A stretch of DNA of 64,000 nucleotides, from contig CABZEG010000002.1 of the NCBI GenBank assembly GCA_902524655.1, positions 1 to 64,000 of the forward strand, in the 5' to 3' direction. The DNA is from an uncultured Alphaproteobacteria bacterium. GTDB taxonomy: Bacteria > Pseudomonadota > Alphaproteobacteria > Rhodobacterales > Rhodobacteraceae. Of this stretch, positions 1-64,000 are shown piece after piece. A program made the position numbers and the translations under genes. The number at the start of each line of letters is the position of its first letter. Within the stretch, counting starts at the first letter, position 1. The notes beneath the pieces are model-generated. The model searched no databases. It was not told where the DNA came from and saw nothing but the letters and a program-made list of their open reading frames with translations.

Positions 1-121
1 CGATAACAGCTGGTAGGATATAAAGAGCTAACAATTTCCAAGGTATTATCAGCCTCTTTCTTTTTTTTGGCTTTGGGCCCTCTTCTGTCGTAGTTTCTCT
101 ATTTTCTAAATCGTCTTCCAT
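1..121 (-). CDS. Partial N-terminus of a probable membrane protein
   Basis: The leftward reading frame starts at an ATG (121-119) and runs off the window. The 40 visible residues are an acidic then lysine/arginine-rich N-terminus (MEDDLENRE... KPKKRKR) followed by a hydrophobic stretch (LIIPWKLLALYILPAVI). That layout suggests a cytoplasmic N-terminus and one membrane segment. The ATG is the only methionine before an in-frame stop upstream. The family is not recognisable from this fragment; a bitopic protein such as a FliL-type or secretion accessory protein would fit equally well. Confidence 0.5.
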   Translation of the reverse strand, partial: MEDDLENRETTTEEGPKPKKRKRLIIPWKLLALYILPAVI

Positions 122-250
122 GTCCGAAACGTACTCTTTTGTTCAATGATCTGCCAAAAATAACGACTGTCATAAAAAAAAGTTTATTTCCTAAATAATT
201 AAAAAATTTGTCGTTATTTGAGATATCTAGAGTAATTGTGAGTAAAATTT

Positions 251-562
251 ATGAAAAAAAATAGTAATAAAATAATTATAAATACTAACGAATTTGCTTC
301 TGGAGATCATGTAAACAAGGATATTGAAATATTTAAAAGTAGAGTGGCTAATGCAGTCTTAGACTATATGGAAGCGCAAAGTGACTCAGATCTTATAGAA
401 TGTTTGGAAAAAGCTACCATTTTCTTAACTAATATCTCACTGCAAATAGAAAATGTTTTTGATAGCCAAAAACAGTCTTTCAAAGATCAAAAGGACATGT
501 TTGACATCGGTGATGATCTTTTTTCAATAAACAACAAAGTATCATCTAGCACCATTCACTAA
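251..562 (+). CDS. Hypothetical protein, 103 aa
   Basis: This is an ATG-initiated frame of 103 residues in its own transcription unit. It has a lysine/asparagine-rich N-terminus, a predicted amphipathic helical middle (about residues 25-75) and no membrane segment or signal peptide. No family is recognised. It lies between the leftward partial gene and a lipoprotein gene; a perfect palindrome follows 25 bp after its stop. Base composition matches the surrounding genes, so it is probably real, but its function is unknown. Confidence 0.5.
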   Translation: MKKNSNKIIINTNEFASGDHVNKDIEIFKSRVANAVLDYMEAQSDSDLIECLEKATIFLTNISLQIENVFDSQKQSFKDQKDMFDIGDDLFSINNKVSSSTIH

Positions 563-586
563 TTTTATTAAAGTGCTTCTAAGGGT

Positions 587-602
587 CACTTTTCGAAAAG
601 TG
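587..602 (+). terminator. Perfect 16-bp palindrome after the 103-aa gene, weak terminator candidate
   Basis: CACTTTTCGAAAAGTG is a perfect dyad that can form a 6-7 bp hairpin, followed by only three T residues. It lies 25 bp beyond the stop of the upstream gene. It could be a weak intrinsic terminator or an operator; the short T tract argues against a strong terminator. Confidence 0.35.
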
Positions 603-738
603 TTTGCCTGAATAGTGGTGCTCTTATGAGAATTAATTTTGTAGTATTTTTACAACAATTTGTAGAAGTCATAAAAGTTACTAATAAAATTTTGCTTAAG
701 TCGTAAACGTCTATGGGTAAGTTGAAGGAGAGTATCTT

Positions 739-1134
739 ATGCGTATTTTAGTATTAATTGTTTTTGGTTTAATTTTAAGCGCTTGTCAGGGAACTAATCC
801 CTACGGGTTAACCACAGCTTCATTAGGCGAAAGCGTAGTTTCGTCTGCCACAGGTCAGGCAGGCACTGGTGTAACCCCTGTAAAAGGCATTAAATATGTT
901 TCATTACATCCAGACAGACTTTTACGCGACGAAAGAAGCTGTACTGAGGTTATTAAACTGTCATATGCCTCTAATATAAATTATTCTGAAGCAATTATAG
1001 GTCTCAGAAATCGGGCTCTCTTGGTAGGAGGGAATGCCATTTCTGTTGTTGGATGGGCAGAAAGTGCAACCTCATCAGGATTAGTTGGTAAAATTTATCT
1101 CTGCAAGAAAAAGCCGTTCCACATTCATTATTGA
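739..1134 (+). CDS. Small lipoprotein with an RcsF-like C-terminal region
   Basis: The 131-residue product begins with a lipoprotein signal peptide: a short hydrophobic segment ending in the lipobox LILSAC, so Cys16 would be lipidated and the protein anchored in the outer or inner membrane facing the periplasm. The second half (about residues 70-123) contains the pattern EAIIGLRNRALLVGGNAISVV and a terminal Cys (LCKKK). This resembles the RcsF fold family, in which conserved cysteines form periplasmic disulfides. A good Shine-Dalgarno (GAAGGAGA) precedes the ATG, and a strong intrinsic terminator follows. Membership of the RcsF family is an inference from pattern; the lipoprotein call is well supported. 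Confidence 0.7.
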   Translation: MRILVLIVFGLILSACQGTNPYGLTTASLGESVVSSATGQAGTGVTPVKGIKYVSLHPDRLLRDERSCTEVIKLSYASNINYSEAIIGLRNRALLVGGNAISVVGWAESATSSGLVGKIYLCKKKPFHIHY

Positions 1135-1141
1135 TAACGAT

Positions 1142-1190
1142 AGCGGTTTTGTGTCAGAAATTGCTCAAAACCGCTTTTATTTTATTTTCG
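1142..1190 (+). terminator. Intrinsic terminator after the lipoprotein gene
   Basis: A perfect 10-bp stem, AGCGGTTTTG (1142-1151) with CAAAACCGCT (1166-1175), is separated by a 14-nt loop and followed by a T-rich tail (1175-1188). It starts 8 bp after the lipoprotein stop codon. It separates that gene from the convergent SbmA/BacA gene. Confidence 0.85.
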
Positions 1191-1254
1191 GGGCAGCCCT
1201 AATTCGCATTTCTTTGAAATTTCCTCTTATAAAACTAATGTATTTTAGTTTTGC

Positions 1255-2244
1255 TTAAATGGAGCGTATTGGGTCGGTCGCTCTAATTTGACTTTCGAAC
1301 TCTCTTAGTCGTTTGTAAACACTTAAGAGTTCGATAATAGTTGGCCATGCTTTCAGTAAGTACTGCATTGAACCCTCAACTCTTCCAAATGCTCTGATTA
1401 TTTGTTGCATTACCCCTAACGTAACAACTCCTGCTACAATTGCTGGCGCAAGAAAAACGTAAGCACTTAATACGTTTGCTTGCAAGTATGCAATTCTACC
1501 CACATTAAAATATAGATAACGCAGATATGATTTGAAATGAATACCTCTTACACCATCAAAAAGTTCTTCTATTGTCTTTGGTCTTACGGTTTCATCATCT
1601 TCTGCAATAACCAATATTTTCCTGTAAGCCGCTTCTTTTTTTTGCAAGTCATACTCAACTCCTACCAGTCTGAGAAACCAACCTAAAGCAACTAAGAACA
1701 AAGTTCCGCCTATTGACCAAACAATTGCCCCTGTAATTAATCCGTATTGCCAATCACCAAAAAAGAATATTGGTATGCCAACTGATAATCCAAATAAGAT
1801 TGGAATAAACTGAACAAGCACCATGATACTTTCGATGAAACTTGTACCAAGTCCTTCCATTATTCTTGAAAACTTAATCGTGTCTTCTTGCACACGCTGA
1901 GCGGCACCCTCAATAGTACGTGCTTGGTCATATACTGAATGGTACCATTCTACCATTGCAGTACGCCATCTAAACAAAAAATGTGCCGTAAAAAAACTCA
2001 CTGCAACTGCAATAGCTACGTATATGCCTGCTAGATATATAAAACTAAACAAGCTAGCCCAATACTCTTCTATAGATACAGCATTGGGGGTTGCTAAGGC
2101 TTTCTGGATCATATCATAGAATTCTCCAAACCATTCATTGATCTGAACATCAATTTCGACTTGGATCCAAAGTGATGATAAAATTAATGCAGAGCCTAAC
2201 CAAGCCCACAAAACCCATTTTCTTGTTGTGAAAAATCTAAACAC
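1255..2244 (-). CDS. sbmA: SbmA/BacA family peptide antibiotic transporter
   Basis: The 329-aa protein is an inner-membrane, proton-driven importer of the SbmA/BacA family, which takes up proline-rich peptides, microcins and related antibiotics and affects very-long-chain fatty acid modification of lipid A in rhizobia. At least six hydrophobic segments are visible (about residues 10-28, 63-88, 135-160, 166-192, 248-285). The family motif GAAQRVQEDTIKFSRIMEGLG lies near residues 113-133, and the C-terminal region ends in a conserved LLKAWPTIIELLSVYKRLREFE segment. The length fits the BacA-like domain; E. coli SbmA is longer (about 406 aa). It is transcribed alone, convergent with the lipoprotein gene. 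Confidence 0.88.
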   Translation of the reverse strand: MFRFFTTRKWVLWAWLGSALILSSLWIQVEIDVQINEWFGEFYDMIQKALATPNAVSIEEYWASLFSFIYLAGIYVAIAVAVSFFTAHFLFRWRTAMVEWYHSVYDQARTIEGAAQRVQEDTIKFSRIMEGLGTSFIESIMVLVQFIPILFGLSVGIPIFFFGDWQYGLITGAIVWSIGGTLFLVALGWFLRLVGVEYDLQKKEAAYRKILVIAEDDETVRPKTIEELFDGVRGIHFKSYLRYLYFNVGRIAYLQANVLSAYVFLAPAIVAGVVTLGVMQQIIRAFGRVEGSMQYLLKAWPTIIELLSVYKRLREFESQIRATDPIRSI

Positions 2245-2302
2245 GGAAAACCTTTCTATTATTGATTATATATTAACTGATGAATTTTATTGCTTATCAT
2301 AT

Positions 2303-2551
2303 TTATTGATCCTTTTTTATTAAAAAGAATTGCGCATCGCCGCCCTGATTATTTTTGATCTCTTTTAGTAAATAATTATTATTTAAACAGAAATGCTTTA
2401 AGTCTATTTCTGCCATTGGATCATCAGTGATAATAAGTGCGTCACGATTTTTTCCAAGCGAATTAATATTTTTTTGAACTTTTAACAAAGGTAGTGGACA
2501 CCTTAGTCCCGTGGTATTGATAACGAGTGAATATTTTTTCTGGCTTTTCAT
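2303..2551 (-). CDS. tusA: TusA/SirA-family sulfur carrier protein
   Basis: The product is a small (82 aa) cytoplasmic TusA-family protein with the diagnostic Cys-Pro-x-Pro motif (LRCPLPLLK) near residue 17, whose cysteine carries persulfide sulfur. A reading frame from a GTG at 2569 is open, but the ATG at 2551 has AGG 8 nt upstream and is the better start. It is divergent from fdhD, with a 60-bp gap. TusA family members donate sulfur for tRNA thiolation and, in several bacteria, for molybdenum cofactor maturation; the position beside fdhD/mob/moe genes favours the second role. That specific role is an inference. Confidence 0.85.
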   Translation of the reverse strand: MKSQKKYSLVINTTGLRCPLPLLKVQKNINSLGKNRDALIITDDPMAEIDLKHFCLNNNYLLKEIKNNQGGDAQFFLIKKDQ

Positions 2552-2611
2552 AAATGACCTACATAACACAATTTGGTGGACAATGCTGTAGAGATAAACA
2601 AGTATTCATAT

Positions 2612-3433
2612 ATGGACAAATATCAAAAGAATGTCAATTTTTTAACACCGGAAGAAAATATTCCTAAGTTAGTTTCAAAGGTTAGAGTTTTTAATGAAGA
2701 AAATAGGGTAAAATACATCAATTTAATTGATGAAAAAATATTAACGATTTATCTTAATTCTCAGGAAGTACTTACAGCCTTAACAGTATGTGATTACCCC
2801 GAGTATTTGGCTGTTGGTTTTTTGTATAATCAGAACATACTTAGTTCAAAAGCCGAAATCAAGGAAGTTGAATTTAACCAGGAGCTTTCAGCTGTTGTTG
2901 TCAGAACATACAAACAAACTTTCTTTGAGGCTCAAAATGTCAAGAAAATAAAAACATCTGGCTGTGCGATGGGAACGGTCTTTGGGGATATGTATAATAA
3001 GATTAAACCGATCCCCAAACAAAACTTAAAAAAATATTCAATAAACGATATCAGAGCTTTAGTAAAAGAAATTATAGGTCTGCCTAGTTTATATATGGAG
3101 GCTGGCGCGATCCATGGGAGTGTGCTTTGTGATAGAGATCGAATTTTAGTATATATGGAGGATGTTGGCAGGCATAATGCTATTGACAAAATAAGCGGGT
3201 GGGTTGTGCTAGAAGAAATTGATCCAACTGATAAGATTTTATATACAACAGGTCGACTTACTACTGAAATGGTATTAAAAGCAATAAGCATGGGGGTACC
3301 AATATTAGTTTCGCGCTCTGGCTTTACTAAGTCTGCGGTGCATCTTGCGAGAAAGTTTAACCTTTCGATGATTGGGAGGTTTAAAGGAAAAAGATTTATG
3401 TGTGTAAGTGGGTTCGAAAGAGTTTTGCTTTAA
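2612..3433 (+). CDS. fdhD: Formate dehydrogenase accessory sulfurtransferase FdhD
   Basis: FdhD moves sulfur from a cysteine desulfurase to the molybdenum cofactor of formate dehydrogenase, a step needed for enzyme activity. Family landmarks are present: YLAVGFLYNQNIL, the loop TSGCAMGTVFGDM, EDVGRHNAIDK, YTTGRLTTEMV and SRSGFTKSAV. The usual CxxC of E. coli FdhD (Cys121/Cys124) is reduced here to a single Cys (about residue 118). I place the start at the ATG at 2612; a TTG at 2573 would add 13 residues, and neither has a clear ribosome site. The gene heads a molybdenum cofactor operon with mobA, mobB and moeA. No formate dehydrogenase gene lies in the window. Confidence 0.9.
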   Translation: MDKYQKNVNFLTPEENIPKLVSKVRVFNEENRVKYINLIDEKILTIYLNSQEVLTALTVCDYPEYLAVGFLYNQNILSSKAEIKEVEFNQELSAVVVRTYKQTFFEAQNVKKIKTSGCAMGTVFGDMYNKIKPIPKQNLKKYSINDIRALVKEIIGLPSLYMEAGAIHGSVLCDRDRILVYMEDVGRHNAIDKISGWVVLEEIDPTDKILYTTGRLTTEMVLKAISMGVPILVSRSGFTKSAVHLARKFNLSMIGRFKGKRFMCVSGFERVLL

Positions 3434-3455
3434 CATTTAGAAATAAGGTTACTTT

Positions 3456-4082
3456 ATGTTAGATATTAATCTTCCTGGTGTTATTCTAGCAGGGGGGCGA
3501 TCACAGAGAATGAAGAGCAAAGACAAATCGTTTCTCGAAGTGGGCGATAAAACGTTATTAGATATGACATTAGAAAGGCTTCAGTTACAGTCTCGCAGGG
3601 TGGCAATAAATGCTAATTCATACTCATTAAAATATAAAAGATACGGTTTGCCAATTCTGCATGATCAGGTAGGAGAATTCTATGGTCCTTTGGCAGGCAT
3701 ATTAACTGCCATGAAGTGGGCAGGAGATATGGGTTATGAAAAGGTTATTACTGTTGCGGTTGACACACCATTGTTCCCAGAGAACTTGTTAAAAGAGCTC
3801 TACAAAAAGATGGAAGAGAGTAATTCAGACATTGTTTTTGCAGCATCCTTAAAAGACCATAAGCAAAGGAAGAATTTGCATCCAGTTTTTGGTTTATGGA
3901 AAACATATCTTCACGATGATCTAAGAAAGGAGTTAGAGAGAGGTGTGAGAAAGGTCACACTTTGGAGTGAAAAACACAAAACTGCCAGCGTTTGTTTTGC
4001 AAACGATTTGATAGACCCCTTCTTTAATATCAATACGCCAAACGATATTAAAGTGTTTAAGGAGTATCTGATAAAAAAATGA
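3456..4082 (+). CDS. mobA: Molybdenum cofactor guanylyltransferase MobA
   Basis: MobA attaches GMP to molybdopterin to make the guanine dinucleotide cofactor used by DMSO-reductase-family enzymes such as formate dehydrogenase. The 208-aa protein has the nucleotidyltransferase signature GVILAGGRSQRM with a Lys shortly after (residues 8-23) and the metal-binding VAVDTPLF segment (about residues 98-105). Length is typical. It lies 22 bp after fdhD and overlaps mobB by 4 bp (ATGA), so translation is probably coupled. Confidence 0.93.
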   Translation: MLDINLPGVILAGGRSQRMKSKDKSFLEVGDKTLLDMTLERLQLQSRRVAINANSYSLKYKRYGLPILHDQVGEFYGPLAGILTAMKWAGDMGYEKVITVAVDTPLFPENLLKELYKKMEESNSDIVFAASLKDHKQRKNLHPVFGLWKTYLHDDLRKELERGVRKVTLWSEKHKTASVCFANDLIDPFFNINTPNDIKVFKEYLIKK

Positions 4083-4579
4083 AAATTATAGGAGTAGTTG
4101 GTTGGAAAGATTCGGGAAAAACAACTTTGATTGAAAAATTGATAAAGGAATTTAATCTAAGAAACTTGACGGTATCTACAATTAAGCATTCCCACCACAA
4201 TGTTTCATTAGATCGGCAGGGTACAGACTCCTTCAGGCACTTTAATGCTGGTGCAAAAGAGACAATACTCGCGTCCGATACAAAAAGGATCAAATTTTCT
4301 AAAACAATTTCTGAGCACGAAACTAGTCTTGATTATCTTATTAAACAGATCTGTCCGGTTGATATAGTTATAGTAGAAGGGTTCAAAGTGAGTGGCCACA
4401 GAAAAGTTGAAGTTGTTAATAATATTAGCCAGAAAAAACCACTATATGAAACTGACAAAACAATATGTGGACTGATATTTAATCAAAATAAAATTGAAAA
4501 TACAGTACTACCACAATTTGAAAGAGACAATATTGAGAAGATCTGTGACTTCATAGTAAAAACTTTGGAAGGTGAATAG
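4079..4579 (+). CDS. mobB: Molybdopterin-guanine dinucleotide biosynthesis adaptor MobB
   Basis: MobB is a GTP-binding accessory protein of MobA. The 166-aa sequence starts with the P-loop GWKDSGKTTL (residues 8-17) and continues with STIKHSHH and VEGFK, both typical of the family. It overlaps the mobA stop by 4 bp and ends 3 bp before moeA, which places it in one polycistronic unit for guanylated molybdenum cofactor. Confidence 0.92.
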   Translation: MKIIGVVGWKDSGKTTLIEKLIKEFNLRNLTVSTIKHSHHNVSLDRQGTDSFRHFNAGAKETILASDTKRIKFSKTISEHETSLDYLIKQICPVDIVIVEGFKVSGHRKVEVVNNISQKKPLYETDKTICGLIFNQNKIENTVLPQFERDNIEKICDFIVKTLEGE

Positions 4580-4582
4580 AGA

Positions 4583-5809
4583 GTGAGCTCCCCAAATTTT
4601 AAATTAACTTCCCTAAGTAAGTTGTTTTTTAATCTGAAGGCTGAATTGAAAGCCGTTTCAGGGGAAACAAGAGTTAGTGTGGATAATTGCGTCAATAGAA
4701 TATTTTCAAAAAATATTTTTGCTAAAAATGACAATCCTCCTTTTGATAATTCAGCTATAGATGGGTTTGCTGTAAATGAAGACACTACAGCGACTGTTGA
4801 CAACTTCTCTCTTTTAGAGGGTTTGGTAAAACCCGGTTGTAAAGCTACTGTTACTTTACAAAAAAACCAGGGAATTAAGATTTTAACTGGCGCGCCTGTT
4901 CCATCTGGAACAACCAGAATTATTTTCAAGGAGAATACGAAAGAACAAGATCAAAAGATTTATTTTGTCCAGAATGATGTTAAAGAAAATAATATAAGAT
5001 TGCAGGGAGAGGATTTTAAAAAAGGTGATCTTTTATTTAAAAAAGGTAAACAAATAAGAATAACAGATCTAGCTGCGCTAATTGGCTCAGGATATTCATC
5101 CATACCAATTGTCAAACCACTAAAAGTTGGGCTAATAACCACCGGAAATGAACTCAAGCCTAACATAGAAAGTCAAAATAGTAGTAGCTTTATATTTGAT
5201 ACAAATTTCGTTCCATTGAATAGGGTGTTAAAAAGTTGGGGTCATTCTGTAGTAAGTATAGGTTCGGTGGGAGATAACTTAGATCTATTGAGAGATAAGA
5301 TCTATGATAACTTGGAGCGTGTTGATGTTTTTGTGACAACGGGCGGTGTTTCAACAGGAAAAGAAGATTTTGTTGCGCAATTTCTTAATAGAGAGGCGCA
5401 AGTAATTAATTGGAGGATTGCGATTAAACCTGGAAGGCCTTTTATTTGTGCAAAGTTAGGAAATAAGTATGTATTTGGATTACCAGGAAACCCTGTGGCG
5501 GCGTTTATCTGCGCACTTATTATATTACGTCCTTCCCTTGGTAGAATTGGAGGAGAAAAATATTGGTTTAAGCCTTTCTCATTTAAAACAAAGGCAAATT
5601 TTGTGAAGCGTAAGAGGTCAGGCAGATCAGAATTTTTGAGAGCTAAATTTAATCAAGAAGACGGTTTCGTTTCAATTTATCCATTTGAGGGATCGGGTAG
5701 ACTTTCCAGTCTATCGTGGTCAAACGGCATCATTAATCTTAATGACGATGAACAAAACATAGAAAAGGGAGATCTTGTAGACTTTGTTCCGTATCAATCG
5801 TTCTTTTAA
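4583..5809 (+). CDS. moeA: Molybdopterin molybdenumtransferase MoeA
   Basis: MoeA inserts molybdate into adenylylated molybdopterin. The 408-aa protein has the expected order: an N-terminal domain with DNPPFDNSAIDGFAV, a linker with ILTGAPVPSGT, the MoCF domain with GLITTGNEL, VFVTTGGVSTGKEDF and FGLPGNPVAAF, and a C-terminal barrel. Initiation is from GTG at 4583, 3 bp after mobB. It is the last gene of the fdhD-mobA-mobB-moeA unit; its stop overlaps the stop of the convergent mrp gene by 4 bp. Confidence 0.94.
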   Translation: MSSPNFKLTSLSKLFFNLKAELKAVSGETRVSVDNCVNRIFSKNIFAKNDNPPFDNSAIDGFAVNEDTTATVDNFSLLEGLVKPGCKATVTLQKNQGIKILTGAPVPSGTTRIIFKENTKEQDQKIYFVQNDVKENNIRLQGEDFKKGDLLFKKGKQIRITDLAALIGSGYSSIPIVKPLKVGLITTGNELKPNIESQNSSSFIFDTNFVPLNRVLKSWGHSVVSIGSVGDNLDLLRDKIYDNLERVDVFVTTGGVSTGKEDFVAQFLNREAQVINWRIAIKPGRPFICAKLGNKYVFGLPGNPVAAFICALIILRPSLGRIGGEKYWFKPFSFKTKANFVKRKRSGRSEFLRAKFNQEDGFVSIYPFEGSGRLSSLSWSNGIINLNDDEQNIEKGDLVDFVPYQSFF

Positions 5810-6858
5810 ACGTGATTTAATTGCTTAAAAATATTCTTAACAATTTCACCGAATAGTTCCTTGCCTTCAGGATTGTGTAAAACATAAGGTGTTCCATTAT
5901 CAGCGCATTCCATTATGTCTTTTGAAAGGGGTATACTCCCTAAATGGGCTAGATTTTCGCTGTTAGTAACTTTTTTTACACCACCGCTACTAAATATATT
6001 ATGCTTTTCTCCACATCTTGAACATTCAAAATATGACATGTTCTCAATTAAGCCTAGGATTTTAGTATTTGTCTTATTATAAAGGGCAATTGCCTTTTTT
6101 GCATCGATCAAAGAAATATCCTGGGGCGTTGAAATTACAATCGCACCAGATATCAGCACCTTTTGTGCCAGAGTTATATGTATATCCCCAGTTCCAGGGG
6201 GTAGATCGACTATGAAATAATCTTGATTACCCCATGCAACATCAAGAAGCAATTGTTGTAGCCCCTTCATTAACATAGGCCCTCGCCAGATAATGGCCTC
6301 ATGCTCTGGGAACAACATTCCCATGGACATCATGCTCAAATTGCCAATTTTCTTTGGGATAATTTTTTTGTTTTTTATTTCGACCTTTGAATTATTTAAT
6401 CCCAACATTTTTGGCTGACTAGGCCCATAGATGTCTGCATCCATCAGGCCCACTTTAAATCCCATCTCTGCTATTTTTACAGCAATATTACTTGATATGG
6501 TGGACTTTCCTACACCTCCCTTGCCCGAGGCAATAAATAATATTTTTCCTAGGTGAGATAAGTCAAATTTATTCAAAAACTGTTGATTTTTTGAAGACAT
6601 ATTTTGTTTTAGGTTGGGAGCCCTGTGCTTAGTGTAAATTACAGAACAACTTGTAATTTTATTATCTTTTTCAATCATAGATTGCCATAGGTGCGTTAAC
6701 TTTTCTGTATCGCTCGTAAATTCTGAATTTACAATTATTTTAACCTTCTGTTCAGAGACATTTATGGATTCGATCTTTCCGGTAAGATCAAAATTTCCAG
6801 GATACTCGATTTTTTTGATAATATTGAGAATGTATTCTTTGTTCACGAAGTGGGACAT
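5806..6858 (-). CDS. mrp: Mrp/ApbC family Fe-S cluster carrier ATPase
   Basis: The 350-aa protein is a deviant-Walker P-loop ATPase that holds and transfers Fe-S clusters. It has a short N-terminal MIP18-like (DUF59) domain (about residues 5-78), the Walker motif SGKGGVGKST (111-120), MDADIYGPS (139-147), VDLPPGTGD (217-225) and the cluster-binding pair in FECSRCGEKH (Cys279, Cys282). It is monocistronic and convergent with moeA. Neighbouring molybdoenzyme genes need Fe-S clusters, but Mrp is a general carrier. Confidence 0.93.
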   Translation of the reverse strand: MSHFVNKEYILNIIKKIEYPGNFDLTGKIESINVSEQKVKIIVNSEFTSDTEKLTHLWQSMIEKDNKITSCSVIYTKHRAPNLKQNMSSKNQQFLNKFDLSHLGKILFIASGKGGVGKSTISSNIAVKIAEMGFKVGLMDADIYGPSQPKMLGLNNSKVEIKNKKIIPKKIGNLSMMSMGMLFPEHEAIIWRGPMLMKGLQQLLLDVAWGNQDYFIVDLPPGTGDIHITLAQKVLISGAIVISTPQDISLIDAKKAIALYNKTNTKILGLIENMSYFECSRCGEKHNIFSSGGVKKVTNSENLAHLGSIPLSKDIMECADNGTPYVLHNPEGKELFGEIVKNIFKQLNHV

Positions 6859-6892
6859 TGTAATTAGCTGTACTTTCTGTAGTAATTATAAA

Positions 6893-6966
6893 TGGAGGCG
6901 ACGACCGGATTCGAACCGGTGTCCACGGATTTGCAGTCCGCTGCGTAACCACTCCGCCACGTCGCC
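6893..6966 (-). tRNA. tRNA-Cys (anticodon GCA)
   Basis: Read on the minus strand, the gene has an acceptor stem GGCGACG/CGTCGCC, an anticodon loop CTGCAAA with anticodon GCA, the T arm ACCGGTTCGAATCCGGT, and an encoded CCA at 6895-6893. It is 74 nt including CCA. It sits 34 bp upstream of mrp on the same strand. Confidence 0.97.
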
Positions 6967-7080
6967 CATTTATTAGAAGTTACCAATATTAAATAATTTA
7001 ATTCATTGCAAGAGCATATAATATTATGTAAGTCTTTCGTTGTTACTTTATCTTCAAAAATTATTGGTTGAGTTCATCAA

Positions 7081-7731
7081 ATGTTTGACTACAAAAAAGC
7101 ACGAAAGAATATGGTGGATAACTTAATTCGACCGGCTAATGTGACAGATCCAAAGCTTTTGTCAGCTTTGGGAGATGTTCAACGAGATAAGTTTTTACCG
7201 AGTAACCTAGCCAGTTTGTCTTACAGTGAAGCTGAGTTGCTTATACAAAATGATAGAACATCAATGAGTCCGTGGCTGCTCGCAAAAATGCTCCAATTTT
7301 TAGACCTTAACTCTTCGGATAATGTTTTAAGTCTTGCCACGGGTTATGGCTACAGTTGTGCCCTTATGTCATCGTTAGCAAATTTTGTAGTTGCTGTTGA
7401 AACACAAGACCTTGCAAAAGAAGCTCAAGCTAGATTAATTGAAAATGGATATGATAATATTTTGGTTCGAGAGGGTAATATTAATGAAGGCGCAGAGGAA
7501 GAGGGTCCCTATGATGCAATTTTGATTGAGGGTGCCGTTGAATATATAAATGAAGAAATCATAAATCAGCTTATACTCGAGGGTAGAATCATAGCAGTTT
7601 TTAAAGAAAAAAATTTAGGTCAATGTAGGTTAGGCATAAAAACAAAATCTGGAGTGCAGTGGAGCAATCTTTTTGAAGCAAATTGTGTTTTGTTGAATGA
7701 TTTTAAAATAAAAAAGGGATTTACCTTATGA
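7081..7731 (+). CDS. Pcm-like (protein-L-isoaspartate O-methyltransferase family) protein
   Basis: The 216-aa protein has the fold pattern of the isoaspartate methyltransferase family: an N-terminal helix MVDNLIRPANV, then the SAM-binding strand-turn NVLSLATGYGYSCAL (residues 81-95), and an acidic strand end FVVAVETQ. The glycine loop reads ATGYGY rather than GxGxGY. Alphaproteobacteria commonly encode this divergent Pcm paralogue just upstream of a TolC-type protein, and this order is kept here (16-bp gap). Whether it repairs isoaspartate or has another substrate is not known from sequence. Confidence 0.8.
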   Translation: MFDYKKARKNMVDNLIRPANVTDPKLLSALGDVQRDKFLPSNLASLSYSEAELLIQNDRTSMSPWLLAKMLQFLDLNSSDNVLSLATGYGYSCALMSSLANFVVAVETQDLAKEAQARLIENGYDNILVREGNINEGAEEEGPYDAILIEGAVEYINEEIINQLILEGRIIAVFKEKNLGQCRLGIKTKSGVQWSNLFEANCVLLNDFKIKKGFTL

Positions 7732-7747
7732 ACGGGTAGAGAATTTA

Positions 7748-9007
7748 ATGAATATTAAAACTTTTATAATTTTAACTTCGGTAATCTTATTTTTCTGCAA
7801 AGAGGCATTTACACAGACCTTAAAAGAGTCAGTACAAACGGCATTGGATAATAACGAGAGCTTAAAGAGCCAAAAAGTCTTGCTAGATAATAGCTATCAG
7901 AATTTCTTAATTCAAAAAGGAATAATGTTACCAAGTCTTTCTTTAAGTGGCACAGGGGCTCGCTCATCAAATTTTGATACAAACCAGGATACAGATAGCT
8001 ACAGCATTTCGTTGAATTCTGCATATACATTGTTTGACTTTGGATCACTCGAAGCGAAAAAGAGATCATCTATCCGTTTGAATGAGGCTTCAAAACTTTC
8101 GTTTAAGAAGCTTGAAGATGAACTAATACTGAACGTAATCAAAGTACACCTAGAACTATTTAAGGCGATAAAAATTGTGGATCTTTATGAAAGTGGCCTT
8201 GAGATAAGGAAGCAGCAATTCTTGGCTGTAAAAAATAGGTTTGATTTAGGAGAGGCTACTAGGTCAGACCTTCTGAGATCCAAAGCTTCAATTTCTGGTG
8301 CTGAGGCACAATTAAAAGTGGGGCAAGCAAACGTTAAGAAGCTTAGAGAAAATTATAAGACTTTGGTGGGTAGAGTTTCTGATAAACCGATGCTTCCACA
8401 GATGAAAATAAAAGTACCTTCTACATTAGAGATTAGCGTTGGAAAAGGCACAGAGAATGACATTGCTTTGAAAATTCTTACGCTTGAGGAACGAGCGCTT
8501 AGAGCCGAATTAAGTTCCACAGAAAAATCCTATTTACCAAATCTAAGTCTTTCTGGAAGTTTGTCTTATGGTGATAGTCAGACCTTAGGAAATAATATTA
8601 GTTCAGGACGGATCTCTTTAACCTCCAGCGTCACTCTTTATAGTGGGGGTCAAAAAAAAGCTAGAGTTAAAATTGCCTCAAATAAACTGGCAGCAAAAGC
8701 GATAGATATTGCAGTCAGAAAAAAAACGTTGCAGAGAGATATAACAACAAAGTGGTTGGATTTAATGGCTTTAAGGTCGTCAGTTATTGCTAAGCAAGAA
8801 GAAACCAACGCTTTGCAAGAGTTGTATGAGAGCATATTTGAAGAATGGAGGCTTGGAGGAAAGACATCACTAGATACTGATCAAGCATATCAAAATTTCC
8901 TGAATTCTGAAATCGAATTAGTTGCTAGCACTACGGATATATTAATTGCAAAAATTGACTTGTTAGCTGAGATAGGTACTCTGAGAGCTAAGCTACAGCT
9001 GCGATAA
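7748..9007 (+). CDS. tolC: TolC family outer-membrane channel protein
   Basis: The 419-aa product has a signal peptide (about residues 1-22, ending near EAFTQ) and the duplicated TolC architecture: two halves, each with a beta-barrel strand pair and long alpha-helical, alanine/leucine-rich segments. Repeated motifs include NRFDLGEATRSDLLRSKA (first half) and EEWRLGGKTSLDTDQAYQNFLNSEIEL (second half). It forms the trimeric exit duct for type I secretion and RND/ABC efflux. It belongs to the pcm-like/tolC/PopZ-like cluster. Length is slightly below E. coli TolC (about 490 aa), as is common in alphaproteobacteria. Confidence 0.88.
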   Translation: MNIKTFIILTSVILFFCKEAFTQTLKESVQTALDNNESLKSQKVLLDNSYQNFLIQKGIMLPSLSLSGTGARSSNFDTNQDTDSYSISLNSAYTLFDFGSLEAKKRSSIRLNEASKLSFKKLEDELILNVIKVHLELFKAIKIVDLYESGLEIRKQQFLAVKNRFDLGEATRSDLLRSKASISGAEAQLKVGQANVKKLRENYKTLVGRVSDKPMLPQMKIKVPSTLEISVGKGTENDIALKILTLEERALRAELSSTEKSYLPNLSLSGSLSYGDSQTLGNNISSGRISLTSSVTLYSGGQKKARVKIASNKLAAKAIDIAVRKKTLQRDITTKWLDLMALRSSVIAKQEETNALQELYESIFEEWRLGGKTSLDTDQAYQNFLNSEIELVASTTDILIAKIDLLAEIGTLRAKLQLR

Positions 9008-9034
9008 TAGATTGATCGCTGTGAGGAATGTTTA

Positions 9035-9499
9035 ATGACTGAAAAAAAGACTGCAAAAAAAGAGAAAAAAGAAAATGACAAAGTCGATCTTAAAGAAATT
9101 CTTGGTGACATTAAAAATGTTGTTTCAGGAGAGAAAGAAACACTATTCAAGGTGAGTGAATTAAAGACTATTAATTTAAAGAAGGAAAATTTGATAACCA
9201 AAGGTGAAAAAAGACACCACCCTCAACCTATCGGTCTAAATGATAAGAAACTGGAGAGTTTAATAAGAAAAATTGTAAGAAGTGAACTTGAGAATTTTCA
9301 GTCAAATAATAAATCGGATAATCTAAAGTCGGAAAAAAGAAAAACAAAAGTAGGAATAAAGAGCAATTCTGGCTTAAGCTTGTTAAAAAAGACCGATCTT
9401 CTTTTATTATCAAAAAAAAACAAATTAAGTTTAAGCAGTAAAAATACTAAGGCGGAAATAATAAATGAGCTTAAAAAAAATAAAGTCAATGCTCCATAG
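9035..9499 (+). CDS. PopZ-like (DUF2497 position) protein, highly divergent
   Basis: The 154-aa protein is strongly basic and lysine-rich. Its N-terminus holds DLKEILGDIKNVVSGE (residues 18-33), which matches the N-terminal helix of PopZ proteins (pattern MEEILxSIRRII). A second helix, KKLESLIRKIVRSELENF (71-88), fits the C-terminal PopZ region. The gene lies between tolC and valS, where alphaproteobacteria usually carry popZ. PopZ is the polar organizer that anchors chromosome centromeres. The last 35 residues (LLLLSKKNKL..., TKAEIINELKKNKV) instead resemble a Rho-N/SAP-like nucleic-acid-binding motif. The acidic proline-rich linker of Caulobacter PopZ is missing. Assignment rests on synteny plus short motifs. 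Confidence 0.5.
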   Translation: MTEKKTAKKEKKENDKVDLKEILGDIKNVVSGEKETLFKVSELKTINLKKENLITKGEKRHHPQPIGLNDKKLESLIRKIVRSELENFQSNNKSDNLKSEKRKTKVGIKSNSGLSLLKKTDLLLLSKKNKLSLSSKNTKAEIINELKKNKVNAP

Positions 9500-9649
9500 C
9501 TCAGTATAAAGAAGTTGTACCTATAATGTCATTAAAGATTTTGATTGATCAACATTTGCTATTAACGAACCGTTTGAAAAAAGATTCTAATTCCAAAGTC
9601 AAGCTAGCGTTTGTAGCCGAGTGCCGTACTCAGTAGGATACAAGTTGAG

Positions 9650-12388
9650 ATGAACCTTCCAAATAAATTCAACGCTAAAGAGGCTGAAAAAAAAATAAAT
9701 GATCGTTGGGTTGAGGCAGACGCTTTTAGGTCAGGTAAAGATAGCGAAAAAGGCAAACCACCATTTTCTATAATGATCCCTCCACCCAATGTTACTGGCA
9801 GCTTACACATTGGCCATGCCTTTAATAATACAATGCAGGATGTTTTGGTGAGGTATCATAGAATGAACGGCTATGATGTTTTATGGCAACCTGGTCAGGA
9901 CCATGCTGGAATTGCAACTCAAATGGTAGTTGAAAGAGAGTTGGAGAAAAAGAATAAAAGCCGACAGCAAATGGGTCGTGAAAAATTTCTTGAAGAGGTT
10001 TGGAATTGGAAGGAAAAATCTGGAAATACTATAATTGATCAGTTGAAGAGGTTAGGAGCATCCTGCGATTGGAGCCGAAATCGATTTACCATGGATCCTG
10101 AGTTCCATAAAGCTGTCATAAAAGTTTTTGTAGATTTTTACAACAGAGGGTTGATTTATAAGGGTAAAAAATTAGTAAATTGGGATCCAAAATTTCAAAG
10201 TGCCATATCGGATCTAGAAGTTGAGCAAATAGAGGTTCGAGGAAATATCTGGGAATTAAAGTATTTTTTAGAGGAAGGTACATTCAATTTTGGAGTAGAA
10301 ACCGATGAGAATGGAGTGGTTTTAAAAAGGATGCCTATGGATCATGTAGTTATTGCGACTACGAGACCAGAGACACTTCTTGGAGATACTGCTGTGATTG
10401 TTAACCCTGGTGATGAGCGATACAGGGATTTGATTGGGAAATCAGTAATATTACCATTGGTTGGAAGAAAGATCCCAGTTATAGCAGATAATTATGCGGA
10501 TCCTACTAAAGGCACGGGTGCTGTGAAGATCACTCCTGCCCATGACTTTAATGATTGGGAGGTTGGTACAAGGCATGGTCTAAGAATTATTAATGTTTTT
10601 GATACAGGTGCAAATATTCAAATCATAAATAATGAAGATTTTGCAAATGAAATTAAGCCGTCTGTAGATATTTACCAATTAAATGGACTTGAAAGATTTG
10701 AGGCAAGAAAGAAGATCTTACAATTACTAAAAAAAGAAGGTTCTTTTGAAGCTGAGAAGGAAGACGTACACTTTGTCCCACATGGTGATAGATCTAAAGT
10801 AGTAGTTGAGCCTTTTTTAACCACCCAGTGGTTTTTTGACTCAAAAAAAATTGTTCAAGAAGCAATTGATGTTGTTAGGAAGAATGAAATAGAAATTATC
10901 CCAGAGAGAGATAAAAAAGTTTATTTCAACTGGCTCGAAAATATTGAGCCTTGGTGTATTTCAAGACAGTTATGGTGGGGACACCAGATACCCGTTTGGT
11001 ATGATGATGAAGGAAATGAATATTGCGCAGAAAGTTTTGAGGAAGCCAAAAAATTGGCGGGACACAGCAATATATGTCAAGATCCGGATGTGCTTGATAC
11101 TTGGTTTTCTTCAGGGATCTGGCCTATCGGAACGCTTGGATGGCCCGATAAAAAAGGCTTTATGGAAAGATACTACCCAACAAGTGTTTTAGTAACAGGT
11201 TTCGATATTATTTTTTTCTGGGTTGCGAGAATGATAATGATGCAACTTGCAACCGTAAGACAAATTCCCTTCAAAAAAGTCTATGTTCATGCTTTGGTAA
11301 GAGACGAGCATGGAAAAAAAATGTCTAAGTCTCTTGGTAATGTACTTGATCCGCTAGATTTAATTGATAAATATGGGGCTGATCCCCTCAGGTTTACCTT
11401 AACAGCTATGGCAGTTACTGGACGAGATTTAAAATTATCTGAATCAAGAATTGAGGGATATAGAAATTTCGTAACCAAGATTTGGAATGCAGCCAAATAC
11501 TTGGAAATGAATGGTTGTCATTTTGATGATGAGTTTGATATTTCAAATGTCGAGGCACCACCAAATAAATGGATAATAGGTAAAACTCAAGATATTTTGA
11601 GCTCAGTTAATCAAAGCTATGAAAGATTTCGGTTTAACGATATCGCTAATAACCTTTACAATCACACTTGGGGTGTTTTCTGTGATTGGTATATTGAGTT
11701 CTCCAAATCTCTTTTAAATAATGAAGATGAAAAAACTGTTCAAGAAACACGAAAAACATTGTCCTGGGCTTTTGTAGCATGCTTAAAGATGCTTCATCCT
11801 ATAATGCCCTTTGTGACTGAGGAGCTTTGGGAGTATTTTAGAAAGGATAAAGCACTCTTATCTAACAGTAATTGGCCTACAATAAGTGTTAATTCGATAG
11901 ACAAAAATCAGGTAAATAAAATAGAAAATGTTATATCTTTTATTGAGGATATAAGATCTACCAAGTCAGATTTTAATTTACTTTCAGGTAGAAAAACAGA
12001 TTTATTCGTGGTTGATCTGGAAGCTAAGCAATATAGGTATATCAAGGAGAATGAAAAAATTATTTGTAGTTTAGCCAGGCTATTAGAAATCAAGCAGGTT
12101 CAAAGAAAACCCGAGAACGCTTTGGCAATTTCAGGAGGTAAAGTAGAGGCCTTTGTATCTGTTCAATCAGATTTTAATTTAGCACTTGAAAAAGAGAGAG
12201 TAAATGCAACGTTAAGAAAGTTAGATAGTGAAAATATAAAATTGTTAGAAAAACTAAACAATAAAAACTTTAGAGATAAAGCTCCAAAAACCGTTATAGA
12301 AAAATTTAAGTCCGATCATGAAGATCTTAAGTCAAAATTAAACAAACAGAAATCCTTGTTAAAGGGATTGGAGAAAATTAACAATTGA
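9650..12388 (+). CDS. valS: Valyl-tRNA synthetase
   Basis: The 912-aa class I synthetase charges tRNA-Val. It shows HIGH in PPPNVTGSLHIGHAF (residues 53-56), the editing domain motif TTRPETLLGDTAV, WFSSGIWPIGTLGWP, KMSKS (557-561), and a C-terminal coiled coil of alternating Lys/Glu/Leu (about 845-910). The ATG at 9650 gives the expected N-terminus. A TATAAT hexamer at 9522-9527 in the 150-bp gap is a plausible -10 element. Its stop overlaps the TTG start of the following aminotransferase gene. Confidence 0.97.
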   Translation: MNLPNKFNAKEAEKKINDRWVEADAFRSGKDSEKGKPPFSIMIPPPNVTGSLHIGHAFNNTMQDVLVRYHRMNGYDVLWQPGQDHAGIATQMVVERELEKKNKSRQQMGREKFLEEVWNWKEKSGNTIIDQLKRLGASCDWSRNRFTMDPEFHKAVIKVFVDFYNRGLIYKGKKLVNWDPKFQSAISDLEVEQIEVRGNIWELKYFLEEGTFNFGVETDENGVVLKRMPMDHVVIATTRPETLLGDTAVIVNPGDERYRDLIGKSVILPLVGRKIPVIADNYADPTKGTGAVKITPAHDFNDWEVGTRHGLRIINVFDTGANIQIINNEDFANEIKPSVDIYQLNGLERFEARKKILQLLKKEGSFEAEKEDVHFVPHGDRSKVVVEPFLTTQWFFDSKKIVQEAIDVVRKNEIEIIPERDKKVYFNWLENIEPWCISRQLWWGHQIPVWYDDEGNEYCAESFEEAKKLAGHSNICQDPDVLDTWFSSGIWPIGTLGWPDKKGFMERYYPTSVLVTGFDIIFFWVARMIMMQLATVRQIPFKKVYVHALVRDEHGKKMSKSLGNVLDPLDLIDKYGADPLRFTLTAMAVTGRDLKLSESRIEGYRNFVTKIWNAAKYLEMNGCHFDDEFDISNVEAPPNKWIIGKTQDILSSVNQSYERFRFNDIANNLYNHTWGVFCDWYIEFSKSLLNNEDEKTVQETRKTLSWAFVACLKMLHPIMPFVTEELWEYFRKDKALLSNSNWPTISVNSIDKNQVNKIENVISFIEDIRSTKSDFNLLSGRKTDLFVVDLEAKQYRYIKENEKIICSLARLLEIKQVQRKPENALAISGGKVEAFVSVQSDFNLALEKERVNATLRKLDSENIKLLEKLNNKNFRDKAPKTVIEKFKSDHEDLKSKLNKQKSLLKGLEKINN

Positions 12389-13482
12389 AGCCGAAGTTTA
12401 CTAAGATAGCTAATAACTTACCTGTATCGGTGCCTTTCGTGGGACCAGAAAGTCAGGAGAGAGAAAATAAATTCAGTTTCGATGCTAGGATGGGAGCTAA
12501 TGAGAGTGTGTTCGGCCCCTCTAAAAGGGTTATCAGTGCGATAAAGGATCAAGCTGAAAATGTCTGGAAATATGGAGATCCTGAGAGTTTTGACCTTTTA
12601 CAGACATTATCAGAGTTCTATAAGATGCCCAGAGAAAGCTTTACAGTGGGGGAGGGTATTGATGGGCTTTTAGGAAACCTAGTGAGGCTTTTTATAGAAC
12701 CAGGCGACCAGGTTGTTTCTTCCCTTGGTGCCTACCCAACTTTTAAATATCATGTGGATGGCTTTGGAGGTAATATTTCTCTTGTTCCTTACAATAATAA
12801 TTATGAGGATCTTGATGCGTTGCTAAGTGCGACAAAGAAAAGCAAAGCGAAAATTTTATATTTATCTAACCCAGATAATCCAATGGGAACTTTTCACTCC
12901 AAAGAAAGAATACAGGATTTCATAGATAATATACCTGACAAAACAATACTTTGTCTCGACGAAGCATACTCAGACTTCGTAGATGTGAACGAATTAGCTC
13001 CGATTGACATAGAACGGGAAAACGTTATTAGATTAAGAACTTTTTCTAAGGCCTATGGCTTGGCCGGGTTAAGGATAGGCTACGGAATTGGAAACAAGAA
13101 ATTGGTTGAGGCTTTTAATAAAGTAAGAAATCACTTCGGAGTAAACAGACTTGGTCAAATCGCAGCCAAAATAGCATTGGAGGATCAGAAGTATTTACAG
13201 GTTGTTTTGGAAAAAGTTGACAAATCAAAAAAAGATATTGCCTCGATCTTTAAGAAATTTGGGTTTAACTCATTAGTTTCAAGAACAAACTTTGTGCCAA
13301 TAAATAGTGGTGGTGATGGTAACTTTGCGGCAAAGTTAATGAACAGTTTAATTCAAGAAAAGATTTTTGTCCGCATGCCAAGTGTTAAGCCTCTCAATTC
13401 GTTTATAAGAATTACCGCAGGCACAAATAACGATTTAACAGTCTTAGATGATGCAATGAATAGGATAATTAAGAATCTTTAG
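12385..13482 (+). CDS. PLP-dependent aminotransferase, histidinol-phosphate aminotransferase type
   Basis: This 365-aa fold-type I aminotransferase has the family pattern ANESVFGPS, LYLSNPDNPMGTF, CLDEAYSDFVD and RTFSKAYGLAGLRIGYG, where the lysine near residue 220 binds PLP. It resembles HisC-type enzymes that act on histidinol phosphate or on aromatic and other amino acids. The start is a TTG overlapping the valS stop (TTGA); no ATG is available before residue 36. No histidine genes are adjacent, so the substrate is uncertain. It is convergent with the next aminotransferase (4-bp overlap). Confidence 0.82.
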   Translation: MKPKFTKIANNLPVSVPFVGPESQERENKFSFDARMGANESVFGPSKRVISAIKDQAENVWKYGDPESFDLLQTLSEFYKMPRESFTVGEGIDGLLGNLVRLFIEPGDQVVSSLGAYPTFKYHVDGFGGNISLVPYNNNYEDLDALLSATKKSKAKILYLSNPDNPMGTFHSKERIQDFIDNIPDKTILCLDEAYSDFVDVNELAPIDIERENVIRLRTFSKAYGLAGLRIGYGIGNKKLVEAFNKVRNHFGVNRLGQIAAKIALEDQKYLQVVLEKVDKSKKDIASIFKKFGFNSLVSRTNFVPINSGGDGNFAAKLMNSLIQEKIFVRMPSVKPLNSFIRITAGTNNDLTVLDDAMNRIIKNL

Positions 13483-14690
13483 CTCTCATTATTTATGGAG
13501 GTTGCTAAGTAATTAATAGCATTATCTAGGCCACCCTTTTTAAATGGTATATTAGCTGCTAAAAGACCCATTTCTAATGAAGCTAAAACCCCAAGAAGCA
13601 TGTGAGGATTAAGGTGGCCCATATGTGCAATTCTGAACGCAGAATTCCCATCAAAGTACTCTGGGCCCTCAAATCCTAATCCAATCCCCAATTCAACCCC
13701 AGTATTTTTCTCTACCCAGTTTTTAAATGGGAGAAGATCATAGTTTTTTGCAACAAGTGTGGTGACAGCGTGAGATCTATTTTCCTTATTAGGAACATTA
13801 AATTTCAACACTCCTTCTTGACTCCATATATCAACGGCTTTCCAGACTGTATTAGCTAAAATTTCATGCCTCTTGATAATATTATCTTTACCTTCTTCGT
13901 TCATAATCTCTAGTGCTGCCTTTTGCGCAAATAGCAAGTGTGTTGGTGCAGTTCCAAAATAAATTTCATAAAAATTTGTTGGATCAAGTCTAGGACCCCA
14001 ATCCCAGTAAGCTGATTTTTTTGTAACTTTTTTTGCTTGGATCTCAGCTCTCTCTCCTATCACTAGGTACCCTAAGCCAGGCGGAGTCATTAGACCTTTT
14101 TGTGATGCTGTTAATAGTAGATCAACACCCCATTTATCCATCTTCATATCATCACATCCAAAACATGCAATACTGTCTACTAATAACAAGGCTGGATGAT
14201 TCAAACTTTGTTTTAATTTACTTATTTCTTCTATGTTTAAAAGCATAGAAGAAGCAGTGTCTGTTTGAACAATCAAAATACCTTTGATCTTTTTATCTTT
14301 ATCCTCGTAAAGAGCTTTTTCGAGGTCATTGAGTTCAAAAGCCCTGTCCATTCCGTATTCCAAATGAACTACTTCTATGCCAAGCTTTGAAGCAATATTA
14401 CCCCAGTGCTTGCCAAAAACACCATTTGAGATAGTTAGAATTTTGTCATCTTCATTAAAGAGGTTTGTCAAGGCCGCTTCCCACACACCATGACCGTTTG
14501 ATATATATAGCGCTACTCTGCCTTTGCTACAAGCTAATTTAGCAATATCCGATAATATACTCATAGTAATCTCTTCGAGCTCGCCTCCGTAAATGTTGGG
14601 AGCAGGTCTTTGCATAGCTTGAAGTACCTTATCTGGTATTATTGATGGTCCGGGAAGAGCTCTGTGTATGCGTCCGTTAGAAACTTTCAT
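13479..14690 (-). CDS. Class V aminotransferase, serine/alanine-glyoxylate type
   Basis: The 403-aa enzyme matches serine-glyoxylate/alanine-glyoxylate transaminases. Visible motifs are LPGPSIIPDKVLQAM, ISNGHGVWEAAL, VDSIACFGCDD and TASQKGLMTPPGLG, with Lys198 as the PLP-binding residue. In alphaproteobacteria such enzymes feed glyoxylate and glycine/serine metabolism, including the serine cycle, and some act in photorespiratory salvage. It is transcribed alone. The N-terminus RIHRALPGPS is typical, so the ATG at 14690 is accepted. Confidence 0.88.
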   Translation of the reverse strand: MKVSNGRIHRALPGPSIIPDKVLQAMQRPAPNIYGGELEEITMSILSDIAKLACSKGRVALYISNGHGVWEAALTNLFNEDDKILTISNGVFGKHWGNIASKLGIEVVHLEYGMDRAFELNDLEKALYEDKDKKIKGILIVQTDTASSMLLNIEEISKLKQSLNHPALLLVDSIACFGCDDMKMDKWGVDLLLTASQKGLMTPPGLGYLVIGERAEIQAKKVTKKSAYWDWGPRLDPTNFYEIYFGTAPTHLLFAQKAALEIMNEEGKDNIIKRHEILANTVWKAVDIWSQEGVLKFNVPNKENRSHAVTTLVAKNYDLLPFKNWVEKNTGVELGIGLGFEGPEYFDGNSAFRIAHMGHLNPHMLLGVLASLEMGLLAANIPFKKGGLDNAINYLATSINNES

Positions 14691-14802
14691 TATTATTTCA
14701 CCAATCTGGGTTGTTAATGTAACCTATAAACAAAAGTTGTAGCTATTTGCAATCAAAAAGTCTTGCTGGTTTGGAAGTGTTGTAATACTAATCGCGGAAA
14801 GG

Positions 14803-15516
14803 ATGAACATATTGTTTAACTTAAAGCAAAAATTTGAAAAGTTTGATGAAAACTGGAGAAGTGATTTAGAAAAAACTTTCTCTTCTTCAAATAAAAAATC
14901 TGCTGAAAAGCATGCTTTCTGGATAGACCATGAGTTTCTCAGAATTTTTTATCATAATAATTTTCAGATAGCGCCCGGAGTGTTCAGATCTAATCAGCCC
15001 TCTGAGAAGAGGATATTGGAATGGCAAAGAGAAAAAGGGATTCAATCTATAATAAATTTTAGAGGTGAGTCTAACCAAGGAGTTTTTTTTATTGAGAAAA
15101 ATGTATGTAAGGAGATTGGAATTAAACTGATCAACATAAAATTATACTCATCAAAATTGCCTGAAAAAGAAAAAATTTTTGAAATAAATGAAGTTTTTAA
15201 AACCATAAAAAAACCTTTTTTGATGCACTGTAAGTCAGGCTCTGATAGAGCCGGTTTAGGCTCAGCTCTTTATTTCCTACTGGTTCAAAATACACCTGTG
15301 GAAATAGCTCAAAAGCAACTTTCCTTTAAGTTTTTACACCTGGGCGGTTGGACTGCAGGGATTTTAGACTTTATGCTTATGGAATATAGGCATGCTTTCA
15401 AAAAAGACAGGATTAACTTTTTGGATTGGGTAGAGAAACGTTACCATAGAGAAGAGATGACACAAAGGTACGGTGATTTTAGAAAAAATTCTCATTGGTT
15501 CAAAATTCCCAGATAA
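14803..15516 (+). CDS. Protein tyrosine phosphatase-like protein (dual-specificity fold)
   Basis: The 237-aa protein has the cysteine phosphatase signature HCX5R: HCKSGSDR at residues 142-149, with Cys143 as the predicted nucleophile. It also has a typical upstream strand, IQSIINFRGE (residues 80-89). No signal peptide is seen. The Shine-Dalgarno AAAGG abuts the ATG at 14803, so a TTG at 14812 could be the real start. It lies just ahead of an ABC exporter gene, with a 10-bp gap. The same pairing of a small phosphatase with an MsbA-type exporter suggests a role in lipid or envelope phosphate handling, but this is inference. Confidence 0.75.
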   Translation: MNILFNLKQKFEKFDENWRSDLEKTFSSSNKKSAEKHAFWIDHEFLRIFYHNNFQIAPGVFRSNQPSEKRILEWQREKGIQSIINFRGESNQGVFFIEKNVCKEIGIKLINIKLYSSKLPEKEKIFEINEVFKTIKKPFLMHCKSGSDRAGLGSALYFLLVQNTPVEIAQKQLSFKFLHLGGWTAGILDFMLMEYRHAFKKDRINFLDWVEKRYHREEMTQRYGDFRKNSHWFKIPR

Positions 15517-15526
15517 AATTATCAGC

Positions 15527-17284
15527 ATGAATATTGAAGATGACAAAAAACCTCTTTTTAAATGGTTCTGGAGTTTATATGTAAGAAAGCATTTCGGTCT
15601 TCTATTTACGGCATTGATTTTTATGTCAATAGAAGGCTCGATGTTGGGGCTGCTTTCTTATTCAATTAAATTTTTATTTGATAATGTTTTGGTTTCTAAA
15701 GATACATCAAGCATTTTAATTGTTGCAGTGGTAATCTTTTCCATTTTTTCAATTAGGGCTATAGCAGGATTCGTTCACAGGCTTTTGACAGTAAATGTTT
15801 GTCAGAAAATTATTAAAGTTATTCAGGATCGAATGGTAGCACATCTTTTAAATATGGATGTTGGGTTCCATCAAAAAAACTCACCAGGTACTCTTATGGA
15901 TAGGGTAAGAGCTGATAGCAAAGCTTTATCTGAGTCCGTTGGAGAAGCATTTATGACGGTTGGAAGAGACGGATTTTCATTAATATCTTTGCTTGCCGTT
16001 GTATTTTTTATCGATTGGAAATGGTCGCTAATTGCTCTTTTGGGAATTCCATTTTTAGTGTTACCAATTTTGCTTCTACAAGGTTTAATAAGATCCAGAG
16101 CAGGAGAAAATAGGGACTATGAGTCGAAAGCGAACGTTCGGTTGGATGAGATATTCCACGGCATAACAGATATTAAGCTTAACCGAGCTGAGGGCCGTGA
16201 ACGCAACAAATTTTTTGATATCCTTCAGCTTACGCATAAAGTAAGGCTTCGACTCGAGGCTGGAATGGCGGGTATCCCAGCCATGATTGATGTCATAGCA
16301 GCAATTGGGTTTTTAGCTGTAATGGTTTTTGGCGCTATCGATATCACATCAGGGTCTAAGACTATCGGAGAGTTCATGAGTTTTTTCACTGCGATGGCAT
16401 TAATTTTTGAACCTCTCAGAAGATTGAGTAATGTCTCGGGTAATATTCAGGTTGCCATGGCTAGCTTAGAACGCGTATTTAAAATTTTTGAGGAAAAATC
16501 ATCTATAGTTTTTCCAACATTGTCTAGCGTTGAAAAAAAATTAGATAAGATAGGAATTGAGTTCGATGGCGTACACTTTTCTTATGAAGATAAAAAAGTT
16601 CTTGAAAATGTAACTTTTGCGATTGAAGAGGGTACATCAAACGCGATTGTTGGCTATTCTGGTAGCGGAAAAACAACTTTGTTTAATCTTATTACAAGGT
16701 TGATAGACCCCAGTAGTGGGCTTATAAAGCTTAACGGAATTAATATTAAAGACTTCTGTTTGAATGACCTGCGTTCCCTTATTTCTGTTGTACGTCAAGA
16801 TGGGATGGTGTTTGACGAAACGATACTCGAAAATATTAGATTTGGAAAGCCAACAGCGACTGACGGAGAAATCAGAGAGGCAGCTAAAATGGCTTACGTT
16901 GACGAATTTACTAATGAGTTAAAAGATGGTTTAAATACAATCGTTGGCCCAAGAGGATCAACCCTATCAGGGGGGCAACGCCAAAGAATATCTATAGCCC
17001 GTGCCTTCCTAAGGAAAAGTCCCCTTCTTCTTTTAGATGAACCAACCTCGGCCTTGGACAGTAAGTCAGAGGAGTTGATTCAAAAATCCCTAAGTAATCT
17101 TGCAAAGCATTCAACTACAATTACAATAGCGCATAGATTATCTACTATAGTTGATAGCGACCAAGTACTGGTTTTGGACAATGGAAAAATTGTGGGACAG
17201 GGTAAGCATAGTAAATTATTGCTTGCGAATTCTCTTTATTCTGATTTATTCAAATCACAAGTAGAAAAGAAAAACGATGATTAA
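15527..17284 (+). CDS. ABC transporter, MsbA-type fused permease-ATPase
   Basis: The 585-aa half-transporter has an N-terminal six-helix ABC type-1 exporter domain (about residues 15-310) and a C-terminal ATPase with Walker A GYSGSGKTTL (about 375), the Q-loop VVRQDGMVF, signature LSGGQRQRISIARA (about 480), Walker B LLLLDEPTSALD (about 501) and the H-loop IAHRLST. It is expected to flip or export a lipid-like substrate such as lipid A as a homodimer. A longer frame from 15473 overlaps the phosphatase gene; the ATG at 15527, giving MNIEDDKKPL, is preferred. It overlaps ygfZ by 8 bp. Confidence 0.9.
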   Translation: MNIEDDKKPLFKWFWSLYVRKHFGLLFTALIFMSIEGSMLGLLSYSIKFLFDNVLVSKDTSSILIVAVVIFSIFSIRAIAGFVHRLLTVNVCQKIIKVIQDRMVAHLLNMDVGFHQKNSPGTLMDRVRADSKALSESVGEAFMTVGRDGFSLISLLAVVFFIDWKWSLIALLGIPFLVLPILLLQGLIRSRAGENRDYESKANVRLDEIFHGITDIKLNRAEGRERNKFFDILQLTHKVRLRLEAGMAGIPAMIDVIAAIGFLAVMVFGAIDITSGSKTIGEFMSFFTAMALIFEPLRRLSNVSGNIQVAMASLERVFKIFEEKSSIVFPTLSSVEKKLDKIGIEFDGVHFSYEDKKVLENVTFAIEEGTSNAIVGYSGSGKTTLFNLITRLIDPSSGLIKLNGINIKDFCLNDLRSLISVVRQDGMVFDETILENIRFGKPTATDGEIREAAKMAYVDEFTNELKDGLNTIVGPRGSTLSGGQRQRISIARAFLRKSPLLLLDEPTSALDSKSEELIQKSLSNLAKHSTTITIAHRLSTIVDSDQVLVLDNGKIVGQGKHSKLLLANSLYSDLFKSQVEKKNDD

Positions 17285-18077
17285 AACTGGTGTTACTGAT
17301 TTTTTCTTTGTTGACAAAAATAGAGCCACTCTAGCCATAGTAGGAGAGGATAAAATTGATTTTCTACAGGCACTAACTACGAACAATATTGAGAAAGTAT
17401 CGAAAGAGGGCATTATTTACACTGCGATTTTGTCTCCCCAAGGCAAATATTTGTTTGATTTTTTTGTTTTTTCTTTGGGTAAAAAGGAAATTTTTATCGA
17501 CATCCATCAGTCTAGAGCTGTAGCATTCAAAAAATTTTTAGAATTTTATAAACTCAATTCTGATGTGAGTATTTCCGATAAGAGTTGCCAGGTTGTACTG
17601 AGTTCCGTTCAAGAAGAATTTTTTTCTTTTCCTGACCCTAGAGCAAAGATTTTGGGCTGGCGTTGTTATGATTTCAAGGAGGAGTTTGCAAATGAGAGAA
17701 GAGGGTTTGAGGAGTTTGAGACTAATAGAATAAAAAGTCTAATTCCGGAAACGGGAATAGAGTTGATCCCTGAGAAATCGTATATTTTAGAGTTGAATTT
17801 TGAAAAAATACACGGCGTAGATTTTAAGAAAGGCTGCTATATAGGCCAAGAAGTGACTGCACGAATGAAACATAAGGCGAAGTTAAAAAATAAGCTTTAT
17901 TGTGGACGAATTCCAACCAATCCTGAAAACAAGACGGACAAAAAAATTTATTTTGATGGCAAGGTTGTAGGAGAAATATTTAGTATTTTTAATAATTACT
18001 GTTTGATTAAAATTAAGGAAGATTTCAAAGAGGAGCAATTAACTGTTTTTGGACAACCACTCACTCTAGTGAATTGA
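17277..18077 (+). CDS. ygfZ: YgfZ/GcvT-like folate-dependent Fe-S cluster protein
   Basis: The 266-aa protein carries the YgfZ signature KGCYIGQE at residues 185-192, with Cys187 as the conserved redox-active residue, and the N-terminal TTNN segment typical of GcvT-like folds. YgfZ uses tetrahydrofolate and supports maturation of 4Fe-4S enzymes such as MiaB. Its start lies 8 bp inside the ABC transporter gene, so it is likely co-translated. The stop overlaps suhB by 12 bp tail to tail. Confidence 0.92.
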   Translation: MIKTGVTDFFFVDKNRATLAIVGEDKIDFLQALTTNNIEKVSKEGIIYTAILSPQGKYLFDFFVFSLGKKEIFIDIHQSRAVAFKKFLEFYKLNSDVSISDKSCQVVLSSVQEEFFSFPDPRAKILGWRCYDFKEEFANERRGFEEFETNRIKSLIPETGIELIPEKSYILELNFEKIHGVDFKKGCYIGQEVTARMKHKAKLKNKLYCGRIPTNPENKTDKKIYFDGKVVGEIFSIFNNYCLIKIKEDFKEEQLTVFGQPLTLVN

Positions 18078-18869
18078 AGATCTAATTATTTCAGAAAATT
18101 TTTTAAAGACTGTCTCCTGATTGTTTGAGCAGATAATATTTCCGGTTTCCAAGGGGGTGTGATTCATTTCTATACTCTCTAAAATCCCTCCCGCCTCTTT
18201 CACAAGAATTATTCCCGCTGCCATATCCCAGGGAGATAAGTTTTGTTCCCAAAAGCCATCGAATCTGCCAGCGGCAACGTATGCTAAATCCAATGCAGCT
18301 GCACCATTTCTTCTTATTCCTGAACAACTAGGCATAAGATTACCAATAGATGAAAGAGAATTTTGTAGATTATCATTTTGACCGAAAGGAATACCTGTAG
18401 AAAACAACATTTCCTGGAACGTAGTTCTATTAGATACTCTTAATCTTTGTTCATTTAACCAAGACCCACCGCCCTTCTGCGCAGAAAACAATTCATCTTT
18501 AATAGGATCATAAATTATTCCTGCAACGATTTCTTTTTTGTGTTCCAGAGCGATAGATATAGCCCAATGAGGAATGCCATGCAAAAAATTGGTTGTTCCA
18601 TCTAGTGGATCCACTATCCATCTCCTTGTAGGGTCTTCTCCCTCTATTTCCTGACTTTCTTCAGCGCACCAACCGTAACTTGGTCGCGCAGAAAGTAATT
18701 CCTCTTTGATAATCTTTTCTGCTCTTAAATCAGCTTTTGATACGAAGTCACCTGCTTTTTTTGATACAACTTGAAGCTTTTCGATTTCGTTAAAATCTCT
18801 AATAAGTGATTTAGAAGCTTTCCTAGCAGCTTTTATCATTATGTTTAAATTGGCAGTATTGTTTTGCAT
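18066..18869 (-). CDS. suhB: Inositol monophosphatase family protein SuhB
   Basis: The 267-aa enzyme has the metal-dependent phosphatase signatures AEES (residues 69-72), WIVDPLDGTTNFLHGIPHW (from residue 84) and, near the C-terminus, WEQNLSPWDMAAGIILVKEAGG. These provide the two-metal site for inositol-1-phosphate or related substrates. In proteobacteria SuhB also binds RNA polymerase/NusA during rRNA transcription. It lies 18 bp downstream of efp and is probably co-transcribed with it, an arrangement seen in other alphaproteobacteria. Confidence 0.93.
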   Translation of the reverse strand: MQNNTANLNIMIKAARKASKSLIRDFNEIEKLQVVSKKAGDFVSKADLRAEKIIKEELLSARPSYGWCAEESQEIEGEDPTRRWIVDPLDGTTNFLHGIPHWAISIALEHKKEIVAGIIYDPIKDELFSAQKGGGSWLNEQRLRVSNRTTFQEMLFSTGIPFGQNDNLQNSLSSIGNLMPSCSGIRRNGAAALDLAYVAAGRFDGFWEQNLSPWDMAAGIILVKEAGGILESIEMNHTPLETGNIICSNNQETVFKKFSEIIRSSIH

Positions 18870-18887
18870 AAGACGCCTTTGGGGTGC

Positions 18888-19451
18888 TTAAGATCTCTCA
18901 AGATATTCACTTGTTTCAGTAGAAACTATTATTGACTCCCCTTCAGCAATAAATTGAGGAACCATAATTCGCAAACCGTTATCGAGGATTGCTGGTTTAG
19001 AGCTGTTTGCAGCGGTTTGTCCCTTAATTGTAGGTTCAGTTTCTTTTACAACACAGGACAATTTTTCGGGCAATGAAACGTTTAAAGCTTCATTTTCAAA
19101 AAATTCAATTTGAACTACTAATCCTTCTGTAAGAAAATTGGTGATGACGTTTAAGGCAGATTCCTTGATGGTGATTTGTTCGAATGTTTCATTATCCATA
19201 AATATAAAATCTTCATCACTTTTATATAAGAACTGGTAGTCCTTTTGTTCAAGTCTTACTCTTTCAATCTTATCAGCTGACCTGAACCGTTCATTTAATT
19301 TAGAGTTTGTTCTAATATTTTTTAATTCCACCTGAGCAAAAGCGCCACCTTTGCCTGGCTTAACATGAGATGTTTTCACTGCAATCCATAAACCATTCTT
19401 ATGTTCGATAACATTGCCTTTTCTTATTTCATTTCCATTTATTTTGACCAT
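18888..19451 (-). CDS. efp: Translation elongation factor P
   Basis: EF-P (187 aa) enters the ribosomal E site and relieves stalling at polyproline. The N-terminal KOW-like domain has HVKPGKGGAFAQV with Lys34 at the loop tip, the residue that is beta-lysylated in enterobacteria. The two C-terminal OB domains follow with the conserved ending (GLRIMVPQFIAEGESIIVSTETSEYLER). It is followed by suhB on the same strand and preceded by tRNA-His 24 bp upstream. Confidence 0.97.
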   Translation of the reverse strand: MVKINGNEIRKGNVIEHKNGLWIAVKTSHVKPGKGGAFAQVELKNIRTNSKLNERFRSADKIERVRLEQKDYQFLYKSDEDFIFMDNETFEQITIKESALNVITNFLTEGLVVQIEFFENEALNVSLPEKLSCVVKETEPTIKGQTAANSSKPAILDNGLRIMVPQFIAEGESIIVSTETSEYLERS

Positions 19452-19475
19452 ATTGCGTACTTACTTTTTCGAGAG

Positions 19476-19552
19476 TGGTACCGATGGTTGGATTCGAACC
19501 AACGACCCCTAGATCCACAATCTAGTGCTCTAACCAACTGAGCTACATCGGC
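19476..19552 (-). tRNA. tRNA-His (anticodon GTG), A73 and no encoded G-1
   Basis: On the minus strand the gene has acceptor stem GCCGATG/CATCGGT (first pair G1-U72 wobble), anticodon loop ATTGTGG with GTG, T arm TTGGTTCGAATCCAA and an encoded CCA. The discriminator base is A and the base before G1 is T, so no G-1 is encoded. Most bacterial tRNA-His genes encode G-1 paired with C73. This non-canonical form is known from part of the Alphaproteobacteria, in which HisRS no longer needs G-1. Confidence 0.96.
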
Positions 19553-19712
19553 ATAACTTACATCCGTAATTAGTAAGTTAAAAAAGAACGAATTAACAGC
19601 TTTTTTTGTAAGACTCAAAGTTATTTCAGAATATTATTGTGGTGGCTAGATAAACATGTGTTATTTCATTTAAAAGGCCTATCAGACCCATGAAAATTGC
19701 TAATTTAAAAAT

Positions 19713-19741
19713 TTGTTTAAATTTTTTTTAGATTATATATG
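19713..19741 (+). promoter_or_regulatory. Promoter for 6S RNA
   Basis: A -35-like TTGTTT (19713-19718) and a -10-like TATATG (19736-19741) are separated by 17 bp in a very T-rich tract. Transcription would begin near 19748, just before the first strand of the 6S RNA closing stem. This is a motif match only. Confidence 0.5.
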
Positions 19742-19747
19742 GTCATA

Positions 19748-19910
19748 ATTGTGAGTTCTGGCTTTCTTGTAAAAGTTTAATCCTAGTGGCCTTAAAATCT
19801 CGAAAGGGAGTTGGCTCTGTCAAGGTCGTGGCCTCTGATAACCGATGCCCACCTGTTAATTCAGGCTCTCGAGGATAAAACAACTACGGTTTTGCTGGTT
19901 CTCACTTTTG
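19748..19910 (+). ncRNA. ssrS: 6S RNA (ssrS)
   Basis: This gene-free stretch directly precedes fau, the usual 6S RNA partner in Proteobacteria. The ends close on themselves: GTGAGTTCTGGC (19751-19762) pairs with GCTGGTTCTCAC (19894-19905) as 5 bp, a 2x2 internal loop and 5 bp with two wobbles, followed by a T-rich tail. Inside, CTCGA (19799-19803) pairs with TCGAG (19869-19873), leaving a large internal bubble and a hairpin with AGG/CCT and TGG/CCA. The roughly 160-nt length and the long, interrupted hairpin with a central bubble are those of 6S RNA, which binds RNA polymerase holoenzyme in stationary phase. Position and fold support it; primary sequence was not compared to a model. Confidence 0.72.
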
Positions 19911-19926
19911 TTTTTACAGAGGTGGC

Positions 19927-20508
19927 TTGTTGTCAGAAACCGATAAAGCACAGCAAAGAAAAATTGCGCTTACTAAAAGAAGGAAAATCTATGAAGCTTT
20001 GCACCACGAGGAATATGCCAAAAGAATTACCCACTTTTTCCATGAATGGATTTCAGGTCAAAAGTCTGTTTTTGTTGTAGCTTTATATCACCCCATAAAA
20101 AACGAAATAAGTCCCCTGTCGCTGATAGAGTATCTTGATACCAAAAATAAAACAATTTGCTTGCCGATGGTTGTAAATAAAAAACAACCTTTAATATTCA
20201 AGCCTTGGCGTCCAGGAAAGAAAATGGTTATTGGACATTACGGAATATCCGTACCTGATAATGACCAGACCTTAATTCCTGACCTAATTATTTGTCCGCT
20301 TCTAGCTTATGATTCAAAGGGAATGAGACTAGGTTATGGTGGAGGCTTCTATGACAGAACAATAAAATATTTTAGAAAAAATAAGCAAGTAAAATATATC
20401 GGGCTTGCGTTTTCAGGGCAAAAAAGTTATCACGACCTACCATCAGAGGTTCATGATGTTCCTCTAGACGCAGTTATAACTGAAACGGGAATGGATTATT
20501 TCCAATAA
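19927..20508 (+). CDS. fau: 5-formyltetrahydrofolate cyclo-ligase
   Basis: The 193-aa enzyme converts 5-formyl-THF to 5,10-methenyl-THF with ATP. It shows the family C-terminus LLAYDSKGMRLGYGGGFYDRTI and an N-terminal basic KRRKIYEAL helix. No ATG is available; TTG at 19927 or 19930 follows the ribosome site AGAGGTGG (19918-19925). In Proteobacteria this gene is usually co-transcribed with 6S RNA, as the location here suggests. Next in line are ymdB (23-bp gap) and yebC. Confidence 0.9.
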   Translation: MLSETDKAQQRKIALTKRRKIYEALHHEEYAKRITHFFHEWISGQKSVFVVALYHPIKNEISPLSLIEYLDTKNKTICLPMVVNKKQPLIFKPWRPGKKMVIGHYGISVPDNDQTLIPDLIICPLLAYDSKGMRLGYGGGFYDRTIKYFRKNKQVKYIGLAFSGQKSYHDLPSEVHDVPLDAVITETGMDYFQ

Positions 20509-20531
20509 TTTTAAATGCAGAAACCTAGAAC

Positions 20532-21335
20532 ATGAAAGTAGCTTTTTTCGGTGATATTGTTGGGAAAACAGGAAGGCAAAAATTAGAGAGTAGTCTTCAT
20601 CAATTTGTTTCTTCTGAAAAAATTGATTTTGTTGTGGTGAATGCAGAAAATGCAACCTCTGGAGCAGGACTATCTGCAAACCACGCAGAAGATTTGCTGA
20701 ATGCTTCCGTCGATTGCATCACTCTAGGAGATCATGCCTATGACAATAAAGAAATAATACCTTTATTAGCACACACAAAACAAATAGTTAGACCAATTAA
20801 TTATTCGGATGATTGTCCTGGGCAAGGCTGGCAAATTTTTTCGGTCAATGATAAGAAAATACTTGTGTTGCAGGTTTTGGGACGTGTGTTTATGAAAAAA
20901 AAATTCTTGGACCCATTTCCGTTCTTAGAAGATATATTTTCTCAATATAAGCTTGGCCTGAATGTGGATTGTATAATTGTAGATATACACGCTGAGGCAA
21001 CCTCCGAGAAAATGGCCGTGGGCCATTTTTGTGATGGCAAAGCAAGTTTAGTAATTGGTACTCATACACATGTGCCTACTGGAGACACAAGAATTTTAGA
21101 AAATGGAACAGCATTTCAGTCTGATGCAGGAATGTCCGGTGACTATAATAGTATCATTGGTATGGATAAAGTCGAACCAATGCGGAGATTTTTGAAAAAT
21201 CAAATTAGTGGAAGATTTACGCCAGCAAATGGAGAGGCAACTCTGTGCGGAGTAACAGTGGATTTGAATAAAAACGGCACGGCAAAAAAGATAAAAGCAA
21301 TTAGGATCGGCGGAGTTTTAGGGCACTCAGCATAA
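20532..21335 (+). CDS. ymdB: YmdB-family metallophosphoesterase (TIGR00282)
   Basis: The 267-aa protein starts with FFGDIVGKTGR and continues with VVVNAENATSGAGL, TLGDHAYDN and VIGTHTHVPTGDTRIL, the metal-binding blocks of YmdB-type phosphoesterases. Family members hydrolyse 2',3'-cyclic nucleotides in vitro and affect biofilm and RNA levels in Bacillus. The usual GNH block reads GDH here. It lies between fau and yebC, all on the same strand. Confidence 0.87.
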   Translation: MKVAFFGDIVGKTGRQKLESSLHQFVSSEKIDFVVVNAENATSGAGLSANHAEDLLNASVDCITLGDHAYDNKEIIPLLAHTKQIVRPINYSDDCPGQGWQIFSVNDKKILVLQVLGRVFMKKKFLDPFPFLEDIFSQYKLGLNVDCIIVDIHAEATSEKMAVGHFCDGKASLVIGTHTHVPTGDTRILENGTAFQSDAGMSGDYNSIIGMDKVEPMRRFLKNQISGRFTPANGEATLCGVTVDLNKNGTAKKIKAIRIGGVLGHSA

Positions 21336-21393
21336 TAACGAATAATAGTTTTTTTTTGTTGTTTTATGAAAAATTTTTATGGTAGAAACTTAC

Positions 21394-22140
21394 ATGGCTG
21401 GTCATAGTAAATGGGCAAATATTCAGCATAGAAAGGGTCGACAAGACGCGGCCAGATCTAAGTTGTTCTCCAAGTTGTCCAAGGAGATAACGGTTGCAGC
21501 AAAAATGGGCGATCCTGATCCAGAAAAAAACCCTAGATTACGTTTAGCAGTAAGAGAGGCAAAATCTAACTCCGTGCCAAAAGATGTTATAGATCGGGCA
21601 ATTAAAAAGTCTCAAAGTTCAGATTTTGAAAATATGGATGAGATTCGATACGAAGGCTATGCTTCTGGTGGCATTGCAGTGATAGTAGAAGCTTTAACTG
21701 ACAACAGAAATAGAACAGCATCTAATGTGCGCTCTTTATTTACCAAGTATGGCGGGAACCTTGGTGAAAGTGGGTCTGTGGGATTTCTATTTGATCAGTG
21801 TGGGTTGATCCAATTTGATCTCAAGGCACAAAGTGAAGATGAAGTCTTTGAAAAAGCAATAGATGCAGGGGCAGACGATGTTGAGTTTTATGATCAAAGG
21901 GCATTTATTTATTGTTCTACAGAAGATTTAAACACCATTGCAAACTTTATGGAGAAATGCCATTTTGACGATATAAGCAGTAAAATAATATGGAAAGCCA
22001 AAGAACCAATTAAAATAGGTATTGAGCAATTACAAAAGGTCGCCAAATTGATCGAAGCCTTGGAAGACGATGATGATGTGAGATCTGTTACTAGCAACTT
22101 TGAGGCTTCAGATGAAGACTTTGAAGCTCTTTCAAGTTAA
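21394..22140 (+). CDS. yebC: YebC/PmpR family protein
   Basis: The 248-aa product begins with the canonical [19 protein letters not shown], which fixes the start at 21394 although an ATG 15 bp upstream is in frame. Conserved segments [23 protein letters not shown] and [14 protein letters not shown] follow. YebC-family proteins are described as DNA-binding regulators and, more recently, as translation factors easing proline-rich stalling, an interesting match to efp at 18.9 kb. No ruvC neighbour is present. Confidence 0.93.
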
Positions 22141-22164
22141 AAATATTATCGTGTAAGGACAACT

Positions 22165-23697
22165 ATGGAAAACATTTTACAGCAACTTGAGAAACGTAGA
22201 GAAGAGGCACGACTTGGTGGGGGAAAGAAACGAGTAGAAGCACAGCATGAGAAAGGAAAACTTACAGCTAGGGAACGCTTAGAGGTTTTGCTTGATAGGA
22301 ACTCATTCGAAGAATTTGATATGTTTGTAACTCATAATTGCACTGATTTTGGTATGGAAACTCAAAAAATTCCGGGTGACGGTGTGATCACTGGGTGGGG
22401 TACGATCAACGGTAGGTTGGTATATGTTTTCAGTCAAGATTTTACTGTTTTAGGTGGATCTTTATCAGAAAGTCATGCAAAAAAGATTTGTAAGATTATG
22501 GACATGGCCGTTCAAAACAGGGCGCCAGTGATTGGATTGAATGATAGCGGTGGTGCAAGAATACAAGAGGGCGTAGCTTCTCTCGCTGGATATGCGGAAG
22601 TATTCAAAAGAAATACTTTGGCTTCCGGTGTTGTGCCGCAAATTAGTGTAATTATGGGGCCTTGTGCCGGTGGCGCAGTTTATTCGCCTGCTATGACTGA
22701 TTTTATTTTCATGGTAAAAAATTCAAGCTATATGTTCGTCACTGGTCCAGATGTAGTCAAAGCTGTTACAAATGAGGTGGTAACTGCAGAAGAACTTGGC
22801 GGAGCAAAGACGCATACCAGCAAATCAAGTGTTGCTGATGCGGCATATGACAACGATATCATTGTGCTTAAACAAGTGAGAAGATTTTTCGACTTTATTC
22901 CACTCAATAATACTGACAAGAGCCCTACTATAGAGGTATACGACTCCATAAACCGATCAGAAAATTCTCTGGATACATTAATTCCTGAAAACCCCAACAC
23001 ACCATATGATATGAAGGAATTGATAATTAAAATAGCTGATGAAAATGACTTCTTTGAAATTCAGAAGGAATTTGCGAAGAACATTTTAGTTGGTTTCATT
23101 AGGGTGAACGGGTCAACTGTAGGAGTTGTAGCAAATCAACCTATGGTGCTAGCAGGCTGTCTTGATATAGATAGTTCTCGTAAAGCTGCCCGATTTGTTC
23201 GCTTTTGTGATGCATTCGAGATACCAATCTTAACTTTCGTAGACGTTCCAGGATTTCTACCTGGCACCTCACAGGAATATGGCGGTGTAATTAAGCATGG
23301 CGCTAAACTTTTATTCGCTTACGCAGAAGCTACAGTGCCTAAAGTTACGGTTATAACAAGAAAAGCATACGGTGGAGCATACGATGTTATGGCATCTAAG
23401 CACCTCAGAGGTGATTTCAATTATGCTTGGCCAACTGCTGAGATTGCAGTTATGGGTTCAAAGGGCGCTGTGGAAATAATACATAGAGCAGATCTTGGCA
23501 ATAGTGGAAAGCTAGAAAATCATAGAAAAGTTTATGAAGAGAGATTTGCTAACCCTTTTGTTGCTGCTGAAAAGGGATTTATAGATGAGGTTATTATGCC
23601 AAGAAATACAAGGCGTAGAATTGCGAGAGCATTGTCCAGCCTAAGGAATAAAAAATTATCAAACCCACTGAAAAAACATGACAATATTCCACTATAA
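22165..23697 (+). CDS. pccB: Propionyl-CoA carboxylase beta subunit
   Basis: The 510-aa carboxyltransferase subunit moves CO2 from biotin to propionyl-CoA to give (S)-methylmalonyl-CoA. It has the acyl-CoA carboxyltransferase halves with [20 protein letters not shown], the oxyanion segment [13 protein letters not shown], and [32 protein letters not shown] plus [18 protein letters not shown] ribosome site AAGGA precedes the ATG. It opens the propionate operon pccB-unknown-pccA-mcm-maeB-prpE. Confidence 0.96.
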
Positions 23698-23753
23698 CGA
23701 GGTATAAGATTTTTAAGCATAGGGGATTTCCATCAGGAATTAAGCAAACGAAG

Positions 23754-24053
23754 GTGCACTTTACTATACGGCGCGAAAATAAAGTTGAACCTGCTAAAAT
23801 TTTCAGAAGAGAAAGGTATTCAGATCGACGAAAAAATGACATAATTGCTGACACGGTTTTTCTCTCTCATCTTTATGATTTTTTTGGTGATAAGCCATTT
23901 CTGAGAGGAAACCTTGATGCTGGAAGGATTAGCTGGTTATTTGGTAGGGAGATTAAAAGTGCAGAAAAAAACTTCGATCCCAAATCCTATGAGGCTCTTT
24001 TGGTTTTAGATGTAAAGGAAATTGAAAAAAATTTTCCTAATGTAATAGGGTAG
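23754..24053 (+). CDS. Small unknown protein between pccB and pccA, 99 aa
   Basis: The frame starts at a GTG and ends 9 bp before pccA, within the operon. The product is mixed-charge with no membrane segment or known motif: an arginine-rich N-terminal part (RRENKVEPAKIFRRERYSDRRKND) and a C-terminal half rich in Phe, Asp and Glu. Small conserved genes at this position occur in other alphaproteobacterial pcc loci, but I do not recognise a named family. Codon position composition fits its neighbours, and operon placement makes it likely to be real. Confidence 0.55.
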   Translation: MHFTIRRENKVEPAKIFRRERYSDRRKNDIIADTVFLSHLYDFFGDKPFLRGNLDAGRISWLFGREIKSAEKNFDPKSYEALLVLDVKEIEKNFPNVIG

Positions 24054-24062
24054 TAAATTAAA

Positions 24063-26060
24063 ATGTTTAAAAAAATACTTGTCGCAAACAGAGGTGAAAT
24101 TGCCTGTCGCGTAATTAAGTCAGCCCAAGATATGGGTATAAACGTAGTTGCTGTTTATTCAGACGCTGACAGGTATTCCCCGCATACCTTGATGGCCGAT
24201 GAGGCAATATACATAGGAGAAAGTCCTGCGCAAAGTTCTTATCTAGATAAAGAGAAAATTATTTCTGCTATGAAACAAACGGGAGCAGAGGCAGTTCATC
24301 CAGGCTACGGATTTCTTTCAGAAAATTCAGATTTTGCTCGAGAAGTTGAAAAAAATAACTTTGTTTTCATAGGGCCTCCAAGCTCAGCAATAGATTCAAT
24401 GGGTGATAAAATATCATCAAAAAAAATCGCTGAAGAGGCAGGAGTATCCATCGTACCTGGGTTTCTAGGTGAAATTTCTGATGAAAATCAGGCAGAGAAA
24501 ATCGCTAAAGATATTGGGTTTCCAGTATTAATTAAAGCATCAGCAGGCGGTGGTGGTAAGGGTATGAGAATTGTTAGTTCTGAGAGCGAATTGAAACAAG
24601 GTTTAATTTCCTCAAAAAACGAGGCAGAAAAGTCCTTTGGTGATAAACGAGTTTTTATCGAGAAGTATATATCTAATCCCAGGCATATAGAGATCCAAGT
24701 ACTAGCTGATAAGTTTGGAAATTGTGTATATTTAGGGGAAAGAGAATGTTCGATTCAAAGAAGAAATCAAAAGGTTATTGAAGAAGCCCCAAGTCCCTTC
24801 CTTGACAATCAGCTAAGAATGAAAATGGGAGATCAAGCTGTAAGTTTGGCAAAGGCAGTAAACTACTGCTCCGCTGGAACCGTAGAGTTTATAGTTGATG
24901 GAGATAAAAATTTTTATTTCCTGGAAATGAATACACGTTTGCAAGTAGAACACCCCGTTACAGAACTAGTAACTGGTTTAGATCTTGTAGAATTAATGAT
25001 AAAAGTCGCTTATGGGGAGCGCTTAAATTTAATGCAAGACGAAGTAAAACTGAAGGGTTGGGCTTTAGAAAGCAGAATTTATGCAGAAGATCCCTATAGA
25101 AACTTTCTTCCATCTACTGGAAGATTAACAAAGTTTAGACCCCCTCAAGTATCCGATGACGAGGAAAAAGTAATTAGAAATGATTGCGGTGTAATTGAAG
25201 GTGGAGAAATCAGTATTTATTATGATCCAATGATATCTAAGTTATGTTCTTGGGGAGAAACTAGGGAACAAGCTATTTGCTACATGCAGGAAGCTTTGGA
25301 TAATTATCAAATTGAAGGAATAGGACAAAATATACCCTTTTTACATAGTGTTTATAGGAATATTGATTTTCGCGAAGGCAGGATTTCAACAGCTTTTATA
25401 GAAGAAAACTATCCTGAAGGATTTAAAGGTGAGACTCTTTCTGAAGAGGAACGCAGCCAATTAGCTGCTTTAGTCGGGTTTGTACAGCATATAAAAAATA
25501 TAAGAAATCAAACAATTTCAGGAAGAATGAACACTTCTGAGAGGAATACGGATGGTGAATATTTTATAAAGTTTGAGGATCAATGGGTTGCGGTTAAAAT
25601 TCAGATAGGTGACCATGAGCATACTGTTATTGTAGATGACACGCAGTTAAAGTTTGTCACTAGTTGGAAACCGAGCGATGCCTTGATACGCGCAAGTTTT
25701 AACAAAAAAAATATTGTCGCAAATTTAAGATTTCAGGATGAAGGAATTACTGTAGAGTACCGAGGTTTTTTGGATACAGTAATTGTATGTAACGAAACTG
25801 AAAAAGAGTTATTTAAATTTATAAAGGAGCCTGAAGCTATTGATACATCGAAATTTCTTTTATGTCCCATGCCAGGGCTTTTAGTTTCTATGAGTGTAAA
25901 AGATGGAGATTTTATTGAGGAAGGTCAAATTTTATGTTCTGTTGAAGCAATGAAGATGGAGAACGTATTTAGAGCTGAGAAAAAAGGTAAGGTTAAAAAA
26001 GTCAATGTAGCAGCCGGTGACAGTTTGGCAGTAGATGATGTAATTATTGAGTTTGAATAA
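24063..26060 (+). CDS. pccA: Propionyl-CoA carboxylase alpha (biotin) subunit
   Basis: The 665-aa protein combines a biotin carboxylase (residues 1-445; N-terminal [18 protein letters not shown]-grasp loop [22 protein letters not shown] and [13 protein letters not shown]), a linking BT domain, and a C-terminal biotinyl domain with VEAMKMEN in which Lys631 is biotinylated. With PccB it carboxylates propionyl-CoA using bicarbonate and ATP. It lies 9 bp after the small gene and 8 bp before mcm. Confidence 0.96.
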
Positions 26061-26068
26061 GGTATAAC

Positions 26069-28213
26069 ATGCAGCACAAAAAACTTTCTGAATGGAAGCA
26101 TTTAGCGGAAAAAGAATTAAGAGGAAAAAAGTTAGAATCCCTTATTGTTGAAACAGCAGAGGGGATAGATATAAAACCTTTGTATACGGAGACTGATATT
26201 GAAGGACTCGAACACTTAAATAGTATTCCAGGTAAAGAGCCGTTCATGAGAGGACCAAGAGCAACGATGTACGCTGGTAGGCCGTGGACAATAAGACAGT
26301 ACGCTGGTTTTTCTACAGCTGCAGAGAGTAATAAGTTCTATAGAAAAAATCTTGCGTCTGGGCAGAAAGGGATATCGGTTGCATTCGATCTGGCTACTCA
26401 CCGCGGATACGATAGTGACCATCCAAGAGTTGAAGGGGACGTTGGTAAAGCAGGTGTCGCTATTGACTCTGTAGAAGACATGAAAATCTTGTTTGAGGGT
26501 ATCCCATTGGATCAAATGTCTGTCTCTATGACGATGAATGGAGCAGTTATACCTATAATGGCAAGCTTTATCGTTGCAGGAGAGGAACAAGGTGTGCCAA
26601 GAGAGAAATTAACGGGTACCATTCAGAATGATATACTAAAAGAATTTATGGTCCGAAATACCTATATTTACCCTCCCGAACCCTCTATGAAATTGATTGC
26701 TGATATTATAGAATTTACGAGCCAAGAGATGCCAAAATTCAATTCTATATCAATATCTGGCTACCATATGCAAGAAGCTGGAGCTAATTTAGTACAGGAA
26801 CTGGCATTCACTTTAGCTGATGGGAAAGAATACGTACGAGCGGCCTTATCTAAGGGCTTAAATATTGATGATTTTGCTGGAAGGCTGTCATTCTTTTTTG
26901 CGATCGGTATGAATTTTTTTATGGAGATAGCAAAACTTCGAGCTGCTAGAATTTTATGGGCAAGGATTATTAAGGAGTTTAATCCAAAAAAATCTAGCTC
27001 ATTGATGCTTAGGACACATTGCCAAACCTCAGGTGTAAGCTTGCAGGAACAAGACCCCTACAATAATGTGGTTAGAACTGCATATGAGGCACTAGCAGCT
27101 GTGCTAGGCGGAACTCAAAGTCTTCATACAAATGCTCTAGATGAGGCTATTGCTTTACCGACGGAGTTCTCGGCAAAAATTGCTAGAAATACTCAATTAA
27201 TTCTTCAAGAAGAAACTGGCATAACAAATGTGGTTGATCCGCTGGCCGGCAGTTATTACGTGGAAACTTTAACTAACGAACTTTGTGAAAAGGCATGGGA
27301 ACAGATCCAGGAAATTGAAGAATTAGGAGGTATGACAAAGGCGGTTGAGCTCGGTCTGCCTAAGCGACGAATAGAAGAATCTGCAGCAATTCGTCAGGCT
27401 AAGGTAGATAGTGGTGAGGAGGTCATTGTTGGAGTGAATAAATACGTTGGGGAGGATGAACAAAACGTTGAAGTCAGAGATGTAGATAACTTAAAGGTAC
27501 GTCTTAAGCAAATTGAAAGACTAAAAAATATAAAAAGTTCTAGAGATGAAAAAAAATGTATAGCTGCGCTTAATAATATGAAATTAGCAGCAAGAGACGG
27601 TACCGGAAATATCTTAGCATTAGCAATTGAGGCTGCTAGAGAGCGAGCCACTGTAGGAGAAATGTCATATGCTCTAGAAGAAGTTTACACTAGGTATTCA
27701 ACTACAAGTGAAGTTGGTAAAGGGCAATATGTTAAGTCCTTCAAAAATAAAAAGGAGATCGAGCAGACAATAGACATTGTGGATAGCTTTACCAGAATGG
27801 AGGGGAGGAAGCCTAAGATGCTAGTTGTGAAAATGGGGCAAGACGGGCATGATAGAGGAGCAAAAGTAATTGCTTCAGCATTTATCGATTTTGGGTTTGA
27901 TGTAAAGGTAGGTCCTTTATTTCAGACACCATCTGAGGCAGCTGAGGATGCACTGAATGGAAAATTTGATATCATCGGTATTTCAACACAGGCGGCAGGC
28001 CATAAAACACTGGCTCCACAATTAATCGAGGAGCTAGAAAAGAGAGATGGACAAGATATGCTGGTAATCTGTGGCGGTGTTATTCCACATCAAGACCATA
28101 AATTTTTGAAAGATAGTGGTGTTAGTGCAATATTTGGACCTGGTACTAATATTCCAAGAGCAGCAGATGAGATTATTCAGTTATTATTCAATAAAAAAGG
28201 TCGTAACCACTAA
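26069..28213 (+). CDS. mcm: Methylmalonyl-CoA mutase, single-chain
   Basis: The 714-aa enzyme isomerises (R)-methylmalonyl-CoA to succinyl-CoA with adenosylcobalamin. It has an N-terminal substrate barrel ([61 protein letters not shown]) and a C-terminal cobalamin domain with the DxHxxG motif, Asp592-Gly593-His594-Asp595-Arg596-Gly597. The single-chain form works as a homodimer. No epimerase is in this operon, although one is needed between PccAB and Mcm. A cobalamin synthesis gene, cobS, lies at 55.3 kb. Confidence 0.97.
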
Positions 28214-28227
28214 TTTAAGAGGAAAAA

Positions 28228-30507
28228 TTGGCAAAGAATTTAAAAGAAAATAGCTCCAAAAAAGCTGCGCTTGATTATCATGAGTTTCCACAACCGGGGA
28301 AGTTGGAAATTAGAGCGACAAAACCTTTGGCTAATCAAAGAGATCTCTCAAGGGCATACTCTCCTGGAGTTGCCGAGGCTTGTTTGGAAATAAAGGAAGA
28401 TGAAAATACTGCCTCCAAGTATACCTCGAAAGGAAATTTAGTCGCAGTGATTTCTAACGGTACAGCCGTTTTAGGTTTAGGAAATATAGGACCTGGTGCC
28501 TCTAAACCTGTGATGGAAGGAAAAGCCGTTCTATTTAAGAAGTTTGCAAATATCGACTGTTTCGATATCGAAGTGGATGAAGATAACCCACAAAGACTTG
28601 CTGAGATAGTATCGTCTTTAGAGCCAACTTTTGGTGCGATAAATTTAGAAGATATTAAGGCGCCGGACTGTTTTGAAGTTGAGAGACTTTGCAAAGAAAA
28701 GATGAAAATACCTGTTTTCCATGACGACCAACATGGAACAGCGATAGTGGTAGGTGCAGCAGCGGTCAATGCGATAGAACTATCAAATAGGAAAATTGAA
28801 AATACAAAAATCGTAGCGGTCGGGGCAGGAGCATCTGGAATAGCTTGCTTAGAAATGTTGGTGAAATTGGGTGCAAAAAGAGAAAATATATGGCTCAGCG
28901 ATAGTAAGGGTTTAATTACAAAAAATAGAAGTGAAATAAATGAAGAGAAAAAACGGTTTTCTCAAGATAGTACTTTGTCAAATTTAGATGATGTGATTAA
29001 AGATTGCGACATGTTTTTAGGGCTTTCAGGCCCAGGTGTATTGACCAGTAAAATGGTTCTCAAAATGAACAAGCAACCAATAATTTTTGCTCTTGCTAAC
29101 CCTGATCCAGAAATCAATCCAGCTGATGCGCTAAAGGTGGCACCTGATGCGCTGATAGCTACGGGTCGATCTGATTATCCAAACCAAGTAAACAACGTTT
29201 TATGTTTTCCCTTTATTTTTAGAGGTGCTCTTGATGTTGGAGCCACACAAATAAATGATGAAATGAAATTAGCCTGTATACATGCCATAGCGAATCTAGC
29301 GAGACAAACTTCAACTGCAGAAACTGTAGAAGCATATCAGGGAGAAATTTTAAAGTTTGGCAAAGAGTATCTTATTCCGAAACCCTTCGATCCAAGACTA
29401 TTGCCGAATGTTGCAGTGGCGGTAGCAGAGGCTGCAATGAAGAGTGGCGTCGCTTCGCGCCCCTTGAAAGATGTGGAGGCTTATAACCAGAAATTGGAAG
29501 GATCAGTTTATAAATCTACTATCTTGATGAAGCCAGTCTTCGAAGCAGCAAAAACATCATCTCGTAAGATTGTTTTTGCCGAAGGAGAAGATGAGCGAAC
29601 ACTCAGGACTGCTTTAGCCTTGTTAGAGGAGACGAATGATAAACCCATACTGATTGGGCGACCGGAAGTAGTTGAAAACAGAATTGAGAGATATGGGTTG
29701 CCGCTAGTGCACGGTAAAGATTTTGAGCTGGTAAACCCCCAAAATGATCCTAGGTTCAGAGAATATTGGGAAGCATATTTAGGAATAATGGAGAGAAAAG
29801 GCGTCACACCAGCTTTAGCTAGAGAAATTATGAGAACAAACACAACAGCTATCGGAGCAATTATGGTAAAACGAGGCGAAGCCGACAGCTTAATTTGTGG
29901 AACTTTTGGACAATATCTATGGCACCTAAAATATATTGAAGAAATTTTATCTGGTGACGGATTGAAGCCCGTTGGTGCATTATCAATGATGATATTAGAG
30001 TCAGATGTCTTGTTTGTAGCTGATTGCAATATCCATCCAAACCCTTCTGCGGAAGAGATAGCTGAGATCGTCATTGGAGCGGCACGACATACTAAACGTT
30101 TTGGTGTTACCCCTAAAATTGCCCTTTGCTCTCACTCTCAATTTGGTAGCTTAGATACCGACTCAGGAAGACGAATGAGAGGAGCTCTTGATATTCTTGA
30201 TAGCAAAAAATTGGATTTTTCATATGAGGGCGAAATGCACTCTGACTCAGCACTCGACGAGGATTTAAGGAAAAGAATTTTTAGAGGTAGTAGATTTGCT
30301 GGTGCGGCGAATGTTTTAGTGTTTAGTAATATAGATGCAGCGAGTGGTGTGCGTAACATTTTAAAAATGAGATCTAATGGGATTGAAGTAGGACCTATCT
30401 TAATGGGGATGGGAAATAAAGCACATATTGTTAGCCCATCAATAACGACTAGAGGACTTTTAAATATTTCAGCTTTAGCAGGAACACCTGTTCAAATCTA
30501 TGGTTAA
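28228..30507 (+). CDS. maeB: NADP-dependent malic enzyme with C-terminal phosphotransacetylase-like domain
   Basis: The 759-aa MaeB decarboxylates malate to pyruvate. The malic domain (about 1-430) shows YSPGVAEACLEI, VFHDDQHGTAIVVGAAA, VAVGAGASGIACLEML and ALANPDPEINPADA. The remaining half (about 435-759) is a phosphotransacetylase-like regulatory domain without separate catalytic evidence. Initiation is from TTG with AAGAGGA upstream. Its place after mcm suggests it carries succinyl-CoA-derived C4 acids from propionate back to pyruvate. Confidence 0.95.
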   Translation: MAKNLKENSSKKAALDYHEFPQPGKLEIRATKPLANQRDLSRAYSPGVAEACLEIKEDENTASKYTSKGNLVAVISNGTAVLGLGNIGPGASKPVMEGKAVLFKKFANIDCFDIEVDEDNPQRLAEIVSSLEPTFGAINLEDIKAPDCFEVERLCKEKMKIPVFHDDQHGTAIVVGAAAVNAIELSNRKIENTKIVAVGAGASGIACLEMLVKLGAKRENIWLSDSKGLITKNRSEINEEKKRFSQDSTLSNLDDVIKDCDMFLGLSGPGVLTSKMVLKMNKQPIIFALANPDPEINPADALKVAPDALIATGRSDYPNQVNNVLCFPFIFRGALDVGATQINDEMKLACIHAIANLARQTSTAETVEAYQGEILKFGKEYLIPKPFDPRLLPNVAVAVAEAAMKSGVASRPLKDVEAYNQKLEGSVYKSTILMKPVFEAAKTSSRKIVFAEGEDERTLRTALALLEETNDKPILIGRPEVVENRIERYGLPLVHGKDFELVNPQNDPRFREYWEAYLGIMERKGVTPALAREIMRTNTTAIGAIMVKRGEADSLICGTFGQYLWHLKYIEEILSGDGLKPVGALSMMILESDVLFVADCNIHPNPSAEEIAEIVIGAARHTKRFGVTPKIALCSHSQFGSLDTDSGRRMRGALDILDSKKLDFSYEGEMHSDSALDEDLRKRIFRGSRFAGAANVLVFSNIDAASGVRNILKMRSNGIEVGPILMGMGNKAHIVSPSITTRGLLNISALAGTPVQIYG

Positions 30508-30509
30508 CC

Positions 30510-30523
30510 AGGAGGATCAATTG
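30510..30523 (+). promoter_or_regulatory. Strong ribosome binding site that sets the prpE start
   Basis: AGGAGG at 30510-30515 is the anti-Shine-Dalgarno complement, with a 5-nt spacer to TTG at 30521. It begins 3 bp after the maeB stop codon, and its strength is unusual in this window, where most sites are weak. It argues against the in-frame ATG at 30500. Confidence 0.75.
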
Positions 30524-32413
30524 AGTTATCAAAAAGTTTATAACGACTGGAAGCAGGACCCTTTAGGATTTTGGAAAAACCAAGCAAAAGAAATTACGTG
30601 GTACAAAGGTCCTGACAAAATTTTGGATGATAGCAAAAAGCCTTTTTATAATTGGTTCACGGGTGGAGCAATAAACGCTTGCTATAATTGCGTTGACAGA
30701 CACATCGAGAATGGAAAAGGGGAAGATATCGCAATCATTTATGATAGCGCTATGTGTAAAAAAGTAAGAAAAATTTCCTATTTAGAACTTAAGCAAAACG
30801 TGGCAAAGTTAGCTGGAGCTCTAAAAGGAAAAGGCATTAAAAAAGGTGACAGAGTAATTATATATATGCCAATGATCCCAGAGGCGGTAGTTGCTATGCT
30901 TGCGTGCGCTAGGCTTGGAGCCATTCATTCTGTGGTTTTTGGAGGATTTGCTTCAAGTGAGTTAGCTGTAAGGATTGATGATTGTAACGCAAAAGCGATA
31001 ATTGCGGGCTCCTGTGGTTTAGAGCCTGGCAGAATTGTTCCTTATAAGCCCTTGCTCGATGAAGCAATTTCATTAGCTGAGCATAAGCCCGATTTTTGTA
31101 TTGTTTACCAGAGGGAAGAGTTGAGAGCGGATTTGATAGAGGGCCGAGATTTTGATTGGATTGATTTAGTTTCAGAGGCTGAAGAAGCTGATTGTGTTTC
31201 AGTGAGAGGAGAAGACCCGTTATATATTCTTTATACCTCTGGTACAACAGGGCAGCCTAAAGGTGTTATAAGACCTGTAGGTGGGCATTTGGTAAGTCTA
31301 AATTGGACCATGAAAAACTTTTATGATATTCATCCTGGCGAAGTTTTTTGGGCTGCTTCTGATGTAGGTTGGGTTGTTGGCCATTCCTATATAGTATACG
31401 CTCCCTTAGTAAGTGGTACTACTAGTGTTCTTTTTGAAGGAAAGCCTGTTGGAACACCAGATGCCGGTACTTTCTGGCGAGTTATAAGCGATCACAATGT
31501 TGTGTCGCTCTTTACTGCCCCTACCGCTTTTAGGGCAATAAAGAGGGCTGATCCAAAAGGTAACTTTCTCAAAAAGTATAGTTTAACGAGTTTAAGAACA
31601 CTGTTTTTGGCTGGAGAAAGAGCAGACCCTGATACTATAAACTGGGCAAAGGATTTACTCCAAATACCTGTTATAGATCATTGGTGGCAAACAGAAAGTG
31701 GACACGTGATGATTGGAAATCCTTGGGGTATCGAGAAGCTGGAAATTAAAGTTGGTTCACCATCTGTACCAATCCCCGGTTTTGAGATAGATGTTCTAGA
31801 TGAGAATGGTAATATATTGCCTCCAAATCAGCTAGGATCAATTGCTATCAAGTTACCTCTTGCTCCTGGAGCTTTACCCTCGCTTTGGAAAGCTGATGAC
31901 AGATTTGTCTCGGCATATTTATCAAAATTTCCTGGATATTATGAAACAGGTGATGCGGGGTTGAAGGACGAAGATGGGTACATGTATATAATGGCAAGAA
32001 CGGATGATGTTATTAATGTTGCAGGTCACAGATTGTCTACGGGAGCAATGGAAGAAATTTTAGCTGATCACAAAGATGTTGCTGAGTGTGCAGTTGTTGG
32101 AATAAGTGACGAATTAAAGGGGCAGGTCCCACTTGGTTTGGTTTGTTTAACAGATGGGGTAAATAGACCTGAAGGTGAAGTTCAAAAGGAGCTGGTGCAA
32201 TTGGTTAGAGATAGGCTTGGGCCTGTTGCATTTTTTAAGCAAGCACTGATTATAAAACGCTTGCCAAAAACACGATCTGGAAAAATATTGCGTTCAACCG
32301 TATGTAAAATTGCCGATGGTGAAGAATTTAAAGTTCCAGCAACTATAGATGATCCGCTGATTTTAGAAGAAATTAAAGAGGCGCTTGCAACCATAGGATA
32401 TCCAAAAAATTAA
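30521..32413 (+). CDS. prpE: Propionate-CoA ligase
   Basis: The 630-aa acyl-CoA synthetase activates propionate in two steps through propionyl-AMP. It has ILYTSGTTGQPKGVIRPVGGH (the AMP-binding loop), DHWWQTESGH, YETGDAG and the C-terminal KTRSGKILR with Lys588 as the adenylation-step lysine. An upstream ATG at 30500 would overlap maeB, but AGGAGG (30510-30515) sits 5 nt before TTG at 30521, which makes TTG the better start. This is the last gene of the propionate operon and would allow growth on free propionate. Confidence 0.92.
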   Translation: MSYQKVYNDWKQDPLGFWKNQAKEITWYKGPDKILDDSKKPFYNWFTGGAINACYNCVDRHIENGKGEDIAIIYDSAMCKKVRKISYLELKQNVAKLAGALKGKGIKKGDRVIIYMPMIPEAVVAMLACARLGAIHSVVFGGFASSELAVRIDDCNAKAIIAGSCGLEPGRIVPYKPLLDEAISLAEHKPDFCIVYQREELRADLIEGRDFDWIDLVSEAEEADCVSVRGEDPLYILYTSGTTGQPKGVIRPVGGHLVSLNWTMKNFYDIHPGEVFWAASDVGWVVGHSYIVYAPLVSGTTSVLFEGKPVGTPDAGTFWRVISDHNVVSLFTAPTAFRAIKRADPKGNFLKKYSLTSLRTLFLAGERADPDTINWAKDLLQIPVIDHWWQTESGHVMIGNPWGIEKLEIKVGSPSVPIPGFEIDVLDENGNILPPNQLGSIAIKLPLAPGALPSLWKADDRFVSAYLSKFPGYYETGDAGLKDEDGYMYIMARTDDVINVAGHRLSTGAMEEILADHKDVAECAVVGISDELKGQVPLGLVCLTDGVNRPEGEVQKELVQLVRDRLGPVAFFKQALIIKRLPKTRSGKILRSTVCKIADGEEFKVPATIDDPLILEEIKEALATIGYPKN

Positions 32414-32420
32414 AAATAAG

Positions 32421-32819
32421 ATGAAGCAAAAAAAAACATTACTTTTTTCTAATGCAAAGAGTGTTTTCTCAAATGCCTATGCACCTTATTCAAACTTTAA
32501 TGTTTCCGTTAGCTTGCTTGGAATAAATGCCGCTATTTATACTGGAGTAAATGTTGAAAACAGCGCATTTCCGCAAGGGATGTGTGCTGAGGCTGCCGCA
32601 ATAGGAAAAATGGTTACTGATGGATGCACTGAAATCGATGAAATATTGGTGATGGCAGACACAAAGAAACCTACAACTCCCTGTGGGGGATGTAGACAAA
32701 GACTAATGGAATTTTCAAAACCTAACACGCCGGTTTATCTTTGCAATCTTGAGGATGTTCTGGAAGAAACAACTATGGGGTTATTGCTACCAGGTGCTTT
32801 TGATTTAAATAATATCTGA
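32421..32819 (+). CDS. cdd: Cytidine deaminase
   Basis: The 132-aa enzyme deaminates cytidine and deoxycytidine to uridine forms. Zinc ligands and catalytic residues are visible: CAEAAAI with Cys55 and Glu57, and PCGGCRQRL with Cys88 and Cys91. Length fits the tetrameric homologues. It follows prpE by 7 bp but belongs functionally with the nucleoside catabolism genes downstream (deoC, deoA, deoB, add, upp). It is convergent with the aldehyde dehydrogenase gene. Confidence 0.95.
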   Translation: MKQKKTLLFSNAKSVFSNAYAPYSNFNVSVSLLGINAAIYTGVNVENSAFPQGMCAEAAAIGKMVTDGCTEIDEILVMADTKKPTTPCGGCRQRLMEFSKPNTPVYLCNLEDVLEETTMGLLLPGAFDLNNI

Positions 32820-32826
32820 TCAAATC

Positions 32827-35196
32827 TCACTCTCCATATGGTATCCAAATATTCTTAACTTGGCTCGATTTTCTTAATAGCAATTTATTGAAGCTTGCAT
32901 GATAGTTAATCCAATTAACGTTATTTCCGTTTATTGACCATATTTGTTTTAAATTGGAAACTGAGGCTCTATCAATGTTAGTTTGATATTTTGAATCTCC
33001 AAAATTCCATATGCCATCAACTGAGTTGTGCTCTGAAAGTGTGTTAATGAGTTCATTGTGTTTTCCTGTTACAATATTAATTGCTGCTGCAGGAACATCT
33101 GATGTATCGAATATTTGATACATATCTACTGCAGGCAAAGGAAAATTTTCTGAAGGAATTACTATCAAACGATTTCCTTGACAAAGAGCTGCCGCAATGA
33201 GTGTAATAAAAGAAGCCAAAGGAGCAAAGTCAGGACAAATGATACCCATTACACCAACCGGTTCATTGAGTGCTATGGTTTTTGCTCTTATTGGCACTTG
33301 GTGAACAACTCCGTCGAATTTGTCTGCCCATGAAGCGAAGGTAAATATTCTTTCTAATGTGGTATCAAATTCCTGTAATGGATTTAGGCACAATGATGTC
33401 GAAGAAAGCAAACTAATAAAATAGTCTCTTCTTTGAGAAAGGTTTTCTGCAATATAGTACATAATTTGGGCTCTTGCATGGGAACTAAGCATTGCCCAAT
33501 TCATTTGCTTATTGGCTGCCTCTACAGCATCTCTTAAATCCTTCCGATTACCACGTCCCACCGTCGCTATCTCTTCTCTTTGGTTATCAAATATTCCTAT
33601 AGAGTGCCCACTATCTCCCCTCTTTTGAGTACCTCCAATAAACATTTTTCTAGTTTGGTCTATATACGGAATAGATTTCTTTTTTACTGAAATATTTTTC
33701 TTTAATACTTTTTCTCCTTTTAATTGGTAGTGGTCTGAATTAAATTTCAGATATTCATACATTCCCTCTTTTCCACCCTCTCTACCATAGCCACTCTCTC
33801 TGTAACCCCCGAACCCGACAGCAGCATCAAAAACGTTCGTAGAGTTTATCCATACAACTCCCACTTTTAATTTTGGTGCAATATCCAGTGCAAGGTTAAT
33901 ATTCTCGCTCCAAATACTCGCCGATAGCCCGTAGCGGGAATTATTTGCCAGAGAGATTGCTTCTTCTGGCGTTCTAAATGTTGTTGAAGAAAGAACAGGA
34001 CCAAATATCTCTTTCTGGAAAATTTCCATTGAGGGGGAAACATTTTTTAGTAGTGTCGGTGGATAAAAGTATCCTTTGAGATTAGAGGGTATATCACACT
34101 GGAAGATGTCTGCTCCACTTTCTACTCCTTTATCAACTAAGCCTTTGACTCTACTCTGTTGTTGAAAGCTTACTAAAGGCCCCATGTCTATACTTTTATC
34201 TAATGGATTACCAAACCTTAATTTTTTCATTCTTGAAAGGATTTTCTTTTCTACCTTTGTACTGATTGTCTCTTGAAGTAAAAGCCTAGATCCAGCGCAG
34301 CAAACCTGTCCTTGATTAAACCAAATTGCGTCAACTAAACCTTCAACAGCACTATCTAGATCAGCATCTTCAAATATGATAAAAGGAGACTTCCCTCCTA
34401 ATTCTAAAGTCAACGCCTTTCCACTTCCTGCTATATTTTTCTTAATTTCTTTTCCAACTTCTGTGGAACCAGTGAAGGCTACTTTCGAAATATCCTTTTG
34501 AGTTACGAGATGTGATCCGGTTAAACCGTCGCCTGTTACCACGTTTACTACACCTTCTGGCAGCTTAATTCTTTTGCATATTTCTGCAAAATAAAGGGCT
34601 GTAAGAGAGGTTTGCTCTGCAGGTTTAAGGATAACTGAATTGCCTGCTGCAATCGCTGGAGCTACCTTCCACGCTAACATTAGTATTGGGAAATTCCACG
34701 GAATAATTTGTCCACACACTCCAACAGCAGAATAGTCTGGAAATTCATCATCAATTAATTTAGCCCAGCCAGCGTGATAGTAAAAGTGTCTTGCTGCAAG
34801 AGGTATGTCAATATCTCTACTTTCCCTAATTGATTTCCCATTTTCCATTGACTCCAAAACAGAAATTGTTCGAGATTCTTTTTGAATATATCGTGCGATA
34901 GCATATAAATATTTTGATCTTTGAAAGGGGTCGATTGATTGCCATTTTTCTAAGCCTGATCTTGCAGCTTGAACGGATTTTTTAATGTCGTTAACAGTTC
35001 CTTGAGAAATTTTAGCAATTTCTTTTTTATTAAAGGGGTTAATGGTTTTGAATAAGTTGTTTGGTTTAGTAAATCTACCCCCAATAAAATGCCCGAATTG
35101 GCCATTATGTTCAGCTATCCACTCCAATGACTCAATGTTACTCTCGAGAGCTTCTTCGTAATCCATTTTTTTAAAAGCATTTTTAACCTTTATCAT
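32827..35196 (-). CDS. Tandem aldehyde dehydrogenase, second domain incomplete
   Basis: The 789-aa protein has a full aldehyde dehydrogenase in residues 1-500, with IIPWNFPILMLAWKVAPAIAAGN, VAFTGSTEVGK, TLELGGKSPFI (catalytic Glu) and FNQGQVCCAGSRL (catalytic Cys near 300). A second, partial ALDH cofactor-binding region follows (about 520-789, EPVGVMGIICPDFAPLASFITLIAAALCQGN), which lacks an evident catalytic Cys. It lies 4 bp after deoC, so it most likely oxidises the acetaldehyde released by DeoC to acetate. Tandem forms beside deoC occur in other alphaproteobacteria. Confidence 0.9.
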   Translation of the reverse strand: MIKVKNAFKKMDYEEALESNIESLEWIAEHNGQFGHFIGGRFTKPNNLFKTINPFNKKEIAKISQGTVNDIKKSVQAARSGLEKWQSIDPFQRSKYLYAIARYIQKESRTISVLESMENGKSIRESRDIDIPLAARHFYYHAGWAKLIDDEFPDYSAVGVCGQIIPWNFPILMLAWKVAPAIAAGNSVILKPAEQTSLTALYFAEICKRIKLPEGVVNVVTGDGLTGSHLVTQKDISKVAFTGSTEVGKEIKKNIAGSGKALTLELGGKSPFIIFEDADLDSAVEGLVDAIWFNQGQVCCAGSRLLLQETISTKVEKKILSRMKKLRFGNPLDKSIDMGPLVSFQQQSRVKGLVDKGVESGADIFQCDIPSNLKGYFYPPTLLKNVSPSMEIFQKEIFGPVLSSTTFRTPEEAISLANNSRYGLSASIWSENINLALDIAPKLKVGVVWINSTNVFDAAVGFGGYRESGYGREGGKEGMYEYLKFNSDHYQLKGEKVLKKNISVKKKSIPYIDQTRKMFIGGTQKRGDSGHSIGIFDNQREEIATVGRGNRKDLRDAVEAANKQMNWAMLSSHARAQIMYYIAENLSQRRDYFISLLSSTSLCLNPLQEFDTTLERIFTFASWADKFDGVVHQVPIRAKTIALNEPVGVMGIICPDFAPLASFITLIAAALCQGNRLIVIPSENFPLPAVDMYQIFDTSDVPAAAINIVTGKHNELINTLSEHNSVDGIWNFGDSKYQTNIDRASVSNLKQIWSINGNNVNWINYHASFNKLLLRKSSQVKNIWIPYGE

Positions 35197-35200
35197 TTTT

Positions 35201-36199
35201 TTAAGCTATGCCATGTCTATTAAATGAGGAGTATTGACCGGTAGTAAAATGCTCTATTTGTCTCTCAATATCAGAAAGCAAAGACGAAGCACCAAGTCTG
35301 AATAGGGAAGGATTCAGCCATTTTGAGCCAAGTTCTTCCTTTATGAGTATCATATGAGACAAACAATCTTTAGTTGATGAAATTCCACCTGCGGGTTTGT
35401 ATCCTACTGCAAACCCTGTAAGTTCAAAGTATTCTCTTATTGCTCTGGTCATAACTAAAGTAAATGGCAGTGTTGCATTTATGGTTTCTTTCCCTGTTGA
35501 AGTTTTTATGAAGTTTGCTCCAGCCATCATACAAACCAAAGAAGCCTTTGCGACATTTTTTAATGTCCCTAGTTCTCCGGTAGCTAAAATAGTTTTTAAA
35601 CAAGCATTACCTGAAGCTTCTTTGTATTCTGATATTTCATCGTATAGCTTTTTCCAGTTCCCTGACAAAACATGCCTTCTAGATATAACAATATCAATTT
35701 CTTGAGCACCACTTTTTATGGATTCTTTTATCTCTAAAATTTTTGTTTTTTTTGGCGTATGTCCTGCTGGAAACCCTGTGGAAACAGCAACTACCGGAAT
35801 ATTGGATCCTCGAAGGATATCTAATGCGGTTCTAATGAATTGATGGTAAACGCATACTCCGCCTACTTTAATATTGAGAGCTTCTACCCCAAGATTCTCT
35901 AAAAGGTCATTTCGCAGAGGACTCTTGGCTTTATTACAAAGCCGCACAATTCTACCTTCGGTATCATCGCCAGATAGTGTGGTAAGATCCATGCAAGTAA
36001 TGGCCTTCAGAAGCCATGCGGCCTGGTTATGTTTCTTGACTGTGCGCCGGTTGATTACCGAAGCACACCTTTTTTCTACAGCACTTTTATTAATCCTCAC
36101 TTCATTAATAAACTCTAAATGTAGAGGTACGCCACTGTTCTTAACAATGACTGGATCCATTTCTCTTTTATTAAAGTTTTCGTCTAGTGGCCTTAACAT
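35201..36199 (-). CDS. deoC: Deoxyribose-phosphate aldolase
   Basis: The 332-aa class I aldolase splits deoxyribose-5-phosphate into acetaldehyde and glyceraldehyde-3-phosphate. Conserved parts include VEALNIKVGGVCVYHQFI, VAVSTGFPAGHTP, CLKTILATGEL and ANFIKTSTGK, with Lys232 as the Schiff-base residue. Length exceeds the 250-260 aa of E. coli DeoC because of an N-terminal extension of about 60 residues, common in alphaproteobacteria. An ATG at 36160, after AAGAGAA, could be an alternative start. A near-perfect palindrome sits 22-41 bp upstream. Confidence 0.93.
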   Translation of the reverse strand: MLRPLDENFNKREMDPVIVKNSGVPLHLEFINEVRINKSAVEKRCASVINRRTVKKHNQAAWLLKAITCMDLTTLSGDDTEGRIVRLCNKAKSPLRNDLLENLGVEALNIKVGGVCVYHQFIRTALDILRGSNIPVVAVSTGFPAGHTPKKTKILEIKESIKSGAQEIDIVISRRHVLSGNWKKLYDEISEYKEASGNACLKTILATGELGTLKNVAKASLVCMMAGANFIKTSTGKETINATLPFTLVMTRAIREYFELTGFAVGYKPAGGISSTKDCLSHMILIKEELGSKWLNPSLFRLGASSLLSDIERQIEHFTTGQYSSFNRHGIA

Positions 36200-36220
36200 T
36201 AGCTGTGTATTTTTTTTAAG

Positions 36221-36240
36221 AACGTCAAATATTTGATGTT
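36221..36240. promoter_or_regulatory. Near-perfect palindrome upstream of deoC, operator candidate
   Basis: AACGTCAAATATTTGATGTT is a 20-bp dyad, with one mismatched pair, centred at 36230/36231, between divergent deoC (start 36199) and deoA (start 36338). Its core TCAAATATTTGA is a perfect palindrome. It is well placed to bind a homodimeric repressor of the nucleoside genes, but no regulator is encoded nearby. Confidence 0.5.
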
Positions 36241-36282
36241 AAATTGGTAGTTTAGAATAATACAGTAATCATATACAATAAA

Positions 36283-36300
36283 CAAATAGTGACCTATTTG
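36283..36300. promoter_or_regulatory. Second inverted repeat between deoC and deoA
   Basis: CAAATAG (36283-36289) and CTATTTG (36294-36300) form a perfect inverted repeat with a 4-bp spacer, 38 bp before the deoA start. The sequence differs from the upstream palindrome, although both contain CAAATA/TATTTG. The pair may be two sites for one regulator. Confidence 0.4.
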
Positions 36301-36337
36301 CTACGCAAAAATAAAGTGAGTCAGTGCAGCAGTCAAG

Positions 36338-37654
36338 ATGATGCTAATTCAAAATTTAATAAGAAAGAAGAGAGACAACCAGCAACTAACTTCCGCTGAA
36401 ATACAATGGTTTATACAGGAATTATGTGACAATGGAGTTGAGCCAGCTCAAACCGGTGCTTTCTTGATGGCTTCATGGATCAATGGATTGAGCGAACGTG
36501 AAAAAATAGATCTGACCAATTCAATGATGAATAGTGGGACGGTTTTAAAGTGGGATCTAAATGGGCCAATAGTAGACAAGCATTCGACGGGCGGAGTGGG
36601 TGATACAGTATCTTTAATCCTCGCTCCTTTATTGGCTAGTTTGGATTGTTTTGTTCCCATGATTTCCGGAAAAGGTTTAGGGCATACCGGAGGTACTCTA
36701 GATAAGCTTTCCTCAATACCAGGGTATGAAGTAGAACAGAGTGAAACTTCATTTCAAAAAATTGTTTCAGAAGTAGGATGTGCTATCGTCGGGCAGACCT
36801 CCGATTTAGTGCCTGCCGATAAAATTCTATATTCGACAAGAGATGTTACAAGTACTGTAGACTCAGTTGACTTGATCACAGCATCTATAATCTCTAAAAA
36901 GTTGGCTTCTGGAATAAAAAATCTAATTCTAGATGTAAAAGTAGGTAGAGGCGCGCTAATGACCAATATTAGACAGGCAAAAAAATTAGCTAAAAGTTTG
37001 GTCTCTGTTTCAAATGCATCTAATTGTAAAACTAAAGCACTTATAACTAGCATGGATGACCCTTTAAGTTCATCTATCGGAAATTCTCTGGAAGTAGAAA
37101 CAGTGGTTGAAATTTTATTAGGTAAAAATAAAAATGATCAGGCGCTCTTAGACACTACAATAGCGTTATCTATCGAACTATATTCAATGGTTTTCTCTGA
37201 AAAAAGCCATATGGAAATAAAACAGAAAATTTATTCACTACTTGATTCAGGTCATGTGGCAGAGCGCTTCGAAAAAATGGTATCGGCTTTAGGAGGACCA
37301 AAGCACTTTTTATCAACCTACAAGGAAGTACTTCCAAGAGCTGAGTCAGTAGTGCCAATCAAGGCAAAAAAGGAAGGGTTTATAACTCAAATTAATACAA
37401 AAGCATTAGGCAATATTCTAATAAAAATGGGTGGAGGAAGGCAGAAAGCATCAGATAAAATTGACCTATCTGTTGGATTTACAAAGGTTGTAAAATCAGG
37501 GAAAAAGGTCAATACAAAAACTTCCCTATTGTTTTTGCATGGTGCGGACAAATTTTTTACCCCTTCTTTGGAAGAGGAAATCAGTAGCTGCTTTTCTATC
37601 TCGGATAGAGAACCAAAACGAAGCAAGGATTTAATTTTGCAAAAAGTAAGTTAA
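36338..37654 (+). CDS. deoA: Thymidine phosphorylase
   Basis: The 438-aa enzyme cleaves thymidine and deoxyuridine to base and deoxyribose-1-phosphate. Recognisable motifs are VDKHSTGGVGDTVSLILAPL, MISGKGLGHTGGTLDKLSSIPGY and LDVKVGRGALM. Two ATGs (36338, 36341) are possible, without a clear ribosome site. It is the first gene of deoA-deoB-add-upp and its stop overlaps the deoB start by 1 bp (TAATG). Confidence 0.95.
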   Translation: MMLIQNLIRKKRDNQQLTSAEIQWFIQELCDNGVEPAQTGAFLMASWINGLSEREKIDLTNSMMNSGTVLKWDLNGPIVDKHSTGGVGDTVSLILAPLLASLDCFVPMISGKGLGHTGGTLDKLSSIPGYEVEQSETSFQKIVSEVGCAIVGQTSDLVPADKILYSTRDVTSTVDSVDLITASIISKKLASGIKNLILDVKVGRGALMTNIRQAKKLAKSLVSVSNASNCKTKALITSMDDPLSSSIGNSLEVETVVEILLGKNKNDQALLDTTIALSIELYSMVFSEKSHMEIKQKIYSLLDSGHVAERFEKMVSALGGPKHFLSTYKEVLPRAESVVPIKAKKEGFITQINTKALGNILIKMGGGRQKASDKIDLSVGFTKVVKSGKKVNTKTSLLFLHGADKFFTPSLEEEISSCFSISDREPKRSKDLILQKVS

Positions 37655-38838
37655 TGGGTAAGGCTATCTTAATCATTTTGGACTCACTTGGCATAGGTGG
37701 TGCCCCCGATGCAAATTTGTATAATGATAAGGGGGCCAACACATTTGGTTCTATTGCTATGGCCTGTGCAAACGGTGATGCGGATATTGGAAGAAAGGGA
37801 TCTCTAATGGTGCCTAACTTAGAGTCTTTAGGAATTTATAGCGCTACAAGGCTATCAACAGGTCTGACCTTTCCTAATACTGACAGCACTATTGGGACCT
37901 ATGCTGTAGCTAAAGAGCGTTCCAAGGGTAAAGATACTCCTACCGGTCATCATGAAATAGTTGGTTTTACGAATCTGGTTGGTTGGCATACCTTCTCCGA
38001 AGTTATCCCAGTTTTCCCAGAAAAACAGATGCAAACACTTATCAAGAAAGCTAAGTTGTCTGGTGTTTTAGGAAACAAACATGCGTCTGGCGAAGAAATC
38101 ATCAAAGAATTTGGGGAAGAGCACCTAAATTCCGGTTGCCCAATAGTGTATACCTCTGCAGATAGTGTTCTACAAATAGCAGCTCATGAACATGTTTTTG
38201 CCTTAGATCAGTTATACAAAACTTGTGAAATTGCAGCTGGAGTCTTTGATGAGTTGAGAGTACAGCGAATAATTGCAAGACCTTTTCTTGGGGAAAAAAA
38301 AGATGAGTTCTTTCGTACTAAAAATAGAAAAGATTTCATATCACCACCACCAATAGACACTTTATGTGACAAAGTCATAAAATCTGGAAATAAATGTTTT
38401 GGTATCGGTAAAATTGCTGACATTTTTGGACATAGGGGAATCAGCGAAACTGTGTCAGGGATGTCGGATGATAAATTATTTGATGAGATGTTAAAGATAA
38501 TTAAAAAAGCAAATCCCGGCGATTTAATTTTTGCAAACTTCGTTGAATTCGATACCTTATATGGGCATAGGAGAGATCTGCCGGGCTATGCAAGGGCGCT
38601 AGAAAATTTTGATAAGCAATTAACAAAGTTATTTTCAATTTTAAATGAAGACGATTTTTTGGTCATAACAGCTGACCATGGAAACGATCCCTCTTTTGTA
38701 GGAACAGATCATACAAGAGAGCAAGTTCCTGTGTTAATAAGAAACCAAAAATTGATCAATAAATGTTACGGATTAATTAACTTTTCTGATATAGGTTCAT
38801 TAATAGAAAATTTCCTTAGATTAGAAACTAATAAGTAG
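37654..38838 (+). CDS. deoB: Phosphopentomutase
   Basis: The 394-aa alkaline-phosphatase-superfamily enzyme converts (deoxy)ribose-1-phosphate to the 5-phosphate. It begins ILIILDSLGIGGAPDA (metal-binding Asp), has KDTPTGHHEIVGF with the phosphorylated threonine region, FANFVEFDTLYGHRRD, and ITADHGNDPSFVGTDHTREQVPV (metal ligands). It links DeoA products to DeoC. Confidence 0.96.
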   Translation: MGKAILIILDSLGIGGAPDANLYNDKGANTFGSIAMACANGDADIGRKGSLMVPNLESLGIYSATRLSTGLTFPNTDSTIGTYAVAKERSKGKDTPTGHHEIVGFTNLVGWHTFSEVIPVFPEKQMQTLIKKAKLSGVLGNKHASGEEIIKEFGEEHLNSGCPIVYTSADSVLQIAAHEHVFALDQLYKTCEIAAGVFDELRVQRIIARPFLGEKKDEFFRTKNRKDFISPPPIDTLCDKVIKSGNKCFGIGKIADIFGHRGISETVSGMSDDKLFDEMLKIIKKANPGDLIFANFVEFDTLYGHRRDLPGYARALENFDKQLTKLFSILNEDDFLVITADHGNDPSFVGTDHTREQVPVLIRNQKLINKCYGLINFSDIGSLIENFLRLETNK

Positions 38839-38848
38839 GTTTTTTAAT

Positions 38849-39826
38849 ATGAGATCATTTAAGTCATGTAAAAAGGTTGAACTTCACTTGCATTTGGAAG
38901 GGGCTGCTTCACCACAGTTCGTAAGAGATATATGTAAAAGTAACTACACTCAAATACCAGAAATTTTTGATAAAGCTGGAAACTATAAATGGCAAAATTT
39001 TGACCAATTCCTGAGCATATACGAAATAGTAACAAACTTATTTTTAGAAGAAAAAAATTTTGAAGCGCTAATAAGACATGTACTTGATAAACAAGTTAAA
39101 GAAAACATTATATATTCTGAGATTTTTTTAGGCCCTCATTTATGGAGTGATACACTTTCTAATCGATGGGAACGGTTTTTGGAAATTGCTAGCGATGCTG
39201 CTGATGAATATAGAAACAAATATGGAATTCATACCTACTTTATAATTGTTGGCATAAGACATCTTGGTCCAGAAAAGGCTTTAGAAGCTTCAAAGTTCGC
39301 TTCCGAAGTAAAAAGCTATAATGTGGTTGGGTTTGGAATGGCAGGAGATGAAAAAAAATTTAATACATTAGAGTTTATGGAGAGCTTTAATTTCGCGAGA
39401 AATGCGGGGCTTGGAATAACAACCCATGCGGGGGAAATATGTGGAGCAAAATCTGTAGATGAAGCTATACAACTAGGTGTGACAAGAATAGGGCATGGTG
39501 TGAGAGCAAGTGAGAGTGAAGAAACAATTATTAAACTGATGGAAAAAAATATTTTATTAGAAATATGCCCAGGCTCGAATATAGCGATAGGCTTATATTC
39601 ATCACTCGAGGATCATCCAATAAATTTTTTATTGAATAAAAACCTTCCAATCTCTATCTCCACAGATGATCCCCCTTTCTTTTTCACAACTTTATCGAAA
39701 GAATATGAAGATCTTCATAATGTTTTTGGTTGGGAAATAGAGATCTTCAATGAAATTAATAAGAGGTCTTTAGAGTTTGCCTTTTGTGATGCAAAACTTA
39801 AAAAGGAATTAATTCAACAACTGTAG
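38849..39826 (+). CDS. add: Adenosine deaminase
   Basis: The 325-aa metal-dependent deaminase converts adenosine to inosine. It shows [11 protein letters not shown] (two zinc-binding His), [15 protein letters not shown] and [12 protein letters not shown]. Its place between deoB and upp supports nucleoside salvage. The N-terminus [19 protein letters not shown] is typical, with a 10-bp gap to deoB. Confidence 0.92.
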
Positions 39827-39836
39827 AAAGAAAAAA

Positions 39837-40466
39837 ATGGAAAACTTAACTATAATTAACCATCCACTGATACAGCATAAACTTACGGAAATGCGAAAAA
39901 AGACTACATCTTCCAATCATTTTAGGGCGCTCTTAAAGGAGATAAGTTTGTTGCTCGCCTATGAGATTACAAGAAATTTACCAATGGAAACGATTTCTAT
40001 AGAAACACCTCTGGAACGTTACGACTCTCCCACTTTGGCAGGAAAAAAGTTAGCACTAATTTCTATTTTGAGGGCAGGTAACGGTTTGCTTGATGGTGTT
40101 TTGGAGCTCATACCTTCGGCGCGCGTGGGGTTTATTGGGTTATATAGAAATGAAAAAACTCTACAACCAGTTGAGTACTACTCTAAGGTTCCTAGTGAAT
40201 TAAGTAACCGCGTTTGCATTGTTGTTGACCCAATGCTTGCGACAGGTGGGTCCGTATCATTTGCAGTTGATTGTCTTAAAAAAAAGGGGGCAAAAGATAT
40301 TAGATTTTTATGTTTATTAGCTGCACCAGAGGGTATAGAAGTAATGCAAAAAAATCACCCAGATGTTAAAGTTTTTACAGCGTCTTTAGATAGATCACTG
40401 AATGATATCGGTTATATATTGCCTGGGCTTGGGGATGCTGGTGATAGGTTGTATGGGACAAAATAA
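39837..40466 (+). CDS. upp: Uracil phosphoribosyltransferase
   Basis: The 209-aa enzyme makes UMP from uracil and PRPP. It shows [48 protein letters not shown] and the PRPP motif [11 protein letters not shown], and ends with ...[16 protein letters not shown]. It captures uracil released by DeoA and cytidine deamination. Its stop is 7 bp from the stop of the convergent PilP-like gene. Confidence 0.96.
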
Positions 40467-40473
40467 AGTCAGT

Positions 40474-42417
40474 TCAGCCAGGAATTCGTAGAGTTTCTTG
40501 TCTACTTCCGTTGGTAATGTTAATTTTATCTAGGTCGATACTTATAACTCTCCATCCATTACCAAATTTTTCTCCAACTTTTACTTTCACCATATTACCA
40601 GAAGATAATCTTATAAGAGCGATTCGCCCAGTTCGTTTACCGAAAATGCCAATAAGATTTGTTCTATTCAGCTCGATTAAATTTTTCAGTGTCGAATTGC
40701 CAATTATTGAGGCCCTCATAGGTATACTTGGAGGATTATTTTTGACATTTAAGTTTCTTACTGATCTAGCCGCAACTTTATCCAATTTACTGACAACTAA
40801 TGGCATTTTAGGAGGCAGCACAACAAATGTTACGGCTCCCGTAGATTTCGTAGGCTCTTCTAAAACTTTTATAGAATCAATAATTTTTGGTTTAATGAAA
40901 GGTTTTTTCCCCTTCCATAAAGCAAATTGTAAGGGCTCTTTTTTTTGTTCGTCATTAAGTAAATTTATTCTAAGCCCTTGCTTATTTAGCTTTACAGCAA
41001 GCTGTTGATCCAATTTCAGGTCATTATGAAAAATAGGCTTAACAGCGCTACTGACTAACTCTTTAAGAGTTATTTTCGTCGGTCTTATTAAAGTTTTATT
41101 TTCATTTCGATTGAAATTATGGCCCATCAGCATCTTTGGAATAAGTACCTGCGGCTTTTCGCTATGATTGAAAAGTACTGGAAGCGTGCTTGCTTTTCTC
41201 AATTCAGTAGTGATAAGGATCTTTGTTAAAGATATGTCTGAAAAAATCTCTTCAATGAGTATTTTTTTATATTTATGGTTGATAATTCTTTCTTTTTTTG
41301 GAGATGCAAAAGCTTCTGCCCTTTGAGGGCTGCTCGGAAAACTAGCTGATTTTTTCGAAGATTTTTGTTTCATATCACTAAAATTTATAAAATCTTCGTC
41401 TATTTTTGGAAGCATTCCACGTGACTGCTTTTGATGGCTTCCAAAAAAATGCAACAAACCCTCATACCGCGATTTTGCAATTTCTTTAAACTCAGTTAAT
41501 TTTGTTTCTTCTCCAGGAATTAAAACGGGGAGCATTCTTTTTTTGGGATAGACGTTCTCAATATTTATAGTCTTTAAGTTAGCACTTATTTGTCTCTCAG
41601 CAGAAAATTTGTTAATTGGATTTAACCGAGGCGTTTTATTTTTATGCTCATCGGGAGTAAAAGTAAATATTGGTGTGCTAGTTTCAAGAATTGTGATATT
41701 CGATTGCTTATCAGGAATTTTTTTTGCCGCATTTAGTAACTCAAGTGCATCCTTCAAATTATTTTTATTGTTATAAAAATTTCTAGACTCAGCTAAAAAG
41801 TTGTGGGGTTTATTTTTATACCTGTATTCAAAAAATTTGGCGGTCAAAGATATTAAAAAGCCAGCGATAAGTAAAATACTGGTTAACGTAAGTAGCTGAG
41901 TTAATGCTTTATTTTCAATATCAATGTATCGTTTTGAACTATTATCATTAAAAAAAACTGGACTTTTTTTAAATCCAGATATTTTGCTAGACGCAATATA
42001 CCTTTCAGGACGAAAACCTGCTCTCTTTACAAAGTTTCTAGTTTCAGTTATCGAATTTGCGGAGATCGCTGCTACAGGAACTGTACTTTTTGTATGAGAG
42101 TCTCCAATCGCTATTAAGATTTCATTCTCATTAAGTCCACAGCGTTCGGCGGTCACTTTTTTACAGTGCTCAATAGAAAAATCATCTTCAATAACTACGG
42201 TTTGTGAAAGAACTAACTCTCGCGGAAGCAGGATGTCGACTATTGGTCTTTTTGATGACAATGCCGCCGCTAGTTTTTTGAGTAAAAATAGGTCTTTTTC
42301 AAGGTTTTTTGATGATGGATCAACTGAGCCAAGCACATACCAAGATTTCTTACTACCTTTTTTTAACAGTTGTATTGATGTTTTTGATAAATTTAAAGCT
42401 AAGTTATTTTCACTCAT
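40474..42417 (-). CDS. Bitopic membrane protein with a PilP/GspC-like C-terminal domain
   Basis: The 647-aa protein has a cytoplasmic N-terminal part (1-170) reminiscent of GspL/PilM-type assembly proteins, including a segment LLPRELVLSQTVVIED. One membrane segment (about 171-194) follows, then a long low-complexity, lysine/proline-rich region (200-570), and a compact end (about 575-647) with LIGIFGKRTGRIALIRLSSGNMVKVKVGEKF. That last block matches the PilP/GspC homology-region pattern. The overall design suggests an inner-membrane protein reaching the periplasm, perhaps in a pilus- or secretion-like assembly, but no pilus genes adjoin it. It is probably a lineage-specific alphaproteobacterial protein. 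Confidence 0.6.
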   Translation of the reverse strand: MSENNLALNLSKTSIQLLKKGSKKSWYVLGSVDPSSKNLEKDLFLLKKLAAALSSKRPIVDILLPRELVLSQTVVIEDDFSIEHCKKVTAERCGLNENEILIAIGDSHTKSTVPVAAISANSITETRNFVKRAGFRPERYIASSKISGFKKSPVFFNDNSSKRYIDIENKALTQLLTLTSILLIAGFLISLTAKFFEYRYKNKPHNFLAESRNFYNNKNNLKDALELLNAAKKIPDKQSNITILETSTPIFTFTPDEHKNKTPRLNPINKFSAERQISANLKTINIENVYPKKRMLPVLIPGEETKLTEFKEIAKSRYEGLLHFFGSHQKQSRGMLPKIDEDFINFSDMKQKSSKKSASFPSSPQRAEAFASPKKERIINHKYKKILIEEIFSDISLTKILITTELRKASTLPVLFNHSEKPQVLIPKMLMGHNFNRNENKTLIRPTKITLKELVSSAVKPIFHNDLKLDQQLAVKLNKQGLRINLLNDEQKKEPLQFALWKGKKPFIKPKIIDSIKVLEEPTKSTGAVTFVVLPPKMPLVVSKLDKVAARSVRNLNVKNNPPSIPMRASIIGNSTLKNLIELNRTNLIGIFGKRTGRIALIRLSSGNMVKVKVGEKFGNGWRVISIDLDKINITNGSRQETLRIPG

Positions 42418-42502
42418 GTTTATAAATCTTAATGAACTTCAAATGTATGCACAATATATCATACTACCGATGACTAGGAAACCTATTGGTGGAAAGAAGT
42501 AT

Positions 42503-43267
42503 TTAAATACTATTTTCCATATTTGATTGAAGCGTAAAGAGCGTTACAGCAACTGCAGCAGATACATTTAATGATGAAAACTTATGGTTGCCATCTATAG
42601 ATACTAAACAGTCACAATATTCTTTTGTCAAACGCCTAATTCCTTTTCCTTCGGCTCCAAAAACAACTGCAATACTATTATTACCTCTCTGAAAGGATGA
42701 TATCTTATCTGTTGAATTCTCATCAAGTCCTACAATTGTGTAACCACTTTCTTTTAAGTTGATTATTGTTTGTACAATGTTAACAGCTTGTATGTAGTGA
42801 ACTTTTTCGAAAGCTCCTGAAGCTGCTTTTACGAGGCTCCCGTTCTCACTCGAGCCACCGTTAATTGTGTTTATGATGGCAAAACAATTGAAGAATAGGC
42901 TTGATCTAATAATAGCTCCAACATTTTGTGGATCACTTACCTTATCCAAGATGACAACAAGTTTAGGCTGTTCGTTATTGTGTATTTCATGAATGTCACT
43001 AGGTTGTTTCAAAGGGCTAACCTTTAAAATAGCCCCTTGGTGAACTTTATTCTCTGGAATTGGCAGGCGTTTTGATTGATCTAGGTTATAAATAGGTATA
43101 TTCGGTAATTTAGAATCTTCAAAAAGTTTAGCTCTTGCATTTTGGCTAATCCATAATTCATGTTTTTTACGATCAAGATTTTTGAGTGCTGCTTTAACAG
43201 CGTGCAACCCAAACATATAGTAATCACTATTTTTAAATCTTTTCGGTCTATTGTTATATATGCTCAT
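42503..43267 (-). CDS. rlmB: 23S rRNA (guanosine-2'-O-)-methyltransferase RlmB
   Basis: The 254-aa SPOUT methyltransferase makes Gm2251 in the 23S peptidyltransferase loop. An N-terminal substrate-binding domain (FGLHAVKAALKN) precedes the knotted SAM domain: LDKVSDPQNVGAIIRSS, VVFGAEGKGIRRLT and IDGNHKFSSLNVSAAVAVTLF. It is divergent from tRNA-Tyr by about 85 bp, a pairing commonly seen in alphaproteobacteria. Confidence 0.92.
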   Translation of the reverse strand: MSIYNNRPKRFKNSDYYMFGLHAVKAALKNLDRKKHELWISQNARAKLFEDSKLPNIPIYNLDQSKRLPIPENKVHQGAILKVSPLKQPSDIHEIHNNEQPKLVVILDKVSDPQNVGAIIRSSLFFNCFAIINTINGGSSENGSLVKAASGAFEKVHYIQAVNIVQTIINLKESGYTIVGLDENSTDKISSFQRGNNSIAVVFGAEGKGIRRLTKEYCDCLVSIDGNHKFSSLNVSAAVAVTLFTLQSNMENSI

Positions 43268-43352
43268 ACTTATTAATATAAATTCATTTTCAATTGCATC
43301 TTTCTGTTTACACTTAGCCTTATCGGATGTAAAAACTTTTATCCAGAATAAA

Positions 43353-43438
43353 GGAGGGGTGGCAGAGCGGTCAAATGCAACGGACTGTAACTCCGTCGGG
43401 GAAACCCTACATAGGTTCGAATCCTATCCCCTCCACCA
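43353..43438 (+). tRNA. tRNA-Tyr (anticodon GTA)
   Basis: The 86-nt gene has acceptor GGAGGGG/CCCCTCC, anticodon loop CTGTAAC with GTA, a long variable arm (type II tRNA), T arm TAGGTTCGAATCCTA and encoded CCA. The anticodon-to-variable-arm segment (43387-43404) is repeated 158 bp downstream, just before an integrase gene, so it appears to be an integration target. Confidence 0.97.
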
Positions 43439-43439
43439 C

Positions 43440-43476
43440 AAAATCGTGTATTAAAAACAGTTACTTACACGATTTT
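43440..43476 (+). repeat. Inverted repeat after tRNA-Tyr
   Basis: AAAATCGTGTA (43440-43450) and TACACGATTTT (43466-43476) are a perfect 11-bp inverted repeat with a 15-nt loop, starting 2 bp after the tRNA CCA. It may terminate the tRNA transcript or form part of the integration site. No long T tail follows. Confidence 0.6.
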
Positions 43477-43514
43477 GACCCTCGCAAAAAACCCCTCAAA
43501 AAACAGCACTATTG

Positions 43515-43572
43515 AGTTACACACAGTTACACACTAAACTAAAAGTAAATCCGTCGGGGAAAGTGTGTAACT
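43515..43572. promoter_or_regulatory. Putative integrase-binding site: tRNA core copy bracketed by decamers
   Basis: GTAAATCCGTCGGGGAAA (43545-43562) matches the tRNA-Tyr segment 43387-43404 at 17 of 18 positions. On its left are two adjoining direct copies of AGTTACACAC (43515-43524 and 43525-43534); on its right is one inverted copy, GTGTGTAACT (43563-43572), ending 1 bp before the integrase ATG. This core-plus-arms layout is that of a phage-type attachment site. The inverted decamer could also let the integrase regulate its own gene. Confidence 0.6.
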
Positions 43573-43573
43573 A

Positions 43574-44779
43574 ATGAATCAAAGTTCAGTAAATCAAATA
43601 ACTGATAAGAAACCTATTAGGACGGGTTTATCTCTTTATAAAACGGGTCGGTCACCATATTGGTTCGCACAGATCTGGGTAGGTGCAGAGAAGAAATATT
43701 ACAGAAAATCGACAAAAGAAACATCAAGGATAGAAGCAGCAAAAGTTGCAGAAGAGGTTTTTGAAAGTCTTAAAAATCAAAAAGTAAGTTTTGCATCGGT
43801 AGTTACGAAACAACTTTGCAATACTTACATAGATGAACTTATCAATCTCCAAAGGATGGAGTCTGGTAAGGGTAAAAGTAGTCGATATGCAAGAGATGAT
43901 GAAAACCTAATAAACAGAGAGGAGGAGGGGATAAGAGCATATTTCGGTAGAAGAGATATTAGTAAAATAACTACCAAAGATATTAGAATCTATTTTCTAT
44001 TTTTAGACTCTCGAAGAGATGTTCCTCTCGCACCATCAACGAGAAACAAATACCGATCGGTTTTATCAAAACTTTTTAGACTTGCGTATGAAGAGGGTGC
44101 GATCAATAAACCCATCATAATGCCGAAGTTTGAGGAAAAACGAGATAACCCTAGACCCTCATTTAATGATGATGAATATAAGCACCTACTCGATACAATA
44201 AGGAAAATGGCAGACTCTAAAGTACGAATAGAGGGAATGCATATAGATAATGAGTTTTATTATTTCGTTGTCTTTCTTACTGCATCATTTATGCGACCAG
44301 TAAAGAGCGAAATATTCAATATTAGATACAGAGATATTGAGGTTTATACTAACCCCGATTATTTGGAAATAAGAGTGACGGGTAAGACAGGTTACAGGTC
44401 TGTAAGAACGATGCCGAATGCAGTAGATTATTTTACAAAGTTGCGAGACATAAGAAGACCTAAAATTAAAGAGAAAGATTTTTTATTCTTCAATCATTTC
44501 CCAAATAGAAATACTGCAAGAGATAATGCAATGAGATGTTTTGATCTTATTTTGAGAGAAGCAAACTTGAAGAAAACAAAAGACGGACAAAATCGTTCTT
44601 TATATTCTTTGCGTCATTATTCACTCCAAACAAGGTTGATAAAGAGTAAAGGGAAAGTGAATATCTTTGTCCTGGCAAAGAATGCTGGAACAAGTGTCAA
44701 TCAACTTGAAAGGTTTTACTTGAGACACCTTGATCCTAATGACGATATTGTTAAAAACCTACAAACGTTTGGAAACTAA
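43574..44779 (+). CDS. Tyrosine recombinase/integrase
   Basis: The 401-aa protein has an N-terminal DNA-binding part, a SAM-like core-binding domain (about 75-180) and a catalytic domain (about 195-390). The first catalytic Arg is in FLTASFMRPVKSEI (Arg241), with Lys271 probably following. The HxxR box reads YSLRHY (Tyr344...Arg347), so the usual His is replaced. The nucleophile is Tyr382 in QLERFYLRHL. It sits directly beside tRNA-Tyr and the core-and-arms site. It would catalyse integration and excision of the island; the lost His may lower activity. Confidence 0.85.
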   Translation: MNQSSVNQITDKKPIRTGLSLYKTGRSPYWFAQIWVGAEKKYYRKSTKETSRIEAAKVAEEVFESLKNQKVSFASVVTKQLCNTYIDELINLQRMESGKGKSSRYARDDENLINREEEGIRAYFGRRDISKITTKDIRIYFLFLDSRRDVPLAPSTRNKYRSVLSKLFRLAYEEGAINKPIIMPKFEEKRDNPRPSFNDDEYKHLLDTIRKMADSKVRIEGMHIDNEFYYFVVFLTASFMRPVKSEIFNIRYRDIEVYTNPDYLEIRVTGKTGYRSVRTMPNAVDYFTKLRDIRRPKIKEKDFLFFNHFPNRNTARDNAMRCFDLILREANLKKTKDGQNRSLYSLRHYSLQTRLIKSKGKVNIFVLAKNAGTSVNQLERFYLRHLDPNDDIVKNLQTFGN

Positions 44780-44975
44780 TCAGTATTTGAAACTTGTTAA
44801 ATTCATAAAACATTACTCACAAACAAAACCACTTTCACCAGAGCAACTCAAAAGATCGAAAGAGGAAGAACGGAAGATAATACGCAAGTTCCTCGATACT
44901 ATGGATGGTGATTTAGATTATCTTACGCATATGGATGATGCTGACGGAAAAGACCAAGAAGTTATACGCAAGTAG
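44730..44975 (+). CDS. Small unknown protein overlapping the integrase end
   Basis: The 81-aa frame overlaps the integrase by 50 bp if it starts at the ATG at 44730; a TTG at 44769 would give about 68 residues and a smaller overlap. The C-terminal part is acidic and charged (PEQLKRSKEEERKIIRKFLDTMDGDLDY), with no membrane segment. No family is recognised. The overlap makes a coupled regulatory (excisionase-like) role possible but unproven. Confidence 0.35.
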   Translation: MILMTILLKTYKRLETNQYLKLVKFIKHYSQTKPLSPEQLKRSKEEERKIIRKFLDTMDGDLDYLTHMDDADGKDQEVIRK

Positions 44976-45059
44976 TATCAAATAAATATACCTAAATAGA
45001 TGTATAAAGAAAGTACATAAAAAACTTTCTCCTGTGTTCTTTCAATACTGCGATTTATC

Positions 45060-45081
45060 GTTATTTTTGGTGAAAAATAAC
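45060..45081. terminator. Hairpin between convergent island genes
   Basis: GTTATTTTT (45060-45068) and AAAAATAAC (45073-45081) form a perfect 9-bp stem with loop GGTG, in the 160-bp gap between convergent genes. An additional hairpin, GAAAGT/ACTTTC, lies about 35 bp upstream. The A/T-rich stem could terminate transcription in both directions. Confidence 0.45.
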
Positions 45082-45135
45082 ATCTTTATTATGAGAACTT
45101 ACGGAGTTGTGTATTTACTTACAGGATTCCTTTTT

Positions 45136-45690
45136 TTATGGAAACTGACCTACGCAAACATTACTCAAATATTTTTTCGCAGCAGTCTTGTATCTACCAA
45201 CCCTTGATTGAATAACCAACTTTGTATCTGCACCCTCACTTCCATCTTCAAGTGCATAATGAAATGTATAGTTCGTTAGACCAGCACCTCTCTTGGAGGT
45301 TTCCCTCTTCGCAATCCACTTCGCAATATCCCAGTTAGAACCCCGATGTTTATTTTCATAAACCAGTAATGCGTATCGTATTCCATCTGCTTTTGGTTTA
45401 TTGGTTGTAAGTGAGAACTTTGCAGTTCCTCCCATCACTTTGACTCCAAATAATGACTGCCATTTTTCTTCCCAGAACTCATCAAACTTTGTTCCAAGAA
45501 TATAGTTTCCACCACCCCACCCAGTGTATTTACTCCAATCAACTTTGTAGTCTGGGTCTTGTTCTGCAATGCGTAAGAACTTGAACCAGTAAAGGTATAT
45601 TCTTTTGCGTTGAGTAATCCATAAACCACTCTTTTTATCGTATCTCACATACTTACTTTTTGGGTCAAATCTCTTCGGTCTTTTATTCAC
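45136..45690 (-). CDS. Unknown basic protein of the island, 184 aa
   Basis: The frame starts at GTG (45690) and encodes a lysine- and aromatic-rich protein (frequent Trp, Tyr and Phe, e.g. RIYLYWFKFLRIAEQDPDYKVDWSKYTGWGG and FDEFWEEKWQSLFGVK). No membrane segment or signal peptide is seen. Basic charge and tryptophan content suggest nucleic-acid or protein binding. I do not recognise a family. It is divergent from the 87-aa gene, sharing a control region that contains the first copy of a duplicated leader. Confidence 0.5.
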   Translation of the reverse strand: MNKRPKRFDPKSKYVRYDKKSGLWITQRKRIYLYWFKFLRIAEQDPDYKVDWSKYTGWGGGNYILGTKFDEFWEEKWQSLFGVKVMGGTAKFSLTTNKPKADGIRYALLVYENKHRGSNWDIAKWIAKRETSKRGAGLTNYTFHYALEDGSEGADTKLVIQSRVGRYKTAAKKYLSNVCVGQFP

Positions 45691-45704
45691 ACATCAACTC
45701 TAAA

Positions 45705-45783
45705 CTGCTTATTACTGGTCGGTCAATCACCTCTAAAAAATGCGAATATGTATTTGTAAGAAACAATAACAACGGAGAAAAAA
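45705..45783 (+). repeat. Duplicated leader, copy 1
   Basis: Two blocks are shared with copy 2. The first starts CTGCTTATTACTGGTCGGT (45705-45723). The second is TGTAAGAAACAATAACAA (45755-45772), leading into GGAGAAAAAAATGA with the ribosome site and start codon. Between them the copies differ. Promoter or regulatory function is likely, as each copy sits directly before a small gene. Confidence 0.6.
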
Positions 45784-46047
45784 ATGACTAATCAGAATCA
45801 CAAACATACAGAAAAGTTTGGAGACTTTGCACACGACTTGATGTTCCAGTTTTTTTTGGGACAGGACGTTGGAAAAAACTACAAAACCAATGGTAGTGGA
45901 TTTTTAGGTAACAACTCTTTTTGGACTTCAACGACATTAGGAACAAAGAACATAACAATCGTTGCGATTGAAGATAATGACAATGAGTTTTTTAGAAATG
46001 TTTTGGAGTTCAACAAAAAGAGAAACGCAAAAAAAGAGGTCGCATAA
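45784..46047 (+). CDS. Small unknown island protein, 87 aa
   Basis: ATG start with ribosome site GGAG 6 nt upstream. The 87-aa product has a His/Thr-rich start, a middle with FLGQDVGKNYKTNGSGFLGNNSFW and a basic end (KKRNAKKEVA). It contains no recognised motif. It is preceded by the first duplicated leader and divergent from the 184-aa gene. A regulator or structural element of the island is possible; nothing shows which. Confidence 0.5.
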   Translation: MTNQNHKHTEKFGDFAHDLMFQFFLGQDVGKNYKTNGSGFLGNNSFWTSTTLGTKNITIVAIEDNDNEFFRNVLEFNKKRNAKKEVA

Positions 46048-46126
46048 CTGCTTATTACTGGTCGGTTATTCGACCACCGAAACCACTAAAATGAATATGT
46101 AAGAAACAATAACAAAGGAGAAAAAA
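46048..46126 (+). repeat. Duplicated leader, copy 2
   Basis: CTGCTTATTACTGGTCGGT (46048-46066) and TGTAAGAAACAATAACAA (46098-46115) repeat copy 1, followed by AAGGAG and ATG at 46127. GGTCGGTTATTCGACC within it can form a GGTCG/CGACC hairpin (46060-46075). The two matched leaders suggest co-regulation of the 87-aa and 78-aa genes. Confidence 0.6.
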
Positions 46127-46363
46127 ATGAAAAATGAAACCACAATCAAAATCAATCAAGTCAATAGTTTGCTCTCGCAAGTTCTTGATCTCATAACAGA
46201 GGATGTCTTGTCCTATTGTGATGCTGGTGATGTTAGAGACACCCTGTTGGGAATAGATGGGTCTTTTATCGACAGACAGAATACAGGATTGAACTTCACC
46301 AACATCCTCGTTGGGAGGATTGAAGAGATCGAGGACGAATATGGTTTAGAGGAGATTGAATAA
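46127..46363 (+). CDS. Small unknown acidic island protein, 78 aa
   Basis: The 78-aa product is acidic (IEEIEDEYGLEEIE at the end) and likely helical, without recognised motifs. It follows the second duplicated leader and has a good ribosome site. The next gene, the HUH candidate, starts 57 bp later. Small size and acidity are common in anti-repressors and phage modulators, but no function can be assigned. Confidence 0.5.
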   Translation: MKNETTIKINQVNSLLSQVLDLITEDVLSYCDAGDVRDTLLGIDGSFIDRQNTGLNFTNILVGRIEEIEDEYGLEEIE

Positions 46364-46420
46364 TGAAAAAGTAGAGTCCTCCTCATTTTAGAAAACTCTA
46401 TTTGTATAAATAATATCATT

Positions 46421-46885
46421 ATGAAACATACTAATAAAAATGATAATAAACTTTGGTTAAATGGTTTTGCTATTACCAGACCCATTTATCTAACTCTGGG
46501 TTTCAACGATTATGTAAAGTTTGGTGATGGAGAAAAAACAAAAGAGAGAATGAAGAAAAACCACAAACATTTTTTCAATGAACTTCACCGACAGGTTTAT
46601 ACAAAATCCAAGAAAAAAATAACCAGATATATTGTGATTGAACGAGGTGGAAAAACTGGTGGGTTTCACTCTCATAGTCTCATAGAAACACCAGAACATC
46701 TATCAACTGCCAGGTATGAAAATATACTGGAACAAAGTTGGTTGAAAACAAAAGACAGAGTTTCGTTAGATACGGACTCAAACGTCTATGACAGGAAAGG
46801 GTTGGACGGATATAATACCAAACAACTTTTTCCAAAGAATACGAATGCAGAAGTAGATTTTATGAACTGTCATAGGACTCTCTAA
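46421..46885 (+). CDS. Putative HUH-type replication initiator-like protein
   Basis: The 154-aa product shows three blocks in the order used by rolling-circle initiators: a hydrophobic strand PIYLTLGF (residues 21-28), a His-x-His in GFHSHSLIET (His83, His85) and a Tyr with a Lys three residues on, GYNTKQLF (Tyr131, Lys134). A basic KKKITRYIVIERGG stretch precedes the HxH. HUH proteins nick one DNA strand through the Tyr, with metal held by the histidines. The element would thus have replicated or mobilised as ssDNA. Length is short for a full Rep, and motif spacing was not compared to a profile. Confidence 0.5.
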   Translation: MKHTNKNDNKLWLNGFAITRPIYLTLGFNDYVKFGDGEKTKERMKKNHKHFFNELHRQVYTKSKKKITRYIVIERGGKTGGFHSHSLIETPEHLSTARYENILEQSWLKTKDRVSLDTDSNVYDRKGLDGYNTKQLFPKNTNAEVDFMNCHRTL

Positions 46886-46904
46886 AATCAAACTTCAAGG
46901 TTGT

Positions 46905-46976
46905 GGAGACAGTCTCCCAGACAATACTGACTGCTGAAGTATAAACAACACAGATGGAGTGGGGAAACCTACTCCA
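46905..46976 (+). repeat. Hairpin pair downstream of the HUH candidate, possible origin
   Basis: Two hairpins lie close together. GGAGAC (46905-46910) pairs with GTCTCC (46912-46917). TGGAGTGGG (46955-46963) pairs with CCTACTCCA (46968-46976) as 9 bp including a G-T pair, with a GAAA loop. The gap of about 190 bp after the gene holds nothing else clear. Hairpins beside a HUH gene are typical of nick sites; RNA function is also possible. Confidence 0.4.
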
Positions 46977-47074
46977 ATAGTATTCCTATGGAAAAAAGAG
47001 AGATAAGAATGAATAGAGTATAAAGAATACCTAAATAATAATATTAGGCACTAGATAAGGACTGCTAACCTACT

Positions 47075-47305
47075 ATGAGATATGAAACTGATATAACAGA
47101 TACGAAAATACAAACCCCTGCTGAAGATGATATTAGAGGTGCTGATGTTTGTTATGAATATGGTGATTGTCTAAAAGAAACTCTAACTTGGGATAAGGTT
47201 TGCAAACAACTGAATAAACCAAGATTTAGAGATACTGGATTACGGAAAACAAGATTCAGTTTGATTGGAGAGTCCCTATCAAAGAACAGAAGGAATAAGA
47301 GATAA
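47075..47305 (+). CDS. Small unknown island protein, 76 aa
   Basis: The 76-aa product has an acidic N-terminal half with two cysteines (VCYEYGDCLKE) and a basic arginine-rich C-terminus (FRDTGLRKTRFSLIGESLSKNRRNKR). No family is recognised. Its stop overlaps the start of the ribbon-helix-helix gene by 1 bp (TAATG), so the two are probably translated together; a protein-protein or antidote relationship is possible but not shown. Confidence 0.45.
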   Translation: MRYETDITDTKIQTPAEDDIRGADVCYEYGDCLKETLTWDKVCKQLNKPRFRDTGLRKTRFSLIGESLSKNRRNKR

Positions 47306-47496
47306 TGAAAACACATAACTACCCTTTGAGAATCCAAGATGAAGTTTGGAATGACCTAAAAAGAATCCAACAACTTGATAAACAATCTGCGAATAGTCTT
47401 ATAAACGAGGGAGTGCGTATGGTTATTGCAGACAAACTCCAAAAGATTTCTCAACGACGAAAATACAGGAACTCATTAGAGGGAATGACTGCATAA
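47305..47496 (+). CDS. Ribbon-helix-helix DNA-binding protein
   Basis: The 63-aa product fits the CopG/Arc ribbon-helix-helix pattern: a short N-terminal strand (YPLRIQDEVWNDLKRIQ) followed by two helices with the turn SANSLINEGVRMVIAD. Such proteins bind operators as dimers and often control plasmid copy number or toxin-antitoxin operons. It is translationally coupled to the preceding small gene. Confidence 0.6.
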   Translation: MKTHNYPLRIQDEVWNDLKRIQQLDKQSANSLINEGVRMVIADKLQKISQRRKYRNSLEGMTA

Positions 47497-47522
47497 TGAA
47501 GATGCGACCAATCCAGAAGTTT

Positions 47523-47604
47523 AGAAACACCTGTTAATGTAGTTTAAGTAATTAATTTTATTGGGTTTTTTTTGACCCTACAGAGTGATAGGGTAAGTGT
47601 TTCT
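47523..47604. repeat. Nested inverted repeats before the GIY-YIG/MORN gene
   Basis: AGAAACAC (47523-47530) and GTGTTTCT (47597-47604) form an outer inverted repeat; ACCCTA (47575-47580) and TAGGGT (47589-47594) form an inner hairpin with an 8-nt loop. They lie in the 188-bp gap upstream of the fusion gene and could be a terminator, an operator or the border of an insertion. Confidence 0.4.
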
Positions 47605-47684
47605 GTATGGGTGCGTTTCTGATATAGTTTACGAGTGTTCAATTTATCACTAAGTTTTTTTGAAATATATAGAGGTGAAAGAAC

Positions 47685-48854
47685 TTGGCAGGTTTTGTCT
47701 ATATTATGTCTAACCCTTCTATTCCAGGATTATTAAAGATTGGGGTAACTGACAAAGATCCAGAGGAGTTCAGGTCTAAAGAACTATACAATACATCCAC
47801 TCCAGATCCTTTTAAGGTTGAATATTACGCCTACACGATGGACCATAATATTATTGAAAGAGAAACTCACGAAAAATTAAAAAACTATAGGCATTCTAAT
47901 TCAAGAGAATTCTTCTCCTGTGATGTGATCACTGCAATAAATACAATTCAAAGTATTGCTGGCAGAAGAATAAAGTATGATGAAACCTCCTACAGTACTG
48001 AAGAAACTCTTCTTACAGATCCGTCAAGTGATCAAAGTTCAATAAAAAGAGGCATTTACAACCAAAATAACTATTCACCAGACCTAAATGAACCGTCTTT
48101 TTCAGAGCATGGTAAGTTGATTGAAAAAAATTGGTTGAATGGGAAAACTTTCAGTAAGGGATATGTTCGAAATGGAAAAAAAGAGGGAAATTGGAGACGT
48201 TTTTATGAGAGTGGTTCTCTTAAGCATAGAGAGATTTATAAAAATGGAATTATTGAGAGTTGGGAAGTTTTCTATCAAAATGGCAACCTACAACGAATGG
48301 GATACTATAAAGATGCTAAAAGAGACGGTAGATGGGAACAATATTTTCCTAATGGACAAATCAATTGGACAGGAGTTTTCGTTTCGGGAAGGAAAGATGG
48401 ACTTTGGGAGACCTATCATAAAAATGGACAAATGTATTTGTCAGAAAAATATCTGCTCGGGACTTTAAATGGACCTTGGTCGGAGTTTTCTGAACAGGGA
48501 CAGTTACTTAACAAGGGCATTTACTATGAGGGTCGTGAAGAGGGCGAATGGCAAGGGTATTATGAAAATGGAAAGCAAAGGTATAAAGGATTATTTACAA
48601 AGGGAACTCCTGAGGGAAAGTGGGAGCGTTTTTGGAGTAATGGTCAACTTATGTCTCAAGGAATCTTTATCAAAGGTCAAGAAGACGGCGCTTGGAAACG
48701 TTACCACGGTACAGGGAAACTATCTTCAGTAGGGAATTACAATCTTGGGAAGAAGGACGAAACTTGGGAATACTTTGATGAAGATGGAAATTGTTTAAAG
48801 GAAGAAAAGTGGTCAAATGGGTTTCTCTCAAAGAATAAAATTAAAACATATTAA
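47685..48854 (+). CDS. GIY-YIG (T5orf172-like) domain fused to MORN-type repeats
   Basis: The 389-aa protein starts at TTG with AGAGGTGA 10 nt upstream. Residues 1-95 match the T5orf172/MUG113 branch of the GIY-YIG superfamily: FVYIMSN (GIY strand, 4-10), LLKIGVT (YIG strand, 17-23), Arg30 in EEFRSKELYNTSTPDPF, and ERETHEKLKNYRHSNSREFF. After a linker (95-140), residues 141-389 hold nine or ten repeats of 23-24 residues, each of the type W-x-x-Y/F-x-x-N-G-Q/N-L-x-x-x-G-x-Y/F-x-x-G-x-x-x-G, as in MORN_2 proteins such as the YwqK antitoxin family. A nuclease-like domain and an antitoxin-like repeat in one chain is unusual. Activity is inferred; the C-terminal role may be protein or membrane binding. 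Confidence 0.75.
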   Translation: MAGFVYIMSNPSIPGLLKIGVTDKDPEEFRSKELYNTSTPDPFKVEYYAYTMDHNIIERETHEKLKNYRHSNSREFFSCDVITAINTIQSIAGRRIKYDETSYSTEETLLTDPSSDQSSIKRGIYNQNNYSPDLNEPSFSEHGKLIEKNWLNGKTFSKGYVRNGKKEGNWRRFYESGSLKHREIYKNGIIESWEVFYQNGNLQRMGYYKDAKRDGRWEQYFPNGQINWTGVFVSGRKDGLWETYHKNGQMYLSEKYLLGTLNGPWSEFSEQGQLLNKGIYYEGREEGEWQGYYENGKQRYKGLFTKGTPEGKWERFWSNGQLMSQGIFIKGQEDGAWKRYHGTGKLSSVGNYNLGKKDETWEYFDEDGNCLKEEKWSNGFLSKNKIKTY

Positions 48855-49089
48855 CCAAAGTCTTATCAATCACCTCCAAACTAAAATCAGAACGAACCTC
48901 AGCGTATTCTTTCTCTAACTTCTCATCTTTCAGTCTTTTCTTCTTCGCAATTGAATGTAAATGATTGCCTTTTAACTTCTTTTTACGAACGGATAGGTAA
49001 CCTTTCTTGTTTAACCATTCTGCGATTCGGTCAACGGTCTTACCTTTGTCTCTTTGTTCAATGATTGTCTGATAGAGAAAGAATTGGTA
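48841..49089 (-). pseudogene. Decayed gene fragment, repeat copy 1
   Basis: On the minus strand an uninterrupted frame without a start codon encodes a C-terminal fragment of about 80 aa (VDRIAEWLNKKGYLSVRKKK, then HLHSIAKKKRLKDEKLEKEY) ending in LVNMF and a stop at 48841-48843. An upstream stop at 49090-49092 confirms it is truncated. The helix-turn-helix-like IAEWLNKKGYLSV block suggests a DNA-binding protein. It is over 90% identical (by eye) to copy 3 in their overlap. Confidence 0.65.
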
Positions 49090-49137
49090 TTATTAAATGA
49101 AGCAATTCTGACCAATAGACCTAGAGAAGGATAATAG

Positions 49138-49434
49138 ATGAGCGTCGCTAATGTAACTATGTTTGAGTTTCAAACTGCGGAATCCGTAGAAGAATTTGCT
49201 TCTTGGTATAAAGATATTGGATCGCATCCTAATAATGATGTTTCGCTTTTTGTTAGAACAGGAGAAACCTCCGCTATCGGTATATCGGTATATCCGACAG
49301 AAGAAGATAGGCAAAATGCAGACAAACTTAGAAATGCTAGAACATCAACTTACCTAAGTGGAATAGTAAAAGAAATAATACCCTTGAGCGGTGATGTTCT
49401 TGTGCATTTTTTGAAAGGAAGGTTATTGGAATAA
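49138..49434 (+). CDS. Unknown protein, possible dimeric alpha/beta-barrel (ABM-like) fold
   Basis: The 98-aa product, with ribosome site AGAAGGA before the ATG, has an alternating strand/helix pattern (VTMFEFQ, SVEEFASWYKDI, DVSLFVRTGETSAIGISVYPTEEDRQNADK), as in the dimeric alpha/beta-barrel superfamily that includes antibiotic biosynthesis monooxygenases. No catalytic residues can be named. It lies between the first gene fragment and the GST gene, as a cargo gene of the island. Confidence 0.55.
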   Translation: MSVANVTMFEFQTAESVEEFASWYKDIGSHPNNDVSLFVRTGETSAIGISVYPTEEDRQNADKLRNARTSTYLSGIVKEIIPLSGDVLVHFLKGRLLE

Positions 49435-49524
49435 AAAAAACCTTTAAACCGAACAATACTTCAAAGACTATAGTTAAAAATAATAAAGGATTATTAAAGC
49501 GGACTTGCTCGAAAAGAGTTTATG

Positions 49525-50148
49525 TTACTCTGGGGGTAAGGGTGTAGCGAATACTTCAGTTCTAAAAGCATTTCTTTCTTTCAAATTAATATACAACTTT
49601 TCTAACGATTTAAACTCTGCAATCTCTAAACCCAAAACCACACATCTATGTATCCAGCAACCTACTGGTATGTCTGCTAAACTAAGTTCATCGTCTAGGA
49701 GATAATTAGTTTTTTCTAACTGGGTATTTAATAATTCAAAGCATGAACGAATCTTCTTTTTTGCTTCAGATACTAAATTAGGATTTCTTTGTTCTACAGG
49801 AAGCAATATATTATGTGCTGTGTAAATTGAGCAGTTTAATCCAAAAACGAAACTCGACCAATCAATCCATTGGTTGTTTAATGCTGTTTTTTTTGGGTTA
49901 TCAGATTTCAGAATACCAAACTTATCAGATATGTATTTTATAATTGAATTGGATTCATAAAGTATAAAGTCACCATCTTTTAAAACTGGAATAGTGCTAT
50001 TGGGGTTCAACCTTATAAATTCTGGAGAGGTCAATCCACCATACTTCCCTCCAACGATTTCCGTTTTGAACTCCAAATTACCTTCACTACAAATCCAACG
50101 AACCTTTTGAACATTCGCAGAAGATTTTCTTCCATATACAGTTAACAT
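49525..50148 (-). CDS. Glutathione S-transferase family protein
   Basis: The 207-aa protein has an N-terminal thioredoxin-like domain (residues 1-80; MLTVYGRKSSANVQKVRW, then NPNSTIPVLKDGDFILYESNSIIKYISDKF with the cis-Pro and the Glu/Ser that bind glutathione) and an all-helical C-terminal domain (85-205; LADIPVGCW). GSTs detoxify electrophiles or act as isomerases. The active-site position S/C is Ser in KSSANV. It stands alone on the minus strand, between two decayed copies of the same fragment. Confidence 0.88.
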   Translation of the reverse strand: MLTVYGRKSSANVQKVRWICSEGNLEFKTEIVGGKYGGLTSPEFIRLNPNSTIPVLKDGDFILYESNSIIKYISDKFGILKSDNPKKTALNNQWIDWSSFVFGLNCSIYTAHNILLPVEQRNPNLVSEAKKKIRSCFELLNTQLEKTNYLLDDELSLADIPVGCWIHRCVVLGLEIAEFKSLEKLYINLKERNAFRTEVFATPLPPE

Positions 50149-50210
50149 AAGAACCCTAGAATATTTTTATAAGAAATGAATGTAATTATTTACTACAAGT
50201 TGGTCAAATT

Positions 50211-50393
50211 TTAAAAATCCTCATACATATTAACCAAAGTTCCATCAACTACCTCCAAACTAAAATCAGACCACACCTCTGGATACACTCTTTCTAATTT
50301 CTCATCTTTCAGTCTTTTCTTCTTAACGATTGAATTAACATGATTGCCTTTGAACTTCTTACCACGTACGGAGAGATAACATTTGTTGTTCGT
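50211..50393 (-). pseudogene. Decayed gene fragment, repeat copy 2
   Basis: On the minus strand the frame encodes a fragment that matches copy 1 (YLSVRGKKFKGNHVNSIVKK, KRLKDEKLERVYPEVWSDFS, LEVVDGTLVNMYEDF and stop at 50211). It retains the most complete C-terminus (MYEDF) but loses the N-terminal side. Sequence divergence from copies 1 and 3 is higher, so it may be older. No start codon or ribosome site is present. Confidence 0.65.
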
Positions 50394-50459
50394 TGATTAA
50401 GTTCAAAAATAAAACTAAAATTTATGTGCAATTATATTCACTAATAGGAGAATAGATAC

Positions 50460-50750
50460 ATGAAAAAGGGATATATAATAGGGCAAATAACGATTACAAA
50501 TGCTGAAAATTATAAGGCATATGCTTCTAGTACTGAACAAATTATAAAGAAGTTTGGAGGAAAATATTTGGTTAGGGGAGGAGAACAAGAGATAAAAGAG
50601 GGCAATCCAAGTGGTAATCGTAATGTGGTCGTTGAGTTTGAAAGTACTGAAAGAGCAAATGCTTTTTATAATTCGGAGGAATATGCAAAAATTATAGATA
50701 TCCGCAAGGATAATTCTGAAGGATATTTTGTTATAATCGAAGGTTATTAA
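50460..50750 (+). CDS. DUF1330 family protein
   Basis: The 96-aa protein matches DUF1330: an initial strand GYIIGQITITNAENYKAY, a central GGKYLVRGG and the ending FESTERANAFYNSEEYAKIIDIRK... VIIEGY. The domain belongs to the dimeric alpha/beta-barrel superfamily; its role is unknown. Ribosome site AGGAGAA precedes the ATG. It lies between copies 2 and 3 of the decayed fragment. Confidence 0.85.
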   Translation: MKKGYIIGQITITNAENYKAYASSTEQIIKKFGGKYLVRGGEQEIKEGNPSGNRNVVVEFESTERANAFYNSEEYAKIIDIRKDNSEGYFVIIEGY

Positions 50751-50788
50751 ACACTTTCAAACTTTAATCAAACTAATTAAATGGGTCG

Positions 50789-50906
50789 TTTCTTTCTAAC
50801 TTCTCATCTTTCAGTCTTTTCTTCTTCACAATTGAATGTAAATGATTGCCTTTTAACTTCTTTTTACGAACGGATAGGTAACCACTCTTGTTTAACTATT
50901 CTGCGA
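50789..50906 (-). pseudogene. Decayed gene fragment, repeat copy 3
   Basis: The segment repeats the middle of copy 1 (YLSVRKKKLKGNHLHSIVKK, KRLKDEKLE) with over 90% nucleotide identity by eye. A TGG-to-TAG change in the AEW codon introduces a stop, and the sequence past LERN departs from the other copies. It is therefore truncated at both ends. Confidence 0.65.
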
Positions 50907-50951
50907 CTTTGTTTCAAAAGGGAAAACTTTAAATTACACTATATTAGAATT

Positions 50952-51131
50952 ATGAGGGTCAGAACTAAGGATTGTTATAAGTGTTATAAACCCAAAGAGG
51001 TTCTCTATCGCTGTAGATTCCAAGAACTAAAGGATTGGGTATTTCTTTGTGGAAATTGTCTGCAAGTAGTTAAAGAGAAGTATGAAGATACTTACAAATA
51101 TGGTGGAACTTGGAAGAGTAAGAAGAAATAG
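50952..51131 (+). CDS. Small zinc-ribbon protein, 59 aa
   Basis: Starting at the ATG at 50952 (an ATG at 50781 is rejected because its extra residues lie in the fragment repeat), the 59-aa protein has two CxxC knuckles, DCYKCYKP and LCGNCLQV, separated by 24 residues. The basic ending TYKYGGTWKSKKK is a pattern I have seen in small marine proteins, but its function is not described to my knowledge. A zinc-binding role is supported by the cysteines. Confidence 0.65.
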   Translation: MRVRTKDCYKCYKPKEVLYRCRFQELKDWVFLCGNCLQVVKEKYEDTYKYGGTWKSKKK

Positions 51132-51264
51132 ACGTCTCAAATAGGTATACTCTAACAAAAATTTTCATCATTAATAATTAATGTTTCAATAGAGTAACTT
51201 CTTGACGTGTGGGACACGATTCTTTAGGTTTTTAATAGTAAATGAGACACTTTTGGAGTATATG

Positions 51265-51804
51265 ATGAGATATGGATACGCAAGAGCTTCGACCTCCGAC
51301 AAAGATTTAGAACTTCAGAGGAATGCACTTCTATTTGCTGGGTGTGACGTAGTTCGACGGGAAAAAGTTTCTGGAACATCACTTAAAGGTAGTTCAGAAC
51401 TTCAAACTCTTCTGGAGTTTGTTAGAAAAGGTGACGAGTTAGTTGTGACTCGAATTGATAGACTAGCAAGATCAATGAGAGATCTCCAGAACATAGTTAA
51501 CGCCCTTACAGAAAAGGGAGTTCATTTTTCTGCAATAGAACAGTCGGTTAATACTTCCACACCAGAGGGTAAATGTTTCCTCGATATGTTAGGAGTGTTT
51601 GCAGAATTTGAGACTCGATTGAGACATGAAAGACAAATGGAAGGTATCAAAAAAGCAAAAGAAAGAGGGGTCTACAAGGGGAGGAAACAGAGTGTAGATG
51701 TCATGAAGATCAAGGAACTCGCATCAGAGGGTTTTATGAAGACGGAGATAGCAAAGAGACTTGGTATAGGTAGAGCGACTGTTTACAAAGCATTAAGTGA
51801 TTAA
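51265..51804 (+). CDS. Serine recombinase/resolvase
   Basis: The 179-aa protein has the resolvase/invertase catalytic domain: YGYARASTSDKDLELQRNAL with Ser about residue 9, RIDRLARSMRDLQ with the active-site Arg residues, and FAEFETRLRHERQMEGI. The C-terminus has a helix-turn-helix (IKELASEGFMKTEIAKRLGIGRATVYKAL). Upstream start choices are ATG at 51262 or 51265; GGAG at 51255-51258 fits the second. It is the last gene of the island and may have mediated its insertion, resolution or inversion. Confidence 0.9.
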   Translation: MRYGYARASTSDKDLELQRNALLFAGCDVVRREKVSGTSLKGSSELQTLLEFVRKGDELVVTRIDRLARSMRDLQNIVNALTEKGVHFSAIEQSVNTSTPEGKCFLDMLGVFAEFETRLRHERQMEGIKKAKERGVYKGRKQSVDVMKIKELASEGFMKTEIAKRLGIGRATVYKALSD

Positions 51805-52137
51805 ATGGAGATCGCGATGAAACCACAAGCTGAAGATAAGTTGTGAACTACGATTTTGATATCTTTTGACATCTTGCTCGCGCGAAAATCAAAGGTGAGC
51901 TTTGCGATGATCTCGCGATACCATCTTACTCCCGGGATTTGGTATCCCCTTGGATATAAGAAGCGAAAAATTTTTTGTTCTCTGAATTTGACTAAAATTT
52001 CTTGATGGCATAGCTCTTTTCAATTAAATTTTGACGTGCTATTTGGTTATTTGGTCATTTATAAGTGAAATATCAAAAGCAATAATGCGCTTAGTTTTTC
52101 TAAGTATAATTAGCTTTTATATGGAAACATTAATGTA
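51805..52137. other. Gene-free 333-bp stretch at the right end of the island
   Basis: No coding frame is supported here. It contains GATACCA (51917-51923) with TGGTATC (51940-51946) as an inverted repeat of 7 bp around a 16-bp spacer, and direct GCGAT repeats (51904-51908, 51915-51919), all downstream of the recombinase gene. These could be its recombination (res) site. TATCCCCT at 51943-51950 resembles the 3' end of tRNA-Tyr. A TATAAT (about 52104) could be a promoter for kpsF. Confidence 0.4.
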
Positions 52138-53094
52138 ATGAAAAAAAAAGATGTTCAAAAAATTGGAAGATTTGTCATTGAAACAGAGGCTTACGCGCTT
52201 TTAAAACTAGCATCTGATTTGCCTGCAGATTTTTCAGATACCATCAAAGCAGTCTTGAAGACAAAGGGTAGAGTTGTGGTGTCAGGTGTAGGTAAATCTG
52301 GTCACATTGGTAGAAAAATTGCAGCGACTTTGGCCAGCACAGGTACACCAGCGAGCTTCGTCCATTCAACTGAAGCAAGTCATGGGGATTTAGGAATGAT
52401 TACCCGAGATGATTTTTGCTTACTTATTTCTAATTCCGGCGAAACGTCAGAGCTTAATGACATTTTAGCCCATACTAGACGATTTGGTATTCTTACGGCT
52501 GTTATATCTTCTTCTATAAACAGCACACTTATGAGAGCCGCTGACTTTAAGCTAGTGTTAACCGATGCTCCTGAAGCCTGTGCTATAGGAATGGCGCCTA
52601 CGACATCGACGGCGCTCACCATGGCTTTAGGAGATGCGTTAGCTGTATCACTGATGGAGCAACGAGATTTCAAGCCTGAGGACTTTAAGGTCTTACATCC
52701 TGGAGGAAATCTTGGTTTGCAAATGCTAACGGTTTCACAATTAATGCGTAAGAAAAAAGAAATAGCGGTCGTAAAACAAGATCTGAACATGGAAAATATA
52801 GTTTCTCGTATGAATGATACAGGATTTGGTGTTGCAATTTTAGTAGATGAAACAGGTGCTCTATCTGGAGTGATTACGGATGGGGATTTAAGAAGAAACA
52901 TTAATAATATTGCTAATTCTTCGCCAAGAGAAATAGCTACATTAAACCCGATATCAGTCAAACCTCTTGACTTAGTATCTGTAGCGTTAGAAAAAATGGA
53001 AAATTCTAAAGTTTACGTCATCGTTGTGATTGAAGACGATCGGCCCGTAGGGCTTTTGCGTATGCATGATATTTTGCGTTCGGGGATTAAATGA
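52138..53094 (+). CDS. kpsF: D-arabinose 5-phosphate isomerase (KpsF/GutQ/KdsD)
   Basis: The 318-aa enzyme makes arabinose-5-phosphate, the first precursor of KDO in lipopolysaccharide. It has an SIS sugar isomerase domain with VVSGVGKSGHIGRKIAATLASTGTPA, STEASHGDLGMI, NSGETSELNDIL and TTSTALTMALGDALA, then two CBS domains (about 200-318). It has no obvious ribosome site. It overlaps kdsB by 4 bp (ATGA), an arrangement that fits the KDO pathway. Confidence 0.95.
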   Translation: MKKKDVQKIGRFVIETEAYALLKLASDLPADFSDTIKAVLKTKGRVVVSGVGKSGHIGRKIAATLASTGTPASFVHSTEASHGDLGMITRDDFCLLISNSGETSELNDILAHTRRFGILTAVISSSINSTLMRAADFKLVLTDAPEACAIGMAPTTSTALTMALGDALAVSLMEQRDFKPEDFKVLHPGGNLGLQMLTVSQLMRKKKEIAVVKQDLNMENIVSRMNDTGFGVAILVDETGALSGVITDGDLRRNINNIANSSPREIATLNPISVKPLDLVSVALEKMENSKVYVIVVIEDDRPVGLLRMHDILRSGIK

Positions 53095-53885
53095 AGACAG
53101 TGATTATTATTCCAGCCCGTTACTCTTCAGTAAGGTTTCCTGGAAAACCACTCAAAAAACTCAACATTGGTAATGGATTACAAAAATCGCTTATTCAACT
53201 TTCGTGGGAAGCAGCTTGTAGGGTTAGGGAAATAGATCATATCTTTGTGGCAACCGACGATGCTCGTATTCGGGTTGAAGCTGAGTCCTTTGGAGCTAAA
53301 GTTATAATGACTTCAAAAAATTGTAAAAATGGAACTGAGCGATGTGCAGAGGCAATCGATAATATAAATTTTGATGGTGATTTAGTCATAAATTTTCAGG
53401 GAGATGCTCCCTTAACTCCAGAGTGGTTTGTTGAAGATCTCATGAAAGCTTTTAAAAAAAATTCAAGCACTAAAATGGCTACACCTGTTTTGAAGTTAAA
53501 TGAGGAAACTCTAAAAGCCTTCAGATTTGATAGGCAGTGTGGTCGAGTTGGGGGAACTACTGTGGTATTTGATAATGACAACAACGCTTTATATTTTTCC
53601 AAGGAAATAATTCCGTACTTTGATGAAAGGAAACTTAAGCCAGGAATTCGATGCCCGATATTCCATCATGTTGGGGTATATGCTTACAGCCCTAAAGTTC
53701 TTTTAAATTATAAATCATGGGAAGTAGGTAATCTTGAAGTGCTAGAAGGGTTAGAGCAATTAAGATTTCTTGAAAATAATTGTTCTATTAAATGTATTAT
53801 AGTTGATAATAGAGGTAGAACTTTCTGGGAGCTAAATAACCCCGAGGATGTTACAAAAATTGAAAGAGTATTAAATGAAAAATAA
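53091..53885 (+). CDS. kdsB: 3-deoxy-manno-octulosonate cytidylyltransferase (CMP-KDO synthetase)
   Basis: The 264-aa enzyme activates KDO with CTP. It shows IIPARYSSVRFPGKPLKKL, FVATDDARI, GTERCAEA, VINFQGDAPLTPEWF and YFSKEIIPYF. It overlaps kpsF by 4 bp. The first and last steps toward CMP-KDO are adjacent here, while kdsA and kdsC are not in the window. Confidence 0.95.
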   Translation: MKTVIIIPARYSSVRFPGKPLKKLNIGNGLQKSLIQLSWEAACRVREIDHIFVATDDARIRVEAESFGAKVIMTSKNCKNGTERCAEAIDNINFDGDLVINFQGDAPLTPEWFVEDLMKAFKKNSSTKMATPVLKLNEETLKAFRFDRQCGRVGGTTVVFDNDNNALYFSKEIIPYFDERKLKPGIRCPIFHHVGVYAYSPKVLLNYKSWEVGNLEVLEGLEQLRFLENNCSIKCIIVDNRGRTFWELNNPEDVTKIERVLNEK

Positions 53886-53903
53886 ATTGAAAAAGGAAAA
53901 AAA

Positions 53904-54593
53904 ATGGAAACACTGAAAATTTTTATCGGATATGATCCGAAGGAGCCCGTTGCGTTTCATGTCCTTTGTCATTCTTTATTGGAAAAAAGTTCAAAACCCA
54001 TTTCAATAACACCAATAAACTTGAGAAATTTGAAAGAAATATATTCCAGACAACATGACCAGCGTCAATCAAACGAGTTTTCTTTTTCAAGATTTTTAGT
54101 ACCTTATCTATGTAATTATGAGGGATATGGAGTTTATATGGATTGCGACATGCTCGCATTGCGGGATATTAGTGTCATCCTAAATGATATAGACAAAAAC
54201 AAGGCAGTTTCGGTTGTCAAACATGATTATGAGTCGAAAGTCAAAGTCAAGTACCTGGGTAATAAACAATACAGTTACCCAAGGAAAAACTGGTCTTCAT
54301 TTATAGTTTGGAATTGTGCGCATCCATCTAATTATCGCGTAAACCCAAAATTTATTAGTGAAGCAGACGCAGCAACCCTTCATAGGTTTCTGTGGTTAAA
54401 AGATGAAGAAATAGGAGAGCTCTCGGTAAATTGGAATTGGTTGGTTGGTGAATATGACAATCCTACAAACGACATTCATATTTTGCACTGGACCTTAGGT
54501 GGACCTTATTTTGAAGAATACTCAAACACAGAATTTTCCGAAAAATGGAAAAAGGAATTTGAGTCAATGACTTACTGTAAACAAATTCAGTAA
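53904..54593 (+). CDS. Glycosyltransferase with GT8-type DxD motif
   Basis: The 229-aa protein begins with FIGYDPKEPVAFHVLCHSLL and has the metal-binding DxD in VYMDCDMLALRDI, followed by WSSFIVWNCAHPSN and HWTLGGPYFEEYS, as in GT8-like or related sugar transferases. Located directly after kdsB, it probably adds a sugar to LPS or capsule. Acceptor and donor are unknown. The frame is free of membrane segments, so the protein is cytoplasmic or membrane-peripheral. Confidence 0.8.
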   Translation: METLKIFIGYDPKEPVAFHVLCHSLLEKSSKPISITPINLRNLKEIYSRQHDQRQSNEFSFSRFLVPYLCNYEGYGVYMDCDMLALRDISVILNDIDKNKAVSVVKHDYESKVKVKYLGNKQYSYPRKNWSSFIVWNCAHPSNYRVNPKFISEADAATLHRFLWLKDEEIGELSVNWNWLVGEYDNPTNDIHILHWTLGGPYFEEYSNTEFSEKWKKEFESMTYCKQIQ

Positions 54594-54682
54594 AGCCCTA
54601 AATATACTCGTTAGAATTTATCGTGGGATTATTAGAACTAATTTCAAGTGACACGAAACTCTCGATAGAAAAGAATTATATG

Positions 54683-55306
54683 TTAAATCATTGAGACAAT
54701 TGTCTGTGTAATTTTGTTAAATATATAAATCGCTAGCAAAGACATAGTAAAAATTATCGTTCTATTCAACAAACGCCAGATTTTTTTATTTTTTATCAAA
54801 GTTACAAAGTAAGATGAAGCATATCCGAGAGAGAAAAAGTAAATAAACGATGCGCTAGCTGCGCCGGATACAAAAGAAATTTTATCGTTTAAAAGAAATT
54901 CGCTTGAAAAACCTCCAAGAATGAAAATTGTATCTGAATATACGTGGGGGTTAAGATAAGTAAAGGCTAAGGTTTTAAGAAATACTTTCCTCATAGAGTC
55001 CTTTGAGCATTCTTGATTGAGAGCTTGTAGGTCAGAGGAGTTTTTAAGCTTATTCCAAATAAAGCTGATAATAAATGCGAGTAGTAGTAAATTAAGTATT
55101 AGGTCGACAATTGGAAAGGATTTTGAAAAGAAATGAAATGAAGCTGTTCCGATCACAATAAATATGAAATCCGAGATAAAACAAATTAAACAAACTAAAA
55201 AGATATAATTTCTTTTAAGTCCTTGCTCTATCACAAAAAGATTTTGGGGGCCTAAGGCTAAAATTAAACTTATCCCTAAATAAAACCCAAAAAAAAAGTT
55301 TTCCAT
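54683..55306 (-). CDS. LysE/ArgO family amino acid exporter
   Basis: The 207-aa membrane protein has six hydrophobic segments and the family motifs ALGPQNLFVIEQGLKRNYIF and LAFTYLNPHVYSDTIFILGG. Members export lysine, arginine or related amino acids. It lies 12 bp after cobS in the same direction; the two have no obvious metabolic link. Confidence 0.88.
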   Translation of the reverse strand: MENFFFGFYLGISLILALGPQNLFVIEQGLKRNYIFLVCLICFISDFIFIVIGTASFHFFSKSFPIVDLILNLLLLAFIISFIWNKLKNSSDLQALNQECSKDSMRKVFLKTLAFTYLNPHVYSDTIFILGGFSSEFLLNDKISFVSGAASASFIYFFSLGYASSYFVTLIKNKKIWRLLNRTIIFTMSLLAIYIFNKITQTIVSMI

Positions 55307-55318
55307 AAAATATAGTTT

Positions 55319-56080
55319 TCAGCCAAATGAAGTAGAAATGATGATAAGAGAAACAATTTCTACAAAAACAACGCAAAGCCCCAGTATGTCGCCACTTAGC
55401 CCTCGATTAAAAGGTACAATAAACTTTAAAAAAAGATAAATAGTTGCATAACCAAAAATGATTGTAAAAAAAATTGCAAGTATTCCTGCTGGTAAAATCC
55501 AAATGAGAGAGAAAATACCACAGCCAATAAGAGTTTTGGCATCAACTTTCTTAAGTTGTTTTGTCAAACCAGCGTGTTTTGAATTATCAGAGTAGCTCAC
55601 CAACAGTAAAATGGAAAATCTACCTAAACATGAGCTCGTGACAAGGCCACATACTAAAGCTAATTTTGACTCCAACCCTGAAATTATTAAAAATTTTAAC
55701 AGGATTACAGTAATCAGCGATAATACACCGTAAGTTCCAAGACAACTATCTTTCAAAATCTTCTGTCTCTGAGTGTAGTCCCGACCCCCTAAACTATCAA
55801 AAAAGTCTGCAACTCCGTCCTCATGCAAAGCACCAGTCAACAATAGTCCAATAGACAAAGAAATTAATACTGATACTTGGCGAGCAACACCAATATTTTC
55901 AAACAAAGTTATTAGCAAAAATAAAAAAAAACCAATTAATACACCAACGACAGGGAAAGCCCATAGGCCCTTATGGATAGCAATATTTCTATTAATCGTG
56001 AAAATGCTGTTAATTGGTACTCTTGTCAAAACTATCATGGCAATAGATATTCCTTCTAGGATTTCGTTTATTCGCATCAT
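55319..56080 (-). CDS. cobS: Adenosylcobinamide-GDP ribazoletransferase
   Basis: The 253-aa integral membrane enzyme (also called CobV) joins adenosylcobinamide-GDP and alpha-ribazole in the last steps of cobalamin assembly. The signature HEDGVADFFDSLGGRDYTQRQKILKDSCLGTYG is present, with several hydrophobic segments. It supplies the cobalamin needed by methylmalonyl-CoA mutase (26.1 kb). No cobalamin riboswitch is visible in the 66-bp gap upstream. Confidence 0.9.
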   Translation of the reverse strand: MMRINEILEGISIAMIVLTRVPINSIFTINRNIAIHKGLWAFPVVGVLIGFFLFLLITLFENIGVARQVSVLISLSIGLLLTGALHEDGVADFFDSLGGRDYTQRQKILKDSCLGTYGVLSLITVILLKFLIISGLESKLALVCGLVTSSCLGRFSILLLVSYSDNSKHAGLTKQLKKVDAKTLIGCGIFSLIWILPAGILAIFFTIIFGYATIYLFLKFIVPFNRGLSGDILGLCVVFVEIVSLIIISTSFG

Positions 56081-56146
56081 CGTGTATTAAACTTCTGTTT
56101 GAAACATATTATTATTGGGATAAATTATATTTTTTTAAAATACTGA

Positions 56147-57034
56147 TCAAGTATTTCTACTTCCGGACAACTCATCAATAATAAAGTCTTTGAATGCTTC
56201 CACTCTTTTTGATTTTTTTAATTCTTGTGGGTAGGCTATGTGGACTGGAACCATATCGGACTGGAATTCAGGTAATACTTGTACTAATTCAGGGAAGTCG
56301 CTTGCTAAATAATCAGGTAAGGTTCCTATGCCTAGACCATTCCTTACTGCCCTAAAAATCCCGTAGTAATTATTTACAAAAAGTAAAGAAAAGGTTTGTT
56401 TGTCGAGAAAAGGTGCAATCCATTTTTGGCCAGCGGTAATCTGTGTTGAATTAGGGGAATAACAAATCAATCGATGGTCTTTTGCAAGATCCTTAATAGT
56501 TGAGGGAGAGCCATTTGTTTCCAAATAATTTTTTGTGGAGAAAAACTTTATTCTGACACTTATAAGCTTTCTCTGGATTAAGTCAGCTTGACTAGGTGAT
56601 TGGAGCCTAATGGCGATATCTGCCTCTCTCATCGAAAGGTTTAAAAGCTTTTCTTCTAACATTAAGTTGATTTGAATATTTGGGTGTTGCTCATAAAGTT
56701 TTTTTAATCTTGGAGCAAGCCAAAGAGTGCCGAAGCCCGTAGTGGTTGTAACCTTGAGCTCTCCAAAAGCAGTCTCTTTACTATCGTTTATCTTTGCCAA
56801 AGTTGAATTTATTTCCAAATAAATTTTATTAGCAGACCTAAAAAGTAGTTCTCCCTGCTCTGTGAGTAATAAACCTCTAGGGTGTCTGTGGAATAACACC
56901 ACCTTCAAACTATCTTCAAGCTTTTTTATTTGCCTACTTATAGAGGATTGAGACAAATTGAGGCGTTTACTTGCATCTGTTAGGCTACCTTCATTTGCAA
57001 CCAATAGAAAAATTCTTAACCTGTCCCAATCCAT
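56147..57034 (-). CDS. LysR-type transcriptional regulator
   Basis: The 295-aa protein has a winged helix-turn-helix near the N-terminus (RLRIFLLVANEGSLTDASKRLNLSQSSISRQIKKLEDSL) and a periplasmic-binding-like effector domain from about residue 90. The start at 57034 gives the typical LysR N-terminus; a longer frame to 57127 would add 31 hydrophobic/charged residues and is rejected. It is divergent from the indolepyruvate oxidoreductase gene and probably regulates it. Confidence 0.88.
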   Translation of the reverse strand: MDWDRLRIFLLVANEGSLTDASKRLNLSQSSISRQIKKLEDSLKVVLFHRHPRGLLLTEQGELLFRSANKIYLEINSTLAKINDSKETAFGELKVTTTTGFGTLWLAPRLKKLYEQHPNIQINLMLEEKLLNLSMREADIAIRLQSPSQADLIQRKLISVRIKFFSTKNYLETNGSPSTIKDLAKDHRLICYSPNSTQITAGQKWIAPFLDKQTFSLLFVNNYYGIFRAVRNGLGIGTLPDYLASDFPELVQVLPEFQSDMVPVHIAYPQELKKSKRVEAFKDFIIDELSGSRNT

Positions 57035-57067
57035 TCGCTTGCTAAATTCAAAATCAGTATTATTTCC

Positions 57068-57086
57068 AAGTATATATTCAATACTT
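57068..57086. promoter_or_regulatory. LysR-type operator candidate
   Basis: AAGTAT (57068-57073) and ATACTT (57081-57086) form a 6-bp inverted repeat with a 7-bp spacer and contain the T-N11-A motif (T71 and A83 of the 57,000 block) typical for LysR-type regulators. It sits between the regulator (start 57034) and the oxidoreductase (start 57147). TATAAT (57090-57095) lies next to it. Confidence 0.5.
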
Positions 57087-57146
57087 TTATATAATGAATA
57101 AATCTGATAAACTACATAAAACAACACAAATTTTATAAGTTCGGTA

Positions 57147-60100
57147 ATGACAGCAAACAGAGTCTCGCTAAATGATAGATTTGATCTTGAAAAAAAGATA
57201 GTAATCGCTTCAGGAACTCAAGCTCTTGTTAGATTGATGCTCAATCAAGCTGTTCGCGATAAAAATAATGGAATAAATTCTGCGGGGCTTGTCACCGGTT
57301 ATAGAGGTTCACCACTCGGTGGCGTTGATGCGACATTTACTAAGGCTGAAAAGTTTCTTAAGAAAAATAATATAAAGTTTCAATATGGTTTGAATGAAGA
57401 TTTAGCAGCCACGGCGATTTGGGGGTCTCAGCAAACTGAACTGCATAATGAAGGCATATATGACGGGGTTTTTGGCCTTTGGTATGGTAAAGGCCCAGGG
57501 GTTGATAGATGCGGAGATGTTTTTAGACATTCGAATTTAGCAGGTACATCTAAGTATGGTGGGGTACTTGTGGCAATGGGTGATGATCATTCCGCAGAAA
57601 GCTCAACGGAGTTGCATCAGTCCGAATATGCCCTTGTGGATGCAATGATGCCTATACTCTCACCTGCAGGCGTTCAAGATATTTTGGATTTTGGTATTAA
57701 AGGATGGTCTCTTAGTAGGTACTCTGGTCTTTGGGTTGGCATAAAATGTTTGAAAGACACAATAGAAGTTACAGAAGTAGTTGATGCTGCATATGACAGA
57801 GTAAAGATAGTTGACCCTGAAGATAAAGAGCACGAAGAACTTAATATAAGATTGGGCGATACACCTCCAGCTAGAGAAGATCGGTTGCATAACAAAAAAC
57901 TAAGGGCCGCAAAGATTTTTGCAAGAGCCAATAAGCTGGATAGAGTCGATTATTTACCTACCGAAAAGAAAATAGGAATAATTTCAGCTGGAAAAAGTTG
58001 GCTTGACACAGTTCATGCCCTTAGCCTTTTAGGCATAGATAGAAATGAAGCAGAAAAATATAAACTTACGACTTTAAAATTAGGAATGGTTTGGCCGATT
58101 GATGATGGTTTTGTGAAAGAATGGGCTGACGGTCTTGATAAAATTCTAGTCGTTGAAGAAAAGCGAGGGCTTATAGAGAGCCAAGTTAAAGAAGCTCTTT
58201 ATGGCACTTTAAATAGTCCAAAAATTATTGGGAAGCATGATGATAACGGAGAGTTATTACTTCCCTCAAATGGTGTCTTAGACCCCATTATCGTTGGGAA
58301 AGCAATAGCTAACAAATTAATTGGATCATCGAAATCAGAAAAGCTTGAAAATGCAATCAATTCGATGTCAATAGGCTCAAGAAGTGAGGCCAACACACCT
58401 GCGCCTGACAGGATACCATACTTCTGTTCAGGGTGTCCTCACAATAGCTCAACAAAAATTCCTGAGGGCTCGATCGCTTACGCTGGAATTGGGTGCCATA
58501 CAATGGCTATATGGATGGATAGAGCGACAGACGGGCCAACGCATATGGGTGGAGAAGGCATTAATTGGATAGGACAGGCACCCTTTTCAAATAGAAACCA
58601 CGTGTTTCAAAATCTTGGTGACGGGACCTACAACCATTCTGGTCTTTTGGCAATCAGAGCTGCTGTGGCCTCAAATGCTAATATAACCTACAAAATATTA
58701 TTTAATGATGCCGTAGCAATGACTGGAGGACAGTCGCATGAAGGAGATCTTAGCGCATATGAAATAATTAAAGAGTTAAATGCTGCTGGTGTCAAACGAG
58801 TAGTAGGAGTATTTGATGAAAAGGAAGAGTTTGATCTTAATGATTATCGTAACCTTTGCGAAATGGTACCTCGATCTGAACTTATGCGAATACAAGAGGA
58901 ACTATCGTCAACTTTGGGTGTAACAGCAATTGTTTATATTCAAACCTGTGCTGCTGAAAAAAGGCGCCGAAGGAAAAAAGGCTTATTCCCGGACCCAAAC
59001 AAAAGAATTTTTATAAACTCTGAAGTTTGTGAAGGGTGTGGAGACTGTGGCATTAAATCTAATTGTGTCTCAATCCTTCCCGAGGAAACAGAGCTTGGCA
59101 GAAAACGAAAAATTGACCAGAGCTCATGTAATAAAGATTTTTCTTGTGTTAATGGCTTCTGCCCGAGTTTTGTGTCAGTAATTGGAGCTGAGATCAAAAA
59201 AAGTACCACTGAACAGTTAACAATACCTGACATTCCCGACGTACCAGTCCCAAGCATTGATAAAACGTACAACATCGTGGTAACAGGTATTGGAGGTACT
59301 GGAGTTGTAACTATAGGGGCGTTATTGGGGATGGCGTCATACATAGAGGGGAAAGGGGCTGGGGTAATGGAAATGGCTGGTCTCGCACAGAAAGGTGGAG
59401 CAGTTCATATTCATTGTAGGATAGCAGAAAACCCTGAAGACATTAGTGTTGTTAGAGTGGCATCAGGTGAAGCCCACACTTTGATTGGGGGTGATCTTTT
59501 AGTGACGGCTGGGGATAAAACACTGTCCCTTCTAAGGAGAGATAGATCTAAAGTTGTCTGTAATGAAATGGAAGCAATTACAGGTGAATTTACCCGTGAC
59601 ACTGAGTTTACTTTGCCATCAGATGGAATGAAATTAGCTCTTAATGCTAGAGTAGGTCCTGATAGCGTACAGTATATTGATGCAAATAGAATTTCATCAA
59701 AGTATTTAGGGGACACTATATTTTCAAACACTGTACTACTAGGAATGGCATACCAATCCAAGTTGTTGCCCCTAAAAAGAGAAAGTTTATTAGAGGCTAT
59801 TAGGTTGAATGGAGCGGCTGTGGATGGAAACCTATTGGCTTTTGAACTAGGGAGATATTATGTATATCAGCCTGATTTTTTCCAAGAAATTAAAGTTAAG
59901 GATATTAAACAGGCAGATCATACTTTTGAGTCAATATTAGATTACAGATCTAAGCGGCTTGAGGGGTATCAAAGTGAAAAACTAGCAAGAAAATATGAGG
60001 AGCTGTGTAATAAAGCAAAAGATGTAAATAAAAACTTAGGTGCGTCTGTTGCTCGAGGTTACTATAAGGTACTTGCTTATAAAGACGAGTATGAAGTTGC

Positions 60101-60560
60101 TAGACTACATACCGAATATTTGGAAAACCAAGTTAAAGATAGCTTCTCAGGATATAAACAATTGAGATTCAATTTGGCACCCCCACTATTTTCCAAGAGA
60201 GATAAGAATGGACATCTTATAAAAAGAGAGTTTGGTCCTTGGATGTTTACATTAATGAAGCTACTCGCAAAAGGTAAATACTTACGTGGTACTTGGTTAG
60301 ACCCTTTCCATTTTACAAGAGAACGATTGACAGAGAGAAAATTAATCAGTGAATACGAAAAAGATGTAGAGTATATAATGGAAAACTATAATGAAAAAAA
60401 TCACGATACTTGCGTCAACCTTGCTCTTTTACCGTTACAAATTAGAGGATTCGGTCACGTTAAAGAGCAAGCTATAACAAAATCAGATAAGATTAGATCA
60501 AACCTGAAGGAGATCATCTCTGGTGATCACTCTAATCAAAAGCTTTCAGCAGCTGAATAA
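57147..60560 (+). CDS. Indolepyruvate:ferredoxin oxidoreductase, fused alpha/beta
   Basis: The 1137-aa protein combines the thiamine-diphosphate pyrimidine and PP domains (GLVTGYRGSPLGGVDATF; HMGGEGINWIGQAPF; GDGTYNHSG followed by AVAMTGGQ), a 4Fe-4S segment (CEGCGDCGIKSNC near residue 630) and a C-terminal gamma domain (VTGIGGTGVVTIGALLG, AGLAQKGGAVHIH). Such fused enzymes oxidise 2-oxo acids from aromatic or branched amino acids to acyl-CoA, with ferredoxin or another acceptor. The substrate is not fixed. It is divergent from a LysR gene. Confidence 0.9.
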   Translation: MTANRVSLNDRFDLEKKIVIASGTQALVRLMLNQAVRDKNNGINSAGLVTGYRGSPLGGVDATFTKAEKFLKKNNIKFQYGLNEDLAATAIWGSQQTELHNEGIYDGVFGLWYGKGPGVDRCGDVFRHSNLAGTSKYGGVLVAMGDDHSAESSTELHQSEYALVDAMMPILSPAGVQDILDFGIKGWSLSRYSGLWVGIKCLKDTIEVTEVVDAAYDRVKIVDPEDKEHEELNIRLGDTPPAREDRLHNKKLRAAKIFARANKLDRVDYLPTEKKIGIISAGKSWLDTVHALSLLGIDRNEAEKYKLTTLKLGMVWPIDDGFVKEWADGLDKILVVEEKRGLIESQVKEALYGTLNSPKIIGKHDDNGELLLPSNGVLDPIIVGKAIANKLIGSSKSEKLENAINSMSIGSRSEANTPAPDRIPYFCSGCPHNSSTKIPEGSIAYAGIGCHTMAIWMDRATDGPTHMGGEGINWIGQAPFSNRNHVFQNLGDGTYNHSGLLAIRAAVASNANITYKILFNDAVAMTGGQSHEGDLSAYEIIKELNAAGVKRVVGVFDEKEEFDLNDYRNLCEMVPRSELMRIQEELSSTLGVTAIVYIQTCAAEKRRRRKKGLFPDPNKRIFINSEVCEGCGDCGIKSNCVSILPEETELGRKRKIDQSSCNKDFSCVNGFCPSFVSVIGAEIKKSTTEQLTIPDIPDVPVPSIDKTYNIVVTGIGGTGVVTIGALLGMASYIEGKGAGVMEMAGLAQKGGAVHIHCRIAENPEDISVVRVASGEAHTLIGGDLLVTAGDKTLSLLRRDRSKVVCNEMEAITGEFTRDTEFTLPSDGMKLALNARVGPDSVQYIDANRISSKYLGDTIFSNTVLLGMAYQSKLLPLKRESLLEAIRLNGAAVDGNLLAFELGRYYVYQPDFFQEIKVKDIKQADHTFESILDYRSKRLEGYQSEKLARKYEELCNKAKDVNKNLGASVARGYYKVLAYKDEYEVARLHTEYLENQVKDSFSGYKQLRFNLAPPLFSKRDKNGHLIKREFGPWMFTLMKLLAKGKYLRGTWLDPFHFTRERLTERKLISEYEKDVEYIMENYNEKNHDTCVNLALLPLQIRGFGHVKEQAITKSDKIRSNLKEIISGDHSNQKLSAAE

Positions 60561-60595
60561 CTGGAATTCGCGCTAACCACACTATATAAAGACGT

Positions 60596-61354
60596 ATGTT
60601 CGGGATAGATATATTTTCTTCGCCAATCATTTTTAGCGCGATACTTTGTTTATTTGCAGGGTTACTGAGTTTTCTATCGCCTTGTGTCTTACCTATACTC
60701 CCCCCATACTTAGCATATATGGCTGGGACAACCGTTAGTGAAATCAAAAATAATAATGAGACTATTAAAAAAGGTGTCCTGCTAAGTGCCATTAGCTTTT
60801 CAATTGGTCTTTCAGTCGTTTTTATTCTTTTAGGCTTGGCTGCCAATTCAATGGCATCAGTATTTATTCTTTATCAAAATGAATTAAGAATTGGGTCAGG
60901 GATTTTAATCATAGTATTTGGACTTCATTTTATTGGACTACTGAGAGTAACTTTTTTGCAAAAAGAACTTCGGCTTAATTTTGACATAAAGCAGAGAGGA
61001 AATTTTATATCGCCATTTTTTTTAGGGTTAACATTTGCATTTGGGTGGACCCCATGTATAGGACCAATACTTGGCTCAATATTGGCTATAATAGCACAAG
61101 ATATATCAGTTTTAAGAGGTTTAGTTTTAATGATATTTTACTCATTAGGACTTTGCCTTCCATTCATAGGTGTAGCCTATCTTTTGATTAGGGGAGTATT
61201 TATCACGAGATTTATTTCCCAGTACTCTTTATATATCGAGCGGTTCACTGGTGGGTTCCTAATAATAATTGGTCTTCTATTTTTAAGCGGCTCTTTTCAG
61301 TTGATAGGTTTTTTTATTTTGGAGTACCTACCTTTTCTGAGTGTATTCGGCTAG
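60596..61354 (+). CDS. ccdA: Cytochrome c biogenesis protein CcdA
   Basis: The 252-aa inner-membrane thiol transporter has six segments and its redox pair in FLSPCVLPILPPYLAYM (Cys30) and GWTPCIGPILG (Cys154). It carries electrons from cytoplasmic thioredoxin to periplasmic proteins for cytochrome c assembly. Cysteine spacing and length fit CcdA rather than full-length DsbD. It is convergent with fumC (5-bp gap). Confidence 0.92.
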   Translation: MFGIDIFSSPIIFSAILCLFAGLLSFLSPCVLPILPPYLAYMAGTTVSEIKNNNETIKKGVLLSAISFSIGLSVVFILLGLAANSMASVFILYQNELRIGSGILIIVFGLHFIGLLRVTFLQKELRLNFDIKQRGNFISPFFLGLTFAFGWTPCIGPILGSILAIIAQDISVLRGLVLMIFYSLGLCLPFIGVAYLLIRGVFITRFISQYSLYIERFTGGFLIIIGLLFLSGSFQLIGFFILEYLPFLSVFG

Positions 61355-61359
61355 CGTTA

Positions 61360-62742
61360 CTAAATCATATTTTTGGGATTTACAATTTTAGTAAATTCTC
61401 TGTCATCAATTAATCCTGATTTAATGGCCTCTGTTCTGAGAGTTGTATTATTTTTATGTGCATTTTTTGCAATTTTGGTCGCATTATCATAACCGATTTT
61501 TGGTGCCAAAGCGGTCACGAGCATTAAACTATTATCGAGGTGCTTTTTAATTTGAACCTCATTTGCTTTTAATCCTTTAACACAATTTTTTGCAAAAGAA
61601 TAACAAGCATCACCAAGTAATTGAAGTGATTGAAGTGTATTATAACTCAATAGTGGTTTATAAACATTTAACTCAAAGTGCCCCTGGCTTCCAGCAAACC
61701 CTATTGCAGCATCATTACCCATTATCTGGATGCAGACCATAGTTGTGGCTTCTACTTGAGTTGGATTTACTTTCCCTGGCATTATAGAACTTCCTGGTTC
61801 GTTCTCGGGGAGGCTTAGCTCACCGAGACCACATCTAGGACCAGAACCTAGAAACCTAATATCGTTGGCAATTTTAAAGAGGCTAGAGGCAGCGGTTTTC
61901 AATGAGCCGGAAAATTCGACTATAGGGTCATTTGCGGCTAATGCTTCAAATTTATTAGGAGCCGTCTTAAAATTTATTTTTGTTATTTTAGAAATTTCCT
62001 GAGTTACGCTCTTTGGATAAGTTTTCGAAGCATTTATTCCAGTTCCAACTGCCGTTCCACCTTGAGCTAAAAACAATATATCCTTTAACGAATGATTTAA
62101 GCGTTTCATAGCTTGCTGAATTTGGAATGTATAACCGCTAAATTCCTGGCCAAGTGTTAGTGGTGTGGCATCTTGGGTATGAGTCCTACCAATTTTTATA
62201 ATTTTCTGAAATTTATCTTGTTTTTCTTTTAGGCATCTATGTAAAAAAGTCATTTTTGGTAGCGTATACTCCAAAAATTCTGTAGCTATTGCAATGTGAA
62301 TTGCTGAAGGGAAGGTGTCATTTGAGCTCTGGGACATATTGACATGATCATTTGGGTGTATTGGGTGCTTTGAACCTACCTTACCCCCTAAATCTTTTAT
62401 CGCTAAGTTTGCAATTACCTCATTTACGTTCATGTTTGTCTGTGTACCAGAGCCGGTTTGCCAAACTGAAAGAGGAAAATTGTCTTCGAAATCTTTTTCA
62501 CGTAATTTTTTGCAAGCTTTTATAATTGCAGAGCCTAACTTTTCATCCAACTTTCCCTCAGCCACATTGACTTTTGCCGCAGCTTGTTTGATTGCTATCA
62601 TTGCTCTAATTAAGGGGTAGGGTTGCTTTTCATCTCCTATTGCAAAGTTTTTTAGTGATCTTTGCGTTTGAGCGCCCCAAAACTTATTAGTAGGTACCTC
62701 TAGCTCTCCAAAACTGTCAGATTCTACTCGTGTTGGTCTCAT
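61360..62742 (-). CDS. fumC: Class II fumarate hydratase
   Basis: The 460-aa enzyme interconverts fumarate and malate in the TCA cycle. It has the superfamily signature [13 protein letters not shown], plus [34 protein letters not shown] and [21 protein letters not shown]. The frame is full length. It lies 20 bp after sspB on the same strand. It would act on fumarate formed from succinyl-CoA of the propionate pathway. Confidence 0.96.
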
Positions 62743-62762
62743 TTGTTACTCCCATTATTCAA

Positions 62763-63233
62763 TTATTTTTTGAAATTTTTTAAATTAATTACGTTTTCGT
62801 TTTTTTTACTCAAGCCACCTTTTTTTGAATCAATTTGATCGTTAGGTTCTTTATCACCTTCAGTTTCGCTAGTTGGCATACTATTAACTTGATTAAAACT
62901 TATAGCAAAATCAACTGATGGATCAGCAAATAATTCAAGGCTATTAAAAGGAATAGTTAACCTTTCCACATTATTATTAAAATTGAGTGATATTTCAAAC
63001 TTCTGGTCAGTCACATTAAGGTTTTCAAACCAGTTTCTAATAATAATCGTCATCTTATCTGGATACTTTTCCTTCATCCAATCAGGAATGATCACACCTT
63101 TTGAGCTCGAAAAAAAAGTTATTAAGAAATGGTGGTTTTTTGGTAAGCCATCTTTTGATATTTTTTTTAAAATATCCCTCACCATATTCAACATAGCGTT
63201 TTCTATAAGTACTTTGTAATTTATATCCGCCAT
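62763..63233 (-). CDS. sspB: SspB, ClpXP adaptor for ssrA-tagged proteins
   Basis: The 156-aa protein has the alphaproteobacterial SspB ssrA-binding domain in residues 1-115 (INYKVLIENAMLNMVRDILKK; HHFLITFFSSSKGVIIPDWMKEKYPDKMTIII). A flexible linker follows, ending in VINLKNFKK, which fits the C-terminal ClpX-binding module. It binds the tag encoded by the tmRNA right upstream (ssrA, gap of about 12 bp) and hands tagged proteins to ClpXP. Gene order ssrA-sspB-fumC on the minus strand links the tag with its adaptor. Confidence 0.92.
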   Translation of the reverse strand: MADINYKVLIENAMLNMVRDILKKISKDGLPKNHHFLITFFSSSKGVIIPDWMKEKYPDKMTIIIRNWFENLNVTDQKFEISLNFNNNVERLTIPFNSLELFADPSVDFAISFNQVNSMPTSETEGDKEPNDQIDSKKGGLSKKNENVINLKNFKK

Positions 63234-63244
63234 AAAGCAATCCC

Positions 63245-63551
63245 CCGTTGTAGTAGCGTAGGCTTCTGTTGCCAGGTGCCTACAAACCCCGCCAATCTGT
63301 GCAAACAGATTGGAGTTAAGTTTCGGTATTCGTTACTGCTTACGCTGCAACTGCAACCGGAGCATAATCGTCATTTGCAATTATACAATTTGTGCCGATA
63401 ACGGTGGCGTCCCGCCGAGTAAAAGCAAACATCTTTAGACGTCCGTCGATCCTATTTCGGCCCCTTGAAATTTTTTTGGTGGAGCCGCCGGGTACCGCCC
63501 CCGGGTCCGATCCGTTTATTACATGCGCGTTTATTACCATAGTCAAAAAGA
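63245..63551 (-). ncRNA. ssrA: tmRNA (ssrA), circularly permuted two-piece form
   Basis: Read leftward, the order is acceptor half first and then the coding half, as in alphaproteobacterial two-piece tmRNA. The acceptor piece ends CGGCTCCACCA; after about 12 nt the coding piece starts GGGGCCGAAATAGGATCGACGG. GGGGCCG and CGGCTCC form a 7-bp acceptor stem with G3-U70, the alanyl-tRNA identity pair. The T arm pairs CCGGG with CCCGG around loop GGCGGTA. The tag frame (63378-63343) encodes ANDDYAPVAVAA followed by TAA. Downstream hairpins include CCAATCTG/CAGATTGG and GTAGGC/GCCTAC. It rescues stalled ribosomes. Exact piece ends are inferred. Confidence 0.93.
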
Positions 63552-63558
63552 CCACATT

Positions 63559-63587
63559 ATTATGGTATAATTTCTCAAAATTATCAA
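63559..63587 (-). promoter_or_regulatory. Promoter of ssrA
   Basis: On the minus strand, -35 TTGATA (63587-63582) and -10 CATAAT (63564-63559) are separated by exactly 17 bp. Transcription would start near 63551, at the 5' side of the acceptor piece. It lies just beyond the gloA stop, giving ssrA its own promoter. Confidence 0.75.
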
Positions 63588-64000
63588 CTACCAGTGGCCA
63601 ATATTTTCCATCGTGTCCCAGGGAGATTGAGTCTCTTTAGGCTCACCGCGTTGCAAAAGTTCTATAGAAATATTATCTGGTGATCGAACAAAAGCCATAC
63701 GCCCGTCTCTTGGTGGTCTGTTTATAGTTACACCACTATCTAGTAAATGCTGACAGGTTTTATAAATATCTTCAACCTCAAAAGCTAAGTGGCCAAAATT
63801 TCGTCCCTCTGTATATGTTTCTGAGCTATCCCAATTATATGTTAATTCAATCATTGCATCAGGTTGATCAGGTGGTGCAAGAAAAATTAGTGTGAATTTG
63901 CCTTGTTCATATTCTTTTCTGCGAACTTCCTTTAGCCCAAGCAGGTTGCAATAAAAGTTTAGTGATGTGTCAATATCTCTTACCCTTACCATTGTGTGCA
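63588..64000 (-). CDS. gloA: Lactoylglutathione lyase (glyoxalase I), 5' end beyond window
   Basis: The leftward gene is open to the window edge and its N-terminus continues outside. Codons before the in-window ATG at 63992 read His-Thr, giving ...HTMVRVRDIDTSLNFY, as in GloA, where these residues precede the first metal ligand. Other landmarks: ELTYNWDS, NFGHLAFEVEDIY (His ligand) and PDNISIELLQRGE (Glu ligand). The enzyme converts the methylglyoxal-glutathione adduct to S-lactoylglutathione. The window ends before the true start. Confidence 0.92.
   Translation of the reverse strand, partial: HTMVRVRDIDTSLNFYCNLLGLKEVRRKEYEQGKFTLIFLAPPDQPDAMIELTYNWDSSETYTEGRNFGHLAFEVEDIYKTCQHLLDSGVTINRPPRDGRMAFVRSPDNISIELLQRGEPKETQSPWDTMENIGHW

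Follow-up and report, generated by a model that had tools for sequence, protein, structure and literature searches.

The window analyzed here is a 64,000-nucleotide stretch of an alphaproteobacterial draft genome, whose tmRNA was given the ARAGORN asterisk that denotes the permuted form typical of Alphaproteobacteria. On the plus strand of the window, at 47685-48854, lies a gene without internal stops that encodes 389 amino acids from a TTG start. By profile, its product, referred to below as the fusion protein, is both a T5orf172 protein and a MORN_2 protein: Pfam placed T5orf172 at residues 3-90 (E 2.5e-12, 47.6 bits versus a cut-off of 20), MUG113 at residues 17-82 (E 2.5e-12, 47.6 bits versus 22.3), and MORN_2 on seven stretches (E 1.7e-23, 80.3 bits versus 29.6), all exceeding the curated Pfam cut-offs. 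The T5orf172 domain, of the GIY-YIG superfamily (47691..47954, +), was delimited by Pfam, conserved columns, and a structural model, and it carries Arg30, Glu58, His62, and an REFF motif at residues 74-77. It is followed by a linker (47961..48104, +; approximately residues 93-140) with low pLDDT and no Pfam match, and by the MORN_2 array (48105..48824, +; residues 141-380), where Pfam, the model, and Foldseek agree and ten 24-residue units can be counted by eye. A ribosome-site-like GAGGTG (47672..47677, +; by eye) precedes the TTG by 7 nt, and the TTG start aligns with the ATG start of a relative, L253 (MDGFIYIM).

A preliminary description of this DNA had proposed a nuclease-superfamily domain with the strands FVYIM and LLKIG, Arg30, and REFF, fused to an array of 23- to 24-residue repeats in a gene with its own ribosome site. 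All of these elements were located, and profile searches of both halves returned PF10544, MUG113, and PF07661 above their cut-offs. The label "YwqK-type" given to the repeats is an annotation name, and the only two NCBIfam matches of the protein, both far below cut-off, were to the LIC20035 adhesin and BPSS1187 families and included no YwqK family. A PDB sequence search with the fusion protein gave no match, and the profile search of the PDB gave weak matches, none better than E 0.19 and mostly to SET7/9.

The gene resides in an island that spans from a tRNA-Tyr gene at its left edge (43353..43438, +) to a gene at 52138 that we take, from its sequence, to be kdsD-like. Along the plus strand the island carries a phage-type integrase gene (43574..44779; PHROG phrog_1, E 3e-26, with weak Pfam integrase matches below cut-off), a Rep-like gene (46421..46885; REP_ORF2-G2P below cut-off, HSH motif by eye), a gene for a small, weakly Arc-like protein just before the cargo slot (47305..47496; phrog_582, E 0.039, and no Pfam match at E 1), and, in its right part, a serine resolvase/invertase gene (51202..51804; Pfam PF00239, E 3.6e-38). 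The integrase, Rep-like, and resolvase genes beside tRNA-Tyr, together with a comparison with the island of genome G019, bear out the mobile setting that had been described. When stretches around the kdsD-like gene were compared among relatives, tRNA-Tyr was present in eight of nine, and in G005 and G014 the two genes are approximately 65 bp apart, representing an empty site. The only recurrence of an 18-nt piece of the tRNA within the window is at 43545-43562, with one mismatch, where chance alone would give 0.02 matches. In G011 (L224), a 58-bp copy of the tRNA-Tyr 3′ end (98% identity) lies near the far island end as an attachment-site-like duplication. The island also contains a 90-nt direct repeat (45703-45792 and 46046-46135, 79% identity); both copies finish with a ribosome-site-like sequence plus an ATG, and each precedes a different small gene.

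Judged by sequence comparison, the fusion gene is a cargo insert in a variable slot. The G019 island is nearly identical (integrase, 96%; small Arc-like protein, 98%; a 98-amino-acid protein, 100%; GST, 97%; DUF1330, 98%) and lacks the fusion gene, with homology breaking at window position 47521 and returning at 48981. In the G011 island, homology reaches 47629 and gives way to a slot with different genes (L224 10054-11704, minus strand), which encode a GIY-YIG protein (PF01541, E 3.7e-6), a DUF4184/YdjM-like, membrane-protein-like product whose matches were below cut-offs, and a MORN_2 protein (E 1.3e-12), with stop/start overlap at both junctions of this three-gene run (by eye). Relatives of the G011 GIY-YIG protein were found in 1 of 22 genus genomes (itself) and weakly in 2 of 289 class genomes, and it had no plasmid match; the run is a single observation, suggestive rather than a rule.

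The slot also bears on the possibility that the protein is a homing or element-maintenance endonuclease that aids movement of the island or of cassettes, its array positioning it on the recombination complex of the element. T5orf172 domains are frequent among phage homing endonucleases (PMC10448857), and the fusion gene is flanked on both sides by interspersed repeats, within an island that also encodes an integrase, a Rep-like protein, and a resolvase. We nevertheless consider such a role quite unlikely, since the closely similar G019 island lacks the fusion gene, which therefore appears dispensable for island persistence. Moreover, T5orf172 homing endonucleases are marked by Zn-finger DNA-binding domains of the CapR/DUF723 type, and 200 of 229 contain a Zn-finger domain (PMC10448857), whereas Pfam models searched at E 1 revealed no Zn finger or other DNA-binding family in the fusion protein.

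The upstream one of the two flanking repeats is a copy of a "leader" repeat of the genus (47535..47630, +), an interspersed element of about 96 nt that may act as a promoter, a terminator, or a recombination site and that was found in 11 of 22 genus genomes, the source genome included, and in the same arrays as the downstream repeat, D1; its 16 aligned copies showed a mean column identity of 83%. Nested inverted repeats had been described in this region, of which a short hairpin (47575-47594) is present, but an RNA structure was rejected, as 47500-47684 folds no better than shuffles (z −0.44), and 47535-47630 is instead the interspersed leader copy. In L233 (8631-10502) and L237 (17608-19431), a leader copy lies right at the 3′ end of a glmS-like gene (by eye). 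The D1 repeat (48846..49090, +) overlaps the last 9 nt of the fusion gene, and further copies follow at 50225..50390 and 50727..50892 (both +). This interspersed repeat of about 245 nt was detected in 16 of 22 genus genomes; read on the minus strand, it is similar to part of a PF07508 (recombinase) domain, and a frame that contains D1 matches this family with an E of 2.2e-6. A conserved peptide is encoded by most of the 23 near-full D1 copies and some contain stops, and the D1 protein had no relatives in viral contigs.

In several arrays, D1 and leader copies sit between single genes, some of which recur in changed order, an arrangement that recalls an integron array. The D1-spaced genes (L233-L242, L224) include those for GST, DsrE, DUF1330, MarC, MORN, and other proteins. 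A scan of 124 array proteins, of 192 frames listed, ranked MORN and DsrE as the commonest Pfam families (7 proteins each), with 5 GST and 4 MORN_2 proteins (best 25 of 83 families). The flanking repeats, the recurring genes, and the commonness of MORN families in the arrays suggest, short of proof, that the fusion arose by the joining of two array cassettes.

Such a joining could have been a recent accident, or the gene could be an assembly chimera, in either case with no selected joint function; the fusion was seen only once in the sets searched, MORN and MORN_2 are among the commoner array families, and the genome is a draft (71% complete, 72 contigs). We regard this as improbable, given that the gene is a single open frame of 391 codons without a stop, that GC3 is alike in its three parts (0.305, 0.244, and 0.321), that other matches within the source genome are only 29 to 38% identical, and that the repeats have diverged from one another while the frame has stayed intact.

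To describe conservation in the nuclease half, the fusion protein was aligned with 85 non-redundant relatives drawn from 116 T5orf172 frames. R30 and E58 were the sole invariant columns (86/86), and Y6, N10, K18, G20, H62, R69, E75, F76, and F77 were among the columns conserved in at least 90% of the proteins; the catalytic positions are thus likely intact. In a full-length model, residues 1-90 formed a block with a pLDDT of 81 to 98 in the order strand-strand-helix-strand-helix-helix, which we take to be that of GIY-YIG domains. PDB comparisons of the model covered almost exclusively the repeat half, which is the part that Foldseek with the full model and VIA probed, so that the absence of a GIY-YIG entry among the 50 matches listed excludes nothing. 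The predicted catalytic glutamates of two related proteins have been shown to matter: E180 of Gp88, a T5orf172/GIY-YIG protein, is required for cutting (PMC8263062), and E414 of SNIPE is required for defense (PMC13190303). By analogy, we infer that E58 occupies the equivalent position. Among PADLOC families, the nuclease half matched best PDC-S57 (E 2.8e-26, profile positions 5-109 of 212), and PD-Lambda-1 matched residues 2-103 (E 3.1e-7). On the basis of profiles and conserved residues, the N-terminal T5orf172 domain is probably an active GIY-YIG-superfamily nuclease.

The repeat half was confidently modeled as a MORN stack. The model of residues 136-389, built with eight relatives, had a pLDDT of 92.9, a pTM of 0.80, and 21 strands in MORN-type hairpins, and its eight best PDB rows in Foldseek were all MORN1 (E 1.2e-9 to 1.3e-7; TM-score by query length, 0.45 to 0.50), from crystal structures of the Trypanosoma, Toxoplasma, and Plasmodium proteins. 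In the full-length model (pTM 0.34), residues 103-177 had a pLDDT below 50, and there were no confident contacts between the nuclease and repeat halves. The authors of the MORN1 structures regard MORN repeats as protein-protein interaction modules (PMC7725318).

These properties bear on a self-restrained toxin, in which the MORN_2 array would fold back on or block the nuclease until proteolysis or another trigger released it, for abortive infection or addiction. YwqK, a frequent name of MORN_2 proteins, denotes in Bacillus subtilis a protein listed as the antitoxin to YwqJ (PMC8321402), and the linker, modeled without confidence, may be flexible. This mechanism is unlikely in our estimation, because the full-length model places the two halves in no confident contact, and because YwqK is a protein separate from its toxin, the delivered and deaminase-like YwqJ, which does not resemble a T5orf172 nuclease (PMC8321402). 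Furthermore, the first 300,000 characters of a large survey of polymorphic toxins mention neither MORN nor T5orf172 nor GIY-YIG (PMC3482391). The antitoxin idea of the preliminary description therefore appears weak, MORN repeats being interaction modules in the source cited above. At the sequence level, self-restraint and tethering would look alike.

The rarity of the domain pair was evaluated in several overlapping collections. Besides the fusion gene, 222 loci contained 116 T5orf172 frames, partly redundant, none of which matched the repeats too, and later loci yielded a further T5orf172 protein, L253, likewise without repeats; together with the Pfam matches, this agrees with the unusual pairing noted at the outset. 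MORN_2 was found in 1 of 86 scanned proteins, namely, the fusion protein, and DUF4041 was found in 3. A query with the full protein, its own genome counted, gave matches in 34 of 101 genomes of relatives, 50 of 398 phylum genomes, and 75 of 385 class genomes, and among these matches the fusion gene alone had both halves in one frame (at most 4 candidates were scored per genome in the phylum and class searches, and the sample sets overlap). Viral contigs gave no match when searched with the protein alone and no second fusion when searched by alignment (best 80 of 131), while phages and plasmids contained no place that spanned 80% of the query. A search of genome contigs returned 11 loci with matches confined to residues 109-389. 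The PF10544 search of the 385 class genomes, from which 30 loci were fetched, missed the source genome itself and hence produces false negatives; within the genus, T5orf172 was present in 2 of 22 genomes. No second fusion was thus encountered in the overlapping sets searched, and we make no claim of uniqueness. Among the open-licence PMC papers searched, none contained both "GIY-YIG" and "MORN repeat," and none combined "MORN repeat" with "nuclease" and "phage defence."

The closest T5orf172 protein found was L253, from a class genome, which is 39% identical over residues 2-127 (E 6.1e-24) and had no relatives in viral contigs. It shares with the fusion protein a one-residue insertion just before R30 that is missing in most other relatives. 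In a tree, the fusion protein, L253, and L131 (from a viral contig) formed a clade with a support of 0.904, and the fusion protein and L253 alone were grouped with a support of 0.422. L253 and L131 thus have the T5orf172 domains closest to that of the fusion protein, but they lack MORN repeats and carry membrane-type hydrophobic segments behind the nuclease (residues 170-188 of L253 and 175-193 of the L131 frame), where the fusion protein has its array; a simple hydropathy scan revealed no such segment in the fusion protein. Hydrophobic segments outside the T5orf172 domain were detected in 10 of 85 relatives, L131 among them. Since L253 and L131 gave no BLASTP alignment outside the nuclease domain, their segments may be independent gains.

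Among the closest known systems is SNIPE (PD-Lambda-1), described in 2026 as a membrane-bound GIY-YIG nuclease that tells phage from host DNA by location, not by sequence (PMC13190303). Its nuclease domain is related to that of the fusion protein, as reflected by the PADLOC match given above, and in both proteins a second part may govern the site of nuclease action. SNIPE homologues in which no membrane segment is predicted often have PH-like or DivIVA-like parts instead, and SNIPE deprived of its membrane segment is toxic (PMC13190303). In architecture the two differ: SNIPE combines a membrane-recruiting N-terminal part with DUF4041, whereas the fusion protein has an N-terminal nuclease, starting at residue 3, and a MORN_2 array. 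Identity with SNIPE was rejected on these grounds, with no DUF4041 (Pfam, E 1) and no membrane segment (hydropathy scan) in the fusion protein. Identity with a YwqK antitoxin was rejected as well, as the repeats are fused behind a nuclease and no YwqK model was among the two NCBIfam matches. YwqK-named and other MORN_2 proteins share these repeats, but they are separate proteins, and 15 of 17 examples from the genus have a hydrophobic signal-like start (by eye), whereas the fusion protein starts with its nuclease. The sequence features examined place it outside both SNIPE and the YwqK antitoxins.

Other T5orf172 proteins are comparably modular. Odn/Gp88 of phage ICP1 and the T5orf172 homing endonucleases also join this domain to a targeting part, but they target through RepA_N or repeated Zn-finger DNA-binding domains (PMC8263062, PMC10448857), and the nuclease of Gp88 is C-terminal (PMC8263062) versus N-terminal in the fusion protein. 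PDC-S57, a PADLOC candidate defense family, has its nuclease half at the N terminus as the fusion protein does, but the C-terminal half of its 212-position profile is unmatched; the name "PDC-S57" occurs in none of the open-licence PMC papers searched. With its pairing of T5orf172 and MORN_2, the fusion protein may represent a novel form of an established type of defense enzyme.

We tentatively favor the view that the fusion gene encodes a single-gene anti-phage or anti-element nuclease, loosely SNIPE-like, that is docked and restrained by its MORN_2 stack. As defense-type cargo of an integrative island, the gene would supply an N-terminal T5orf172 domain that cuts incoming DNA and a MORN_2 array that serves as the scaffold for docking and restraint. 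The array would hold the nuclease with an envelope-associated partner or with a protein of an incoming phage or element, and this docking would keep it off the host chromosome, so that incoming DNA is cut. In such a protein, the array would replace the membrane-recruiting part of SNIPE or the membrane-type segments of the nearest relatives. We infer nuclease activity, defense, docking, restraint, and any membrane link of the fusion protein from the PADLOC matches, the intact catalytic-type residues, the variable slot, the hydrophobic segments of relatives, and the SNIPE precedent. The coupled GIY-YIG, DUF4184-like, and MORN_2 genes in the same slot of G011 also argue for it.

The defense role suggested in the preliminary description thus gains from the PDC-S57 and PD-Lambda-1 matches, but PDC-S57 is itself only a candidate family, and the match covers half of its profile. 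Several observations argue against a docked defense nuclease. The protein has an N-terminal nuclease and neither DUF4041 nor a membrane segment, unlike SNIPE; the commonest array families include non-defense genes (DsrE, GST, and MarC, among the best 25 of 83); the best 25 of 94 PADLOC families among the 124 array proteins are all DNA methyltransferases, with 2 members each; T5orf172 is common in phages (184 phage records) and in homing endonucleases (PMC10448857); the G011 run occurs in 1 of 22 genus genomes; and the membrane-type comparison rests on segments present in only 10 of 85 relatives and on two proteins, L253 and L131, that are unalignable outside the domain. In addition, no evidence was obtained that Trypanosoma brucei MORN1 binds membranes (PMC7725318).

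A broader proposition, which we consider doubtful, is that MORN_2 arrays are a general recruiting module of GIY-YIG-superfamily defense nucleases, interchangeable with membrane anchors and either fused or supplied as a coupled partner; the gene described here would be the fused form, and the G011 run, with its nuclease and membrane protein, would be the coupled form. If true, SNIPE-like nucleases would include a MORN-guided branch whose repeats use their surfaces to recognize the invading particle or the entry site. With a SNIPE-related nuclease domain joined to a MORN half, it becomes possible to test whether a repeat scaffold can control a nuclease through location or through a partner. Such control would also offer a role for bacterial MORN_2 proteins, several of which bear the name "YwqK family antitoxin" in plasmid records.

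The fusion also suggests a route by which a cassette array could build new nuclease architectures. Two of the 124 array proteins were DNA methylases. In one cassette array (L235 8903-12427), a DNA cytosine methyltransferase-like gene and the two genes that follow it perhaps form a restriction-modification system (by eye).
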